From Saprospiraceae bacterium (GTDB lineage Bacteria; Bacteroidota; Bacteroidia; Chitinophagales; Saprospiraceae): a DNA stretch of 64,000 nt. Position 1 is the stretch's first letter. Each line of letters opens with the position of its first letter. The notes beneath the pieces are model-generated. The model had not been told where the DNA came from. It did not search any database and saw only the letters and a list, made by a program, of their open reading frames with translations. The stretch is taken from positions 62,001 through 126,000 of the forward strand of contig JAIYAP010000059.1 in the NCBI GenBank assembly GCA_027488935.1, in the 5' to 3' direction. Made by a program: the position numbers and the translations under genes. Shown in pieces: positions 1 to 64,000 of this stretch.

Positions 1-627
1 CAATGCGTTATCAGTAAACGCTACAATATCCACGTCTATATCCGGGTGGTTGCTCAGGTATCCTGCCAAGTTCGAAAGCAGGCTTTTCCCATTGGTATTT
101 ACATTGATCCCCGCAAGGTCGAACAGGTATTTGTCATTGAAATTGACCACCACGGTTTCGCCTTCAATTGCAATGGCCACGCCTTCCGATTTTTCAAATA
201 CTTTCGTGAGGTTGTTTTTTAAATTATCCAGTTGCAGTTTGCGTTCTGTTTGGGCGCTGCGTACTTTTTGAACAATTGCGATGCGGTTGTCCAATTGCGC
301 TTTGGTGGCAGCCAATTCTTTTTCGAGGGCAATTTTTTCCGAAATAAGTTTACTGGAAGATTCGCCCATTTGCTGCGTTCGGGAACTGAGTTCGGTGCGC
401 AAATCGGCCAGCATCGTTTCCTGATTACCAATAGTTCGGTTGAGGGCGCCCACCATATCGGTCAATTTGGCGGTCTCTGCCTTTCGGTCTTGCAATTCCT
501 TTACAAAAACACTTTCGCGTGCTTCTCCCAGTTCGCGGGTGCGTACTTCTGCTTTGTAGATTTTGGGTTTTACACAAGCACTCATTCCAGCAATCATTAA
601 AATCAACAGCAACAATCCTTTTCTCAT
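1..627 (-). CDS. OmpA/MotB-like C-terminal domain lipoprotein with coiled-coil N-terminus (3' part beyond window edge)
   Basis: My reverse-complement translation from the ATG at 627 reads MRKGLLLLILMIAGMSACVKPKIYKAEVRTRELGEARESVF...VAIEGETVVVNFNDKYLFDLAGINVNTNGKSLLSNLAGYLSNHPDIDVDIVAFTDNAL: lipobox-like SAC, coiled coil, start of an OmpA_C fold. It is open to the window edge and missing from the supplied ORF track. Confidence 0.8.
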   Translation of the reverse strand, partial: MRKGLLLLILMIAGMSACVKPKIYKAEVRTRELGEARESVFVKELQDRKAETAKLTDMVGALNRTIGNQETMLADLRTELSSRTQQMGESSSKLISEKIALEKELAATKAQLDNRIAIVQKVRSAQTERKLQLDNLKNNLTKVFEKSEGVAIAIEGETVVVNFNDKYLFDLAGINVNTNGKSLLSNLAGYLSNHPDIDVDIVAFTDNAL

Positions 628-661
628 ACGTAGTTGTTGTGGTAGTATTTGTTTGGGTCTT

Positions 662-985
662 TTATTCGCGTTTGGGCTGAACCTGCACCAATAATTGTAC
701 CTGTTTTACCAGTGGGTAATCGTTGGCATCTGTATTTTTAAAAATAACGTCGATTGTTTTGGACTGATTGCCCGAATGGCCGGCCGTATTAAAAATTAGG
801 TTGATGCGGCCGAGCGCTTTGGCAGGAATGGGCCCTTCTGTCCAATCCATATAAATACATTCGCAAGCGCTAACAATTTCGATTTCGAGTGGGTCTTTCC
901 CGGTATTTTCAAAGATAAATTCGGTTCCTATTTTTTCCCCTTCCTGCACGGTCCCGAAAACAATGGTGTCTTGCTTAAAACGCAA
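662..985 (-). CDS. DUF1573 domain segment; no convincing independent start (possibly the C-terminal part of the upstream porE-like gene via -1 frameshift)
   Basis: LRFKQDTIVFGTVQEGEKIGTEFIFENTGKDPLEI matches the DUF1573 core. The ORF-track start is TTG. The frame stays open upstream into the end of the 719-aa ORF with no ATG/GTG. Confidence 0.65.
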   Translation of the reverse strand: MRFKQDTIVFGTVQEGEKIGTEFIFENTGKDPLEIEIVSACECIYMDWTEGPIPAKALGRINLIFNTAGHSGNQSKTIDVIFKNTDANDYPLVKQVQLLVQVQPKRE

Positions 986-1041
986 AACGGCATCGACCGG
1001 ATTATTCCAGTCGATGCCGGGCGCGATCGTATCGGCCTCAA

Positions 1042-3132
1042 TTAGTTTTGATAAAAAAAAACTGGGCGTACAGATTGTTTGCCGCCTGGTTTTTGTCCTT
1101 TTGGTTTTTCGTTGGTCTCTGGCACTATTGTTTCTTCAATTTCGATGCTGGTAGGACCGGCGAGGATTTTGAATTCGGTACGGCGGTTGTAGCGGTGTTC
1201 ATCATCGGTACATTCGATGCCGTCTGTGCAACGATTGAGGATGAATTGTTCGCCATATCCAACCGGGGTGATCCGATCATCGGCAATGCCTTTGGCCACC
1301 ATCCAGCGTTTGGCGCTATCGGCACGGCGTTGGGAAAGTTTTTGGTTGTAATCCACTTTACCTTGCGCATCCGTATGCGAAGACAACTCGATTTTCATAT
1401 CCGGGTATTTATTCATCAAATCAACCAGGAATTGGAGGTCTTTTTCGGAATCCACCAAGATTTTATCGTCGTTAAAGTCGTAATAGATGTTGTTCAAGCG
1501 GATTGGCTCGTTGCGTTTTACGATCACAGGCTCCTTTTTCTTCAAACGCAGGGTGAGTTTTTTGTCGATCACAATCGATTTTTTCACACCAACCGTATTT
1601 AACTTGATGGTATCGGACTGGTATCCTTCGCGGGTAGCGATCAGGACGTAAGAGCGTTCGGGTTGTAATGCGAAACTAAAGTCATTGCCTCCGGCGTTGT
1701 TCTTTTCGTCTACTTTTGCCGGATTTTTCTCCGTTACATCCACAATTTGCAAAGTACAATTCGGCAGTGGCTGGTTTTCCTTTTCCTTTTGGCGTTTCAG
1801 GCGGAAGGTGTTGGCCACCAGTTGCACCTTGATACGTTCCATTTCCCAGTTGTAAATGTCGTCGCAGCAGGTTTTGCTTTTCAGGTTGTTTGGTCCAGGT
1901 CGGTTGCTGACCAAAAATCCAGAGTATCCATCCACAGATTGGGAGTAATATTGATCATCGACACTGGAGTTGACGCCCAGCGGCAATGGTTTTGGAGCGC
2001 TCCAGACCGAGCCATTCCATTGACTTTCAAACACATCTAAACCACCCAGGCTTGGGCGGCCGTTGCTGCTAAAGTACAATTTGCCATCGCGGTAAAATGG
2101 GCTTACTTCGTCGCCGGGCGTGTTGATCACCGTGCCCAAGTTAACAGGCAGGCTGTACACGCCGTCGCTTTTGCGGGTTGCGTAATAGATATCATCGCCA
2201 CCTTGTCCGCCGGGCATATTGGCCACAAAAAACAACACTTTTTCGCCAAACAGTTCGCCTTCATTGGGGTGTTTGGCGATATATTCGCCATTTACGCCAA
2301 CCACTTCATTAGCGGCACCCCAACCATCGTTGGTTTTTGGGGAAAAATAAATTTTGCTGCTCGACATCCCGTTAAATTCGGTTTCCACCCGGGTGAAAAA
2401 CATGGTATTGCCATCATTACTGATGCTTACGTTGCCTTGGTGCCAGCCTTCGCGGTTGATTTGTGTACCCAAAGCGGTTGGGTCGCCAAAAGCATCGGTT
2501 TCTTTTTTGGCAGTATAAATTTTGGCAAACCAGTCACCTTCTTTGCCATCCAGGGTAACGATTTCCTTCGATTTGAGCGAAACGAAGTACAATTCCCCGT
2601 TGAACATAAATGGGGCGGCCTCCGTTTGCGGGCTGTTGGCTTTTTTACCGATGTTGTTGACCAGCAGATTTTCAGGCTGTTTGGCTTTGCGGCCCAATTC
2701 GCAGCCAGCGATTTCCAATTTAGCCGATTTTTTCAAGTTTTCGTCGGCGCCTTCGGAGGTGTATTGATTGAACATGTCGATGGCTTCGGCGTATTTGCCA
2801 TTCATTTTCATGCTCAATGCCAGCCAGTATTTGAGTTCGGTGTACTCGGCTTTGCGGTCGCGCAGCACGATTTTGCTCAAGGCCTTTTCTGCTTTATCAT
2901 AATCGCGCAAATCGTAGTGCAATTTGGCGATTTTTACATTAATTGCTTTGTCTTTGGTCTCATCGTACACTTTTTGGTACAATTCGAGTGCCTGGTAAGG
3001 GTTGTTGTTGGCAACCGATTCTTCGGCGGCCTTTAAATTTGCTTCCGGTGTAGCCCGATTGATCGGTTGTGCGTACAACCCGATTGTCGTGAGCAAGGTA
3101 AAGGTTAAAAGCAGGAGCGTATATTTCATCAT
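1042..3132 (-). CDS. PorE-like T9SS-associated protein: TPR, PD40/WD40-like propeller, carboxypeptidase-regulatory-like domain, OmpA_C domain
   Basis: MMKYTLLLLTFTLLTTIGLYAQ signal peptide, TPR-like AEESVANNNPYQALELYQKVYDET, PD40-like repeats, OmpA_C motif LSSHTDAQGKVDYNQKLSQRRADSAKRW. It lies directly downstream of a PorP/SprF gene. Start trimmed from 3201. Confidence 0.85.
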   Translation of the reverse strand: MMKYTLLLLTFTLLTTIGLYAQPINRATPEANLKAAEESVANNNPYQALELYQKVYDETKDKAINVKIAKLHYDLRDYDKAEKALSKIVLRDRKAEYTELKYWLALSMKMNGKYAEAIDMFNQYTSEGADENLKKSAKLEIAGCELGRKAKQPENLLVNNIGKKANSPQTEAAPFMFNGELYFVSLKSKEIVTLDGKEGDWFAKIYTAKKETDAFGDPTALGTQINREGWHQGNVSISNDGNTMFFTRVETEFNGMSSSKIYFSPKTNDGWGAANEVVGVNGEYIAKHPNEGELFGEKVLFFVANMPGGQGGDDIYYATRKSDGVYSLPVNLGTVINTPGDEVSPFYRDGKLYFSSNGRPSLGGLDVFESQWNGSVWSAPKPLPLGVNSSVDDQYYSQSVDGYSGFLVSNRPGPNNLKSKTCCDDIYNWEMERIKVQLVANTFRLKRQKEKENQPLPNCTLQIVDVTEKNPAKVDEKNNAGGNDFSFALQPERSYVLIATREGYQSDTIKLNTVGVKKSIVIDKKLTLRLKKKEPVIVKRNEPIRLNNIYYDFNDDKILVDSEKDLQFLVDLMNKYPDMKIELSSHTDAQGKVDYNQKLSQRRADSAKRWMVAKGIADDRITPVGYGEQFILNRCTDGIECTDDEHRYNRRTEFKILAGPTSIEIEETIVPETNEKPKGQKPGGKQSVRPVFFYQN

Positions 3133-3185
3133 ATTGTAATTAGGCATGGGAATGTCCTTGCGGAATGCAACGAATTGGGTAAAAA

Positions 3186-4250
3186 TTAGAAACGTGGGCA
3201 AAGGATTTTGGGTTTTGGATCGGCCTTTTTGTACTTTTTGATGATGTAATTGGCCGCAATTTCGAAACCACCTCGATAATTGGTTTGGTTGGACAGTTGA
3301 CTCACATTGATATCATAGGCAAAGCCCACTTGCAAATCCTTTTTTTGATAACCCAACAGTATTTGCGCGGCATCTCCCAGGCGATAGCCCAGACCGAATT
3401 TGAGCGTTATGTCTTTTTCCTGGTTAAAAAGGTAGCCAAACATGTTTTGAATGGCAATTTCATCCGCGCCAGCCATGGTTTGGAACAAGAAAGAAGGGCT
3501 GGTCGTTAGTTTGTCATTCAATTGAATGTTGAATGTACCACTAGTGACTGCCCGGCGAGCCAATTTTTCATCTCGAGGGTCGCTAGGCATAGTAGAAGAG
3601 GTAGTATCCGGCTTCACCAAGGTAAAACTCGGACGGCCAATATGGAACATAGAAAATCCAAGCACGAAGTTCATGCGTTTGTTCAAGCGTGCAGTAAGTG
3701 CAATGCCAGCATCATTGTCGGTATAATTGGTCGCGTCGGTAGCAAACGATTCCGCGCTGGCAGTGAAATCATAATCGCCATTTGCCTTAAAGCCGTCTTC
3801 CAGTCGTGCCCGATTGCCCGGGTCCAGTTTGCGCTGTTCGCCCCCAAAGTGGTAGCCAACAGAAAGGTATGTATTTCCTTTTTTATCCAGCGACAGGTGG
3901 TAAGCTGCGCCTAATTTCAGGCCATTGTGTGTCATACCGAGTGCACCTGCTTTATCGGTAAAAACCGACAAACCGATACCGACCCAGTCGCGCTTGCGAA
4001 AACCGCGGATAATCGGTGCGTCAACCCACACGGATGGAGTGCGGAATTGCTGTCCTGCGCCCAATACACTCGCCCATTGGCCTCTGAAAATACCGCCTAT
4101 TCGAACGGTGCCTTCAAATTTTCCAATTTGCGCCGGATTCAGGCTCATGGGCGCCATGTTGTATTGTGTGAAATGGATGTCTTGTGACCAAATAGAAGCG
4201 GTGGTCAGGAATAAGCAAGCAAAAAGGCTTAGTAGTTTTCTAGTGTGCAT
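3186..4250 (-). CDS. PorP/SprF family type IX secretion system membrane protein
   Basis: MHTRKLLSLFACLFLTTASIWSQDIHFTQYNMAPMSLNPAQIGKFEGTVRIGGIFRGQW: the QDxHFTQY...LNPAxxG motif is typical of PorP/SprF. Start trimmed to the signal-peptide Met. Confidence 0.93.
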   Translation of the reverse strand: MHTRKLLSLFACLFLTTASIWSQDIHFTQYNMAPMSLNPAQIGKFEGTVRIGGIFRGQWASVLGAGQQFRTPSVWVDAPIIRGFRKRDWVGIGLSVFTDKAGALGMTHNGLKLGAAYHLSLDKKGNTYLSVGYHFGGEQRKLDPGNRARLEDGFKANGDYDFTASAESFATDATNYTDNDAGIALTARLNKRMNFVLGFSMFHIGRPSFTLVKPDTTSSTMPSDPRDEKLARRAVTSGTFNIQLNDKLTTSPSFLFQTMAGADEIAIQNMFGYLFNQEKDITLKFGLGYRLGDAAQILLGYQKKDLQVGFAYDINVSQLSNQTNYRGGFEIAANYIIKKYKKADPKPKILCPRF

Positions 4251-4510
4251 ACCAGATTGTTTTGAGCGTAGTATTTCGTAAGCATTACAGCCGAAAATTA
4301 AGTAAAAATTCGGTTGCATCTCCAAATCGTCTGCCAGTAAATGTTAAACTGCCAAAAAAATGATCCGCAGAGGCAAACATCGCTCAATTCTGACGAAATG
4401 AGAAACATTATCTGCGTTTCGGAAAAAATTATCATTTGTGTCACTTTTTTGAGAGACGGTTATCTTCAAAAAAGGGTTGCATGTATTTATTGGTTATTCC
4501 TTTCACCGTG

Positions 4511-5500
4511 TTATGTCAACGCCAAAGTAATATACCGGGCAATCGCATTCAAATCCTGGTTGTTCATGCATTTAAAATGCCCTTTTGGACAAACGGCATA
4601 CCCGATTTTCGAACACGGACGGCAAGATAAACCCTTTATTTCAAAATTTTCACATCTAGCCAATCCTTTTGGATCATAAGGATACATTCCGAACCGCGGG
4701 GTTGTATTGCCCCATACTGCTGCGATTTTTTTGTGTTTTGCCGCTGCAATGTGCATCAGTCCGGTATCATGGGTGAGTACAACGCCTGCTTGTTCCACTA
4801 CTGATGCCGATTGATGCAAACTTAGGGTGCCACACAAATTCCAAATATGGGGTCCTATCTGTGCGAGTTGTTCCCCGAGTGCAGCTTCTGCTTTTCCACC
4901 CAACAAAACCACCGAACAGGGCAGTAAACGACACAACTGCTCCATACTTTCGGGCGGCAACCGCTTCGTTGCATGGGTTGCGCCCAGCACAAAAGCGACA
5001 AAAGGCAACTTCAGTCCTTGCTCTTGTAAATCCTGGAGATCCACCACTTGATCCGTTGGAATAAAATAATCCAGTCCTGCTCCATCCGACTGAACCCCCA
5101 AATGCCGAACCGTACGCAAATATCGGTCCACAATATGTTCTTGCGGCATCCAATCTATGCCCGTATTTACCATCATCCATTTTTCGAGGTTTTTTTTCGG
5201 AAAAGCGCGGCTAGGACGGCCAAGCGCCAGTTTGAGCCGAGCGCTGCGCAGGTTGTGGTGCAGGTCGATCACCCAGTCATACTGTTCTGCTTTTAATTCT
5301 GGCAAAACCTCGTCTATTTCTTTGTCGAAGTGGTACACCTTATCGAGGTACGGATTGGGTGTCAGGATGCCTTTGAACGCCGTTTTGGTTAAAAAATGCA
5401 ATTCCGCACCCAACTGCAGTTTGAGGCAGCGAATGACCGGCGTGGTGAGTACGATGTCGCCGATGGCACTGAAGCGGAGGAGGAGGATTTTAGTGATGAG
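4511..5500 (-). CDS. Glycosyltransferase family 9 (heptosyltransferase-like); start codon uncertain
   Basis: The 300-aa ORF plus my upstream extension ITKILLLRFSAIGDIVLTTPVIRCLKLQLGAELHFL gives the classic GT9 N-terminus. HDTGLMHIAAA is the GT9 C-terminal motif. There is no ATG/GTG/TTG upstream of RFSAIGD before the in-frame stop. Confidence 0.85.
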   Translation of the reverse strand, partial: LITKILLLRFSAIGDIVLTTPVIRCLKLQLGAELHFLTKTAFKGILTPNPYLDKVYHFDKEIDEVLPELKAEQYDWVIDLHHNLRSARLKLALGRPSRAFPKKNLEKWMMVNTGIDWMPQEHIVDRYLRTVRHLGVQSDGAGLDYFIPTDQVVDLQDLQEQGLKLPFVAFVLGATHATKRLPPESMEQLCRLLPCSVVLLGGKAEAALGEQLAQIGPHIWNLCGTLSLHQSASVVEQAGVVLTHDTGLMHIAAAKHKKIAAVWGNTTPRFGMYPYDPKGLARCENFEIKGLSCRPCSKIGYAVCPKGHFKCMNNQDLNAIARYITLALT

Positions 5501-5578
5501 TGAGGAGTGAGGAGTGATGAGTGAGGAGTGAGGAGTGAGGAGTAATGAGTGAGGAGTGAGGAGTTGACAGTGGATAGT
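5495..5578. repeat. Heptamer tandem array (GAGGAGT/GATGAGT family, ~10-12 units)
   Basis: Direct reading: gatgagt gaggagt gaggagt gatgagt gaggagt gaggagt gaggagt aatgagt gaggagt gaggagt tgacagt ggatagt. Confidence 0.95.
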
Positions 5579-5606
5579 TGAAAATTTTCGTGATCAAAAT
5601 GACACT

Positions 5607-5680
5607 AGCGGGGTCGCATCTTTGTTGCAAAATGCTGACCAACGACCCATTACGACTCCAGCGGGGTCACATCTTTGTTG
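5607..5680. repeat. Short direct repeat AGCGGGGTCRCATCTTTGTTG (5607-5627 and 5660-5680), 20/21 identical
   Basis: Read directly. The second copy covers the C-terminal codons of the K+ channel ORF (NKDVTPLES). Confidence 0.9.
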
Positions 5681-6762
5681 ATTTTTTGTTTAAAATCGGT
5701 CATTTGTTCCTGGCTGCCCAACACGACAATATGCAGGCCGGGACGCAGCAGGAGGCTGGGCAGGGGGTTCAATTCGTATTCGCCATTGGGTTGTCGCACG
5801 CCGATGAGGGAGATGCGGGCATTTTGGAGCAGGCCACTCTCCTGGATGGTTTTATTGCGGTATTGGATGGCGAGATTTTCTACAGGGATTTCTTCAAACA
5901 CCGCATTATCGGTTCCGATGTTGGACAACAAGTCAAAAAAGGCGACCACGTCGGGTTTTTCGATCAGGGTTGCCATATAGTAGCCGCCGATGCGTTCGGG
6001 GACCACGGTATAATTGGCGCCAGCGCGACGAAGTTTGGTTTCATCGGCAGCAGAGTTTGCGCGGCTGATGATGCGCAGGGAAGGGTTTACTTGTCGGGCC
6101 GACAAGGTTATAAAGAGGTTGTCGGTATCACTGGGGAGGGTAATCACCAGCGCATTAGCCTGTTGAATGCGCGCTTCTTCCAGTACCATGTCCTCGGTTG
6201 CATCGCCTTCAATGAATAAATAATTGTATTTTTCTTTGAGTTGTTCGATGCGTTCGTGGTTGGTTTCGATCACGACAAAGGGTTTTCCTTGTTTCGACAA
6301 TTCATAGGTTACCTCCAGTGCGTGCCTGCCGAAGCCGCAAATAATAACATGATTTTTGAGTTGTTGAATACTGCGGTGCATGCGATAATCTTTCAAAAGT
6401 TTGGTAAAGCCGCCTTCGGAAAAAATGCCCGTGATGGTAGAAACAGAATAACCCAACAAACCGAGGTTAAACAGGATTAAAATTGCGGTAAACACCCTGC
6501 CTCCTTGGTCCAAGGGATGGATTTCGCCAAATCCAACCGTAGATAAGGTAATGACCGACATGTAAAATGCATCGAACCACGGAAAATGTTCCAACAACCG
6601 AAAACCCAGCATGCCCACTAAAAGCGACAGGAAAATCAAGACTGTAGCCCAACGCAAACGCAAGATCACTTTAACGATTGCTTTGTGTCGACTGGAAATG
6701 ACTGCTCCTTTTTTGGGCAATTTGATAAAAAGGAAAAAGAACAAAAACCAGTTGATCCGCAT
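5650..6762 (-). CDS. Potassium channel family protein with TrkA-N (RCK) and TrkA-C-like domains
   Basis: STVGFGE selectivity filter, HVIICGFGRHALEVTYEL Rossmann motif, EGDATEDMVLEEARI. Confidence 0.93.
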   Translation of the reverse strand: MRINWFLFFFLFIKLPKKGAVISSRHKAIVKVILRLRWATVLIFLSLLVGMLGFRLLEHFPWFDAFYMSVITLSTVGFGEIHPLDQGGRVFTAILILFNLGLLGYSVSTITGIFSEGGFTKLLKDYRMHRSIQQLKNHVIICGFGRHALEVTYELSKQGKPFVVIETNHERIEQLKEKYNYLFIEGDATEDMVLEEARIQQANALVITLPSDTDNLFITLSARQVNPSLRIISRANSAADETKLRRAGANYTVVPERIGGYYMATLIEKPDVVAFFDLLSNIGTDNAVFEEIPVENLAIQYRNKTIQESGLLQNARISLIGVRQPNGEYELNPLPSLLLRPGLHIVVLGSQEQMTDFKQKINKDVTPLES

Positions 6763-6765
6763 ACC

Positions 6766-8163
6766 TTATTTATTGCTGAGCACCAAATAGGCCCAAGGCT
6801 CCAAATTAAGGTTCATATCGCGGGTAACCTGCACCGTACTGGGATCGAACACATTAATATAGGCGCCCACCATATCATCACTTGGGCGCAGGGTTACATT
6901 TTTGTGTTCTTTACTTAGGTTCAAAATGACCACCACCCGTTCGCCGCCAGTTTCTCGGGTAAAGGCGTAAATTTGATCATCTGCATTGGTGGGAATCTTC
7001 ACCAATTTGCCGCCGTTGTTGCCGGTTTGCAGGGCTTTGTTATGGTGTTTTAAGGAACAAAGATTTTGGAAAAAGCGGGTTTTGCCATAATCTTTCCATC
7101 GAATCGGGTCTTTTTCAAAAAAAGCGAGCCGTTGATTCAGGCCGTCTTCCTGGCCATTATAGAGCATAGGTGTGCCTTGCCAGGTAAACATCAGCACATT
7201 AAATACATCGGCAGCGGGACCATACAAGTCTTGTTCGGTGCCCGACCAGGTGTTTTCATCGTGGTTTTGGGTAAAATACAGTTGGTAATATCCTTCCGGA
7301 TAATATTGGTTGAGGAAAGACAACAGGGTATCCAAGGACTGCGCATTTTGCTTACCGTTGGCAATATCGCGGGTGACATCCTTCCATTTCCATCCATAAT
7401 TTGCATTAAAACACGTATTGAAATGCCCTGGTTCGTCTTGCCATTCAGAAAGCATAAACATTGGTTTCACCGAATCGAGCGCTGGCCGCACTTCTGCCCA
7501 GAAATCATTGGGTACCAGGCCGGCCATATCAACCCTAAACCCATCGATATCGCAAGTTTTTATCCAATATTGCATGGCCGCAATCATGGCTTTGCGCAAT
7601 TCAGGCTGGTTGTAATCCAGGTCGGCAGTATCGTCCCAATCGGTCGGCTGGCCGTGTTCATTGAGTGCGGTGGTAAATGCGCCATTAATTTTGGTATAAT
7701 ATTCCGGGTGTTCCTGCATCCACACGGCATCCCAGGCGGTATGGTTGGGTACCCAGTCCATGATCACCCGAATACCTAGTTGATGTGCATCTGAAATCAA
7801 GGCTTGCAAATCTGCTAAATTGCCATAATCTGAGTTAATTGCGTAATAATCCTGCACCGAATACGGGCTGCCGAGTCCGCCTTTTCGGCGCAATTTGCCG
7901 ATTGGGTGGATGGGCATAAGCCAAAGCACATCCACGCCCAGTTCGTGCAGGCGTGGAAGGGCGTTACGCACCCCTGCGAAGTTGCCTTCTGGCGAAAACT
8001 GGCGCACATTGCACTCGTATAAAACAGCATTTTTGGCCCATTCGGGTTGGGACAGGCGACCGGCACTTGCATGGTTTTGCACAGCGGAAGGATTAGAGGG
8101 CGATTGGCAGCTGACTGCGCAAAAGAGCAGTGCTACCAGGGGAAAAAAGAAAGGATAGTGCAT
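6766..8163 (-). CDS. Alpha-amylase family (GH13) lipoprotein
   Basis: GVDVLWLMPIHPIGK, RVIMDWVPNHTAWD, DIDGFRVDMAGLVP, FTQNHDENTWSGTE: conserved GH13 regions. N-terminal lipobox FCAVSCQS. Confidence 0.93.
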   Translation of the reverse strand: MHYPFFFPLVALLFCAVSCQSPSNPSAVQNHASAGRLSQPEWAKNAVLYECNVRQFSPEGNFAGVRNALPRLHELGVDVLWLMPIHPIGKLRRKGGLGSPYSVQDYYAINSDYGNLADLQALISDAHQLGIRVIMDWVPNHTAWDAVWMQEHPEYYTKINGAFTTALNEHGQPTDWDDTADLDYNQPELRKAMIAAMQYWIKTCDIDGFRVDMAGLVPNDFWAEVRPALDSVKPMFMLSEWQDEPGHFNTCFNANYGWKWKDVTRDIANGKQNAQSLDTLLSFLNQYYPEGYYQLYFTQNHDENTWSGTEQDLYGPAADVFNVLMFTWQGTPMLYNGQEDGLNQRLAFFEKDPIRWKDYGKTRFFQNLCSLKHHNKALQTGNNGGKLVKIPTNADDQIYAFTRETGGERVVVILNLSKEHKNVTLRPSDDMVGAYINVFDPSTVQVTRDMNLNLEPWAYLVLSNK

Positions 8164-8184
8164 AAACATGGTAGATAAAATGCT

Positions 8185-8787
8185 TTATTTCAACCAGGGT
8201 GGCGTGGGTTCGTTGTCCATACGCACCTGAATACCGGTAAAATTAAGTTCAGTATTGCCTTTCCAAACCATGCGAAAACCGCGTTCCTGGGTAGCCCAGG
8301 TATTGTTGAACCAAGGGTCGGTACAGGACAAATACGTTTCCTTTTTAATATCATCCCAGGCCCAATGTCCGTTGCCCACTTCTTTACCGTCTACATATAT
8401 TTTAAACGTTTGGTCTTCTGCAAAGCGCAGCCATTTACCAATAAAATATACATGGACGGTTGTATCAGAGGGTTGGTAGGCCATTTTGGGCGTCCACCAT
8501 CCGGTCGACATAAAAGCCCGGCGGCTGGTGGTGGGCTTTTTAACCGTATCCCAAGGCACGTCTACATGGCTCGGAACGGATTTAGACTGGTAGGTATAAG
8601 CCGAATTGGGGTTATCGCCTTTGATTACCTTGGATGCTTTCCAAGGCAGGCCACTTTGTTCTGCCACCGGAAGTTGCGCCGTTTCAGCTGCTGGTTCTGG
8701 TGTTTTTTGAATATTTTTACACGTAATATAGGCCATTAAAACAACTACGATGGCCAATAGAAGGTTCCATTTCATGGTTTTGCTCAT
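8185..8787 (-). CDS. Hypothetical secreted/membrane-anchored protein
   Basis: 200-aa ORF with N-terminal hydrophobic helix (WNLLLAIVVVLMAYITCK). No family recognised. Confidence 0.7.
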   Translation of the reverse strand: MSKTMKWNLLLAIVVVLMAYITCKNIQKTPEPAAETAQLPVAEQSGLPWKASKVIKGDNPNSAYTYQSKSVPSHVDVPWDTVKKPTTSRRAFMSTGWWTPKMAYQPSDTTVHVYFIGKWLRFAEDQTFKIYVDGKEVGNGHWAWDDIKKETYLSCTDPWFNNTWATQERGFRMVWKGNTELNFTGIQVRMDNEPTPPWLK

Positions 8788-8797
8788 TGTATTGGTA

Positions 8798-9472
8798 TTA
8801 AACTGATTGACTCAAAGAAAACTCCATCTGTTCCAACAATCCAGCCAAAGTTAAGTCTTCAAATCCGCTAATGGTTAAAGTTGCATGCGATAAGTCGGCT
8901 TTTATACCAACGCCAATGGTTTGGAAGCCGCCGCGCCTTGCTGCCTCAATACCCGAGGGCATATCTTCAAAAACCAGGCAAGCGCTGGCAGGTAAATGCA
9001 ATGCGTTGGCCGTTTGTAAATAACAGTCGGGGTCGGGTTTGGGTTTCCGGTAAGTACTGCCGTCCATCACCAATTTAACATATGGTTCAAGTTGCAGGGT
9101 GTGTATTACGGCTTTCGCATTGCGCGAACCCGATGCTACAGCAGCCAGCATGCCGGTTTCTTGCAAATTTTGCAAGAAAGACAAAACGCCTGGCAATACT
9201 TCTTCGGGTTGCATTTGCAATAAACAAGCCAAATACCAATTGTTTTTCACGTCTGCCCAATGCAGTTTTTCTGCTTCCGTCATATACACTTGTCCCCAGC
9301 GCAATACTTCCTCCATGCTTTCCATCCGACTCAGTCCGCGCAAGGTTTCGTGTTGTGTTTCCGAAAAATCAAACCCCAGTTCGTTGGCCAACCGACGCCA
9401 TGCCACATAATGATACCGTACCGTATCAACAATTACCCCGTCGAGGTTCAAAATGCACGCTTTTATTCCCAT
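8798..9472 (-). CDS. pgmB: HAD superfamily beta-phosphoglucomutase-like
   Basis: MGIKACILNLDGVIVDTVRYHYVAWRRLANELG and DCYLQTANALHLPASACLVFEDMPSGIEAARRGG. Adjacent to GH13. Note LNLDGVI where canonical HAD has FDxDGVI. Confidence 0.85.
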   Translation of the reverse strand: MGIKACILNLDGVIVDTVRYHYVAWRRLANELGFDFSETQHETLRGLSRMESMEEVLRWGQVYMTEAEKLHWADVKNNWYLACLLQMQPEEVLPGVLSFLQNLQETGMLAAVASGSRNAKAVIHTLQLEPYVKLVMDGSTYRKPKPDPDCYLQTANALHLPASACLVFEDMPSGIEAARRGGFQTIGVGIKADLSHATLTISGFEDLTLAGLLEQMEFSLSQSV

Positions 9473-9535
9473 AAATGGTTTAACAAATTTAAGCGGCGAA
9501 ATTAAGAGAATTAAACCTTCCGTTTGTCCATTTGT

Positions 9536-9543
9536 TATCTTTG
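9536..9543 (+). promoter_or_regulatory. Candidate Bacteroidota -7 element TATCTTTG upstream of metH
   Basis: TATCTTTG matches the TAnnTTTG consensus ~25 nt before the GTG start. The -33 element is not clear. Confidence 0.4.
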
Positions 9544-9567
9544 CCCGCTTAAATTTAACTACCACCC

Positions 9568-12500
9568 GTGACGAAAGACATTTTAACGCAACTTACCGAG
9601 GCTGCACGCAAGCGCATCTTGATTATTGATGGTGCCATGGGTACCATGATTCAGCAGTACCACCTGTCGGAAAAAGATTTCAGAGGAACCCGTTTTACTG
9701 AACATCATAAAGATTTACAAGGCAACAATGATTTGTTGTGCCTTACCCGTCCAGATGTAGTCGAGGCGATTCACCGTGCTTATTTGGATGCCGGTGCCGA
9801 TATTGTTGAAACCAACACCTTTAGTAGCACGAGCATTGCCCAGGCCGATTATGATTTGCAAGCGCTTGCTTATGAGCTCAATGTGGAGTCGGCGCGAATT
9901 GCGCGTTTGGCCGCCGACGATTTTACCCGGCAGCAACCCGACAAACCGCGCTTTGTAGCGGGTGCCATTGGTCCGCTCAACAAAACCTTGAGTCTTTCGC
10001 CCGATGTGAACAACCCGGGCTACCGAGCTTTGACCTTTGATGAAGCCCGCGATGCCTATGCGGAGCAGGTACGGGGCTTGATGGATGGCGGGGCACATAT
10101 ATTATTGGTAGAAACCATTTTTGATACCCTCAATTGCAAAGCGGCCTTGTACGCCATTGAAATGGTGTTTGAGGAAAGAAACCTGCGCCTGCCCATCATG
10201 ATTTCGGGTACGATTACGGATGCATCGGGTCGTACCTTGAGTGGACAAACGGTGGAAGCGTTTTGGATTTCGGTGAAACATGCGCGTCCGTTTTCAGTTG
10301 GGCTCAACTGTGCTTTAGGCGCCAAAGAGATGCGCCCGCACCTGGAAGCCCTGGCTAAAATTGCCAATTGCTATGTGAGTGCTTATCCCAATGCAGGTTT
10401 GCCCAACGAATTTGGTGAATACGACCAGACACCGCATGAAATGTGCAGTTTTGTCGAAGAATTTGCCAGTTCCGGTTTTGTAAATATTACCGGCGGCTGT
10501 TGTGGTACAACCCCCGCCCACATTGCAGACATTGCCCAGCATGTAGCGCATATTACGCCGCGTCAGCCACAAACTGCTTCACCTTATAGTATGTACAGTG
10601 GTCTGGAACCTTTGATCGTACGCGAGGAAACCAATTTTATCAATATTGGCGAACGCACCAATGTGACGGGCAGCAGTAAGTTTGCCGGATTGATTCGGGA
10701 AGGGAAATACAGCGATGCCCTGAGTGTAGCACGCCAGCAAGTGGAAGGCGGTGCTCAAATTATTGATGTAAACATGGATGAAGGCTTGCTGGATTCAGAA
10801 AAAGCCATGGTGGAGTTTTTGAATCTGATGGCGGCCGAACCGGATATTGCCCGGGTGCCCGTGATGGTCGATTCTTCCAAATTCAGTGTGATTGAAGCCG
10901 GATTGAAATGTTTGCAGGGAAAAAGTATTGTCAATTCCATTTCGATGAAAGAAGGCGAGGCCGAATTTATCCGCCAGGCCAATATTTGCCGAAAATACGG
11001 TGCAGCGGTGGTGGTTATGGCATTTGACGAACAAGGTCAGGCCGATACCATTGAGCGCAAAGTGAGTATTTGCCAAAAAGCCTACCAAATTTTGACCGAA
11101 CAAGTGGGGTTTGATCCGTCGGACATCATTTTTGACCCGAATATTTTTGCAGTAGCCACGGGGATTGAAGAACACAATGCGTATGGTATCAACTTTATTG
11201 AAGCCACCCGTCAGATTAAGCAATTGTGTCCGGGTGCGAAAATCAGTGGTGGGGTGAGCAACCTCTCTTTCTCCTTCCGCGGCAACAACCACGTGCGCGA
11301 GGCCATGCACGCTGCCTTTTTATACCATGCAATTCAGGCTGGTATGGATATGGGAATTGTGAATGCGGGCATGATTGAGGTGTATGAAAACATCCCGAAA
11401 GACTTGCTGCTGCGTATTGAAGATGTGATTTTCAATCGGAATGAAAACGCGACCGAGGAATTGGTCAAATTTGCCGAGCAGGTAAAAGGCAGTGGCGGGA
11501 AAGCAGTGGGTGAAGACCTCAGTTGGCGCGAATCCAATGTGCAACAACGCATTACGCATGCACTGGTAAAAGGTATTGATAAATTTATTGAAATTGATAT
11601 AGAGGAATGCCGTCATTTATATCCTGCTCCTTTGCAGGTAATTGAAGGTCCACTGATGGACGGCATGAATGTGGTAGGCGATTTATTTGGCGCGGGTAAA
11701 ATGTTTTTGCCACAGGTGGTAAAAAGCGCGCGTGTGATGAAAAAGGCGGTGAATTATTTGACGCCCTTTATCGAGGCAGCCAAAGGTGGCGTGGTGGAAG
11801 CGAAGGGTAAAATTTTGCTGGCCACGGTAAAAGGCGATGTACACGATATTGGTAAAAACATCGTGGGCGTAGTACTGGCCTGCAACAATTATGATATTGT
11901 CGATTTGGGCGTGATGGTTTCTGCCGACCGCATTTTGACAGCAGCCAGGGAACACAATGTGGATATTATCGGCTTGTCGGGACTGATTACGCCATCGCTG
12001 GATGAAATGGTGCATATGGCCAAAGAAATGCAACGCCAGGGCTTCAATTTGCCCTTGTTGATTGGCGGCGCCACCACGTCTAAGACCCATACAGCGGTAA
12101 AAATTGAACCGCAATATGATCGCGCTCCCGTTGTACACGTGCTCGATGCGAGTCGCAGTGTAGCGGTGGTGAGTTCTTTGTTAACCAAAAACGAACAAGA
12201 ACATCATGCTTTTATACATACGGTAAAAGCCGATTATGATCAAATTCGCGCTACACGTGCGGGTAAGCAGGCACACAAGCAATTTTTGCCTTTGGCGGAG
12301 GCGCGCGCCAACAAATACCCAATTAATTGGGACAACTATACCCCACCCCGGCCTGCGTTTTTAGGACTTAAAACCTTTGTACAGTATGATCTCGAAGAAC
12401 TCAGTGAATATATTGACTGGACCCCTTTCTTCCAAAGTTGGCAATTGGCGGGCAAGTTTCCGGCCATTCTCGAAGATCCAATCGTAGGGGTAGAAGCCCA

Positions 12501-13248
12501 CAAACTGTTCATTGATGCCCAAAGCATGTTGCGTCGCATCATCGACGAACGCTGGTTGAGTGCACAAGCCGTGATGGGAATTTTCCCAGCCAACCAGGTA
12601 CAATCGGATGATATTGAATTATATACCGATGAAAGCCGTAGTACGGTATTGGCCACTTTACACCACCTGCGTCAGCAAAATCTTAAAGCGCCCGGACAAC
12701 CAAATTTCTGTTTGTCCGATTATGTAGCGCCGAAAGGCCACGCGGATTACCTCGGGGCTTTTGCTGTAACGGCGGGCATTGGCATTGAAAAGTGGGTGAA
12801 ACATTTTGAGGATCAACACGATGATTATAGCGCTATTATCCTCAAAGCGCTGGCCGACCGACTCGCAGAAGCCTTCGCTGAACGCCTGCATGAGCGCGTG
12901 CGCAAGGAATTTTGGGGCTATGCACCAGATGAACAATTGGAAAACAAATACCTGATTGACGAAGACTATCAGGGTATTCGTCCGGCGCCAGGCTACCCTG
13001 CCTGCCCGGAACACACGGAGAAACAAACCCTTTGGGACTTGTTATCACCGGATCAAATTGGCATTTCGTTGACCGAGAGTTTTGCGATGTACCCTGCTGC
13101 AGCGGTAAGTGGCTGGTATTTTGCCCATCCGGAAGCCAAGTATTTTGGTTTAGGCCAAATTACGATGGAACAGGTGGAGGACTATGCCAAGCGGAAAGGG
13201 ATGTCGGTTGCAGATGCAGCACGTTGGTTGGCACCGGTTTTGGAGTAA
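9568..13248 (+). CDS. metH: Methionine synthase, cobalamin-dependent (full length)
   Basis: [73 protein letters not shown] (cobalamin-binding), C-terminal activation domain. GTG start. Confidence 0.98.
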
Positions 13249-13252
13249 AAAA

Positions 13253-13810
13253 CTATTGCTTTCGATATAAAAACGCCCGAAATTGGCCATTATCCAGGGA
13301 AGCCATGGTGCCCGCACCACTGAGCAGCACCCCGGAAAAATGGCCATAAATGGTGTCATTTACAAATCCATCCACTTCAAGGGTGACATCATCGCTGATG
13401 TTGTTGGAAACACCCGTGAAGTTGAGGGTATCGGTTTGACTGAATTCTATCCCGCCCCAGCTGAAGTTTTTTAATTGAATGACGGCATGGGCGGGCGTGT
13501 AGGGATATTCGCCATTGTTTTCATCAAATTCGAAACCAATGGCCAATCCAACATGCGGATCGCGGGGATCGTCCTGGCGGATGATTTCCACGTATAGCTT
13601 ATTTACCAGGTATTGATTGCTCAGGGTATCTAGACAACCATTGTTGCAGCCGGAATAATTGCTAAATATGCGGCTTTTTTGCATGCGGTAGTATAAAGCG
13701 CAGGGTACGCCTTTAAAGTCGAAAAAAACGCCCTCCAAATCGGTAGGTGGCAGGGATTTCCAACCAGCGCACAAAAAGCAAAAAGTAAAAAGGAAATATC
13801 TTAATAACAT
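13253..13810 (-). CDS. Hypothetical secreted protein
   Basis: 185-aa ORF with signal-like N-terminus (MLLRYFLFTFCFLCAGW). No known domain recognised. Confidence 0.65.
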   Translation of the reverse strand: MLLRYFLFTFCFLCAGWKSLPPTDLEGVFFDFKGVPCALYYRMQKSRIFSNYSGCNNGCLDTLSNQYLVNKLYVEIIRQDDPRDPHVGLAIGFEFDENNGEYPYTPAHAVIQLKNFSWGGIEFSQTDTLNFTGVSNNISDDVTLEVDGFVNDTIYGHFSGVLLSGAGTMASLDNGQFRAFLYRKQ

Positions 13811-13858
13811 AATTGGGCCTGGATTTCTACCGCAAAGGTCGAAACCCAGGCCTGATTA

Positions 13859-16800
13859 TTACAATTTATCAAAATCTTTAAATAAAGAATAGCGTATTGC
13901 TTCTGCTTTGGTTTTGTACGATTTCCAAGGCTGATCCAGGATGGTGTTGATTTGCTGGATGGTTTTTTCTACATCCTGTTCGGCGCGCCGAATACAGATT
14001 TGGGCATTGGCGGTGGGTGCGCCCGTGCCTGCATTTAAATATCCGATCGCATCCCATAGATATGCCATCAAATTGTCGGGGTTGCGCTGAATACCCTTGG
14101 CTTCCTTTTGTGGGAAGAAATGCTCCTTTATTTTCTGGATAGAATCCTGCAGGGCCTTGCCTTCTGCAATCACTGCTTTTTTCAAACTATCGGGCACATT
14201 GACAAACTGACTTTCCACTAATTTGATGGTTTTTTCGGCTTCTTTCAGGCGGTCATACCCTTTTGTGCTGCGTGTTACCATTTTGTAAAACTGGGTAATG
14301 GCCTGGTTTTTTGCCTGCATATCCGTCAACGATATACGCAAGCGCGGATCGGCCTCCACGCGCACGATGGTACTGTCTTTCCATTGATCGTATGCTACCA
14401 GCACTTTATAATCGCCCGGCAACACCGATGGGCCGCCACCCGGTTCGCCTTGTTCGGGATCGGGTTCGTCGTTGCTTGGGAAGCGGACGCCTTTGGTATC
14501 AAAACCCCAGTTGATGTAGTTAAAACAAGAATCAATATTTACTTTAAAGGTACGCAAGGTATCGCCTGCCAAAGATTTGATCCACACGGTTGCTTTGTCT
14601 TGCTTGTCCGTTTTTGCGTCTTTTTTGCCGTCTTTTTTACTTTCGTCGGCCTTTTCCTGCTCTTTTTTGCTTTTTTCGGCTGGTTCGGTTTTGGGTGCTT
14701 TCGGCTTTACCCAAAGCGCAACATGCAAGCGGGGCAGTTCATTGGTCCCTGCATAAGTGGCATCCGCGCTAAATCGAGGACCGTCATAGGATCTTACTTC
14801 AGCCATAACAGCGGGACCTGGTGCAAAAACCTTCAAATTTTGTTGAAAAACAGCCGCACCTTCTTTTGCAATCGCGCGCAAGGGGCGTATATCATCCATG
14901 ATCCAGATGCCGCGGCCGAAAGTGGCAATCGCCAAATCACCTTCGCGTGCCTGAATGCGCATATCGTTGACCGGAACACTTGGAAAGGATTCGTTGGGCC
15001 AATGCAGCCAATTTTCACCATAATCGAAACTTACGTACAAGCCCTGGTCGGTACCAAGAAACAATAAATTCGGTTGTTCGATATCTTGAACAATGGAAAG
15101 ACAAAATCCTTGCACTTTTTTCCCGTCGGCCAGGCGTTTCCATTTTTTACCAAAATCGGTGGTGTGGTATAAATAGGGCTGCCAATCATTTTGGCGGTAA
15201 TTGTTTACTACCACGAATGCCTCGCCTGAGTTCTTGGAAGATACTTCGATTTGGGGTACCCACGGCGCTTTGGGGTAATCTGGCATGCGATTGCTTACGT
15301 TTTCCCAAGTTTGGCCGCCATTTTGAGTGATTTGTACGTTGCCATCGTCCGTTCCAACCCAAATAAGGCCTTCTTTTACCGGCGAAGGCGCAATGGCCAG
15401 GATGGTGCAATGATTTTCGGCATTGGTTGCATCAATGGTCAGGCCTCCAGAAGTGTTTTGGTGCATTTTGGAGGTGTCGTTGGTGCTCAGGTCGGGCGAC
15501 AACACCTGCCAATTTTGACCACAATCGGCTGAATAATGCAGGTATTGGCTGCCAAAATAAATACCACAGGGACGGAAAGGGTCTTGTGCAAAAGCAGCAT
15601 TCCAGTTGAATCGGGGACTTTTATCGGTTGGATGGTTGGGTTTGATGTATTGGGTTAGGCCGGTTTTTCTGTCGACATATCCCAGTTCGCCGCCTTGCGA
15701 CATGGCATACACATAACGGTTATCGTCGGGACGCGGCGCTACATCAAATCCATCGCCAAAATACACTTCCTGCCAATCACTGTTTCGAATACCACCCTGT
15801 TTCCAAACGGCACTGGGGCCCACCCAGGAGCCATTGTCTTGCAAACCGCCGTACACATTATAAGGTATGTCATTGTCGACATTCAGGTGGTAAAACTGTC
15901 CTACGGGGATATTTTCGGCATAACGCCAGGTTTTACCGCCGTCGTAGGTAATGTTTAATCCACCGTCGTTGCCTTCCATGATATGATCCGAATTATTGGG
16001 ATCAATCCAGAAAGCGTGGTGGTCCGGGTGAATATCCCAGTATCCGACCCAGTTTTCGAAGGATTTACCGCCATCGATGCTGCGCGAAATGCGGGAATGC
16101 ACCGAATACAAGGTGTTGTAATCATTGGGATCGACATACAATTCGGAATAATAAAACGGTCGGTCGCCCTGGCCCTTACTGGCCATTTGTTTCCAGTTTT
16201 TGCCGCCGTCGGTACTTTTATACAAGGCGTTTTCTTTGGCTTCCACCAAGGCATAAACAACTTCGGGTTTGTTTTTAGCCACAGCAAGTCCGATCCGCCC
16301 GAGATCACCTTCGGGTAAACCGTCTTTCGAGGTGCGTTTTTCCCAGGTTTCGCCGCCATCCATCGAAACATATAGGCCGGAACCTTTACCGCCCGAGTTA
16401 AAAAACCAGGGTTGGCGTTTGTATTCCCACATGGCCGCGTACAACTTGTTGGGGTTTTGCGGATCCGTTACAAGGTCCGCACAACCGGTCAAATCGTTCA
16501 CATACAGCACTTTACGCCAGGTTTTTCCGCCATCGCTCGTTTTGAAAACGCCGCGTTCGGCACTTGGTCCATACGCCGAGCCAATAACCCCGGCAAAAAC
16601 CACATTGGGTTGGTCGCGGTGTATGATAATACGGTGGATGGCATGTGTTTCTGTCAGGCCAGTATGGGTCCAGGTTTTGCCCGCATCGATGGATTTGTAC
16701 ATACCGATGCCAAAATTTTGCGAATTGCGTGGATTTCCTTCCCCGGTGCCGACCCAAATTTCGTCTGGGTTGTGGGGATGAATGGCAATTGCGCCCACAC

Positions 16801-17068
16801 TTTGCGTGTTTGCTTTGTCAAAAATAGGCTCCCAGTTCGTCCCGCCGCTTTTAGAGCGCCAAACACCGCCAGAAGCGGCCCCTGCATAAATAATACTGGG
16901 TTGAATCGGGTCGCAGGTGATGGCCGTAATACGGCCCGACATTGCCCCTGGGCCGATATTGCGTACAATGACGCGTTTGAAATAGTCGGCCTGCGGGCTT
17001 TGGGCTTGCACATTCAAGCAGGCAAGCAAGCAGATAAAGAAAGTAAAAATTGGTTGTTTCATCTTCAT
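13859..17068 (-). CDS. Secreted VPS10/BNR-repeat (sortilin-like) exo-alpha-sialidase-fold protein
   Basis: Repeated SxDGGKTW motifs (KSKSGGTNWEP, SIDAGKTWTHT, TSDGGKTWRKV, SMDGGETWEKR, TQNGGQTWENV); signal peptide MKMKQPIFTFFICLLACLNVQAQ. Confidence 0.9.
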   Translation of the reverse strand: MKMKQPIFTFFICLLACLNVQAQSPQADYFKRVIVRNIGPGAMSGRITAITCDPIQPSIIYAGAASGGVWRSKSGGTNWEPIFDKANTQSVGAIAIHPHNPDEIWVGTGEGNPRNSQNFGIGMYKSIDAGKTWTHTGLTETHAIHRIIIHRDQPNVVFAGVIGSAYGPSAERGVFKTSDGGKTWRKVLYVNDLTGCADLVTDPQNPNKLYAAMWEYKRQPWFFNSGGKGSGLYVSMDGGETWEKRTSKDGLPEGDLGRIGLAVAKNKPEVVYALVEAKENALYKSTDGGKNWKQMASKGQGDRPFYYSELYVDPNDYNTLYSVHSRISRSIDGGKSFENWVGYWDIHPDHHAFWIDPNNSDHIMEGNDGGLNITYDGGKTWRYAENIPVGQFYHLNVDNDIPYNVYGGLQDNGSWVGPSAVWKQGGIRNSDWQEVYFGDGFDVAPRPDDNRYVYAMSQGGELGYVDRKTGLTQYIKPNHPTDKSPRFNWNAAFAQDPFRPCGIYFGSQYLHYSADCGQNWQVLSPDLSTNDTSKMHQNTSGGLTIDATNAENHCTILAIAPSPVKEGLIWVGTDDGNVQITQNGGQTWENVSNRMPDYPKAPWVPQIEVSSKNSGEAFVVVNNYRQNDWQPYLYHTTDFGKKWKRLADGKKVQGFCLSIVQDIEQPNLLFLGTDQGLYVSFDYGENWLHWPNESFPSVPVNDMRIQAREGDLAIATFGRGIWIMDDIRPLRAIAKEGAAVFQQNLKVFAPGPAVMAEVRSYDGPRFSADATYAGTNELPRLHVALWVKPKAPKTEPAEKSKKEQEKADESKKDGKKDAKTDKQDKATVWIKSLAGDTLRTFKVNIDSCFNYINWGFDTKGVRFPSNDEPDPEQGEPGGGPSVLPGDYKVLVAYDQWKDSTIVRVEADPRLRISLTDMQAKNQAITQFYKMVTRSTKGYDRLKEAEKTIKLVESQFVNVPDSLKKAVIAEGKALQDSIQKIKEHFFPQKEAKGIQRNPDNLMAYLWDAIGYLNAGTGAPTANAQICIRRAEQDVEKTIQQINTILDQPWKSYKTKAEAIRYSLFKDFDKL

Positions 17069-17193
17069 TATATTAAAATTGAAGCGAAAAGGTCGTTAAA
17101 GCCCCTCGTATTTTCCTTAAAAATAGATAAATTGAAGGTAGCGGCCTTTAAAAGTAGGGTAAGCCACAGGTTTGTCTAAATTTGTCGCTTTAT

Positions 17194-17733
17194 ATGGCAT
17201 CAGCATTTGGACATATTACGGCAGCGCTTTCGGGTGGGTATGTTTTTTTCCCAGAACGTGTACGCTGGCGCAATGGAGTTGCGGCGGCTTTTTGTTCTAT
17301 TGTGCCCGATTTAGATGTTATTCCCTTGTTTTTCGGGGTGCCCTACCGGAGCATTTACGGGCATCGTGGGTGGTCGCATTCTATCCTTTTTGCCCTGATT
17401 TTTGGGGCCTGCATGGGATATTGGCTGTCGCAAAAAACACCCACCATGCGTCGGCAATTGATGGGTTGGATGATCCTGGCGACCCTATCGCACCCATTCT
17501 TGGATATGCTAACTGCGGGAGGCCTGGGGGTCGCCTTATTTTTTCCTTTCAACAACCAGCGTTTCTTTTTTCCGGTACAGCCCATTCATGCAACGCCGCT
17601 CGGCGCGGGCGGTTTTCAGGCAAAATGGGGATTATCGGTATTATTGAGTGAATTTTACTGGATCGATTTGCCTTGTTTGTGCCTTATTGCGTGCAGTTAT
17701 ACCTTTCGAAGGTTACGCAAATTATTCCTCTAA
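17194..17733 (+). CDS. Metal-dependent hydrolase, YdjM/DUF457-type membrane protein
   Basis: GHRGWSHSILFAL, HPFLDMLTAGG, multiple TM helices. ATG 17194 chosen over the TTG at 17182. Confidence 0.85.
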   Translation: MASAFGHITAALSGGYVFFPERVRWRNGVAAAFCSIVPDLDVIPLFFGVPYRSIYGHRGWSHSILFALIFGACMGYWLSQKTPTMRRQLMGWMILATLSHPFLDMLTAGGLGVALFFPFNNQRFFFPVQPIHATPLGAGGFQAKWGLSVLLSEFYWIDLPCLCLIACSYTFRRLRKLFL

Positions 17734-19002
17734 CAGGCTCTCTAACAACCAGTTGGCAATTGCCTGGCGGTTGTTTTTCAGCACCAGCCGTTGCTGATCC
17801 CAATCATTTTTGATGTTACCCAGTTCAATGTACACAGCACGCGGCGTTGCGGTTTCTTTGAGCATGTACAAATGCCTGGATGATACTGATCCGGTGTACG
17901 CCCGTTGTCCGCGTAAGCTGATATATTTTGATTGAAATTTTCGTTGAAACCGCAATGCCAAGCTTTCGCTAATGGTGCTTCCGGGTCGGAAATAAAAGAA
18001 CACGTCTGTTTTATAGTTTTTGAGGCGGGAGTCGACGTGAATTTCAATCAGGGTTTGCTGGCTTAATCCGGCTTTGGCGTTTTTTTCGGTCAGGGCATTG
18101 ATGATGTCACAGCGTTGTTGGAGGCGGGTGCGTTGGGATAGGGGTATTTCCTGGTTTCCCCAAACGGTTTCATCTTTATCACATTTTAAAAAATCCTCAT
18201 CTCTAATTCCGTCGTTGGGGTCGCGGACAACCATAAATGCAGTAGCACCGTGGCTGATCAGTAGCCGCAAAAAGCGCAATGCTACATCGTAGGCGTATTC
18301 ATCTTCGCAGAGGGTATGTCCGGCACGACTGCCTTGCGCGCCCACATCGGGACCGCCGTGGCCACTTACAATATAGAAGACCTTTCCTTTTAGTTTTTTG
18401 CTTAAAAGGGGCGTTTTTTCGTATTTTTTACCAAATATTGGAAACACCCGTTTGCCTTTACCGGCGGTTGGTTCGGCGACATAGCCTTCTGTATTGGTAT
18501 TTTTCGGCAGGCTTTCGGTTACTTCTTCGTCTTTTTCGGGCGTTTGGTTACAATGAAGCAAATGCCAGGGAACCCATAGTTTTTTACTAACAATAAAATT
18601 ATCGCCCCGCAAACCATTGTTCAGGGCGTTTCGGTTATACACTTCTATTTGTTTGGCGGCTTTCCAATCGGTAATCTCCAGGGTGCCCCGAATGCTTTTG
18701 CCGTTATACGTTACAATTGCGATCGGCAATTTGTAATTTACGCCAGATTTGAGGCGATAATCCTCTTTCAACCCATTTATTTTAAAAAAACGGGTAATAT
18801 TGCACGGAAAATCATATAGTTCGTAGCGTTTGAGCAGGGCGACAACATCTTCACCTGGTTTTGAGAGCACCGTCAGGTAGACATCGGGGGGCATTGTTTT
18901 GGGGTTGCTGGTTTCTCGGGCAGATTGCCCAAACGCAAAAACAGCACACACGCACAATAAGGGCAGTAACACTTGAATTCTGGTGGTCGACATAAACGGC
19001 AT
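17722..19002 (-). CDS. N-acetylmuramoyl-L-alanine amidase (Amidase_3)
   Basis: KVFYIVSGHGGPDVGAQG, CEDEYAYDVALRF, EIHVDSR, YIELGNIKN; signal peptide STTRIQVLLPLLCVCAVFAFGQ. Confidence 0.88.
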   Translation of the reverse strand: MPFMSTTRIQVLLPLLCVCAVFAFGQSARETSNPKTMPPDVYLTVLSKPGEDVVALLKRYELYDFPCNITRFFKINGLKEDYRLKSGVNYKLPIAIVTYNGKSIRGTLEITDWKAAKQIEVYNRNALNNGLRGDNFIVSKKLWVPWHLLHCNQTPEKDEEVTESLPKNTNTEGYVAEPTAGKGKRVFPIFGKKYEKTPLLSKKLKGKVFYIVSGHGGPDVGAQGSRAGHTLCEDEYAYDVALRFLRLLISHGATAFMVVRDPNDGIRDEDFLKCDKDETVWGNQEIPLSQRTRLQQRCDIINALTEKNAKAGLSQQTLIEIHVDSRLKNYKTDVFFYFRPGSTISESLALRFQRKFQSKYISLRGQRAYTGSVSSRHLYMLKETATPRAVYIELGNIKNDWDQQRLVLKNNRQAIANWLLESLLEE

Positions 19003-19059
19003 ATTCCGGCAAAATTGGGTAAAAAAACCTATAACGCAAAAAAAAGTCCTTTTTAGCAC

Positions 19060-19596
19060 ATGAAAAACAAAATTATACAGGCCCACGCCCGTCACATTGC
19101 GCAAGTAACGCAATTGTTGGGGTACGCTGAAGTCATGGATGATAACGTGCTCAATCAGAAACCGGGGCCACAAGCCTGGTCGGCCTTACAAACCATGCAC
19201 CATTTGTTGCGTTCAGAAGCGGGTGCCTTGGCGTATTGCAAAAAGAAAATGAGTTTTGAGTCGGAATTTGAAAAACCGGCCTTAAGCAGTCATTTTCGGA
19301 GTTTTTCTTTGTGGTTACTCTTGTATTCGCCCATCAAATTTAAAGCGCCCAAAGTTATTGCCACGGAAAACCTGCCGGTTGAAAGTACGTTTGCCGAAAC
19401 CCGCCAGGCATGGGAGGCAGTATTGGCCGATTGGAAGCAGTTTTTGGAGCAAATGCCGGAGGCGTTAAGCCTTAAGGCCGTATTCAAACATCCGCGTGCG
19501 GGCCGGATTAGTTGGATGCAAACCATCGGCTTTTTTCAATGGCATACCGCCCGGCATACCAAACAGATACGCCGGGCGATCCAAGCGGCTCAATAA
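19060..19596 (+). CDS. DinB-like family protein
   Basis: PGPQAWSALQTMHHLLRSE and FFQWHTARHTKQIRR match DinB_2-like motifs. Confidence 0.82.
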   Translation: MKNKIIQAHARHIAQVTQLLGYAEVMDDNVLNQKPGPQAWSALQTMHHLLRSEAGALAYCKKKMSFESEFEKPALSSHFRSFSLWLLLYSPIKFKAPKVIATENLPVESTFAETRQAWEAVLADWKQFLEQMPEALSLKAVFKHPRAGRISWMQTIGFFQWHTARHTKQIRRAIQAAQ

Positions 19597-21746
19597 GCCA
19601 GTTCCATTTTCATTTGCCAGAACAGGAAGCTCAGCATATCGGTTGCTTCCTCAATAATTTTAGCGGTCGGTTTGCCTGCGCCATGTCCGGCACTCGTATC
19701 AATTCGAATCAAGGTTGGTACCGTTCCTTGTTGCATTTCCTGCAAAGTGGCTGCAAATTTGAAGGAATGCGCGGGCACCACCCGGTCGTCATGGTCGGCC
19801 GTCGTAATCAAGGTAGCAGGATAAGCGACTTTTTTGATGTTATGTAACGGAGAATATGCGTACAGGCATTTGAAAGCAGCGGCGTCATCGCTCCGACCAT
19901 AATCGACTGCCCAGGCGTAACCGATGGTGAATTTGTGGTAGCGCAACATATCCAGCACGCCCACTTGCGGAAAACAAACCCCAAATAAATCGGGCCGTTG
20001 GGTCATACAAGCGCCAATGAGCAAGCCTCCATTGGAGCCCCCTTGGATGGCCAAACGCGCTGGCTGAGTGTATTTTTCCTTAATTAAATATTCGGCGGCA
20101 CCGATAAAGTCGTCAAATACGTTTTGTTTTTGGCAAAGGGTGCCGGCTTTATGCCATTTTTCACCAAACTCTCCCCCACCCCGAATATTGGCAACCACAT
20201 AAACGCCGTTGTTTTCGAGCAATACCGCCCGCGAAGGCGAAAAAGAAGGTGTTATTGAAACATTAAAACCGCCGTAACCATATAATAAGGTAGGATTTTG
20301 GCCATCGAGCACCATGTTTTTGCGATGCGTGATAAACATGGGCACCTTCGTACCGTCTTTGCTGTTGTACCAAATCTGATCGGTGGTAAACACATCCGGG
20401 TTAAAATCCAGTTTAGGCGCTTTAAACAACTTAGGCTCCAGCGTCTGCATATCCAACGCGTAGGAAGTGGTTGGGCGCAAAAATGAAGTAAAAGAAAAGA
20501 AGGCCTGGTTCTCCCCTTTTTCGCCGCTCACATCCACAATAGTCCCAATTTCGGGCAAGGCAATTTCTTTGATAAACTTGCCATCCATCCCAAAAACCCG
20601 CAGGGCGCCGGATGCATTGTGCAAGTAAGAACACACAATTTTATCGCCACACACCACGGCATTTTCCAACACATCGTCGAAGTTTTCAGGAATCAGCGTT
20701 TCCCAATCGCCTTCTTCGGGTTTGTCGGCGCGGATGAGTAACAAGCGTTGATTCGGTGCTTTGTAATTGGTTTTTACGATCAGTTGGTCGCCCAGGTTAT
20801 CAATGACCGTAAAATCGTTTTCAAAATTATCAGAAATAGATACAAAAGGTGCATTTTCTTTTGTTAAATCTTTGAATACCAAGGTATTACCACTTGTTGA
20901 TTCGCTGCCGAAAACACATAGAAAACGTTGGTCGTCGGTAGTGGAGGCGTTAAAAAAACGATCAGGGTGTTTTTTATCATCAAAAACCAGGCGATCTTCG
21001 CTTTGAGGCGTTCTGATTTTATGGTACCAAACAGCGCCAAAATTATTCGCGCCCTTTAATTCATCCCCTTTTTTGGGTTCCGGGTAGCGGGTATAATAAA
21101 AACCGTCGCCTTGCCAGGCAATGCTGGTAAACTTTGCCCATTCAATTTTATCGTCGAGCAGTTGACCGTTTTGCAGGTCTTTGATCAGGATGCTGCGCCA
21201 ATCGGAACCGCCTTTCGACACGGCATAGGCCATGTAACGACCATCTTTCGAAAAATCAAATTCTTGCAACGAGGCAGTACCGTCCGTGCTGAACGTATTG
21301 GGGTCGAGCACCACTTGTGCATCGCCTTCTAATTTATCCTGGTCATACAACACACTTTGGTTTTGTAAACCATCGTTTTTAAAAAAGTAGTACTTTCCGG
21401 CCTTCTTGAAGGGATTTCCGAATTTTTCGTAATCGAAAATTTTCGAAAGGCGGGTTTTAATTTGTGTGCGATAAGGAATTTGGCTAAGGTATCCGAACGT
21501 TACCAGGTTTTGTTTTTGTACCCATTCTTTGGTTTCGGCGCTTTGATCGTCCTCCAGCCAACGGTAGGGATCTTTTACGAGGGTACTGAAATAATTATCA
21601 GACACCATCGTATCCTTGCGGGCAAAAGGGTAAGTAATTGGAATTTGTTTGAAATCCATGGTTTGTTTGTTCGTTTTAAGTCCAGAAGTAGTACAAGCGG
21701 TGACAAAAAACAAGGTGATCCAACAGGTAAAATGAAATATTTTCAT
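19590..21746 (-). CDS. Prolyl oligopeptidase family serine peptidase (S9A)
   Basis: DPYRWLEDDQSAETKEWVQKQN, NIRGGGEFGEKWHKAG, AIQGGSNGGLLIGACMTQRPDLF, TADHDDRVVPAHSFKFAATLQ. Confidence 0.96.
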   Translation of the reverse strand: MKIFHFTCWITLFFVTACTTSGLKTNKQTMDFKQIPITYPFARKDTMVSDNYFSTLVKDPYRWLEDDQSAETKEWVQKQNLVTFGYLSQIPYRTQIKTRLSKIFDYEKFGNPFKKAGKYYFFKNDGLQNQSVLYDQDKLEGDAQVVLDPNTFSTDGTASLQEFDFSKDGRYMAYAVSKGGSDWRSILIKDLQNGQLLDDKIEWAKFTSIAWQGDGFYYTRYPEPKKGDELKGANNFGAVWYHKIRTPQSEDRLVFDDKKHPDRFFNASTTDDQRFLCVFGSESTSGNTLVFKDLTKENAPFVSISDNFENDFTVIDNLGDQLIVKTNYKAPNQRLLLIRADKPEEGDWETLIPENFDDVLENAVVCGDKIVCSYLHNASGALRVFGMDGKFIKEIALPEIGTIVDVSGEKGENQAFFSFTSFLRPTTSYALDMQTLEPKLFKAPKLDFNPDVFTTDQIWYNSKDGTKVPMFITHRKNMVLDGQNPTLLYGYGGFNVSITPSFSPSRAVLLENNGVYVVANIRGGGEFGEKWHKAGTLCQKQNVFDDFIGAAEYLIKEKYTQPARLAIQGGSNGGLLIGACMTQRPDLFGVCFPQVGVLDMLRYHKFTIGYAWAVDYGRSDDAAAFKCLYAYSPLHNIKKVAYPATLITTADHDDRVVPAHSFKFAATLQEMQQGTVPTLIRIDTSAGHGAGKPTAKIIEEATDMLSFLFWQMKMELAY

Positions 21747-21835
21747 AGTTTCTTAACTTTGGCGCTAAAGTAGCATTAAACGCACTTTTTTGAACAATTC
21801 AGGCATTTCCTTTTGCCCAAAAAATATCCGATACA

Positions 21836-22984
21836 ATGATTTTGAATGTAAAATTACGCATTATTCTTTTGTTTTGTCTGAGTAGCCTGTCGCTATCTGC
21901 GCAATTCAATTGGTTACAAACCGCACAAACCCTGGCGCCGCTGCCGTTTCCGGACGCTTTGCCGCCTGCTGTTATGACCGAATTCAGCAATGCTTTGCAG
22001 GTGCGGGCCAAATTTTTATTGGATACGTCGCTCACACGCAATGCCCAGGCAGCCATTGCGCGCGCCGAGGCGGAGGTGTCTTTTAACAATGCAAAAAACG
22101 ATTCCACCAGCGCAAAAGCAGATATAGACGCCCTCGCAACCCGCTTGAAAGCAACAAAATCACTGGAAACCAATACCAAAAAACAGCAAAAACTGGCAGA
22201 AAAATCCCTCGCCAATGCGGAAGCGCTGTTGCAGATGGATTCCCTGCAACAAGCCAAAAACGTGAAAAGGTGTTGGCAATCGGTCGAAAAAACATTTCTG
22301 GCCTTGTTTCCGCCTGCTCCTATCGAAAAAACGGCTATCGAAACAACACCCAGCGCCGATTCGACCGTGGTTGACAGCAGCCGAATGGTAAAAAACACGG
22401 AACCCGAAAAGAAAAAAACGAAAATTACCGAAAAATCAGGCCCGGTATATAAAGTTTACAAAGCAGAAGAAGATGTAATGCTTAATCCGCCTCAAGCGCC
22501 TTGTGTACTGGCAGCACAAAGTAAAGACGAGTTTTCGGGCGAAATACGCAAGGAAACTCAACGCTCGGAAATTTTACGGTACACCAATCCCATGTTGCGG
22601 ACATACATGCAAGGGAAAACACATATATTGTGCGAAACTTCTTTGTCCAGTGCCGGCCCGGCGATGTTTTTGAACCTGGTTTTTATCATTCAGGACCCGG
22701 CCGCTAAAAAATCGTTTGGCGGCATTGCAAAAAACAGCGCGGTCATATTAAAATTTGTAGACGGCACGACCCTCTCTTTGTACACGCCGCGGGGAGATGA
22801 GGGTAATTTTGATCCAAGCGGGCAAATTGCTACTTTTCGGGGGCAATACGAATTGGATAAAAGTTTTTTGAAAAAACTACGCACCACCGAACTGGATAAA
22901 ATCCGCATGGCCTGGGCAACGGGTTACGAAGATTATGAAGTGCAACAAATTGACCTGCTGATGCGCCTTGCAAAATGTTTGTAG
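21836..22984 (+). CDS. Hypothetical secreted protein with coiled-coil region
   Basis: 382 aa; signal peptide LRIILLFCLSSLSLSAQ; Ala/Lys-rich helical region. Confidence 0.75.
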   Translation: MILNVKLRIILLFCLSSLSLSAQFNWLQTAQTLAPLPFPDALPPAVMTEFSNALQVRAKFLLDTSLTRNAQAAIARAEAEVSFNNAKNDSTSAKADIDALATRLKATKSLETNTKKQQKLAEKSLANAEALLQMDSLQQAKNVKRCWQSVEKTFLALFPPAPIEKTAIETTPSADSTVVDSSRMVKNTEPEKKKTKITEKSGPVYKVYKAEEDVMLNPPQAPCVLAAQSKDEFSGEIRKETQRSEILRYTNPMLRTYMQGKTHILCETSLSSAGPAMFLNLVFIIQDPAAKKSFGGIAKNSAVILKFVDGTTLSLYTPRGDEGNFDPSGQIATFRGQYELDKSFLKKLRTTELDKIRMAWATGYEDYEVQQIDLLMRLAKCL

Positions 22985-23031
22985 GTCCAAAAAAGTAAAA
23001 CCAACCAAATTTTTGAATAAATTGACACCTT

Positions 23032-23451
23032 ATGCCACTTGAAAACACCCTTATTTACGACCCTGCGAATGCACAGGCTAGCGCACAATTTGACCAGATT
23101 TTGCGGGATGAAACCATTCTGTTGATTGTGTTGGGGAAAGATGCCATTGCCACCCAAACCGTACACGAAGGCGATAACCAGGCCAACCAGTCGCCTTTTG
23201 GGGTAAAACGCCGGGTACTTTGGCTACCCGATCACCTGGTAGAAAAAAGCCGCTGCATGGCTATTTTGCAAACCTTAACCACTTTTGATCCGACGATGTA
23301 TGAAAAAGTCACCGCTTTTTCCGTAAAACCCGTTTCTGATAAAGCGGCTGATGTGTTGCTGCCCGAAGAAATGCCCGACGAGATCTCCATGCTCCTCCGC
23401 ATCAAACGTGCCTTCGCGCGTGCGGGCCAGGATTTGCGGATTGACCTTTAA
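23032..23451 (+). CDS. Hypothetical protein
   Basis: 139-aa ORF in same strand array between two secreted-protein ORFs. No family recognised. Confidence 0.6.
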   Translation: MPLENTLIYDPANAQASAQFDQILRDETILLIVLGKDAIATQTVHEGDNQANQSPFGVKRRVLWLPDHLVEKSRCMAILQTLTTFDPTMYEKVTAFSVKPVSDKAADVLLPEEMPDEISMLLRIKRAFARAGQDLRIDL

Positions 23452-23477
23452 AACTGCCAAAATTTAACCCACTTCCG

Positions 23478-25283
23478 ATGAAACAAATACTACCATGTTT
23501 GTTCCTGCTGCTTTCGATTGTATTGCAGGCACAACAACAAAAGCCCGTAAATGTACCAGCGCCCATCTTGCGTGTGTACGAATCGAGTCGGTATAATCCA
23601 GCCAATCCGAACGAAAACCTGTTGGGGAAAGACGGTATCGTTGAAATAAACGGCACCCTGTTGCTGCTGCTCGATCGAGATGCGATTCGCAAGGAAATGC
23701 AAGCCTATGCCGGGGTGCAAGCCGCCGATATTCGCCTGGTTTCCAAGTACAAACGCATTTTGGAGCAAAAAACAAAAACCTTGCAATTGCTACAGGAAGG
23801 GTTGGCTGCCTCCAATGGCCGACCTGACTACCAAAAACTAAATGCGCTTTCGGGCTTGATGGATGAGTTTTACACCACCCTGTTGTCTGATCCGGAACTA
23901 CGGTCCATGGCCGATAAAGCCAATAAAGAATACCGGCAAAAAGTAGCAGCGCAACTAATTGATCCGAATTCGTACACCGACGACATGTATTTTGTCGAAT
24001 ATTTTGGTCAGGCGGCTAAAGCGGTATTGGATCGGATTCAAAGTGCCGAATCGGTGCGGTTTAAACTGGCGGGCAAATTAAAGTTTGATAGTGGCCTGAG
24101 TAATCCAGTGCACCTGGGCGATGATTTTGATGAAATTCCGGAAGAGAACTATGTCGTTCCACGTTGGGTATTTTCCTTGTCGGAAGATCAAAAAGAAGAA
24201 TTGCGGGCCGTGGCGCAACTGTCCAACCAACTGGACTCATTGCGGATTAAAAGTTTAAAAGATGCTAAAAACGCATTTTTTGATGTGTTTTCTTCCCGCG
24301 CTTGCTTTGACAACATCAAACGCGACCTGGATTCCTTGCCTTTTTTGGTTAAAGGCATGGCCGATACCCTTGGTCGGCGTGCCATGGCCATCATCAAACC
24401 CTTGCAAGATCAATTTATTTCCGTGCAAACCCAGTACCTCGGCGTACCCAATACGGCAGCGGGGATCAATAACATGGAGCAACTGTCGGGCTTTAACAAT
24501 CAACTCGAACTGCTCAACAATAGCACCGTCAGTTTTTTTAAAAACCTGCCTTTGATGTTGCAGCAGGTGCCCAATGAATTAAAAGCCACCCCGCAAGTAC
24601 AGCATTTATTGAATTTGCGGGATTCTTGCTCCCTGCAGGTCAGACGCGATTTGAACCGCTTTGAAGTGCTGTACAATGCCATCAAAACTGGGTATGGCGG
24701 TGCCAATGCAGAGCAGGAGTTCAATAATTCCATCACGGACAAAGTGCGTCGCCTCGCGATTGGTGACATTCCCGAGGAATCATTTGTAGACCTCACCCGC
24801 ACTGGAAAACGACAAAATGGCGATGTGCTGGTATTGCAGGCGCAGGTTATGCTCGATCAAACAGCCAGCAACAACAAACCCAATACTATTTTTCGGCAGG
24901 AATTGACCTTGCAACAAATCAAAATGTATTCGGAAGTAAAGGTGAATATGATCCTGGCCAATCCGACGATTAGCGTACCTGGATTGAATAAAAACTTTGT
25001 TTTTGCGCCTTCGTATAGCATTTTATTGCGCAAAGGCAGTCGAAAAAGCCAGTTTTACAACGAATTCATCAATATTGGGGTTGGTTTGAATATTTCGGCG
25101 CCCGATTTCAATTTGGATGGTACGCCGGAGTTTGGTGCAGCCTTTGCCGTATCTGCGATCAAAGACATCATTAGTGCAGGCTATGGCTATAATTTTGGCA
25201 CCGATGCACCTTATTTTTTTATTGGATTCCGGGTGCCTTTTGCTTCGGCAGCGCTCCCGATCTTAAACAATGTAGAAAAATAG
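23478..25283 (+). CDS. Hypothetical secreted protein
   Basis: 601 aa; signal peptide MKQILPCLFLLLSIVLQAQ; C-terminus resembles a beta-rich outer-membrane segment (FVFAPSYSILLRKGSRKSQFYNEFINIGVGLNISAPD). Confidence 0.78.
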   Translation: MKQILPCLFLLLSIVLQAQQQKPVNVPAPILRVYESSRYNPANPNENLLGKDGIVEINGTLLLLLDRDAIRKEMQAYAGVQAADIRLVSKYKRILEQKTKTLQLLQEGLAASNGRPDYQKLNALSGLMDEFYTTLLSDPELRSMADKANKEYRQKVAAQLIDPNSYTDDMYFVEYFGQAAKAVLDRIQSAESVRFKLAGKLKFDSGLSNPVHLGDDFDEIPEENYVVPRWVFSLSEDQKEELRAVAQLSNQLDSLRIKSLKDAKNAFFDVFSSRACFDNIKRDLDSLPFLVKGMADTLGRRAMAIIKPLQDQFISVQTQYLGVPNTAAGINNMEQLSGFNNQLELLNNSTVSFFKNLPLMLQQVPNELKATPQVQHLLNLRDSCSLQVRRDLNRFEVLYNAIKTGYGGANAEQEFNNSITDKVRRLAIGDIPEESFVDLTRTGKRQNGDVLVLQAQVMLDQTASNNKPNTIFRQELTLQQIKMYSEVKVNMILANPTISVPGLNKNFVFAPSYSILLRKGSRKSQFYNEFINIGVGLNISAPDFNLDGTPEFGAAFAVSAIKDIISAGYGYNFGTDAPYFFIGFRVPFASAALPILNNVEK

Positions 25284-25286
25284 GCC

Positions 25287-26099
25287 ATGTACCAACTCAC
25301 CGAAATCAATGTTTTTCCGATAAAATCGCTGGGCGGTTGTACGCTGACAGAAGCTGTGGTGGAGCCGCGTGGACTCCAATACGACCGCCGCTGGATGTTG
25401 ATCGATCCGAACGGCAAATTTGTTACGCAACGAGAAATTGCGGCCATGACCCAATTGAAAACGGCCATTGCTCCGCCATTTTTGGAAATTCACAACCAGC
25501 AAAATCCGCAAGACAGCCTGCAGATTGCTTTAGTGCCTACGTTGGAATCGATGGAAAAACGTTCGGTAAGCGTTTGGGACGACACTTGTATGGCGCATGT
25601 GTATCCTAAAGATGTAAACGATTGGTTTTCAGATCAACTTGGCACAGAACTTTGCCTTGTTTACATGTCCGATGCCAGTAGCCGCCAGGCAGATGAAAAA
25701 TATGCGCCAAAAGGGCAATATGTGAGTTTTGCCGACGGATTTCCGTATTTACTGATCGGCGAAGCATCTTTAACAGATTTGAACCAACGCCTAGAGGAAC
25801 CTGTCCCCATGAATCGTTTTAGGCCCAATTTGGTTTTTAGCGGAGGGGAGGCTTATGAAGAAGATCAATGGAGCGATTTCAGGATCGGTTCAATTGCATT
25901 TCGAGGCGTAAAACCTTGTGGCCGCTGCATCATTATTACGACGGATCAAAATACGGGTATTCGGAGTAAAGAGCCCTTAAAGACCTTGGCAAGTTATCGG
26001 CAAGAAAACAACAGGATATTATTTGGACAAAATGTACTATTGACGGCGGGTGAGACGGGTGCGATTATCCGAACGGGAGACCAGATTTATCGGTTATAA
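25287..26099 (+). CDS. MOSC domain-containing protein (MOSC_N + MOSC)
   Basis: LTEINVFPIKSLGGCTLTEAVVEPRGLQYDRRWMLID and MNRFRPNLVFSGGEAYEED...FRGVKPCGRCIIITTDQNTG. Confidence 0.95.
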   Translation: MYQLTEINVFPIKSLGGCTLTEAVVEPRGLQYDRRWMLIDPNGKFVTQREIAAMTQLKTAIAPPFLEIHNQQNPQDSLQIALVPTLESMEKRSVSVWDDTCMAHVYPKDVNDWFSDQLGTELCLVYMSDASSRQADEKYAPKGQYVSFADGFPYLLIGEASLTDLNQRLEEPVPMNRFRPNLVFSGGEAYEEDQWSDFRIGSIAFRGVKPCGRCIIITTDQNTGIRSKEPLKTLASYRQENNRILFGQNVLLTAGETGAIIRTGDQIYRL

Positions 26100-26699
26100 T
26101 ACCTCGCCCATTAAATGGCCCATTAAATCTGCTTTGGTTTTGAGGTAATTCCGACTTTCGGCCTGAGGCGCAATTAAAATAGGCATACGCTCTACCACCT
26201 CAATACCTGCGCGTTGCAAGGCAAGCACTTTATCGGGGTTGTTGGTGAGTAACCGAACTGATTGGATACCTAAATCGCGCAGGATAAAAATAGCGGCGTC
26301 GTACTGTCGGGCATCGGCATCAAAGCCCAGGTGGGTGTTGGCGTCAATGGTATTCAGCCCGGCATCTTGTAAATTATAGGCCTTTAATTTGTGAATCAGG
26401 CCGATGCCACGACCTTCCTGGCGCAGGTAAATGACTACCCCACCCTGCGCTGCCGTTAATTGAAGGGCGGTTTGCAACTGTTCGCCACAATCGCAGCGTT
26501 TGGAGCCAAAAACATCGCCGGTCATACATTCGGAATGAATACGCAAGGTCACAGGTTGTTGGGCATCGAAGCCATCGGCGACCATAGCAATGTCCGGCAT
26601 CCGGTCTTCGGAGGTATCGGCATAGGTAATCATATTAAAATCTCCCAAATTTGTTGGGATACGGGCTTCGGCCTGGCGTTTGAGCTGCAGTTCGCGCAT
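26094..26699 (-). CDS. ribA: GTP cyclohydrolase II
   Basis: RIHSECMTGDVFGSKRCDCGEQL, YLRQEGRGIGL, LRLLTNNPDKV. Start trimmed to MRELQLKRQ. Confidence 0.96.
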   Translation of the reverse strand: MRELQLKRQAEARIPTNLGDFNMITYADTSEDRMPDIAMVADGFDAQQPVTLRIHSECMTGDVFGSKRCDCGEQLQTALQLTAAQGGVVIYLRQEGRGIGLIHKLKAYNLQDAGLNTIDANTHLGFDADARQYDAAIFILRDLGIQSVRLLTNNPDKVLALQRAGIEVVERMPILIAPQAESRNYLKTKADLMGHLMGEVL

Positions 26700-26886
26700 G
26701 TTCCTCGAATTTCGCCGCAAAATTACTTCTATTTGGCGGTCTGAAAGAAAAAACAATGGTTTAGTGAAAAAGTTGTACCACATTTAGGACCACCTGTGAA
26801 TTATGTAACATATAGCCTGGATTGTGTAAGACTATATTTTCCAACTGCCAGCACCTTTGTGGTACACCAATTCTAAAACAAACTTT

Positions 26887-27072
26887 ATGCCTTTAGTAAC
26901 CATTTTACTTGTATTAATCATTGTTGGCGTGTTTCTTTGGCTCATTAATTCGTATATCCCGATGGATAACAAAATCAAAAGTATCCTCAATGCCGTTGTG
27001 GTCATTGTGCTGGTGATTTGGTTGTTGCGGGTATTTGGGTTGTTGGATGCCATCACAAACGTGCGGATTTAA
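26887..27072 (+). CDS. Small membrane protein (Thivi_2564-type)
   Basis: MPLVTILLVLIIVGVFLWLINSYIPMDNKIKSILNAVVVIVLVIWLLRVFGLL: two TM helices, typical of this small family. Confidence 0.8.
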   Translation: MPLVTILLVLIIVGVFLWLINSYIPMDNKIKSILNAVVVIVLVIWLLRVFGLLDAITNVRI

Positions 27073-27272
27073 GGCCTGTTTTCCTTAAAGTATTTTGCCC
27101 CAATTAACCGGATTTTAAGTTTAGATTTTACTAAAAACTAGCAAGCAAGCAGGCTGCTTCGCGTAATTATTTTTATAAATTATCCTGTTTACCTTCAGAT
27201 TTCCCCCCTTTACCTAGACATTCTGCGTCCTTTATTCCAAGCCTTTACATTTGTTGCAACAAATCAATTTAC

Positions 27273-28055
27273 ATGACTACGCAACGCATTTTCAGTATTC
27301 TTTTACCAGGCATCCTCTTCATTTTCGTAAGCTGTGCGCGCAAAAGCACTGCCCTTCAAAGCAGTTGGTTGACTCCGGTCGTGGATGGAAAACCCGGTGA
27401 ATGGACCACGTTTCACCAAGATAAAGATTTCAATTATGCGCTTGCCAACGATGCGCAATTCCTGTATTTGTGTGTAACCACAAATGATCGCATCAATACC
27501 ATGAAGATCATGCGCAATGGTCTGCTTATCTGGCTTGATTCGACCGGCAACACCCTTGAAACACAAGGTATTCGATTCCCGATTCCAGCACAAGACCTTA
27601 AACCAAACGAAGGTATGCAACCCGGCGAACGACCCGATACCAAAATCATGATGGCGCGTTTTCGGGCCAGTAAAAAATCGTTGAGCGCCATCGGATTAAA
27701 AGACATACCCGAATTCCCGATGGATTATTATGCTACCCTGGGCATACAGGCAGTAGCAGATATCGATGATCGCAACATACTTACCCTGGAGTATGCGATT
27801 CCTTTTTCACTGCTCAATTGGCAACCGACAGCGAACGCCAACATTGGGGTTGGTTTCTTTTTGGAAGCGATGAGCATGCCGGGCGGTGGTGGCGGCAGAC
27901 CAACTGGAGGCATGCCGCCGGGCGGTGGACCACCAGACGGCGGATTTGGGGGTGGCCCGGGCGGTGGAATGTCGCCAGGTAGTGGAGACTTTGAAAAAAT
28001 GTTTGAAGACGTCTTCTTTTGGAGAAAATTTAGTCTGAGTAAAATAAACAACTAA
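27273..28055 (+). CDS. Secreted protein with DOMON/CBM9-like N-terminal region and Gly/Pro-rich segment
   Basis: WLTPVVDGKPGEWTTFHQDKDFNYALANDAQFLYLCVTTND, then MPGGGGGRPTGGMPPGGGPPDGGFGGGPGGG. Confidence 0.7.
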   Translation: MTTQRIFSILLPGILFIFVSCARKSTALQSSWLTPVVDGKPGEWTTFHQDKDFNYALANDAQFLYLCVTTNDRINTMKIMRNGLLIWLDSTGNTLETQGIRFPIPAQDLKPNEGMQPGERPDTKIMMARFRASKKSLSAIGLKDIPEFPMDYYATLGIQAVADIDDRNILTLEYAIPFSLLNWQPTANANIGVGFFLEAMSMPGGGGGRPTGGMPPGGGPPDGGFGGGPGGGMSPGSGDFEKMFEDVFFWRKFSLSKINN

Positions 28056-28057
28056 AA

Positions 28058-30547
28058 ATGAATAGTAAAATCCTTCTTATATTCGGTCTGCTTTGTTTGA
28101 GTTTGTCCGTGCAGGCTCAATTCCCGGGGGGAATGCCTTCCGGGGGAGCAGCCGGTTTCCTGATTGGGCATGTGTACGGGAAAGTACTGGAATCTGCCGA
28201 AAAAATACCCATTGCTTATGCATCGGTTACCCTGCTTACGCCTGGCAGCGATTCGGCCATCACGGGTCAGTTTACCCGCGAAAACGGTGAATTCTCCCTG
28301 AAAAACCTTCCAATTGGCAGTTTTAAATTAAAAATCCTGTACCTCGGCCATACCCCGATGTACCGCAATGTGCGCATTAGTCCGGTGCAAGCCGAAGTGG
28401 ACATGGGCAACTTGTATCTGGATGTTGCGGATAAAGTACTGGACGAAGTAAACATTCGGGCCACCAAAGACCAGGTGCAATTGGGCATTGACCGAAAAAT
28501 TTTTAACGTAGAAAAAGACATTGCTGCCCAAAACGGTACTGCAGTGGATGCACTCAAAAACATTCCAACCCTTCAAGTGGACAACGATGGCAATGCGCAG
28601 TTGCGGGGCGGCACTGTACAGGTTTTTGTGGATGGCAAACCAACCAATTTGAGCCTCAACCAGATACCGGCCGCAGAAATTGAGCGGGTAGAAGTACTTT
28701 CCAACGCCTCCGCGAAATATGATGCCAATGCGACCAATGGTATCGTCAACCTGGTCATGAAAAAAAATACCAAACCCGGCATCAATGGCATGGCTAACCT
28801 GGGCATTGGAACCAACAACCGGTACAATGCGATGACCAACCTGAATATCAAAGAAGGGCGTTTCAATTTGTCGCTGTCCTATAATTTGAACCAGGCCCGG
28901 AATATCAATAATGGATACACAGATCGGGTAAATTATTCCGAAACAGGTACGATTTCATCCATTTATCAGCAAGATAATACCAATACCATGCAAAACCGCT
29001 TCCAGTTTGGGCGTTTAGGCTTGGATTATCAACTGAATAATCGAAACTCCCTGACGCTCTCCCAAATGTTTGTAGACGGCCGTTTCAAAACCGATGATCC
29101 GCAAAGTTTTAGTTTTAAATCAGGGGATGGCGGGGTGCTCAGTACCGGTGCGCGCAGTTCAAAAGGCGAAAATCAGTTCGGTTTTTCAACAACGGAACTG
29201 GGTTTTCGGCACACTTTCCCAAAACCCGATCAGGTTTGGAGTACCAGCATTCAATACGGCATCAACAAGGGTAATATGGACTTGAACCTTGTCAACAGCA
29301 GTTGGGATGCCAATGGTCTGGAACAAATTGTGAACCCGGCGCAACAAATAAACGACGGCGGCAGCAAAGGCAAACTGGGTATTTTTCAAACGGATTTGAC
29401 CCTCCCCCTTTCAAACGCTGGGAAACTCGAATTGGGTGCAAAGAGTCAATGGCGCAATAGTGAAAACGACAACGATGCACTCCTCTATGATGGCAGCACC
29501 GAAACCTGGATAAAAAGTGATTATTTATCTACCCATTATGATTATACCGAATGGATCAATGCACTGTATGCCAATTATAATCATACCCTGGGTAATAAAT
29601 GGCGATATCAGGCGGGTTTGCGCTTTGAGCACTCCTATTTCAAAGGTGGTGTGGAAGGCACGGATAGTACTTTCAGTTACCAATACCCACAAAACTTACA
29701 AAATTTACAGAAGGCCTTGTTCCCAGCACTGTATTTAAGTCGTTCGCTATCAGCAAGTTCGGAGATGCAATTGAATTTCAGCAGAAAACTCAGCCGCCCC
29801 AACTTTTTCCAAATGATGCCTTTTGTGATGGTGATTGATAACCAGAGTTACCGCACTGGCAACCCAAATTTGCAGCCTGAATTTGTAAATACCGCCGAAT
29901 GGAACATTACAAAAACCGTTAACAAGGGGTCCTATTTGTTTACCGCCTACGGCAAATATATTGAACAACCGATTACAGAATTGACTCAACCGGCCGAGGA
30001 TGGTAGTACGGCCTTGCTTACGACCTTCATCAATGGCTCAAACAGCCAATCGGCAGGATTTGAACAAACCTTGAAGTACACCTTATTAAAAGGATTCACT
30101 GCCACCGCCAATGCCAATGTGTATTATCAAAGCATCCAGGCTGCGGGGCTGGAACGGGCTGGCTGGAACTGGAACGGCAAAATAAACCTGGATTATAAGT
30201 TCGCCAACCGCTGGAACTTGCAGGTATCAGGCCAATATGAAGGTCCACGTATTTTAACCCAAGGCCGCCTGAAACGCAATTATTTTAGCGATGCGGCCTT
30301 GCGGTATGCGTTTAGCAACATGGGCAGCGTGTCATTATCCGTAAGTGATCTGTTTAATACCAAACGTATGGGCAGTACCACAGAAACGGCTTATTTTTCT
30401 CAAGACCAGGTGCGCCGCAGAGAAAGTCGATACGTGCAACTTGGGGTGATGTTGCGCTTTGGCAAACCCGATTTTTCCTTGCTGAAAAAGATGAAACGCG
30501 GTGGAGAAGGCGCTGTGCAAGGCGGCGGGGGCGATTATGGGTATTAA
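28058..30547 (+). CDS. Outer membrane beta-barrel / TonB-dependent receptor-like protein with carboxypeptidase-regulatory-like N-terminus
   Basis: GKVLESAEKIPIAYASVTLLTPGSDSAITGQFTRENGEFSLKNLPIGSFKL, plug-like VEVLSNASAKYDANATNGIVNLVMKK, C-terminal beta-barrel (OMP_b-brl_3-like). Confidence 0.9.
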   Translation: MNSKILLIFGLLCLSLSVQAQFPGGMPSGGAAGFLIGHVYGKVLESAEKIPIAYASVTLLTPGSDSAITGQFTRENGEFSLKNLPIGSFKLKILYLGHTPMYRNVRISPVQAEVDMGNLYLDVADKVLDEVNIRATKDQVQLGIDRKIFNVEKDIAAQNGTAVDALKNIPTLQVDNDGNAQLRGGTVQVFVDGKPTNLSLNQIPAAEIERVEVLSNASAKYDANATNGIVNLVMKKNTKPGINGMANLGIGTNNRYNAMTNLNIKEGRFNLSLSYNLNQARNINNGYTDRVNYSETGTISSIYQQDNTNTMQNRFQFGRLGLDYQLNNRNSLTLSQMFVDGRFKTDDPQSFSFKSGDGGVLSTGARSSKGENQFGFSTTELGFRHTFPKPDQVWSTSIQYGINKGNMDLNLVNSSWDANGLEQIVNPAQQINDGGSKGKLGIFQTDLTLPLSNAGKLELGAKSQWRNSENDNDALLYDGSTETWIKSDYLSTHYDYTEWINALYANYNHTLGNKWRYQAGLRFEHSYFKGGVEGTDSTFSYQYPQNLQNLQKALFPALYLSRSLSASSEMQLNFSRKLSRPNFFQMMPFVMVIDNQSYRTGNPNLQPEFVNTAEWNITKTVNKGSYLFTAYGKYIEQPITELTQPAEDGSTALLTTFINGSNSQSAGFEQTLKYTLLKGFTATANANVYYQSIQAAGLERAGWNWNGKINLDYKFANRWNLQVSGQYEGPRILTQGRLKRNYFSDAALRYAFSNMGSVSLSVSDLFNTKRMGSTTETAYFSQDQVRRRESRYVQLGVMLRFGKPDFSLLKKMKRGGEGAVQGGGGDYGY

Positions 30548-30624
30548 AGAACATCTTTTTTGGGCTGTCTTCAACAGCGACAAGAAGCGAAGCATGATCA
30601 ACATATATAGGTTTTCGTAGTTAC

Positions 30625-30663
30625 GTCGCCAGCAGGGCGCAAGCTGAACTGGCGGCATTTTTT
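30625..30663 (+). terminator. Hairpin 1 plus T-run (GTCGCCAGCAGGGCGCAAGCTGAACTGGCGGCATTTTTT)
   Basis: Stem GTCGCCA/TGGCGGC (one G-U), T-run after stem, 78 nt after the receptor stop. Confidence 0.6.
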
Positions 30664-30726
30664 AATATTTTGTTGATGTAACAGTCTTTTAAAGGCTTCA
30701 ACTTTCATATGGTTTTTTAGGGGATA

Positions 30727-30767
30727 GTCGCCGGGGAGGCGTAAGCTGAACCGGCGGCGCTTTTTTT
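30727..30767 (+). terminator. Hairpin 2 plus T-run (GTCGCCGGGGAGGCGTAAGCTGAACCGGCGGCGCTTTTTTT)
   Basis: Stem GTCGCCG/CGGCGGC (one G-U), followed by T7. Near-copy of hairpin 1. Confidence 0.6.
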
Positions 30768-30859
30768 AGTGCAAAAATTTAGAAATCATTAACGATACAT
30801 TTAAACCTATTTAGGTTACGGCCGTCCAACCCAGCATCTATTCACGAATCTTCTTAACA

Positions 30860-32515
30860 ATGGCATCACTCAACCCATTACAGGGCATGCTGGGTACCCG
30901 CAGGTCCGCGCATTTGTTGCGCCGCACGAGTTTTAACTTCACGAAAGCGAAGGTGGATGCTTTGGCTAGTCAGACTGCCGAGCAAGCACTCCCAGACCTG
31001 CTTACTTTGAAAACCCGACAACTGGAACAGCCGGTATACGATGATCCGGGGACTACAGGAACCATTGAAAACACGACCTGGTGCTTACCAACCGGACTTC
31101 CTTTACCTGCCGAAGATTTTGCTTTACGCCGTTATATCCTGTCGTGGTGGATCAATGAAGCTTTGCGCGACCAAGGCATTGGACACAAAATGACGTTTTT
31201 TTTCCATCAATTTATGGTGACGACGGCCAACTCGGCGGGCAACACCAATTTTTACGATTATCTCGCCTTGATGCGTTGGGGCGCTTTGGGTAATTTTAAA
31301 AAATTGGCTTTTAAAATGATCAGTGACAACTGCATGTTGCGCTACCTTAATAACAATGAAAATACCAAAAACAGCCCGAATGAAAACTTCGCCCGGGAGT
31401 TTTTTGAATTGTTTACCATCGGAAAAGGTGCTCAAGTAGCGCCTGGCGACTATACCAATTATACCGAAGACGATATTGTACAAGCGGCTAAAGTGTTTAC
31501 CGGCATTCGTGCCAACCAAAACCGCACCATCATCGATCCAGAAACCGGCATCCCCAAAGGATTTTTCAATTTCAACCAGCACGATACCTCTAATAAAAAG
31601 TTCAGCAACCGTTTTCAGGGCACCATCATTACCGGCGCACAAAACGTTGCCGAAATGAATACCGAACTCACGGCTTTTGTGAATATGGTGTTTGCGCAAC
31701 CCGAAACCGCCCGAAATTTATGCCGCCGCCTGTACCGGTATTTTGTACATCGCAACATCAGCGCCGAAATTGAATCCGACATTATTATCCCCCTAGCCAA
31801 TACCCTGATTGCTAACAATTACGAGATCAAACCGGTTTTATCCAGACTGCTTGCCAGTGAACACTTTTATGATGCGGATGACTCCGACAATACCAATGAA
31901 ATTATCGGCGGCATGATCAAGTCGCCCATGGAACTATCTCTCCAGGCAATTACTTTTTTCAATATTCCAATTCCGAATCCGCTTACACAGCCAAACACTC
32001 ATTATAATGTATTTTATAGTCAGGCCGTTTTGCAACGCATGTTTGGGTCGGCCAATTTCCCTATATTTTTCCCAAGTGATGTAGCAGGCTACCCGGCTTA
32101 TTATCAAAACCCCGATTATAGCCGCCAATGGTTCAATTCCAGCAGCATTATTGCCCGCTATAAATTGCCCGCCATGTTGCTTACAGGAACGCGGCAAATC
32201 GGCGCCGGACCCAATCAACCCATTGGAATCAAATTAAATATAGCCCCCTGGGTACGTACCAGTGGTACCATCAGCGACCCTTCCGATCCATTTGTGCTCG
32301 TACACGAATTGCTCGAATACCTGCTGCCAGAAGCCGTAGATGCCGATCGATTTGATTACTTCTACACCAAGACCTTTTTGGACAGTTTGCCGCCCGACGA
32401 CTGGACGTACGAATGGCAAAACTACCTCAACACCGGGGTAGAAACCGAGGTAAAAATCGCCCTCGAACGCCTGATCACCGCCATCCTCTATTCGCCAGAA
32501 TATCAAACTTTCTAA
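30860..32515 (+). CDS. DUF1800 family protein
   Basis: RRSAHLLRRTSFNFTKAKVDALA, NENFAREFFELFTIGKG, EDDIVQAAKVFTG: DUF1800 hallmark motifs. Confidence 0.95.
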   Translation: MASLNPLQGMLGTRRSAHLLRRTSFNFTKAKVDALASQTAEQALPDLLTLKTRQLEQPVYDDPGTTGTIENTTWCLPTGLPLPAEDFALRRYILSWWINEALRDQGIGHKMTFFFHQFMVTTANSAGNTNFYDYLALMRWGALGNFKKLAFKMISDNCMLRYLNNNENTKNSPNENFAREFFELFTIGKGAQVAPGDYTNYTEDDIVQAAKVFTGIRANQNRTIIDPETGIPKGFFNFNQHDTSNKKFSNRFQGTIITGAQNVAEMNTELTAFVNMVFAQPETARNLCRRLYRYFVHRNISAEIESDIIIPLANTLIANNYEIKPVLSRLLASEHFYDADDSDNTNEIIGGMIKSPMELSLQAITFFNIPIPNPLTQPNTHYNVFYSQAVLQRMFGSANFPIFFPSDVAGYPAYYQNPDYSRQWFNSSSIIARYKLPAMLLTGTRQIGAGPNQPIGIKLNIAPWVRTSGTISDPSDPFVLVHELLEYLLPEAVDADRFDYFYTKTFLDSLPPDDWTYEWQNYLNTGVETEVKIALERLITAILYSPEYQTF

Positions 32516-32517
32516 CC

Positions 32518-34167
32518 ATGAAAAGAAGAAATTTTCTCAAGATATTTCCATCCGCAGGGGTTACACCATTTGTAATCAATGGTTTTAATATGCGGCCTTT
32601 TGCCAATTCTAAAATGGCAAAAATCCTCTCCACCTGCGATGGCATTGAGGATCGAATTTTGATCCTGATCCAGTTAAAAGGCGGTAATGATGGCGTCAAT
32701 AATGTAATTGCACTGCCGCAATACGATGCTTATGCGAATTTGCGCCCTACCATTCGCATTGCAGAAGCGGAGGCAATTAAACTAGACAACACTTTGCCTG
32801 CGGCAGACCAGGTAGGCCTGCATCCTTCGTTGCTGCCCTTTAAAGAAATGTACGACCAGGGCATGATGGCGCTGGTACAGGGGGCTGGTTACGACAATAT
32901 GAACCAATCGCATTTTAAAGGCACCGATTTGTGGTTGACCGGCGGCGACACCACACCTGACAATTATTATTTACCTTCAGGTTGGATGGGCCGTGCATTA
33001 CAGGCCTTCTATCCCGATATTGAAGGCGCACCGACCACCGATGTACCCGACCCGCTGGGCATTCAAATTGGCGACACCAATCCTTCTTTGGGTTTTCATA
33101 CAGAAACAGAGCACCAAAACGTCATTAATTTGAGCGGACAGGACCCGTCGGGCTTCTTTTCGCTCATCCAAACCATTGGCGGCGCACCGATACTCAACAT
33201 TCCCAATACGGATCAGGGTCAGGAATTGGCCTTCATTCAGGGGGTCGAACAAAGTGTAAATGCTTATGCGCAACGCATCACCGAAGTGTTTGAAAATGGC
33301 AGCAATGCGTTGAATAGTTATCCAGATAATGCGCTGGCAGCGCAGTTAAAAACCATCGCCCGCATGATTAAAGGCGGTTGCAAAACCAAAATTTACCTTT
33401 GTCAGCAAGGCGGTTACGATACGCACAGCGGTCAGGTAGACGAAAATGCAACCGCGGGCGGTACCCATGCCGAACTGTTGGCCGACTTGGCGGGTGCGGT
33501 AAAGTACTTCTTTGATGACCTCAAAGCGCTTGGACTGGATGATTTGGTGGCCGCTTGTACCTTCTCTGAATTTGGCCGTTGCGCACGCGAAAATGGATCC
33601 ATTGGCACCGACCACGGTACTTTGGCACCCATGTATATGTTTGGCAAAAATGTGAAGGCCGGTGTATTTGGTACAAACGTAAATTTGAGCAACCTGACCA
33701 ACGACAACCAATTAAAAGGCGTGCAACACGATTACCGCCAGGTATTTGCTACTTTATTGCAAGATTGGTTGGGGGCAAGTCCGTACATTATGGAACAAAC
33801 CATGTTTGACGGCTATGTAAAATTGCCCGCCATTGATGATGCCGCAGTTGTTGATCCGGATTGTTACTGGGGAACGATTACTTCCGCGCAAGATGTGTTT
33901 CAAAAAGCACGGCGTTTGTCGGTTTTCCCAAATCCGGCTTCCATTACAGCCGAACTTTCTTTTCAAAGCGAAACAAGTTTTGAGGCACGGCTTACCTTAC
34001 ACAGTTTAGGTGGATCGCTGGTTTCGGCTACTACGGTACAAGTATTGCCCGGCAACAACCTGTTTTACCTGGATGTAATTTCCATTCCACCGGCAGTGTA
34101 TTTTGTACGCCTGGAGCAAAAAAGTACCGGTATTGGAGAAGTGGTCAAATTGAACGTGGTCCGGTAA
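32518..34167 (+). CDS. DUF1501 family protein with T9SS C-terminal sorting domain
   Basis: MKRRNFLKIFPSAGVTP, LIQLKGGNDGVNNVIALPQYDAY, TFSEFGRCARENGSIGTDHGTLAPMYMFG; C-terminal LSVFPNPASITAELSF...YFVRLEQ. ATG at 32518. Confidence 0.95.
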   Translation: MKRRNFLKIFPSAGVTPFVINGFNMRPFANSKMAKILSTCDGIEDRILILIQLKGGNDGVNNVIALPQYDAYANLRPTIRIAEAEAIKLDNTLPAADQVGLHPSLLPFKEMYDQGMMALVQGAGYDNMNQSHFKGTDLWLTGGDTTPDNYYLPSGWMGRALQAFYPDIEGAPTTDVPDPLGIQIGDTNPSLGFHTETEHQNVINLSGQDPSGFFSLIQTIGGAPILNIPNTDQGQELAFIQGVEQSVNAYAQRITEVFENGSNALNSYPDNALAAQLKTIARMIKGGCKTKIYLCQQGGYDTHSGQVDENATAGGTHAELLADLAGAVKYFFDDLKALGLDDLVAACTFSEFGRCARENGSIGTDHGTLAPMYMFGKNVKAGVFGTNVNLSNLTNDNQLKGVQHDYRQVFATLLQDWLGASPYIMEQTMFDGYVKLPAIDDAAVVDPDCYWGTITSAQDVFQKARRLSVFPNPASITAELSFQSETSFEARLTLHSLGGSLVSATTVQVLPGNNLFYLDVISIPPAVYFVRLEQKSTGIGEVVKLNVVR

Positions 34168-34189
34168 GTTTTTTTAAGATGAAATAAGT

Positions 34190-34242
34190 TTTGATTACAT
34201 GGTTTGGGTTTACGTACCGTCATCCTAAATCATGTAATCAAA
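34190..34242. repeat. Imperfect inverted repeat TTTGATTACATGGTTT / AAATCATGTAATCAAA
   Basis: 15/16 complementary arms, 21-nt loop (gggtttacgtaccgtcatcct), between DUF1501 and the ypdA-like gene. Confidence 0.85.
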
Positions 34243-34261
34243 TCCTTGTCTTGCCCCACCC

Positions 34262-34296
34262 CAACTAACAACTATCAACTCACAACTATCAACTAA
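34262..34296. repeat. Heptamer tandem array CAACTAA CAACTAT CAACTCA CAACTAT CAACTAA
   Basis: Read directly; five 7-nt units upstream of the ATG at 34323. Confidence 0.95.
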
Positions 34297-34322
34297 AAAA
34301 CCAATAACTTGCGCCTCAAAAC

Positions 34323-35291
34323 ATGAATTCATACGATGTACTCATCATCGGAGGTGGCCCTATTGGTTTGGCCTGTGGCTTGGAGGCGCAACAAGCAGGA
34401 TTAAATTACTTGATTATCGAAAAGGGGACTTTGGTCAATTCCCTGTACCACTACCCTTCCAACATGACCTTTTTTTCAACTTCCGAAAAACTGGAAATTG
34501 GTGGCGTACCTTTTGTATCGCTCAATGCCAAGCCTACCCGCAATGAAGCCCTCGAATATTACCGGCGTGTGGCCGAGTCGCGCCAATTGAATATCCACTT
34601 ATTTGAGCAAATATTGACCGTAAAAAAAGCCGAAGCGGGGTATCAGGTACACAGTTCAAAAACGACCTATTTTACCAAAAACATCATTATTTGCACCGGA
34701 TTTTATGACATACCTGTGCTTTTAGGGGTTCCTGGGGAAGATTTGCCCAAGGTGACCCATTATTATAAAGAGCCGCATTTTTATTTCCGTCAAAAAGTAG
34801 TTGTAGTGGGCGCCAATAATTCGGCGGTGGATGCGGCCCTGGAAACCTATCGCAAAGGCGCGGAGGTGACCATGGTAATCAAAGGGCCGGAAGTAGGAGA
34901 ACGGGTGAAATACTGGGCGCGCCCGGATATCGTCAACCGCATCAAAGAAGGGTCCATTAAAGCCTATTTCGAGGCAGAATTGTCCAAAATTGAACCATAC
35001 AGCGTAGACATTCAAACCAAGTCCGGTATAGTTCAAATCGAAAACGATTATGTAATTGCGGCAACGGGCTATCAACCCAATTTTGCTTTTTTAGAAAACA
35101 TGGGCATCCAACTTTCGGTGGATGAAAAGCGATATCCAATATACGATCCTGTTACCCAGGAGTCAAACCAGCCAGGCATTTATTTGGCGGGTGTAGTATG
35201 CGGTGGAATGGATACCCATGTTTGGTTTATCGAAAACTCAAGGGTGCATGCCGAACAAATTATCGGGCACCTGCGCCAACTTAAATCTTAA
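34323..35291 (+). CDS. YpdA-like putative bacillithiol disulfide reductase (FAD/NAD(P)-binding)
   Basis: YDVLIIGGGPIGLACGLEAQQAGLNYLIIEKG, VVVVGANNSAVDAALETYRKGAEVTMV, GIYLAGVVCGGMDTHVWFIENSRVHAEQI. Confidence 0.93.
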   Translation: MNSYDVLIIGGGPIGLACGLEAQQAGLNYLIIEKGTLVNSLYHYPSNMTFFSTSEKLEIGGVPFVSLNAKPTRNEALEYYRRVAESRQLNIHLFEQILTVKKAEAGYQVHSSKTTYFTKNIIICTGFYDIPVLLGVPGEDLPKVTHYYKEPHFYFRQKVVVVGANNSAVDAALETYRKGAEVTMVIKGPEVGERVKYWARPDIVNRIKEGSIKAYFEAELSKIEPYSVDIQTKSGIVQIENDYVIAATGYQPNFAFLENMGIQLSVDEKRYPIYDPVTQESNQPGIYLAGVVCGGMDTHVWFIENSRVHAEQIIGHLRQLKS

Positions 35292-35682
35292 CCAACCAGG
35301 CTGCAATTTTATTCAAATCAGCCTTTGGAACATTGGTTTGTGCAATCATCGGGGGGTAAGTTGGCCAGTTGCCGGGCGATGGTTTGTACACCAATTCGAC
35401 AATGCGTTTTTTGGTGTATTTTTTTGCGGCGATATCTTTCCAGGAAGGACCAACCAATTTAGTAGAAAAGGCATGGCACGAGGAGCAGGTATATTTGCTC
35501 AAAAGCGCGCCAATTTCTACGGGAATATCAGGACCTTGTGCCTGAATCATTTCGGTACGAACCAGTTGCTGCGTTGGGGCAGCAAACATCAAAGCGCAAC
35601 CCAAAGGCAACAATACAATCCCTTTTTGTGCTTTCGTAATAATGCGAGAAATAGACATAGACAGTTTAGTTGAATTAAGCAT
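35281..35682 (-). CDS. Small cytochrome c (class I-like)
   Basis: CSSCHAF heme-binding CxxCH, KLVGPSWKDIAAKKY, YPPMIAQTNVPKADLNKIAAWL. Confidence 0.9.
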   Translation of the reverse strand: MLNSTKLSMSISRIITKAQKGIVLLPLGCALMFAAPTQQLVRTEMIQAQGPDIPVEIGALLSKYTCSSCHAFSTKLVGPSWKDIAAKKYTKKRIVELVYKPSPGNWPTYPPMIAQTNVPKADLNKIAAWLVKI

Positions 35683-35803
35683 GGGGCAAAAATATATAAA
35701 TTAATCACATTATTTCGCCACTTTTTTTTAAAATTTGCCCCTTGATTGGATTTTACACGCCAAACTAACCCACACCCGGGAATCACTCATACAAGCGATC
35801 TTC

Positions 35804-38800
35804 ATGCAAGGCCCATTCCGAATATATTTTTCTGTAGACAAACAGGATATCACCTTTGCAGAGCAACTAGAGCGGCATTTGCGGCAGGCGATGCCCGGGA
35901 CGGAACTGTTGATTTGGAATGGGAGCCACCAAGTACCCGAAACTTACCGAAAACAGGCGGCACAGTTTCTGGAAAAAACACAGTTGTTTATTGCCTTCGT
36001 TTCGGTGCACTATGAAGATACGAGCAATGCACGCTGGGAATTGCAACAAGCCCTGGATGTTTATAATCGGCGATCTTCCTTCCGTATTTTGAGCGTACTT
36101 ACACGCAGTGCCTTCATTCCCAATGCATTACAGGGTTTTCCGATTACTCCGGGCGACCATGACCCCGTGGAGCAGTCTGGCCTTTCCGTCGATCGACAAT
36201 TGGTAAGGGTAGCCGAAACGGTGCGCGCCATGCTGTTCAATGCACCCAAAGCGCCCAAATACAGTAAGGTAAAACTTAGCCTCGACCTGTCGGATGTGCG
36301 CGAGCGATTGCTTCCGCTGCTCGATCGTGTTGATTTTAAACCCGTTTTCGACCTCCTGAAGGCAATCGCCTATGATGCGGCCTTGCTCAAATCGCTTTTT
36401 GAAGCCGAAGATGCGTTTACCAACCTGATCCAGCAATCGCGCGGCCTGAAAACCAACCTGGAGGAGTTTTTGGCAAAAAAGGAGCAATACCGAACCCAAT
36501 TACAAAATATTATTCAATACCTGCAAGCTGACGAATTGGTTCCTGCCTGGGAACGGATTTTTATTGACCACTATTACAATTTCCAAAAAGCGCCAGAACC
36601 CGCCGTCGCGCCGTATTTTTTCATCCCTACAGAGCACATTGCGATTCCGGAAACCCTGCATTTGCCCGGAGCACAAGGCGCTGCTTTGAGTGCCGAGGCC
36701 ATCGGGCTGCTTTCTTATCAGCAAAAACAGGATTTTCGCCGCAGTCTGTTGCTCGCACAAGATGCCATTGCTATTGAAAACTTCGCGCGTGCGTATGCGC
36801 ATTGCGAGCACGTAAGGACCCACATCGACCCAGAATCGGCACAACTATATGAATATCTGCTGATTACATATATTTACAACAACAAATCAGAGCAAATTAT
36901 TACCGATGCTTTGCGTGCAGAAGGCCGCATGCTCAACCATACGACTTTGTACAGTGGCCGCCTGCAACGGTATCAGGAGGCGGGCGATTGTCCGACTTCA
37001 ACGGGGACCTACAACCGGCGGGTTGCCGCAGAAATACTTTCCGATGGCATGCGCAACGTGTACGAAAGTTGGCAAGACGATTACATCCTCGATACCGGTA
37101 AGCGTACCAACCCCAATACCCACCAACAGGAGGCCCGGAATTTCATTGAAGCAGCACAATTGGTGTACCGGGCCGTGCATCCCATGCGCGGGGCCCTGCG
37201 TATTTTGATCAACGAACTTTGCGGTGGCGGTAAATTTAATTGGGTGAGCCGGGTCGTATTTGCGGCGGATGAAATTCGGCTCCTGAGCAATGAGCGTTTT
37301 GACCTGGAAAGCCAAATAACCGAATTGATTGCCCTGATTGAAGTAGTAGACGCTGGTTTTCCGGAAAAACAAGCGCAACAACGCCTTTTGTTGCGCGAGA
37401 ATCTGTATTTTAATTTGTTGGCCAAAAGGCAACTTTTGGCGGCGCAAGTAGCCGAAGAGCAGCGCAACAACCAGCAATTCACCGATATTTACGCATCGGT
37501 CATTAGGTTTATGCAGGCTTGTTTGTTGGGCCATCAAATGTTTGGAGAGGCATCCCAAAACAATAAAGACCAGTCTTTTTTACGGCTGGCACTCGAGTAC
37601 TTGTTGCCCGATTTGGTGATTGATCCGGATCCGGTCGCCTTATTTCCCCATTTGCGTTGGTTTGATTTTGATGCAAAAGGCAATTTTGTGGCCCATGACG
37701 ACAGTCGTTCCTATCAGTTTGAGGCATTGGCGATTCTAGAAAAAATTGTACAAGCTCATGCCGGAAAAGCCGGATGGATGCAGGTTGCACCTAATATCAA
37801 ATCGGCTGTTTATCACCAGTTTAATGCCGATACGGAAGCGCTGTATGAATCCGTAAAAACAGGATTGAAATGGACCGATATTCGGCGCATGCACCCCGTG
37901 GATGCCCGAAAAAAGATCATTACCTGCCTACAGCGCTGGATGAGTGCCTATTATGCTTTTCCGGAACTTGGACAACCGATGCTCGATCGGATCATTACCG
38001 AAATCGTAGGCCTGGGGCAAATGAACTGGCTTTTTCACGACCCGTATGAATTGGCCACGCATCCTGACAGCCTCGCCTACGGGTTTGATGCCCGGGCAAA
38101 ACTGAAGGAAGCCTTGCGCTTTTCGCAACACCATACCGAAGCCTCCCTGCGCCAAACGATTGCTCAACACCTGTTTGAAGCGCGCATTTTGCCAGCCTAC
38201 AATGCAATAGAAAAGAACCAAGAGACCCAACGTACCCTCCTGGTGCGGTTGTTGCTGGAATGCCTGACTGGTTATCGCTTGCACGCGGATTCAGCCATGC
38301 TCGATTTTGTGTACCGGGAATTGACGGAAGAAATCAAATTTCGCTGGATTGATATTGACCTCAAAGGCCATGCTTGTGCTTGGCCATTTCAGGACGATTA
38401 TCAATTTGATCCGCTGAATGTATTGGAATTGCTCCACCAACAAAACCCCGAAAGATACCGGCGCTATGAAGTGCGCGAACGTATTGCGCAGCACCGTTAC
38501 CGCGACTTAAGTACCCAATACCTGCATGAAATCAGCGAGTACAGCAAAGAAAACCGCCGTCCGGAGCGCGAAATTGCCATTGGCATTGTGCGCCGCATGA
38601 AAGCAGTTTTTCGGTACTGTCCCAAAGAAATTTACCTCGAACTCCCATACCGGGAATTGTCTGGCAAAGGTCGTATCCGCTGGTATGGGATGGCGCTGGG
38701 GCTGCTGCCCACCCGTGAAAATCATTTCGAAAACCAGTTTTACGACTTTGATTACCGCTACGAATTGTTCGAATGCAAAAAACTGATGAGCAAACAATTC

Positions 38801-38848
38801 GAATTACTCCGAGCGGTTATGATCGAAACAGGCGAAATTGAGGCTTAA
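35804..38848 (+). CDS. TIR-like domain protein with large uncharacterised C-terminal repeat region
   Basis: N-terminus FRIYFSVDKQDITFAEQLERHLRQAMPGTELLIWNGSHQVPETYRKQAAQFLEKTQLFIAFVSVHYEDTSNARWELQQALDVY fits a TIR-domain pattern. The rest is unrecognised, with internal ~105-130 aa repeats. ATG 35804 preferred over 35735. Confidence 0.8.
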   Translation: MQGPFRIYFSVDKQDITFAEQLERHLRQAMPGTELLIWNGSHQVPETYRKQAAQFLEKTQLFIAFVSVHYEDTSNARWELQQALDVYNRRSSFRILSVLTRSAFIPNALQGFPITPGDHDPVEQSGLSVDRQLVRVAETVRAMLFNAPKAPKYSKVKLSLDLSDVRERLLPLLDRVDFKPVFDLLKAIAYDAALLKSLFEAEDAFTNLIQQSRGLKTNLEEFLAKKEQYRTQLQNIIQYLQADELVPAWERIFIDHYYNFQKAPEPAVAPYFFIPTEHIAIPETLHLPGAQGAALSAEAIGLLSYQQKQDFRRSLLLAQDAIAIENFARAYAHCEHVRTHIDPESAQLYEYLLITYIYNNKSEQIITDALRAEGRMLNHTTLYSGRLQRYQEAGDCPTSTGTYNRRVAAEILSDGMRNVYESWQDDYILDTGKRTNPNTHQQEARNFIEAAQLVYRAVHPMRGALRILINELCGGGKFNWVSRVVFAADEIRLLSNERFDLESQITELIALIEVVDAGFPEKQAQQRLLLRENLYFNLLAKRQLLAAQVAEEQRNNQQFTDIYASVIRFMQACLLGHQMFGEASQNNKDQSFLRLALEYLLPDLVIDPDPVALFPHLRWFDFDAKGNFVAHDDSRSYQFEALAILEKIVQAHAGKAGWMQVAPNIKSAVYHQFNADTEALYESVKTGLKWTDIRRMHPVDARKKIITCLQRWMSAYYAFPELGQPMLDRIITEIVGLGQMNWLFHDPYELATHPDSLAYGFDARAKLKEALRFSQHHTEASLRQTIAQHLFEARILPAYNAIEKNQETQRTLLVRLLLECLTGYRLHADSAMLDFVYRELTEEIKFRWIDIDLKGHACAWPFQDDYQFDPLNVLELLHQQNPERYRRYEVRERIAQHRYRDLSTQYLHEISEYSKENRRPEREIAIGIVRRMKAVFRYCPKEIYLELPYRELSGKGRIRWYGMALGLLPTRENHFENQFYDFDYRYELFECKKLMSKQFELLRAVMIETGEIEA

Positions 38849-38851
38849 ATG

Positions 38852-41800
38852 CTATCGAATGACCGTCACATCACCCTTGAACCAGTCCACCACCCCATCG
38901 GAATAGCGAATGCGGGCTTGCCAAACATACACACCCGGCAAAGGAGGTTCGCCTTTTACACGCCCATCCCAGCCATCGAGTTCATCGTTGAACAACAGTC
39001 CGTTTTTCTCATAAACCATTGCCCCCCATCGGTTAAAAATTTGCAGTAATTCTATTTCGGCAACATTGCGCCCAAAAAGGGTAAATCGCTCATTTTCGCC
39101 GTCGCCATTGGGTGAAATAATATTCGGAAAATACACATACCGCGAGGGATTTACCCGCACTTGTATTCGATCAAGGGCCGTACAACCAAATAAATCCGTA
39201 ACCTTCAGGGTGTATTCCGTTGTTTCCAAGGGCGATGCAATTGGATTTGGGCAATCGGTACAAGACAAATGTTCCGCTGGCGACCATGCCCACTGTGCAA
39301 TAGAATCCGGTCCAGGTGTAGTAGTCGGCAACATGGTATAGCCCGTTCCCAATTCAATTAAGGTAAATTCCGTTAATTTCACCTTTGGAATTTTCGGCGC
39401 TTCAATCTTGACTGTTTGAAAACTGGTACAGCCAAATTGATCCCGCACGACTGGGTAATAGGTGGCCGGTGCCAAATCCGTGAAAATGGACTGGGTTTGG
39501 AAAATGACCCCACCATCAATGGCATACGTATATGGCCCTGCCCCACCCTTAACATCTTCAATGGAAATCAATGTACTCGGATCGATGCAACTGGGCTGAA
39601 TAACATTGAGTTCAAATGCCGGTAAATCCACCTCCGACACATTGGTATTTGAAACTGCGCTACATCCATTATTTGGGTTGGTAACCGTTAATATGTAATT
39701 ACCTGGGGCCGAAACAATTGGACTCAGTGTTTGTGCACCCGCATCAATCACGCCATTCGTAGTAGACCAACTAAACTGCATGCCAGGCCCAGTGGTACTA
39801 TTTCCCAATAACGCAACTTTGGGTTGGGTACAAAACAAAATAAGGGGCGGACCAGCGTCTGCATTGGGCGGTAAACGATCCATTTCAACCAGCACAGTAT
39901 CGGAAGAAGCACATCCATTTTGCTGATTTTCAATGGTTAATATATACATTCCGGTATCTTGCACTGTTGCGTTTAAACCTTGTTGCTGATTTAAGTTTAA
40001 ACCGTTTATATCCGTCCAGTTTTGGGTAAAATTGGCACCAACACTCGAACCATTGGCATTCAACAAGGCACTGTCCCGCAAACAAGTAAAAGGCAAAGCC
40101 GGCAAAATCTGAACCTTTGGCGCTGCCGTATCTGCCTGAATCACCACCTGCGCGGTGTCGGTACAGCCATTTGCGCTATCTTGTACCTGCAAAACATAGG
40201 TGCCCGCCGCGCCCACCAGGGCTACTGCGCTATTGGCATTGTTCAAAATAGACCCGTTTGCCGTGCTCCATTGATAACTCAAGCTGCCTATTCCCGATGA
40301 AGTACTTCCATTTACATCACCGCTCGGTGCGGTACAAGTAATTTTAAAACCAGCACCTGCTTGTGCTACGGGTGGGGTAATGTTTTGTAAAACCGTGGTC
40401 ATTGCGCTGGCTTTACACCCGTTTTGCAAACTGGTAATGGTCAATATATAAGTCCCCGTTTGGCCTGCAACCGCATTCAAATTGTTGTTTGCGCCCACAA
40501 TTTGACCATTGCTCGTGCTCCACAATGCGGTGTTTCCAAAGGCCGGTAAAGGAATACCCAGCAATGGAATGGTCTTCAGGCTGCAATCCAGGGTATCCGG
40601 TATCTGAATACTCAATTGGGGTGCAATCGTATCAATTGCAAGCGTTAATACAGTGGAATCCTGGCATCCAGTTTGGTTATCGGTTAATACCAATTGATAA
40701 TCACCTGCCTGATTGACCGTCGGATTGGATTGTTGTGCACCACTCAGGATATTGCCATTCAGTGTTGACCAACTATATTGGTAATTGCCGGTTGCCGGAT
40801 TGCCCTGCAACGTACGGATTGTATCCACACAGGTAAGTGGAGCAGCGGTATTTACACTGATTGGCGGCGGACTAATATTCTGCATAACGACCACCGAAGC
40901 TATAGCCGTACAACCATTTACAGGGTTGGTTACCAACAAGTTGTACGTGCCTGCCGAATCAACTAAAGGTGAACTGGTGTTGCCCGCAGCAATAATATTT
41001 CCACCATTTGAGGCGGTCCAGGCAAAATTTACGCCGGGTGGGTTGGCCCCCACGGACAATAAATTAAACTGTTTCAAGGCACAAGTGAGCACCTGCGGGT
41101 TGCCAATTTTAGCCACGGGTTGCAGGGTATCAATAAATACCCGAACCGTATCAAAAGCTTCACAACCGGTGATGGTGTCGCGCACAGTCAGCACATAAAT
41201 ACCAGGGCCATCTACCTGAATCGCCAAATTTTTGGGATCGCCTATAATATTACCCTGGTTCAACAGGTCGATCCACTGATAAGACGGCACCCCATAAACA
41301 CCCGCCATGCCCTGTAAATCAATAATTTGTACATTACAGTTGATCACCCTGTCAAAACCGGCATTGACCGTGGGCGGCGTCGATTGTTGCAATACGATGA
41401 TGGAGTCGCTCGCCGAGCAGCCACTGATGCTATCTTCCACGGTAAATAGGTAAGTACCTGGCTGGTTTACCAAAGCAACCATGGTATTTGCGCCCGACAG
41501 CACTGTTCCCTGAGCGCTGGTCCAACTATATAAGGGCTGCGTATTGTTGGTAAAACCGACCAATTGCAATTGCGGATCAAAACAAGTGAGTGAAACGGTA
41601 TCAGCCGTTGCGGCTACCGGCGGAATGGTATCAATGGATACGAGTATCGTATCTATAGTGTTACAACCATTGGCCGGATTGGTGCCCGTTATCCGGTAAT
41701 TTCCAGGTGTACTAGCCGTTGCCTGGGAGGTATTTTGTCCGGCAATTAGGGTTCCATTGTTGGTTTGCCACTGGTAGGTCAAATTGGTGATGCTGCTGCT

Positions 41801-44800
41801 GGCTTGTAAAGTCGCTGTTGGTGTTTTGCAAGTAATCGCGCCAGTCGGCAAAACCTGCAAATCGGGCGCTACCTGATCGGCATTCACCAACAAGGTATCG
41901 CTGGCCGTACAGGCATTTATTGGATTGGTTACCAGGACGATGTAAGCCCCAGGCTGATTTACGGTAATTTGATCCAGATTTGGATTGCCGGCGATGTTAC
42001 CGCCAATGGTAGACCAGGAATATTGTACATTGACCATCAAGCCCTGATTGACCAACAATTGTGCGGTCGTTTGTAGGCAGGTAAGCAACACGGTATCTGC
42101 CCCTGCCAGTGCGGGCGGTGCGAGGGTATCTCGAAGTACGGTTACCGAATCAACCGAAGTACAACCATTTAAAATATTGGTAATCAATAATTTATAATCA
42201 CCTTCAGTGCCAATACCAGGATTGGGTTGATCGGCAGGACTAAGCAGTAGTCCGCCATTGGTGGCAGTCCAGGTATATTCAAATTCTGGCCCGACCGAGG
42301 ATCCAGTACTCGACAATTGAAAACTAAGCGTAGCACAATCGAGCGTATCAGGTTGCGCAATCACAGCAGTGGGAGCACCCGTTGCAATCACCACGGTGGC
42401 GGTATCCGTTGCACTGCATCCATTGTTGGCTTGGGCACTCAATAAGATATACTGGCCTGCTGCATTAACCAAGGGCGTCAGGGTATTGTTGCCAGAAACG
42501 ATATTGCCACCAATGGTCGTCCAGGTGTACGTATAAACGCCAACAGAATCTGTAATGCTTGCCACCAAGGCGAGATTGGGTTGCACACAGGTAATAGTAT
42601 CGGGTATCGCAATTTGAATATCCGGCTTCAAGGTATCAATTTCAACAACTGCAAAATCAACTGCGGTACAGCCGCTTGCAGGATTGGTTATAAGGAGTTG
42701 GTACGTGCCCGGCGCATCTACTTGTGCCGTTGGACCATCAACAGCCGTGGTGTAATTCCCACCTGAACCGGCAGCAATCGACCAGGCATATAGCAATCCG
42801 GGTACATTGGTCGAACCTGTTGAATTCAATCCCACTGTAAAAATCTGACAATCAAGCGTATCTATTGAATTGGCAACGGCCACAATCACATTTGCATCGG
42901 CGGTAACCTGCACCGTAGCGGTATCGCTGCAACCATTGGTGGTGTTGCTGACCAATAATTGATACAATCCAGGTGCATTAACGACCGGGTTTAAGGTTTG
43001 TCCACCCGACACCACATTTCCTCCGTTGTTCGATGACCATTGGTAGGTAATATTCGGTCCGGTACTTGACCCTGTTCCATTCAATACCACGGAAGTTTGC
43101 TGGCACGTAAGGTTATTGGCCGGCCCCACGACCGCGATGGGTGTTTGCACATCTATATTTACAGTTACCGATAAGGTTTGTGTGCAAAAGTTGCTGGTAT
43201 CGGTCACCAACAATTGATAAACTGCGGGTGTAAGCACCAACAATTGGGTATTATTATTACTGCCTGCGATGCTGCCGCCCGGTCCGGCAGTCCACAAAAG
43301 AACTGCGTCACTTGGCGTGATGGTTACGATAATGGGCAAGGTATCGACCAGGCAATTTAATACGCCCGGTGGTACCAACGATATCGTCGGGCGTATGGTG
43401 TCGGCTACTACCAGTACAGAATCAAGGGTAAAGCAGGTATTGCTGGTATTTAATACCCTTAATATATACAAACCGCCCGCGCCCGCTACAGCATTGATGG
43501 TATTTTGCCCTGAAACAATGATCCCATTTGGACTGCTCCAACTATATTGAATGGTACCGCCGCTGCTCGATCCGCTTCCACTGAGGTTGCTTTGCAGGGC
43601 TTGGCAATTGATCGGACCACTGGCATTGGCAATAGCGATTGGCGGGTTATTGGCCACAATGACGGTCGTGGTTGCCGTTGCAGAGCAGCCATTAAAAATA
43701 TTGGTAACCGTAAGCGTATATATTCCTGGCTGATTCACCTGCGCAGTAGCGGTGTTCGCCCCCGCCACAATATTGCCATTGGTGGTCGACCATGCATAAC
43801 TTACCGCACCTTGGTTGGATTGACCCGTGATATTAACCGTAGTTCCGCCACAGCCCAGCGGTTGAGGTGGGAAAATGGATGCGGAGAGAGCATTTGGATT
43901 TAAAATTACGGTAACGTTGGTGCTTTTCGTGCATTGTCCGGTACCATAATCATAACGCACCGTCAGGGTATAGGTACCCGGCTGATCAATAACAGGCGTC
44001 AGGGTGGTGCCCCCGGAAACGATATTACCATCGCTGGTTTCCCATAAATATGAAATATCGGGGCCTGTACTCGATCCCGTTCCATTTAAGGTTAAAGTAG
44101 CGCCCGCACAGGGCAAATTCAAAAAAGAAGGGTTCGCCACTGCGGCCAGATTGACAATTTGCACTCTAACTGTATCTGTTTGCGTACAAATTGGACTTAA
44201 AGCAATATCATCAAGCCCGAAATCATTGTTAGAGCCGGTTACAGTCAAATTTTCAATACAAATGGTCGCACTCGTGTTTGCACCGCTGTTCCAAATCGCT
44301 GAAAAAGGGCGCCACAAACATTGGGGCGGTAGCACACTCAATGGTCCGCCAATTTGCACGCCATTAATGGTAAATCTTAATAAGGCAAACGGTGCATTAG
44401 TGACAAAAGATAAGGCCCAAGCAGAAAGTTCATACTGGGTATTCGGTGTAACCGTTACGGTTTGACACCACAAAAACAAATTAGGCGCTTGCGCACCGTC
44501 CACAATCATGTAATTGCCCGAACCGGAAGTATGGTCGGGGCAGGCTGGAAAAGCAGCGGGCACACTCGCCACTTCATACGAACCAAAAGGAAACATGGTA
44601 AATCCGGGATTGTAAATATAATCGGTACTAAACCCGCTATTGCCTTGTTCAAAGTCGCCATTATCCACTGCATTCAAACCTGGATCGACTGCAGTTGCAC
44701 TCAATACATAATTTAAGGTCTGATTGACATTTACCGTAGGTGTTAAGGTGTTGGCACCAGTCATGCCCGTGGTGGGCGTCCATAAAAAACCAAGGTAATT

Positions 44801-45010
44801 CCCGCTAATATTTCCATCCAGGGTAACTGCTGCGGGCGGATTACAAACGTATTGGTCAGGACCGGCATCCACCGTTATGGGGCATTGTGCGTTCATGTTG
44901 AGTGTAGTGCAGCACCCAAGCGCCCAAAAAATAAAAAAATATTTGCCGGATTGAAACAGGGTTACAAACTGATTAGCAGCACGCGGAACCCATAAAAGAT
45001 GAAGAAGCAT
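38852..45010 (-). CDS. Giant secreted adhesin-like protein with >=18 Ig/PKD-like repeats and CHU_C (gliding motility-type) C-terminal domain
   Basis: Repeat pattern (L/V)xCxxxxxxLxGxxSxxGxxxxYxWSTxNGxIxxGxxTxxxxVxxPGxYxLxVTNxxNGCxxxDxxxV; C-terminus YFPNIISPNGDGENERFTLFGRNVAEIELLQIFNRWGAMVYE...GVYVWQARIRYSDG. Start trimmed to 45010. Confidence 0.93.
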   Translation of the reverse strand: MLLHLLWVPRAANQFVTLFQSGKYFFIFWALGCCTTLNMNAQCPITVDAGPDQYVCNPPAAVTLDGNISGNYLGFLWTPTTGMTGANTLTPTVNVNQTLNYVLSATAVDPGLNAVDNGDFEQGNSGFSTDYIYNPGFTMFPFGSYEVASVPAAFPACPDHTSGSGNYMIVDGAQAPNLFLWCQTVTVTPNTQYELSAWALSFVTNAPFALLRFTINGVQIGGPLSVLPPQCLWRPFSAIWNSGANTSATICIENLTVTGSNNDFGLDDIALSPICTQTDTVRVQIVNLAAVANPSFLNLPCAGATLTLNGTGSSTGPDISYLWETSDGNIVSGGTTLTPVIDQPGTYTLTVRYDYGTGQCTKSTNVTVILNPNALSASIFPPQPLGCGGTTVNITGQSNQGAVSYAWSTTNGNIVAGANTATAQVNQPGIYTLTVTNIFNGCSATATTTVIVANNPPIAIANASGPINCQALQSNLSGSGSSSGGTIQYSWSSPNGIIVSGQNTINAVAGAGGLYILRVLNTSNTCFTLDSVLVVADTIRPTISLVPPGVLNCLVDTLPIIVTITPSDAVLLWTAGPGGSIAGSNNNTQLLVLTPAVYQLLVTDTSNFCTQTLSVTVNIDVQTPIAVVGPANNLTCQQTSVVLNGTGSSTGPNITYQWSSNNGGNVVSGGQTLNPVVNAPGLYQLLVSNTTNGCSDTATVQVTADANVIVAVANSIDTLDCQIFTVGLNSTGSTNVPGLLYAWSIAAGSGGNYTTAVDGPTAQVDAPGTYQLLITNPASGCTAVDFAVVEIDTLKPDIQIAIPDTITCVQPNLALVASITDSVGVYTYTWTTIGGNIVSGNNTLTPLVNAAGQYILLSAQANNGCSATDTATVVIATGAPTAVIAQPDTLDCATLSFQLSSTGSSVGPEFEYTWTATNGGLLLSPADQPNPGIGTEGDYKLLITNILNGCTSVDSVTVLRDTLAPPALAGADTVLLTCLQTTAQLLVNQGLMVNVQYSWSTIGGNIAGNPNLDQITVNQPGAYIVLVTNPINACTASDTLLVNADQVAPDLQVLPTGAITCKTPTATLQASSSITNLTYQWQTNNGTLIAGQNTSQATASTPGNYRITGTNPANGCNTIDTILVSIDTIPPVAATADTVSLTCFDPQLQLVGFTNNTQPLYSWTSAQGTVLSGANTMVALVNQPGTYLFTVEDSISGCSASDSIIVLQQSTPPTVNAGFDRVINCNVQIIDLQGMAGVYGVPSYQWIDLLNQGNIIGDPKNLAIQVDGPGIYVLTVRDTITGCEAFDTVRVFIDTLQPVAKIGNPQVLTCALKQFNLLSVGANPPGVNFAWTASNGGNIIAAGNTSSPLVDSAGTYNLLVTNPVNGCTAIASVVVMQNISPPPISVNTAAPLTCVDTIRTLQGNPATGNYQYSWSTLNGNILSGAQQSNPTVNQAGDYQLVLTDNQTGCQDSTVLTLAIDTIAPQLSIQIPDTLDCSLKTIPLLGIPLPAFGNTALWSTSNGQIVGANNNLNAVAGQTGTYILTITSLQNGCKASAMTTVLQNITPPVAQAGAGFKITCTAPSGDVNGSTSSGIGSLSYQWSTANGSILNNANSAVALVGAAGTYVLQVQDSANGCTDTAQVVIQADTAAPKVQILPALPFTCLRDSALLNANGSSVGANFTQNWTDINGLNLNQQQGLNATVQDTGMYILTIENQQNGCASSDTVLVEMDRLPPNADAGPPLILFCTQPKVALLGNSTTGPGMQFSWSTTNGVIDAGAQTLSPIVSAPGNYILTVTNPNNGCSAVSNTNVSEVDLPAFELNVIQPSCIDPSTLISIEDVKGGAGPYTYAIDGGVIFQTQSIFTDLAPATYYPVVRDQFGCTSFQTVKIEAPKIPKVKLTEFTLIELGTGYTMLPTTTPGPDSIAQWAWSPAEHLSCTDCPNPIASPLETTEYTLKVTDLFGCTALDRIQVRVNPSRYVYFPNIISPNGDGENERFTLFGRNVAEIELLQIFNRWGAMVYEKNGLLFNDELDGWDGRVKGEPPLPGVYVWQARIRYSDGVVDWFKGDVTVIR

Positions 45011-45101
45011 ATTATTTCGGTTTTTAATTCTACTGCAATTATAGGAAACTTTTACTTGCATATACCCCGCGGCCCAAAACATCCGGTGTTAAAAAAAGAA
45101 A

Positions 45102-45137
45102 GAGGCTGTCTCACAACCGAAATTGTGATACAGCCTC
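45102..45137 (-). terminator. Rho-independent terminator for the Oar-like receptor gene
   Basis: GAGGCTGTCTCACAA / TTGTGATACAGCCTC stem (14/15) with A-run on + strand (T-run on - strand). Confidence 0.8.
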
Positions 45138-45198
45138 CCCAAAAAATGATTCAACAAACGGTCAAATTTTAATTCAATGACCTTCTGTATAATTCAAA

Positions 45199-48100
45199 TT
45201 AGTTAAAAGTGTAACGGATGGTCAACTGCGCTGCCCAAGCCTGGCTAAGCGCCGTGCTCTTTTGGAAAGTATCCGTCAACAAAACAGTTTTGCCATTTTT
45301 AACCTGTGTAGCCATGCGGTAACGTGGTGTACCGTCAGCAGTTACGCTTCTGTAGGTCAACGGACGGTCGGTTGTCAAGAAGTTGTTTACACCCCATTCG
45401 TTGTTCAACAAGTTTCCTGCATTCAGGATATCGAAACGAACCTGGATTGCATTGCGTTTGCCGCCTACTTTCACATAGAAATCTTGTGCAACAGAGAAGT
45501 CAAAACGGTGCAACCATGGGAACAATACACCATTACGTTCAGCGTATTTGCCACGACGGTCTTTCAAGTAGTCATCCTGGTTGATGAATGCGTCAAATGC
45601 AGCCGCTTGTCTTGCCGTTGTGAAAGTATCCACAACACCAGAATTTGTCACTGTGAACTGCTCGAACGTCAAGTCAGATGCATTGTTAGGAACAAAGATC
45701 AAGTCGTTGTTGGTAACACCATCACCATTCATATCACCTGCGTATGCGTACGATGCACGGTTTGAGCGTTCGCCTACATAACCCAAAGAGAACTGGGTAG
45801 CGCCACCAAATTGGTCGCCATATTCGATGCGGTAGTTCAACATTGCCACAATACGGTGTGGGATATCCTGGTCAGCAAAAGCGAGGTTCAGGTTGTTGTT
45901 GCCCAAAGAAGAACGCGCACCCGTCCATGAACCAGATGCAATAGAACCTGCACCCATCAAGTTTGTTGCTTTGCTGTATGTATAAGCAACCATACCGTAC
46001 AAACCTTTGCGTTGTGGGTATTCCAATTTCACCGTTGCGCTGTAGTAGTAACCTTCGCTTTTTGAGTTCAGGATTGCAGCACGAGAGATGTTATCATTGA
46101 TACGGATCGCGCTGTTCAGGTTGGTACCGGTCAAGCCAGAACCTGGGAAACGTGGACGATTGTCTGGGCCAGTGAAGGTAGTCGTTGCTGCCTCAAGGTT
46201 AGCGTCGAAATAGTTTACAGCATTGATGTTCTTGTTGTACAAACCTTCCACAGAAAATACGAAGCCCATTGGCAACTTCTGGTCGATTGCGAGGTTCGAT
46301 TTCCATACCTGTGGGTATTTGAAATCGCCATCCGTAGCAGCAATATCAAAAGTAGATGGGAGCGTTGGAGTTTCAGGAATGTAGGTGCTAGCGTCGTTGG
46401 TAAATTTGTATTTGGTGGTGTTAGCAGACTGGATAAAGCCGGTCAACACACCATTGTTACCAATTTGGTTTGACAAGAATACATAAGGAGGACGGCCGGT
46501 GAAGATACCTGTACCACCACGTACTTGTGTTTTCTGATCTTTAAATACGTCTAAGTTGAAGCCCAAACGTGGTTCGAACAGAATTTTTGTTTCAGGTAAT
46601 TTACCCGTCGTGATTTTGTAACCACGTGTGCCATCGTTATTTACGTATTCCTGGTTGTCAACCGTTGGGTTCGCCAAGCTGGTTTGAGCAAACCAAATTG
46701 CACTCGCGCGCAAGCCCAACGTCACTTTAAAGTTGCTGGTCAACTGGAATTCGTCCTGGCCGTAAATGTCTGTTTTGTGTGCTTCTAACGTTTGCAACGG
46801 CTCAACAGCACCTGGCAGTGCAGAATAACGGAACTGGTACAGGTTCAATTTAACAGGAGATGTATCCGCCGTTGAATTTGCTGCAGCGTAGAAGTCTGAC
46901 AAAGAGTTGAACGTATAAACACCATTCGAACCTGGGAAGAACAAGTTGTTCGATTTGTAGTACTCGTAATTTGCACCCACTGTGATGGTGTGCTTATTAG
47001 CGTACAATGTAACGTTGTCTGTAAAGTGCAAAGTGCTGTAATCCAATTTGTTACTTGGAGTGAATGGGTCAAAACCAGCACTGATGTAGGTTCTGCCGTC
47101 TTTCAGGATGTCGATCGTTGGGAACAAATCTGCTTTGTATTGGCGGTCTTCGTTTTGGTAGTCATAACCAACGAGGAATTTGTTCGAAATGCGATCACCA
47201 AAAGTCGAGTTCAACTCTGCTACAATCGAACGGGTGTTGTCACCGATCAGGTAGCCAGAGTTTTGGTAAGCCATTGCATCCACACTCAAAGTACGGCTAC
47301 CGAAGCCCAAAGAGTTACTGTTCGAAATTGGCGCGTCGGCCAATGAATTGTGGTGGGTATAACGCAGTGTCAACTTGTGTGCATCGCTGATGTTGTAGTC
47401 AAGACGCACAAGAAACTTGTCAGACTTTGTTTCGAAATCAAAACCCTGGTAAGCGCCTGTTTTGTATCCATATTTAGTATCCAAAAAGTTGCTCAAAGAA
47501 TCAAGGTCATTTTTCAATACACGGGTAGGGATACCACCTTTTTCACCGTTTGCTACAAAACCAGTACCTGGAGAAATACGACGCTCGCGCTCGTAGCTCA
47601 CAAAATAGAACAACTTGTTCTTGATGATCGCGCCACCCAAACGTGCGCCAAAAATTTTGTTGTCGAAACTTGTGATCGTTGGTTTGTTACCGAAATAGTC
47701 GGTTTTGCCGATAAACAAGTCACCCGTATCGCGGAAGCTGTAATAAACAGAACCGGAAATTTCATTTGTACCAGAGCGGGTTACCGCGTTGATACCAGAA
47801 CCAGTGAAACCAGATTGACGCACGTCAAAAGGTGCAACGTTCACTTGTACTTCTTCCAACGCGTCCAAAGAAATTGGGGTTGTGCCCGTACGACCACCAG
47901 CGTTTGCATCGCTACCCAAACCGAAACCGTTGTTGAACACAGAACCGTCGATGGTAAAGTTGTTCAAACGTGAGTCCTGACCGCCGAAAGAGCGACCATT
48001 ACCGTTCGGGTTGTACTTGGTGATCTCAGAGATAGAACGGCTACCAATTACAGGAATAGAATTGATCTGTTCTTTTGAAAAGGTAGTAGCAGCACCCGTG

Positions 48101-48528
48101 CGATCAGAACTGATCAAATCAGAACGGTTTGCCGAAATAACTACCTCATCCATGGTTACACCTGTTTCTGCCAACTGAACGTTTACAGAAGATGCGTTAC
48201 CCAAGCTAGTGTAGATGTCGGTTCTTGTCTGTGCCTCATAACCTGTGTAGGTTACAACAACAGCAAAAGGACCGCCTACACGCACGTTTGGCAACACATA
48301 GCGGCCAGATGCATTGGTAACAGTACCGTAACGGGTACCAGATGGTGTGTGGGTAGCAACAACGGTAGCGCCAATCAAGGCTTCACCGTTTTTGTCTTTC
48401 ACTTCACCACTGATGGTAGAAGAAGTGATCTGAGCAAAAGCGCTCAAACCGGAAAATAAAATTGCGAGAACCATCAAAGTGCGCATGGAAGCACTCAGTG
48501 TCCGCTTGCATAGTAATGCATGTTTCAT
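45199..48528 (-). CDS. Oar-like TonB-dependent receptor with carboxypeptidase-regulatory-like domain
   Basis: [100 protein letters not shown]-like plug; long beta-barrel. Confidence 0.94.
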   Translation of the reverse strand: [1109 protein letters not shown]

Positions 48529-48664
48529 ACAGAATAGAATTGGATTGTTGAAAAAGCAAAGAAAATTCGGGGCAAAGGTAAAATCGGCATGTTAACTTGC
48601 TATTAATTTTTCGCCTTCCTTGAATTCAATACAATCTTGGGCTGCGCCCTGCCCACTTTTTCCC

Positions 48665-48672
48665 TACTTTTG
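48665..48672 (+). promoter_or_regulatory. Candidate -7 element TACTTTTG upstream of the lamin-tail protein gene
   Basis: Matches TAnnTTTG 53 nt before ATG 48725. No convincing -33 element at usual spacing. Confidence 0.3.
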
Positions 48673-48724
48673 CACTTTATTCACCAATCCGATCTATTGT
48701 TTAAACTTCTTTTAAATTGTGAAC

Positions 48725-50440
48725 ATGAAAAAAACGTTGCTTGCTTTCTGTTTTCTGCTTACAGTGCTGTTCCGTTCAGAAGCACAAATTGTGATTACTG
48801 AAATCATGTATAACCCGCCAGAATCTGGTGTTGACTCGCTCGAATACATTGAACTTTACAATGTGAGCAGCAACCCAGTGAACCTCGAAGGTTGGTCTAT
48901 CTTTGGCGTAACTTTTGTTTTTCCTGCAGTAACCCTTGCCCCAGGACAATACATTCTGACCGCGGTTAAACCTACAGCAATTCAATCGGTGCTGGGTAAA
49001 ACGGCCCTCGCATGGAGCGGTGGTGCACTCACCAATGGCGGCGAAACCTTGAGAATCCTCAACCCGGGTGGTACCGTTATTGATGAAGTGACCTATTCTA
49101 ATATGGCCCCATGGCCCGTGGAAGCAAATGGCAATGGTTCCTCCCTCGTGCTTTGCGACCCTACTGCCGACAACAGCAATGTTGCCAACTGGCAGGCCGC
49201 AACGACCAGCACCGGTGTTTCCATCAACGGCAAAGAAGTAAAAGCCAACCCCTTGGCAGCTTCTGGCTGTACCGGTACCAATACCCTTGCTGCCGTAAAT
49301 GATAATGTAAATGTCCCAAGCGGTACCACCAAAATTATCAATGTATTGGGCAATGACCTGGTTCCAAATCCGGTTACTTCCCTGACCATTCTTGCGGGTG
49401 GACCAACACACGGTACCGCAACCGTAGGCGCAAACAACCAAATTACCTACCAGCCTACTGCCGGTTACTGCGGCCCAGACGCCTTTCAATATAAATTGTG
49501 TGATGCAAGCGCTTGTGATACTGCAACCGTAAATATTAAGGTGATCTGCTACAAACCCTACACAATCGCCCAAGTTACCGGCGAAAGCGCTACGGGCCAA
49601 GCCGATTCAACGGGTGTTTATGCCGAATTGCAAGGTACCGTGTACGGATTTAATATTCGCCCAGGCGTTGCAGGGGGTACCAGCCTCTTGTTTACCATCA
49701 TTGACGACAATGGCAATGGCATCGCGGTATCAAGCCTGAACGGCGATTTCGGTTATAATGTAGTAGAAAAAGACAAGGTAACGATCCGTGGCGTAATCGG
49801 CCAATTTAACGGCCAAACGGAAATCCAACCCGATACAGTTATCAAGGTTTCTGCAAATAATACTTTATTGGCACCAACTGTAGTAACCAAATTGTCAGAA
49901 GCAACCGAATCTAAATTGATCAAATTGAACAACTTGCGCCTGGTGAACCCTGCAACCTGGACGACCGGCGTAGGTGGTAGCGGCTTCACTTGCCTGGCGG
50001 TTTCAAACGATAGCCCGAACGATACCATCACCATTCGTATCGACCGCGACGTAGAAACGTACAATTCTCCTGCACCACCAGAACCTTTTAACCTTACCGG
50101 TTTGGGTGGCCAGTTCGATAATTCTGCGCCATTTACCACAGGATATCAGGTATTACCACGCTACAACGCCGATATCAATACCCTGGTTGCGGTAAAAAAT
50201 GTTGATTTCAGCGCCAACGTAAGCATCGCGCCAAACCCGGCTACCGACGTTTTGAACATCCGCACCGACCTGCAAGTTGATCAAATTACGATCATGAGCG
50301 TGGAAGGACGTGTTGTTACTACGTTGAACAACCCAAGCCAATTCGAACAGATAAATACCAGCAAATTCCCTTCTGGCACTTATTTTGTACGGATTGAACA
50401 GCAAGGCGCAGCCTGGACGACCCGATTCATAAAAATCTAA
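48725..50440 (+). CDS. Secreted lamin-tail-domain protein with Ig-like (VCBS/cadherin-type) segment and T9SS C-terminal sorting domain
   Basis: IVITEIMYNPPESGVDSLEYIELYNVSSNPVNLEGWSI (LTD), NDNVNVPSGTTKIINVLGNDL, C-terminal NVSIAPNPATDVLNIRTD...GTYFVRIEQQG. Confidence 0.93.
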   Translation: MKKTLLAFCFLLTVLFRSEAQIVITEIMYNPPESGVDSLEYIELYNVSSNPVNLEGWSIFGVTFVFPAVTLAPGQYILTAVKPTAIQSVLGKTALAWSGGALTNGGETLRILNPGGTVIDEVTYSNMAPWPVEANGNGSSLVLCDPTADNSNVANWQAATTSTGVSINGKEVKANPLAASGCTGTNTLAAVNDNVNVPSGTTKIINVLGNDLVPNPVTSLTILAGGPTHGTATVGANNQITYQPTAGYCGPDAFQYKLCDASACDTATVNIKVICYKPYTIAQVTGESATGQADSTGVYAELQGTVYGFNIRPGVAGGTSLLFTIIDDNGNGIAVSSLNGDFGYNVVEKDKVTIRGVIGQFNGQTEIQPDTVIKVSANNTLLAPTVVTKLSEATESKLIKLNNLRLVNPATWTTGVGGSGFTCLAVSNDSPNDTITIRIDRDVETYNSPAPPEPFNLTGLGGQFDNSAPFTTGYQVLPRYNADINTLVAVKNVDFSANVSIAPNPATDVLNIRTDLQVDQITIMSVEGRVVTTLNNPSQFEQINTSKFPSGTYFVRIEQQGAAWTTRFIKI

Positions 50441-50534
50441 GGAAATATTAGAGACCCGTAAATGATGAATAGGCTGGCAAATGCAACTTGTTTGTTTTGC
50501 AAGTCTATTCATTATTCCTTGTTTTCTTATCCTT

Positions 50535-51416
50535 ATGACAAACCGATTTTTTGCTTTATACGTGGTTTTAAACAGCCTTTTGCTGGTTTCCACCGCGCTC
50601 CCTGCACAAACACCTAAAAAACGCCTGTATTTGCCCCCCGAACTTAAAGAAGTATCCGGCATGGTGCACCTCCCCAATGGCGACGTTTGGCTCCTGAATG
50701 ACAGCAATAACCCGTCCGACTTATTCAGGTTCGATCCAATAAAAGGCCTTGTGCTCGAAAAAAGAACCCTCCCCGTTCCCAACCGCGATTGGGAAGACCT
50801 CGCCGCTGATGCAAGTGGCAATTTATACATCGGCGATTTTGGGAATAACAAAAACAAGCGCAAAGACTTATGTATATTTAAATATAATCTCCAATCCAAA
50901 CAACTAGACAGTATCCTTTTTACCTATCCCGACCAAAAGGCTTTCCCGCCTACACAGCCTCAAAACTGGAACTACAATTGCGAAGCCCTGGTCTTTTTTG
51001 ACGATAGCCTCCATTTTTTTTCAAAAAACACCTTCCACGGCAACTTTGTCTCCAAACATTACGTCCTGCCCGCGCAGCCAGGCTCCTATGTGGCAAAACT
51101 CCGCGATAGCACGGTATTTAAAAACCGGGTCATTACCGGCGCTGGATTGAGTGCGGATGGCAAAACGTTGGCCTTGACCAGTTACATCATCGGGAAAAAA
51201 TGGGGATTTATACCGTTTACCAAATGTTCCGTATTCTATTTTACCAATTTTAAAGGAAGCAATTTTTTCGGCGGAAAAAGACAAGAAAAACGATTGCCAA
51301 AGTTGCTCATAGCCCGGCAATATGAATCCATCACGCACTGGAACGAATCATTTTGGCTGGTTGCAAACGAAGGTCGAAAGCCGCAGCTCCAAGCCATACG
51401 CCGCATTAAAAAATAG
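50535..51416 (+). CDS. Hypothetical secreted protein, SdiA-regulated/NHL propeller-like
   Basis: Signal peptide MTNRFFALYVVLNSLLLVSTALPAQ; LPPELKEVSGMVHLPNGDVWLLNDSNNPSDLFRFDP, DWEDLAADASGNLYIGDFGNN. Confidence 0.75.
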   Translation: MTNRFFALYVVLNSLLLVSTALPAQTPKKRLYLPPELKEVSGMVHLPNGDVWLLNDSNNPSDLFRFDPIKGLVLEKRTLPVPNRDWEDLAADASGNLYIGDFGNNKNKRKDLCIFKYNLQSKQLDSILFTYPDQKAFPPTQPQNWNYNCEALVFFDDSLHFFSKNTFHGNFVSKHYVLPAQPGSYVAKLRDSTVFKNRVITGAGLSADGKTLALTSYIIGKKWGFIPFTKCSVFYFTNFKGSNFFGGKRQEKRLPKLLIARQYESITHWNESFWLVANEGRKPQLQAIRRIKK

Positions 51417-51717
51417 AATCTGCCCTGATTTACCATACTTTTTTTGTAAGTAATTTGGGCTGCCACAAAATTCATTCTGGAAAAACCCTGTTCCGCAGAA
51501 TTATAATACATTAACTTAACTTTCAATGAATTGTAACTTATAGTTTTTATAAATACCAGGCAAATAAAAAATTAAATTACGGCGATTCGGCCAATTCAAA
51601 AGGTATTCGTCCCTACACGCAGATGCAGCATCTTATTGGTTTTGTGTATCTTTAGAGCTAACAAATAATTATTTATCTGTCAAGGATAAATTTGGTTGGC
51701 TTCCTAAACAAAAACAC

Positions 51718-54700
51718 ATGCAACTACCTTACAAAATATTAATCCTTTTTTGCCTATTTGTTTTAATCAAAATACCTGCTTTTGCTCAATGTAGTTCTTC
51801 TCCATGTGGAGCGCCCATTCCATCCGTAGATGCAACCCAGGCTTGCATTTCACCTTCCCCTTCTTCCCTTGATTGTTACTACGGATCCACCACGCCTGAT
51901 CTGCCTATTTCGCAGCCACCTTTCTGGTGTACGACCATTCACAATAACCAATGGTTTGCGTTTACAGCCGATGCAACAAGCGCTTCTTTCGAAATTTCCT
52001 GTTATGGTTGCGCATCCGGAAATGGCATTCAGGCGGGGATACTTTCGACTGCCGACTGCGTTACCTTCCAGTTTGTTTCACCTTGCTTGGGTAACATCCC
52101 CACACAAACAACCCAAACACTTGTAACCAATACCCCTTTAACGCCCGGAGAGGTTTATTACATCTGTATTGATGGTAGTGGCGGCGCACTTTGCGATTAT
52201 TCCATCAATGGATCGGTGCCAACAGTAACCGGAAGTACAACCGGCTTGTGTTTGCCCTCTAGCCCCACTGGCACCTATAATACGACTGCGGTTTCGGTTT
52301 GGACGATCAATCCACCTACTGCGGGCACCATCAATGGCAACTCGACCAGCAATACCATCACGGTAACCTGGCTAGAGCCCGGTCCCGCCGAAGTTTGTGC
52401 ACGCAACGCAAACTGCCCGGATGCCCCTGAATTTTGTTTACCCGTAAATATAGGAGAAGATATATTAACCATTGAAGAAGTTAATCTTTGTCAAGGCAAA
52501 ACCGTCACATGTGCAGGAAAAACCTTTACTTCTGGCGGTACGTTTCCTGTTATTTTAAACTCTTACCTGAACTGCGATAGTACCATCAATTGTATCGTGA
52601 AAGTAATTCCAAAGGTGTTTACCAACGAAACCCACTATTACTGTCAAAATCAAAGTGTTACCTGCGCCGGACAAGAATTTGCCAATCCAGGTATGTTTCC
52701 TGTTACCCTCACCGGCGACAATGGGTGCGACAGTGTTGTAAACTGTAAGATTATCCTGATTCCAACCACAATATCGCCCTTTACTTTGGTAAATATGTGC
52801 GGACCAGCAAGTTACACCCTTTGCTCGGATACGTATACCACCTCTGGCCTGTATTCCGAAATATGTACCAGCTCAAAAGGTTGCGACAGTATTGTCAATG
52901 TAAACCTCGCGATCATGGAACCGAATGCCGTAATCGCGCCCCCGGGTATTCTCGATTGTACCGTCAATATTCAAATTACGCTGAATGGAACAGGATCTTC
53001 TGTCAACACAGCGGTGGGTGGACAAACGTTTTATAAATGGACCGGTCCAGGTATTATCGGCTTCAGCAACCAGTCTACCGTAAAAGTGAACCAGCCTGGT
53101 CAATATTGCCTGGTGGTTACCCACAGCCGGCAAGGCGTTGCTTGTATGGATACGGCTTGCGTGGACGTTACGGCCGTCAGCTCGGTTCCACAGTTGCCCC
53201 TATTGAATGGTAATTTAATGCCGTGCCAGGATTCTACAACTATTTACACCGCAAGCGCGGTCGGAACGCCGCCCCCAACTTCTTTTACCTGGTCTACACC
53301 AGGTGGCACGCCATTTACAACCATTTCGCCCAATGTGATTCAAATTCCCTGGACCGGAACTACCACAGGCGGTCCACTTTGTGTCATTGCAAACAATAAC
53401 TGCGGTTCTTCACAACCCGCTTGTTTAAATATCGCCGTCCAACCAGCACTAAAAATACCCGTACTGACCGGTCCCAATGTAGTATGTGCGGGCGGCGGAC
53501 CATACCTTTATACCATTGATAGCGAGCAAGCAGGCACGACTTATACCTGGACGGTCCCTCCAGGTGCCACCCTCACTGGTTCGGGCGACTCGGTTTTTGT
53601 GAACTTTCTGAATGCAAGTACAGGCAATATATGCGTAACACCGCAGAATTTCTGCGGAACCGGGGTGCCCGTTTGTCAAAACGTAGCCGTTTCACCCATT
53701 CCTAGTGCCAAACTCACAGGCGGCGGACAAATTTGCGATGGCGAATCCATTAACCTCACCTTTACCATGACAGGCAACGGGCCATTTGATGTAAATTGGT
53801 TCAATGGCAGTTCCAATGTAGACCTGATGAATATATCCAACGGCCACACCATCACCCTTTCGCCTACCACCAACACACTGTATCAATTAAACGGTGTTAC
53901 CGATAATACCACGCCCAATGCCTGCACGGCCCTGGCATCTGATGCGGTCAATGCAATTGTGCGTCCCAACATAGCCCAAAGCAAAGCGGTGCAATTGTGT
54001 GATGGCCAATCATTGCTGGTTGGTGGGGCTGTACAAACTACTTCCGGCATTTATGTCGATAGTTTGCAAACTATTTACGGTTGCGACAGTATCATCACGA
54101 CCAACCTCACCGTATATTCTATTGATTCACTGACCATAAACCTGACCACCTGCGATCCAGCGCTGGCAGGAACCAACACCAATTTGTACCAGCAACTTAA
54201 TGGTTGTGACAGTATTGTAACCACGATCGTTCAATTATTGCCAACCGACACCACCTTGCTGGCAGCGACCAGTTGTGATTTAGCCAATGTCGGGGTATTT
54301 ACAAAAACCTTGACGAATATATATGGTTGTGATAGTACGGTAATCAGAACTGTAATTTTTTCATTGTCTGATACCACCTTATTATACACCAGCTCATGCG
54401 ATCCGGCGGCTGTAGGCGTGTTTGTGCAAAACTTGCTAACTTATGAAGGATGCGATAGTATTGTGATAACTACGGTTACTGAATTGCAAAAAGATACCAC
54501 CTTATTGTTTGATGCCAGCTGTAACCCGAATAATGTAGGTGTCTTCACAACCGTTTTGACCAATCAATTTGGTTGCGACAGTACCGTTATTAATACAGTG
54601 AGCTTTTTTGCTTTGGATACCACCTTTTTGTTCGGTACCAGCTGCAATACAAGCCAGGTGGGTGTATTTGTGCAAAATTTAACCACTTCAGCGGGTTGTG

Positions 54701-56889
54701 ATAGTATACTTACGACAACGATCGCGTTTACTCCATTGGACACAACGTTCCTGATAACCACTACGTGTAACCCTGCAGCGGCAGGTGTATTTGCGCAAAC
54801 GCTAACTACCGCAGGAGGGTGCGACAGTGTAATTGTCACCACCGTCAATTTGTTGCCAAGTAACACAACCTTGTTATCGGGTTCCAGTTGTAACCCCGCA
54901 CAAGTAGGTATTTTCACTAAAAACCTGTTCAATCAATATGGTTGCGACAGTACGGTAATTACAACCATTGCATTCTTCAACCTCGATACCACCTATTTAA
55001 GTGCAACCACCTGCGATCCGACGGGCGTTGGCGTTTTCCCGGTAACCCTACTCACCGCAGCGGGCTGTGACAGTGTCGTGATTACCACCGTAACCCTGCT
55101 ACCGAGCAATACAACCTTGCTTTCAGGATCTAGTTGCAACCCATCTGAAGTAGGTGTTTTCACAAAAAATCTGATCAATCAATTCGGTTGTGACAGTACG
55201 ATAATTACCACCATTGCATTCTTCAACCTCGATACTACCTATTTGACAGCGGCTAATTGCGACCCGGCGGCAGTCGGTATTTTCCCGAAAACCCTCCTCA
55301 CCGCAGCAGGTTGCGATAGTGTCGTAATAACAACGGTGTCCTTGTTGCCCGAAAGTGCAACTGCGCTGCAGTCAACGACCTGTATTCCAGCAGAAGCAGG
55401 CGTGTTTGTATCCATCTTCCCAAATCAGTTTGGTTGCGACAGCACCGTAACCGAAACCGTTGCCTTGTTGCCAAGCAGCGCTACCCTACTCGAATACACC
55501 ACTTGCGATCCTTTGGAAGTGGGAACCATTGTTACCGTTTTGTCCAACCAATTCGGTTGCGACAGCACCATTACTGCCGTAACCACCTTGCGTCCGGCAT
55601 CCAGTTGCGGGGTGAGTGCCAGTGTACTTGGCTCCACCATTCCCTGCGGATCTACCACGGGTACTTTGACCATCACACCCACCTTGGGAGAAGTACCCTT
55701 TACCTACAGCTTGGCATTTAATGGCAATCCTATAAAAACAGGATCCCTGGGTGCGGTCAACCTTCCAATTGATATTGACAGTTTAAGCCCAGGAAATTAT
55801 ACGGTAGTGGTAAGTTCAGCAAATGGATTCAGCACTACAGGGCAAGCAACCATTATACAGTTGTTCCCCCCAGCCCTGACGACCGAACTTGTATCCAACT
55901 TTACCGGATTTGCGGTAAGTTGCCAAGGCGAAACAGATGGAAGTGCACGCGCTATTGCAACGGGCGGCAAACAACCGTTCAGTTATATTTGGTCGAACAG
56001 CGCAGTGGGTGCACAAGCCAATAACTTAGGGGCGGGTACTTATTCCGTTACAGTGACCGATGCCAACCAGTGTACCAACACCGCATACATCACACTAACC
56101 GAACCTTCTGCACTCAGCTTTACCTTCCGGGTGAATGACCTGACCTGTTTTGGTCAAAATAATGGCAGTATTTATGTAGAAGCAACAGGCGGGGTACCAC
56201 CTTACCGCTATACCTTCGATAACATAAAGTTCCAGACATCCAATGCCTTTATGGGCTTAAAGTCAGGTCAATATGTGGTAACCACGTACGATGCCAATGA
56301 TTGTCAACAAACGGAAGTCATTATCGTCAATCCCGCCATTCAGGTGACGGTTGATTTGGGCAACAACCAAATCCTTGACTTGGGCGACTCCACCATGCTA
56401 AAGGCAATCGTCAATGTGCCAATCGATAGTATTTTGTCGGTAACCTGGACGCCTTCGTTTGTAAATCCGGACTGTGTAAGTTGCCTCGAACAGGTAGTTA
56501 CGCCCTTTATTTCCACCACCTATTCCATCAAAGTGACTGCAACTAATGGTTGTAGTGACGATGATAAAATGGTGGTTACCGTCAACAGAAGGAAATATGT
56601 GTACGTTCCAAACGTATTTACACCCGATCAGGATGGCCAAAACAACAAGTTCAGTATTTTTGCAAAAGAAGGTACCGTAAAAAACATTCGCTCCTTCCAG
56701 ATTTTTGATCGCTGGGGCGATGCGGTGTTTACCCTCGATAATTTCTTGCCCAACGACGATAATTTGGGCTGGGATGGCCTTGTCAAAGGACAAACGAGCA
56801 CACCAGGCGTATTTGTTTGGTATGCAGAAGTGGAATTTATCGACGGTGTAATTGAATTGTACAAGGGCGATGTAACCATCGTTCGGTAA
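51718..56889 (+). CDS. Giant secreted protein with Cys-containing ~41-aa repeats and CHU_C C-terminal domain
   Basis: Many GCDS[TI]VITT repeats; C-terminus YVPNVFTPDQDGQNNKFSIFAKEGTVKNIRSFQIFDRWGDAVF...GVFVWYAEVEFIDG. Confidence 0.93.
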   Translation: MQLPYKILILFCLFVLIKIPAFAQCSSSPCGAPIPSVDATQACISPSPSSLDCYYGSTTPDLPISQPPFWCTTIHNNQWFAFTADATSASFEISCYGCASGNGIQAGILSTADCVTFQFVSPCLGNIPTQTTQTLVTNTPLTPGEVYYICIDGSGGALCDYSINGSVPTVTGSTTGLCLPSSPTGTYNTTAVSVWTINPPTAGTINGNSTSNTITVTWLEPGPAEVCARNANCPDAPEFCLPVNIGEDILTIEEVNLCQGKTVTCAGKTFTSGGTFPVILNSYLNCDSTINCIVKVIPKVFTNETHYYCQNQSVTCAGQEFANPGMFPVTLTGDNGCDSVVNCKIILIPTTISPFTLVNMCGPASYTLCSDTYTTSGLYSEICTSSKGCDSIVNVNLAIMEPNAVIAPPGILDCTVNIQITLNGTGSSVNTAVGGQTFYKWTGPGIIGFSNQSTVKVNQPGQYCLVVTHSRQGVACMDTACVDVTAVSSVPQLPLLNGNLMPCQDSTTIYTASAVGTPPPTSFTWSTPGGTPFTTISPNVIQIPWTGTTTGGPLCVIANNNCGSSQPACLNIAVQPALKIPVLTGPNVVCAGGGPYLYTIDSEQAGTTYTWTVPPGATLTGSGDSVFVNFLNASTGNICVTPQNFCGTGVPVCQNVAVSPIPSAKLTGGGQICDGESINLTFTMTGNGPFDVNWFNGSSNVDLMNISNGHTITLSPTTNTLYQLNGVTDNTTPNACTALASDAVNAIVRPNIAQSKAVQLCDGQSLLVGGAVQTTSGIYVDSLQTIYGCDSIITTNLTVYSIDSLTINLTTCDPALAGTNTNLYQQLNGCDSIVTTIVQLLPTDTTLLAATSCDLANVGVFTKTLTNIYGCDSTVIRTVIFSLSDTTLLYTSSCDPAAVGVFVQNLLTYEGCDSIVITTVTELQKDTTLLFDASCNPNNVGVFTTVLTNQFGCDSTVINTVSFFALDTTFLFGTSCNTSQVGVFVQNLTTSAGCDSILTTTIAFTPLDTTFLITTTCNPAAAGVFAQTLTTAGGCDSVIVTTVNLLPSNTTLLSGSSCNPAQVGIFTKNLFNQYGCDSTVITTIAFFNLDTTYLSATTCDPTGVGVFPVTLLTAAGCDSVVITTVTLLPSNTTLLSGSSCNPSEVGVFTKNLINQFGCDSTIITTIAFFNLDTTYLTAANCDPAAVGIFPKTLLTAAGCDSVVITTVSLLPESATALQSTTCIPAEAGVFVSIFPNQFGCDSTVTETVALLPSSATLLEYTTCDPLEVGTIVTVLSNQFGCDSTITAVTTLRPASSCGVSASVLGSTIPCGSTTGTLTITPTLGEVPFTYSLAFNGNPIKTGSLGAVNLPIDIDSLSPGNYTVVVSSANGFSTTGQATIIQLFPPALTTELVSNFTGFAVSCQGETDGSARAIATGGKQPFSYIWSNSAVGAQANNLGAGTYSVTVTDANQCTNTAYITLTEPSALSFTFRVNDLTCFGQNNGSIYVEATGGVPPYRYTFDNIKFQTSNAFMGLKSGQYVVTTYDANDCQQTEVIIVNPAIQVTVDLGNNQILDLGDSTMLKAIVNVPIDSILSVTWTPSFVNPDCVSCLEQVVTPFISTTYSIKVTATNGCSDDDKMVVTVNRRKYVYVPNVFTPDQDGQNNKFSIFAKEGTVKNIRSFQIFDRWGDAVFTLDNFLPNDDNLGWDGLVKGQTSTPGVFVWYAEVEFIDGVIELYKGDVTIVR
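54862..55353 (+). repeat. Two adjacent 246-bp higher-order units inside the CHU_C gene
   Basis: NTTLLSGSSCNPAQVGIFTKNLFNQYGCDSTVITTIAFFNLDTTYL...LLTAAGCDSVVITTVTLLPS followed by a close copy; equivalent Asn codons at 54862 and 55108 give an offset of exactly 246. Confidence 0.85.
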
Positions 56890-56933
56890 AAAACCGAAAG
56901 TTGTACGCTATTTTATCAAGCATTTGTGGTAGC

Positions 56934-56990
56934 GTGTAAATTTTATTGGCGGGGTGACTGAAAAAGTCGCCCCGCCAATAAAATTTACAC
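56934..56990. terminator. Long bidirectional hairpin terminator between convergent genes
   Basis: GTGTAAATTTTATTGGCGGGGTGACT-GAAAA-AGTCGCCCCGCCAATAAAATTTACAC: 26-bp stem with one G-U, 5-nt loop. Confidence 0.85.
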
Positions 56991-57014
56991 ATTTATACGG
57001 GACTAAAGGAGGCC

Positions 57015-58343
57015 TCAGATCACTTCAAGTGCCTTTTTATACGTTTCCAGGCACCGTTGTCGAGCAAAACTGTGTTCTACCATCGGCTTAGGGTACATCG
57101 GAGTACCAAACTCCGGCACCCACTGGCGGATGTAGGTGTAGGCGGGATCAAATTTTTTCATCTGTTCGGTCGGGTTAAATATCCGAAAGTAGGGTGCCGC
57201 ATCGGTACCACAACCTGCCGCCCATTGCCAGCCGCCGGAATTACTTGCCAAATCAAAATCCAGTAATTTTTGGGCAAAATATTGCGCGCCCAAACGCCAA
57301 TCGATGAGCAAATGTTTGGTTAAAAAACTCGCCGTGATCATGCGTACCCGGTTGTGCATAAATCCGGTAGCGTTCAATTCGCGCATGCCTGCATCCACCA
57401 AAGGATACCCTGTTTTACCTTGACACCATTTTTCAAATCCATCGGGGTCATTGTGCCAGGGAATATGGTCATATTGTGGCTTAAATGCCTGATCGGCCAC
57501 TTGCGGAAAATGACCCAAAATTTGACTGTAAAAATCACGCCAAATCAATTCACTTAAGAATATATCACTCAGATCCAAAGCATTACGCGCCTTTTCCCGA
57601 ATACTAATGGTTCCAAATCGGAAATGGATTCCTAAGCGCGAGGTGCCGTTTTTTGCAGGAAAATCGCGCACCGCAGCATAATTACGAATAATACCACGTG
57701 AGACAGTACTGGGTGGGATAAGCAGCGCACTGGGTTCAAATCCAAGTGCAGCCAGGCTAAGCATCGGCAACGGCGAACATTGGTAAAAATGCTGGAAGTA
57801 TTGCGCCGTAGGGTAAGCAGCAAGAGGAAATGGAATACCCGACACAGCGGGTTGGTCTGCCAGGGGTGTATTCAACTTGGCGTGCCATTTTTTACTATAA
57901 GGAGTAAAAACCGTGTACGGCTTGCCATCATCTTTCAGGACCTCACCCGTTTCGAAAATAACATGATCCTTAAAAGTGCGAAAAGGAATATTTCCTAATA
58001 AATTGGCAATGGAAGCATCGCGTGTTTTGGCATACGGCTCATAGTCGCGGTTGGTATAAACTGCCGCAACCGGATACATTTCGAGGACTTGCTTCCAGGC
58101 CGTTTCCGGCGTACCGTGCAACACAAGCAGGCTGCTGCCCAGTGCTTCCAATTGTTGTTGGAGTTGTCCGAGCGTTTGGTGGATAAACTGCACCCGCGCA
58201 TCGGAAGTATCGGGCAGATCGTCCAGAATTTCCCGATCAAAAATAAAAAGAGGCAATACAGGGTGTTCCCCTTTCAGCGCGTGAAACAGCCCTGCATTGT
58301 CTTCCAGGCGCAAATCGCGCCGAAACCAAAAAATAGCAACCAT
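57015..58343 (-). CDS. phrB: Deoxyribodipyrimidine photo-lyase / cryptochrome family
   Basis: VAIFWFRRDLRLEDNAGLFHAL, WCQGKTGYPLVDAGMRELNATGFMHNRVRMITASFLTKHLLIDWRLGAQYFAQKLLDFDLASNSGGWQWAAGCGTDAAPYFRIFNP. Confidence 0.97.
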   Translation of the reverse strand: MVAIFWFRRDLRLEDNAGLFHALKGEHPVLPLFIFDREILDDLPDTSDARVQFIHQTLGQLQQQLEALGSSLLVLHGTPETAWKQVLEMYPVAAVYTNRDYEPYAKTRDASIANLLGNIPFRTFKDHVIFETGEVLKDDGKPYTVFTPYSKKWHAKLNTPLADQPAVSGIPFPLAAYPTAQYFQHFYQCSPLPMLSLAALGFEPSALLIPPSTVSRGIIRNYAAVRDFPAKNGTSRLGIHFRFGTISIREKARNALDLSDIFLSELIWRDFYSQILGHFPQVADQAFKPQYDHIPWHNDPDGFEKWCQGKTGYPLVDAGMRELNATGFMHNRVRMITASFLTKHLLIDWRLGAQYFAQKLLDFDLASNSGGWQWAAGCGTDAAPYFRIFNPTEQMKKFDPAYTYIRQWVPEFGTPMYPKPMVEHSFARQRCLETYKKALEVI

Positions 58344-58345
58344 GC

Positions 58346-59257
58346 TTATTTGATCAACTTCACATTCTTGCCAATTGGCTCACCGCGTTCATTTTTGCTC
58401 ATGGTGAATTCAACGGTATCACCTTCCCGCAGGTCGTTAAAATCCGTATCAGCCAGGAAAGAGAAGTGGAAAAACAGGTTGTTGGTTGAAGGATAGGTGA
58501 TGAAGCCATAACCATCTTTCAAACTAAAAATGGTGCTCAATTTCACTTCGCCTTCCTCCACGGGTGCGTCGGATGCAGCATCTGGCAAAATTACTTTCTT
58601 GCGCTCCACAAATAATCGACTTACCGGGAAGATATCATCCTCCTGTGAATCATCGATGACACTGTGCATGGCAACCGGATAGGTCACTTCATCCCACAAG
58701 TAAGAAGAAGTGACTGTGCTGCGGCGGCGACCTTCTTCATCGTAGTATTCATAATCCCAGGTAACCAACATTACCCGAACACCCAAGGTATGCAATTTGC
58801 GCACCAATGGTACGAAATCGCTGTCGGATGCGATCAATACAACTACATCAAATTGCTTGTGTAAGGTCAATTCAAATGCTTCCAATGCCATCCAAACATC
58901 AATCCCGCGCTCTTGGCGATAGCCAGCAACGGTCCGAACTGGAAGGTAATGAGTCGTAACACCCTCCATCATGAGGATGTCGTCAAACAAACGGTCATAA
59001 AACAACCGATTGCCCTCAGCACTTGCCTCTTGTGCACTAAGACGACCTCTAAAATAGTGGGCATCTACAATTTGAGCGAGGTGAAAATCTTTGGCATCTT
59101 CATCTGCAATACGCTGACGCACAAACTCATGCAGGCCTGCGATACTCAAGCGGCTGCGGCGTTCGTGGTGATAAGCGTAGTAATTGCTGACGTGAAGAAA
59201 ATAGTTGCCATCATAAAAGACTCCGATGCGAGTCAATCTTTGCTGAGTATCAGCCAT
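58346..59257 (-). CDS. NYN (PIN-like) domain protein with C-terminal cold-shock domain
   Basis: RIGVFYDGNYFLHVSNYY, ERGIDVWMALEAFELTLHKQFDVVVLIASDSDFVPLVRKLHTLGVRVMLV (NYN); STIFSLKDGYGFITYPSTNNLFFHFSFLADTDFNDLREGDTVEFTMSKNERGEPIGKNV (CSD). Confidence 0.9.
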   Translation of the reverse strand: MADTQQRLTRIGVFYDGNYFLHVSNYYAYHHERRSRLSIAGLHEFVRQRIADEDAKDFHLAQIVDAHYFRGRLSAQEASAEGNRLFYDRLFDDILMMEGVTTHYLPVRTVAGYRQERGIDVWMALEAFELTLHKQFDVVVLIASDSDFVPLVRKLHTLGVRVMLVTWDYEYYDEEGRRRSTVTSSYLWDEVTYPVAMHSVIDDSQEDDIFPVSRLFVERKKVILPDAASDAPVEEGEVKLSTIFSLKDGYGFITYPSTNNLFFHFSFLADTDFNDLREGDTVEFTMSKNERGEPIGKNVKLIK

Positions 59258-59462
59258 AATGTTTTTAAATTTATATATTATACAAACAAGGATTTCAAAT
59301 GGTTTGGTTCAAAAAAACGCAATATCAAGAATAAGGCCTTTGAGCAGTTTACTATAACTAGGATAACCTGTATGTTCCGGGATTACTTGCACCTAAATTA
59401 TTAAGCGGGCGCAAAGAACAGTAATTTTTGATAAATATCGGCAGTTATCTTGAAAAAAAATA

Positions 59463-59510
59463 AAAAACGCGCACTTTTTTTCTAACATTTGTGTTAAAGT
59501 GCGCGTTTTT
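59463..59510 (-). terminator. Terminator of the isomerase/epimerase gene
   Basis: Perfect 15-bp inverted repeat AAAAACGCGCACTTT ... AAAGTGCGCGTTTTT. Confidence 0.85.
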
Positions 59511-59538
59511 GATCAAAACAAACAAAAAACAGTCCGAA

Positions 59539-60432
59539 TTAGCGGAATTTTATTTTATTAAAATTATCAAGCGCCAATTTTACCCCCTCTACAGAACTGG
59601 TCCGGTAGTGCTCCAACTCCACAAAATAGTGCTGAAACCCGGCTTCCTTCCTATGATTTAACACCGTTTTAAAATCAATAGATCCCTCGCCAACTTCAAT
59701 AGTTTCGCGTTTTTCCGTTTTTGCCATATCCTTTATATGACATGCCTTCCAACGGCCTGGATACAATCGGAACCAATCCAAGGGGTTGTGCCCTGCAAAA
59801 AACACCCAATAAATATCCATTTCCATATCAAAATTGGCCGGATCTGTTTCATGCAGTATCCATTCAATCAACAAACGTCCATCTTTGGCGTGTTGTGTGT
59901 ATTCAAAATCGTGGTTGTGGTAACCCGCACGACCACCTGCACGCACCGCATATTTGGCCGCAGCCTGAAAAACTTTTACATAGGTTGCTATTTCAGTACG
60001 GTCTGGTGCATCCATGTAAGGATTAATGATCCGCGTAATGCCTTGTGAAACACCCAGGTCGATGGTCTTCTTTAAATCATCGCTGATGTCATTTCCGGCA
60101 GCGACATAATCACTTAATTTCATTTTGCAATGCACCGAAGGCATACTTAATCCATTGTCTTTCACCAACTTCATAAAGTCTGGAACCGGCATGCCAAACA
60201 TTTTCCCACTGTCTAGTCCATAACCTTCCAGTTTTCTGTACCCCATCGTATGCAGTGCCTTCAATACACCTGCAGGGTCTTTGGCCATCGCGTCCCGTAC
60301 ACTATACACTTGCAATCCTGCCTGGATGGCCGGTGGCGTTAAATGAGGCAGCAGAGGATGATGCATCGCAAGCACCGCCCCACCCAGGGCCGCAGTGCTT
60401 AAAAATTTTCTTCTCGACAATTGTTTTTTCAT
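59539..60432 (-). CDS. Sugar phosphate isomerase/epimerase (TIM-barrel, AP endonuclease 2 family)
   Basis: Tat-like signal MKKQLSRRKFLSTAALGGAVLAM; GLQVYSVRDAMAKDPAGVLKALHTMGYRKLEGYG, YHNHDFEY, HIKDMAKTEKRETIEVGEGSIDFKTVL. Confidence 0.92.
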   Translation of the reverse strand: MKKQLSRRKFLSTAALGGAVLAMHHPLLPHLTPPAIQAGLQVYSVRDAMAKDPAGVLKALHTMGYRKLEGYGLDSGKMFGMPVPDFMKLVKDNGLSMPSVHCKMKLSDYVAAGNDISDDLKKTIDLGVSQGITRIINPYMDAPDRTEIATYVKVFQAAAKYAVRAGGRAGYHNHDFEYTQHAKDGRLLIEWILHETDPANFDMEMDIYWVFFAGHNPLDWFRLYPGRWKACHIKDMAKTEKRETIEVGEGSIDFKTVLNHRKEAGFQHYFVELEHYRTSSVEGVKLALDNFNKIKFR

Positions 60433-60683
60433 AAAGACCATATATTTAGTGGGCAAAAGTCAAAAAACTATTTGAAAATCCAATACTTTTCTGAATATGA
60501 AAAAATATTTATGACTAAAATTCTAAATCGAACAAATATTCTTCATCCTTTCTACTTTTTAAAATTTTTTACCACCTACAATGCGTAAACCAATTGTAGT
60601 TTGTATGTATTTTGCCCGAGATAAAAGACGGTCCGTTCACTATACCCCAATTGCCAATTCACATCGATATTCAATAAACACCT

Positions 60684-62426
60684 ATGATACAAGTATTGCA
60701 TATTGCAGCAGAATGTTATCCAGCCGCTAAGACCGGTGGCTTAGGAGATGTAGTAGGCTCTTTGCCCAAATATTTGAGCAATGCCGGGGTGCTTAGTGGC
60801 GCCGTAATACCCAAATATGACCTGAAATGGATCAAAAATGCAAATTGGGTTACAGTTTACCAAGGTACTTATTGGATGGATTGGCAACAGGTGACTTTTC
60901 GGGTACAACAATTGGAAGGAAATGCACTCGGCTATCCGTTGTTTGTCCTGGATATTCCAGGCCTTTTCGACCGACCCGGCATCTACAATGACCCGGCAGG
61001 ACACGCTTACGGCGATGAAGTTCAGCGGACCCTGGGTTTTCAACAAGCGGTGCTCGAATGGCTCATTTCTTTCCCCTGGTACGAACGTCCACGGGTGTTA
61101 CACTGCCACGACCATCACACGGGTTTAATCCCCTGGATGATTCAACACTGTGTTGCTTATCAACAACTTGCACCCATTCCGACCGTATTTACAATCCACA
61201 ACGGACAATATCAAGGAGCCTTTAGTTGGAAAAACAGCCATTTTTTGCCCCCTTATAATGAAAATGCGCGCTGGCTGATTGAATGGAATGGCACCATCAA
61301 TCCAATGGCCGCTGCTATTAAGTGCGCCTGGGCGGTAAGCACGGTTTCGCAGTCGTATTTATACGAACTCCACCAAAGTAGTGCCGGCATGGAATCCCTG
61401 CTGCAACAAGAATGGCACAAAGAATACGGTATCCTGAACGGCATCGATGCCCAAATATGGGATCCTGCAACCGACCCTATGCTACAACACCGCTTAGATG
61501 CCGATGGTATTCAAGCATTTAAATATAAAAACAAAAAAGAACTCTGTACCTGGTTTGGCTTTTCAGAAGACTTGCCTTTGATCAGTTTTATTGGTCGTAT
61601 TGTCGGCGAAAAAGGCGCAGACTTATTGCCCGATGCATACCGCCGCTTTATTATGGCGGGAGGTAAAGCCAACTTTCTGGTGTTGGGAACCGGCGAAACC
61701 TGGACCCAAAATGAATTCCGACGCATGGCGTACGAGTTTCCGAGTAGATTTAATGCCGTCATCGACTATAACGAGGCGCTTGCACACCAAATTTATGCTG
61801 GCAGCGACTTCCTGATCATGCCGTCCCGTGTAGAACCCTGTGGCCTCAACCAAATGTATGCCATGCGGTACGGCACCATTCCAATTGTGCGCTCCATTGG
61901 CGGCTTGAAAGACACGGTGCCCGATATTGGCATGCCCGATGGCAGTGGCCGTGGTATTCGATTTGATCATTTTACCGTAGAAGACGCCTATAGTGCCATT
62001 TATCGGGCAGTGAGCATGTACCACAACGAACCCGGCATTGTGCAATGGTTGCAACATAAAATCATGGCCGTCGATTTTTCCTGGGAACATTCCGTGGCAC
62101 AATACCTTCAAATTTACCGCAACATTGGCGCGCAAGTAGGCGCTGCTAACCCGCCCCAGTATGCGGAGGAAACCATAAAAACCGTTTCCGAGCCAGCTGT
62201 CGATGCAACCAAACCAGTGGTATCCGTTAAAAAAGCAAAAACGGAAAAGGTAAAAACAACCACCACAGCACCCGACCCTGTCGAGCCAGCAGTTCCGCCT
62301 ACGCCCGATCCGATCAAAACGGATCCGCCAAAACCAGCAACAAAAACGACCGCCAAACCTAAAAGTCTGGACGCGCTAAAAGAAAATAAAACCCCTAAGC
62401 CACCCAAAACAAGTAAACCAAAGTAA
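60684..62426 (+). CDS. glgA: Glycogen synthase (GT5) with Lys/Pro/Thr-rich C-terminal tail
   Basis: VLHIAAECYPAAKTGGLGDVVGSLPKYL, HCHDHHTGLIPW, GILNGIDAQIWDPATD, SRVEPCGLNQMYAMRYGTIPIVRSIGGLKDTV. Confidence 0.95.
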   Translation: MIQVLHIAAECYPAAKTGGLGDVVGSLPKYLSNAGVLSGAVIPKYDLKWIKNANWVTVYQGTYWMDWQQVTFRVQQLEGNALGYPLFVLDIPGLFDRPGIYNDPAGHAYGDEVQRTLGFQQAVLEWLISFPWYERPRVLHCHDHHTGLIPWMIQHCVAYQQLAPIPTVFTIHNGQYQGAFSWKNSHFLPPYNENARWLIEWNGTINPMAAAIKCAWAVSTVSQSYLYELHQSSAGMESLLQQEWHKEYGILNGIDAQIWDPATDPMLQHRLDADGIQAFKYKNKKELCTWFGFSEDLPLISFIGRIVGEKGADLLPDAYRRFIMAGGKANFLVLGTGETWTQNEFRRMAYEFPSRFNAVIDYNEALAHQIYAGSDFLIMPSRVEPCGLNQMYAMRYGTIPIVRSIGGLKDTVPDIGMPDGSGRGIRFDHFTVEDAYSAIYRAVSMYHNEPGIVQWLQHKIMAVDFSWEHSVAQYLQIYRNIGAQVGAANPPQYAEETIKTVSEPAVDATKPVVSVKKAKTEKVKTTTTAPDPVEPAVPPTPDPIKTDPPKPATKTTAKPKSLDALKENKTPKPPKTSKPK

Positions 62427-62489
62427 TTTTCGCCCTATTGTTTCACTTTTATTCCGCTGCTCTTCCAACAGTAGCAAGCCAACACTACC

Positions 62490-63761
62490 ATGATTAAAAT
62501 GATATGCCTTATCCTCGGCGGCGGCGCAGGATCCCGCTTACACCCACTGACTGAAAAACGCTCCAAACCGGCCGTTCCAATTGGTGGTAAATACCGTTTG
62601 ATCGATATTCCGATCTCCAATTGTATTCATTCAGGCGTAAAGCGCATGTTTGTATTAACCCAATACAACTCTGCTTCCCTCAATGCACACATTAAAAACT
62701 CCTATAATTTTGATATTTTCACCCGCGGTTTTGTCGATATCTTAGCAGCCGAACAAACCCCCGGTAACAAAGACTGGTTTCAGGGTACCGCTGATGCAGT
62801 GCGCCAAAGCCGGAAACACTACGAACGCCAGGATTTTGATTTGCTTCTGATTCTGTCAGGCGACCAATTATATCAAATGGATTTTGAGGCCATGGCCCAA
62901 CACCATATTGAGAAAAATGCCGATATTACCATCGCCTGCCTGCCTGTTGACGAACGCGATGCAACCGGTTTCGGTATTATGAAAGTAGACAGTGATAGCT
63001 ATATCCCGCGCTTCATTGAAAAACCGGATACCGATGAACTACCCAATTGGGTGAGCGAGGTAAGTCCCACCAATAAAAAACAGGGGAAAAACTACCTGGC
63101 ATCTATGGGTATTTACATCTTTAACCGCAAGGCGCTCAACGACTTGTTTGATGAACATCCCGATTCTACCGATTTTGGTAAAGAAATCATTCCCGCAGCA
63201 ATTGAATCAGGCCGCAAAGTGGTTGCCTACCAATATGAAGGCTACTGGACAGATATTGGTACCATTCGCTCCTTCTTTGAAGCCAATATTGAGCTGACCG
63301 ATCATATCCCGGCTTTTAATTTGTTCGATAGCACCCACCCGATTTATACCCGCGGCCGAATGTTGCCACCCGCCAAGTTTTACGGCGGTACCCAACTAAA
63401 CCGCGCCTTGATTGCAGAAGGTTCGATCATCCACGCACGCCTCATTGATGGCTCTATTGTGGGTATTCGTTCGCGTTTGGGCGAAAATACCGTCATCAAA
63501 GACTCAATTGTCATGGGCAACGATTACTACCAAACCCTCGAACAAATCGCATCTGAAGAAAACAGCATCCCAATGGGTGTGGGTCATTATTGCCACATCG
63601 AGCATGCTATTTTGGATAAAGATTGCCGTATTGGCAACAATGTCGTCATCAAAGGCGGCGACCATTTGCCCGATACCGAAACCGCCGAATACAGCATCCG
63701 CGATGGCGTAATCGTGGTCAAAAAAGGCGCCGTGATCGAAGAAGGTACCCGTATTATGTAG
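62490..63761 (+). CDS. glgC: Glucose-1-phosphate adenylyltransferase
   Basis: MICLILGGGAGSRLHPLTEKRSKPAVPIGGKYRLIDIPISNCIHSGVKRMFVLTQYNSASLNAHI; LILSGDQLYQMDF; left-handed beta-helix C-terminus. Confidence 0.97.
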   Translation: MIKMICLILGGGAGSRLHPLTEKRSKPAVPIGGKYRLIDIPISNCIHSGVKRMFVLTQYNSASLNAHIKNSYNFDIFTRGFVDILAAEQTPGNKDWFQGTADAVRQSRKHYERQDFDLLLILSGDQLYQMDFEAMAQHHIEKNADITIACLPVDERDATGFGIMKVDSDSYIPRFIEKPDTDELPNWVSEVSPTNKKQGKNYLASMGIYIFNRKALNDLFDEHPDSTDFGKEIIPAAIESGRKVVAYQYEGYWTDIGTIRSFFEANIELTDHIPAFNLFDSTHPIYTRGRMLPPAKFYGGTQLNRALIAEGSIIHARLIDGSIVGIRSRLGENTVIKDSIVMGNDYYQTLEQIASEENSIPMGVGHYCHIEHAILDKDCRIGNNVVIKGGDHLPDTETAEYSIRDGVIVVKKGAVIEEGTRIM

Positions 63762-63804
63762 GCCCAATGCAGTACCTTTGCCGCGCCTAACTAAATTTTT
63801 TATT

Positions 63805-64000
63805 ATGCATTATTATACGCTCGGAAGCATTCCGCCCAAACGCCATACCCAATTTCGAAAACCCGACGGCACGCTGTACAGCGAGGAACTCTTTAGTACA
63901 GAAGGCTTTAGCAACCTGTATTCGCTGCTGTATCACTGCAACGCCCCTACCCAAATTGTTCAGGTAGGCGATCCGTACAGCATTGCGCCTAAAACGGTGC
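63805..64000 (+). CDS. hmgA: Homogentisate 1,2-dioxygenase, N-terminal fragment (continues past window)
   Basis: My translation MHYYTLGSIPPKRHTQFRKPDGTLYSEELFSTEGFSNLYSLLYHCNAPTQIVQVG resembles the N-terminus of bacterial HmgA. Confidence 0.8.
   Translation, partial: MHYYTLGSIPPKRHTQFRKPDGTLYSEELFSTEGFSNLYSLLYHCNAPTQIVQVGDPYSIAPKTV

Follow-up and report, generated by a model that had tools for sequence, protein, structure and literature searches.

A genus-core TIR/EAD11-type protein of Saprospiraceae with an apparently undescribed five-copy C-terminal repeat

The closest described systems to the gene reported here are the TIR NADases, the effector-associated domain (EAD) systems, and the EAD10/GreA-GreB-C system. 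With the TIR NADases and the TIR_2 family (PF13676; SARM1, SPARTA TIR-APAZ, B. cereus TIR, and MyD88 folds), the gene product shares the TIR fold and a glutamate in an E-l-x-x-A helix. In the EAD proposal, homotypic EAD contacts couple effectors to core components, and the same effector may be directly fused instead (PMC7159879). The features in common with this principle (PMC7159879, PMC8195603), and with EAD11 (PF19964) in particular, are the fusion of an effector to a non-enzymatic domain that is small and helical, the presence of numerous EAD11 proteins in the genome, and the exchange of EAD11 with the effector in relatives. The EAD10/GreA-GreB-C system has a comparable exchangeable N-terminal effector or EAD on a constant C-terminal helical module (PMC8195603). 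The differences are also clear. Unlike the TIR NADases, our protein has a loop before the glutamate that is one residue shorter, has no S-x-Y motif, and is fused to a predicted EAD11 and an undescribed repeat; its NADase activity is putative. Compared with EAD systems, the EAD11 of the TIR-bearing forms is divergent and internal rather than terminal, and no vWA-MoxR, STAND, or GTPase core gene adjoins it, an nSTAND1 neighbor being present only at one distant locus (L024). In contrast to the EAD10/GreA-GreB-C system, it has no GreA/B-C or PIN domain and its repeats are unrelated to known families; that system is widespread and sporadic (PMC8195603), whereas the TIR-repeat gene is fixed in one genus.

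The gene (35804..38848, + strand) lies in the window, which denotes the whole 64,000-nucleotide stretch analyzed (C33:62001-126000 of a 6.28 Mb, 99.96% complete genome whose nearest relatives are Saprospiraceae MAGs). The frame starts with an ATG at 35804, its stop codon ends at 38848, and the product has 1014 amino acids. It can be lengthened to a TTG 69 nt upstream, but we took the ATG as the start because the alignment of orthologues begins there. The full-length orthologue alignment and an AlphaFold model (26 sequences, mean pLDDT 84.3) point to the order TIR, EAD11, a helical block (R0), and five repeats (R1-R5). The intergenic stretch upstream (35683..35803, + strand) separates the gene from a divergently oriented cytochrome-c-like gene (− strand), and the ORF layout suggests that it presumably holds the gene's own promoter. 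On the other side is a convergent gene (38852-45082, − strand) for a secreted-looking protein of 2076 aa, which by reading contains numerous Ig/PKD-like modules that resemble one another and ends in a C-terminus of the gliding/T9SS type. Judged from the starts of their proteins, the remaining surrounding genes are metabolic and envelope-like, and no defence gene is visible among them.

The N-terminal domain (residues 1-145; 35804..36238, + strand) had been read as a TIR domain in the original prediction. Pfam TIR_2 matches residues 8-101 with an E-value of 1.7e-4 and 22.5 bits, slightly below the curated cut-off of 28 bits, whereas the orthologue L021 is above it (E 2.2e-9, 38.3 bits). TIR_2 matches every one of the 26 sequences in the family alignment, with a best E-value of 1e-10. 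The modeled N-terminus consists of alternating strands and helices, and its Foldseek matches in the PDB include MyD88 (7beq; TMt 0.73), SARM1, SPARTA, and B. cereus TIR, all at probability 1.0. The nearest fold and profile matches are MyD88-like adaptor TIRs. The profile matches in 26/26 homologues, together with the fold match of the predicted model, confirm the TIR assignment at the level of sequence and model. In one homologue, L027, the TIR is too divergent to reach the Pfam threshold. Foldseek also returned DNPH1, which we rejected as a related Rossmann-like fold with no sequence support.

Glu79 (36038..36040, + strand) occupies the position of the catalytic glutamate of TIR NADases, in the motif W-E-L-x-x-A, just where the glutamate of WELQQAL had been proposed to lie. 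This residue is Glu in 25 of the 26 aligned members, even in those with ~35% identity, and Ala in one (L111, identical to L063). It falls in the helix after the S-x-x-[FY] strand end. The canonical TIRs of the same genome have E-V-x-x-A, with their Glu one residue further from S-x-x-F than Glu79. Glu79 is therefore in the canonical E-l-x-x-A register except that the preceding loop is one residue shorter, and it is a putative catalytic residue. The exceptional orthologue (L063:7775-10912) is a natural Glu79-to-Ala variant with its other domains intact.

The roughly 850 residues after the TIR domain had been described as unrecognizable. This holds for R1-R5 but not for about 80 residues that are predicted to form a divergent EAD11 (residues ~165-243; 36296..36532, + strand), and the conserved helical block R0 had also been overlooked. 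In the AlphaFold model, residues 165-243 are four helices. Comparison of the family profile with one built from 17 EAD11s of the same genome gave an E-value of 3.5e-8 over 79 columns, whereas other segments of the protein gave 0.04-0.4. The match persisted with a genus-only profile (E 7.3e-7) and after removal of the best-matching subclade (E 1.7e-5, score 30.5); none of 60 permuted controls for the latter scored above 15.2. Single-sequence matches are confined to one subclade, and the domain is divergent in most orthologues. No genus member scanned exceeded the Pfam EAD11 cut-off, and the window protein was not among the listed matches; the best orthologue E-value was 0.0085, and L021 and L022 scored 13.9 and 15.1 bits against a cut-off of 26. 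The distant homologues L024 and L025 do exceed it. Because the profile-profile matches beat the controls and Pfam recognizes the domain in L024 and L025, we assign this region as a divergent EAD11, an assignment drawn from sequence comparison.

The same genome has 18 other EAD11 ORFs, including EAD11-trypsin (with a weak TIR match), EAD11-CHAT, and EAD11-kinase proteins, which could be pairing partners. EAD11s occur in 35/36 genomes of the genus, in 2-31 copies each. The genome G770 (L075/L106; 97% complete) has the TIR-EAD11-repeat gene and no Pfam-detectable EAD11, which suggests that partner recruitment may be dispensable and that self-assembly may suffice. The EAD11-trypsin protein with the weak C-terminal TIR match (L137:193-1758, own genome C10) is widespread in the genus and is found as two separate stretches in several species; it is absent from several small genomes that retain the TIR-repeat gene. 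Another combination occurs in G030 (L089:3443-7771), where a 1443-aa protein carries LRRs, two EAD11s, and a TIR, without R1-R5-type repeats. Our literature search found no relevant EAD11 paper and none linking Saprospiraceae with TIR domains.

R0 (residues 305-437; 36716..37114, + strand) is a weakly TPR-like block delimited by model helices and conservation, and it includes the ESAQLYEYLL motif. Conservation along the protein peaks here, with a mean identity of 0.60 (residues 300-375) compared with 0.39-0.52 elsewhere. Weak TPR_14 matches were found in R0 of L022 and L026, and profile-profile comparison showed R0 to be unrelated to R1-R5.

The repeats span residues 438-1014 in units of ~95-139 aa, all on the + strand: R1 (residues 438-560; 37115..37483), R2 (561-699; 37484..37900), which has an insert between EL and W, R3 (700-807; 37901..38224), R4 (808-919; 38225..38560), and R5 (920-1014; 38561..38845), a truncated last unit. 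These units were defined by profile-profile comparison, a repeat-unit model, and secondary structure. The five-copy repeat and its motif positions (nt 37193, 37583, 37976, 38294, and 38630) had been recognized correctly by reading. In single-sequence self-comparison, only some pairs beat shuffles (R2-R4, 0/500; R4-R5, R1-R3, and R2-R3, p <= 0.01). With family profiles, all ten pairs were significant (E 2.4e-6 to 3.5e-17), whereas TIR, EAD, and R0 profiles gave 0.01-0.8; column-permuted controls for three pairs scored at most 15.5 compared with 37-96 observed. Genus-only profiles did not relate R1-R2 or R2-R5 directly but linked them via R3 and R4. The predicted secondary structure recurs five times in register as helix, helix, β-hairpin, (short helix), helix, and long helix. 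A repeat-unit model, partly circular because it derives from the family itself, finds exactly five units in the protein. The consensus is EL-x-G-x-G...W...G-x-L...FDA...L, and each unit has a β-hairpin with a conserved G-x-G...W between helix pairs. Comparison with Pfam, NCBIfam, PDB sequences, PDB folds, and viral folds gave no match, in line with the earlier view that the repeats belong to no recognized family. A Mitoguardin match in the PDB (E 0.27) was attributed to chance, and a Foldseek match to 9rtt_Q (E 7.6e-4, rmsd 31) to a long-helix artefact. R1-R5 are thus apparently an undescribed, Saprospiraceae-restricted repeat family. As far as the comparison with PDB and viral structures shows, the predicted fold is new.

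The TIR-repeat gene was found in 33/36 genomes of its genus (28/31 in an earlier set), with one copy per genome save for contig-end pieces and an additional, distant homologue in G778. The stated incompleteness summed over the 31 genomes predicts ~1.2 misses compared with three seen, so the gene may be universal in the genus. Outside the genus, it is present in a few Saprospiraceae genera (G022, G046, G051, G155, G191, G769, and G773). A phylum search of 396 genomes with the full-length alignment as the query and a class search of 295 genomes with the repeat-unit model both returned the own genome only. A copy in a Thermoanaerobaculia MAG (L109; JAKLJF010000099.1) was considered as a cross-phylum transfer and rejected as a binning contaminant, since most of its neighbors are 68-89% identical to the Saprospiraceae locus L062; gene content and synteny both place this public contig in Saprospiraceae.

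Orthologues align over the whole length of the protein, and the genus forms one clade in the tree (100/99 support). This tree has long deep branches and does not polarize the TIR/EAD11 exchange. Most homologues from other genera carry EAD11 at the N-terminus or have no TIR (L023, L024, L025, L026, L029, L085, and L086) and keep the EAD, R0, and repeats. N-terminal EAD11 was found in L025, L024, and L029, and by reading only in L023, L085, and L086; the G051 homologue has a very divergent TIR. TIR and EAD11 thus swap at the N-terminus of one shared scaffold. In G046, a small nSTAND1 ATPase gene (L024:377-1612) lies just upstream, on the same strand, of a TIR-less EAD11-R0-repeat homologue (L024:2157-4139), and the two may form a sensor-partner pair. 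Among divergent relatives, L026:4880-7633 and L090:661-2742 have a hydrophobic, possibly membrane-spanning segment before R0, and zinc-ribbon-like CxxC pairs precede R0 in L029:1608-3791 and L090:661-2742.

Flanking genes are common to subsets of the species, and the surroundings are housekeeping-like; one upstream neighbor reads as purL from its sequence. No conserved neighboring partner gene was found across the species' loci compared. For four close pairs, whole-protein dN/dS is 0.04-0.09 and no domain exceeds 0.13, and these values are in the range of the neighbors. Over 25 species pairs, mean identity is 58% for the protein compared with 69% for its neighbors, indicating a moderately fast-evolving but constrained protein. 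Since the C-terminal half is conserved about as much as the TIR or more, it does not resemble a fast-diversifying sensor. Because the gene is near-universal, has shared flanks, and is under purifying selection like its neighbors, it behaves as a lineage core gene and not as an exchangeable defence gene.

As we best read it, this is a TIR/EAD11 protein core to its genus that would function in signalling or cell death and is built on an undescribed repeat scaffold. In the mechanism we propose, the C-terminal solenoid (R0 and five helix-helix-hairpin-helix-helix repeats) would act as a scaffold that binds a ligand or partner. Activation would lead to EAD11-mediated oligomerization, either of the protein alone or together with the cell's other EAD11 proteins, and this assembly would bring TIR domains together for NAD+ cleavage via Glu79, which would produce a signal or shut the cell down. 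We give such a lineage-fixed protein, with its presumed activity, oligomerization, and trigger, a probability of roughly one half. The TIR, EAD11, five repeats, conserved glutamate, N-terminal exchange, genus-wide retention, and purifying selection support it. The finding that one scaffold bears a TIR in this genus and EAD11 in its relatives also fits the EAD proposal (PMC7159879). Ala79 in one otherwise intact orthologue (L063/L111), the divergence of EAD11, G770, and the lack of a conserved neighboring partner gene argue against it. More specifically, we tentatively suggest that the protein may have been fixed for a role in normal physiology, such as programmed cell death or the control of filaments or colonies, and not for exchangeable phage defence, with the new repeat fold as a sensor or scaffold.

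The original prediction offered, as one hypothesis, a single-gene NAD+-consuming defence or signalling protein with a repeat sensor scaffold. Its TIR and repeats stand, whereas the EAD11 makes the protein more than a TIR plus a sensor, and the anti-phage part is weakened by the genus-core status, synteny, selection, and PADLOC results. A lone abortive-infection protein, whose repeats sense a phage product and whose TIR depletes NAD+, would agree with predicted conflict systems, in which TIR plus EAD architectures are typical (PMC7159879, PMC8195603), and with the somewhat faster average divergence than that of the neighbors. Yet the distribution is not patchy, mobile, or defence-island-like, the gene being essentially single copy in nearly all genomes of the genus. 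Its surroundings are housekeeping-like and partly syntenic between species. PADLOC had no model match to the window protein and one marginal match among the 26 members (SAVED_TIR, E 0.0045), the gene was not found on viral contigs, and PHROGs had no match to the window protein. With no diversifying signal and repeats at least about as conserved as the TIR, we consider this role rather unlikely.

The core-gene status, vertical inheritance, and housekeeping-like setting would also suit a non-enzymatic scaffold in a physiological pathway of Saprospiraceae, in which the TIR is only an interaction domain as in MyD88. The adaptor TIRs among the nearest matches, the orthologue without Glu79, and the divergent TIR of L027 favor this, but the retention of Glu79 in nearly all members, some with only ~35% identity, makes it doubtful. 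It is more improbable still that R1-R5 are a known solenoid (TPR, HEAT, or Sel1) drifted past recognition. Their helical character and ~100-aa period, and the weak TPR_14 matches in the adjoining R0 of two homologues, are what such drift might leave, whereas the β-hairpin in each unit and the negative family and fold comparisons speak against it.

The TIR and EAD11 families were already known; as far as the tools show, there is no earlier description of the repeat family, of this architecture, or of its status as a genus-core gene. The repeats add an undescribed, lineage-restricted family to TIR/EAD signalling. The scaffold, which bears a TIR in this genus and mostly EAD11 in its relatives, is a natural experiment for EAD coupling, and the natural Glu-to-Ala orthologue offers a ready comparison. 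A single-copy, genus-core TIR gene opens the question of bacterial TIR roles outside mobile phage defence.
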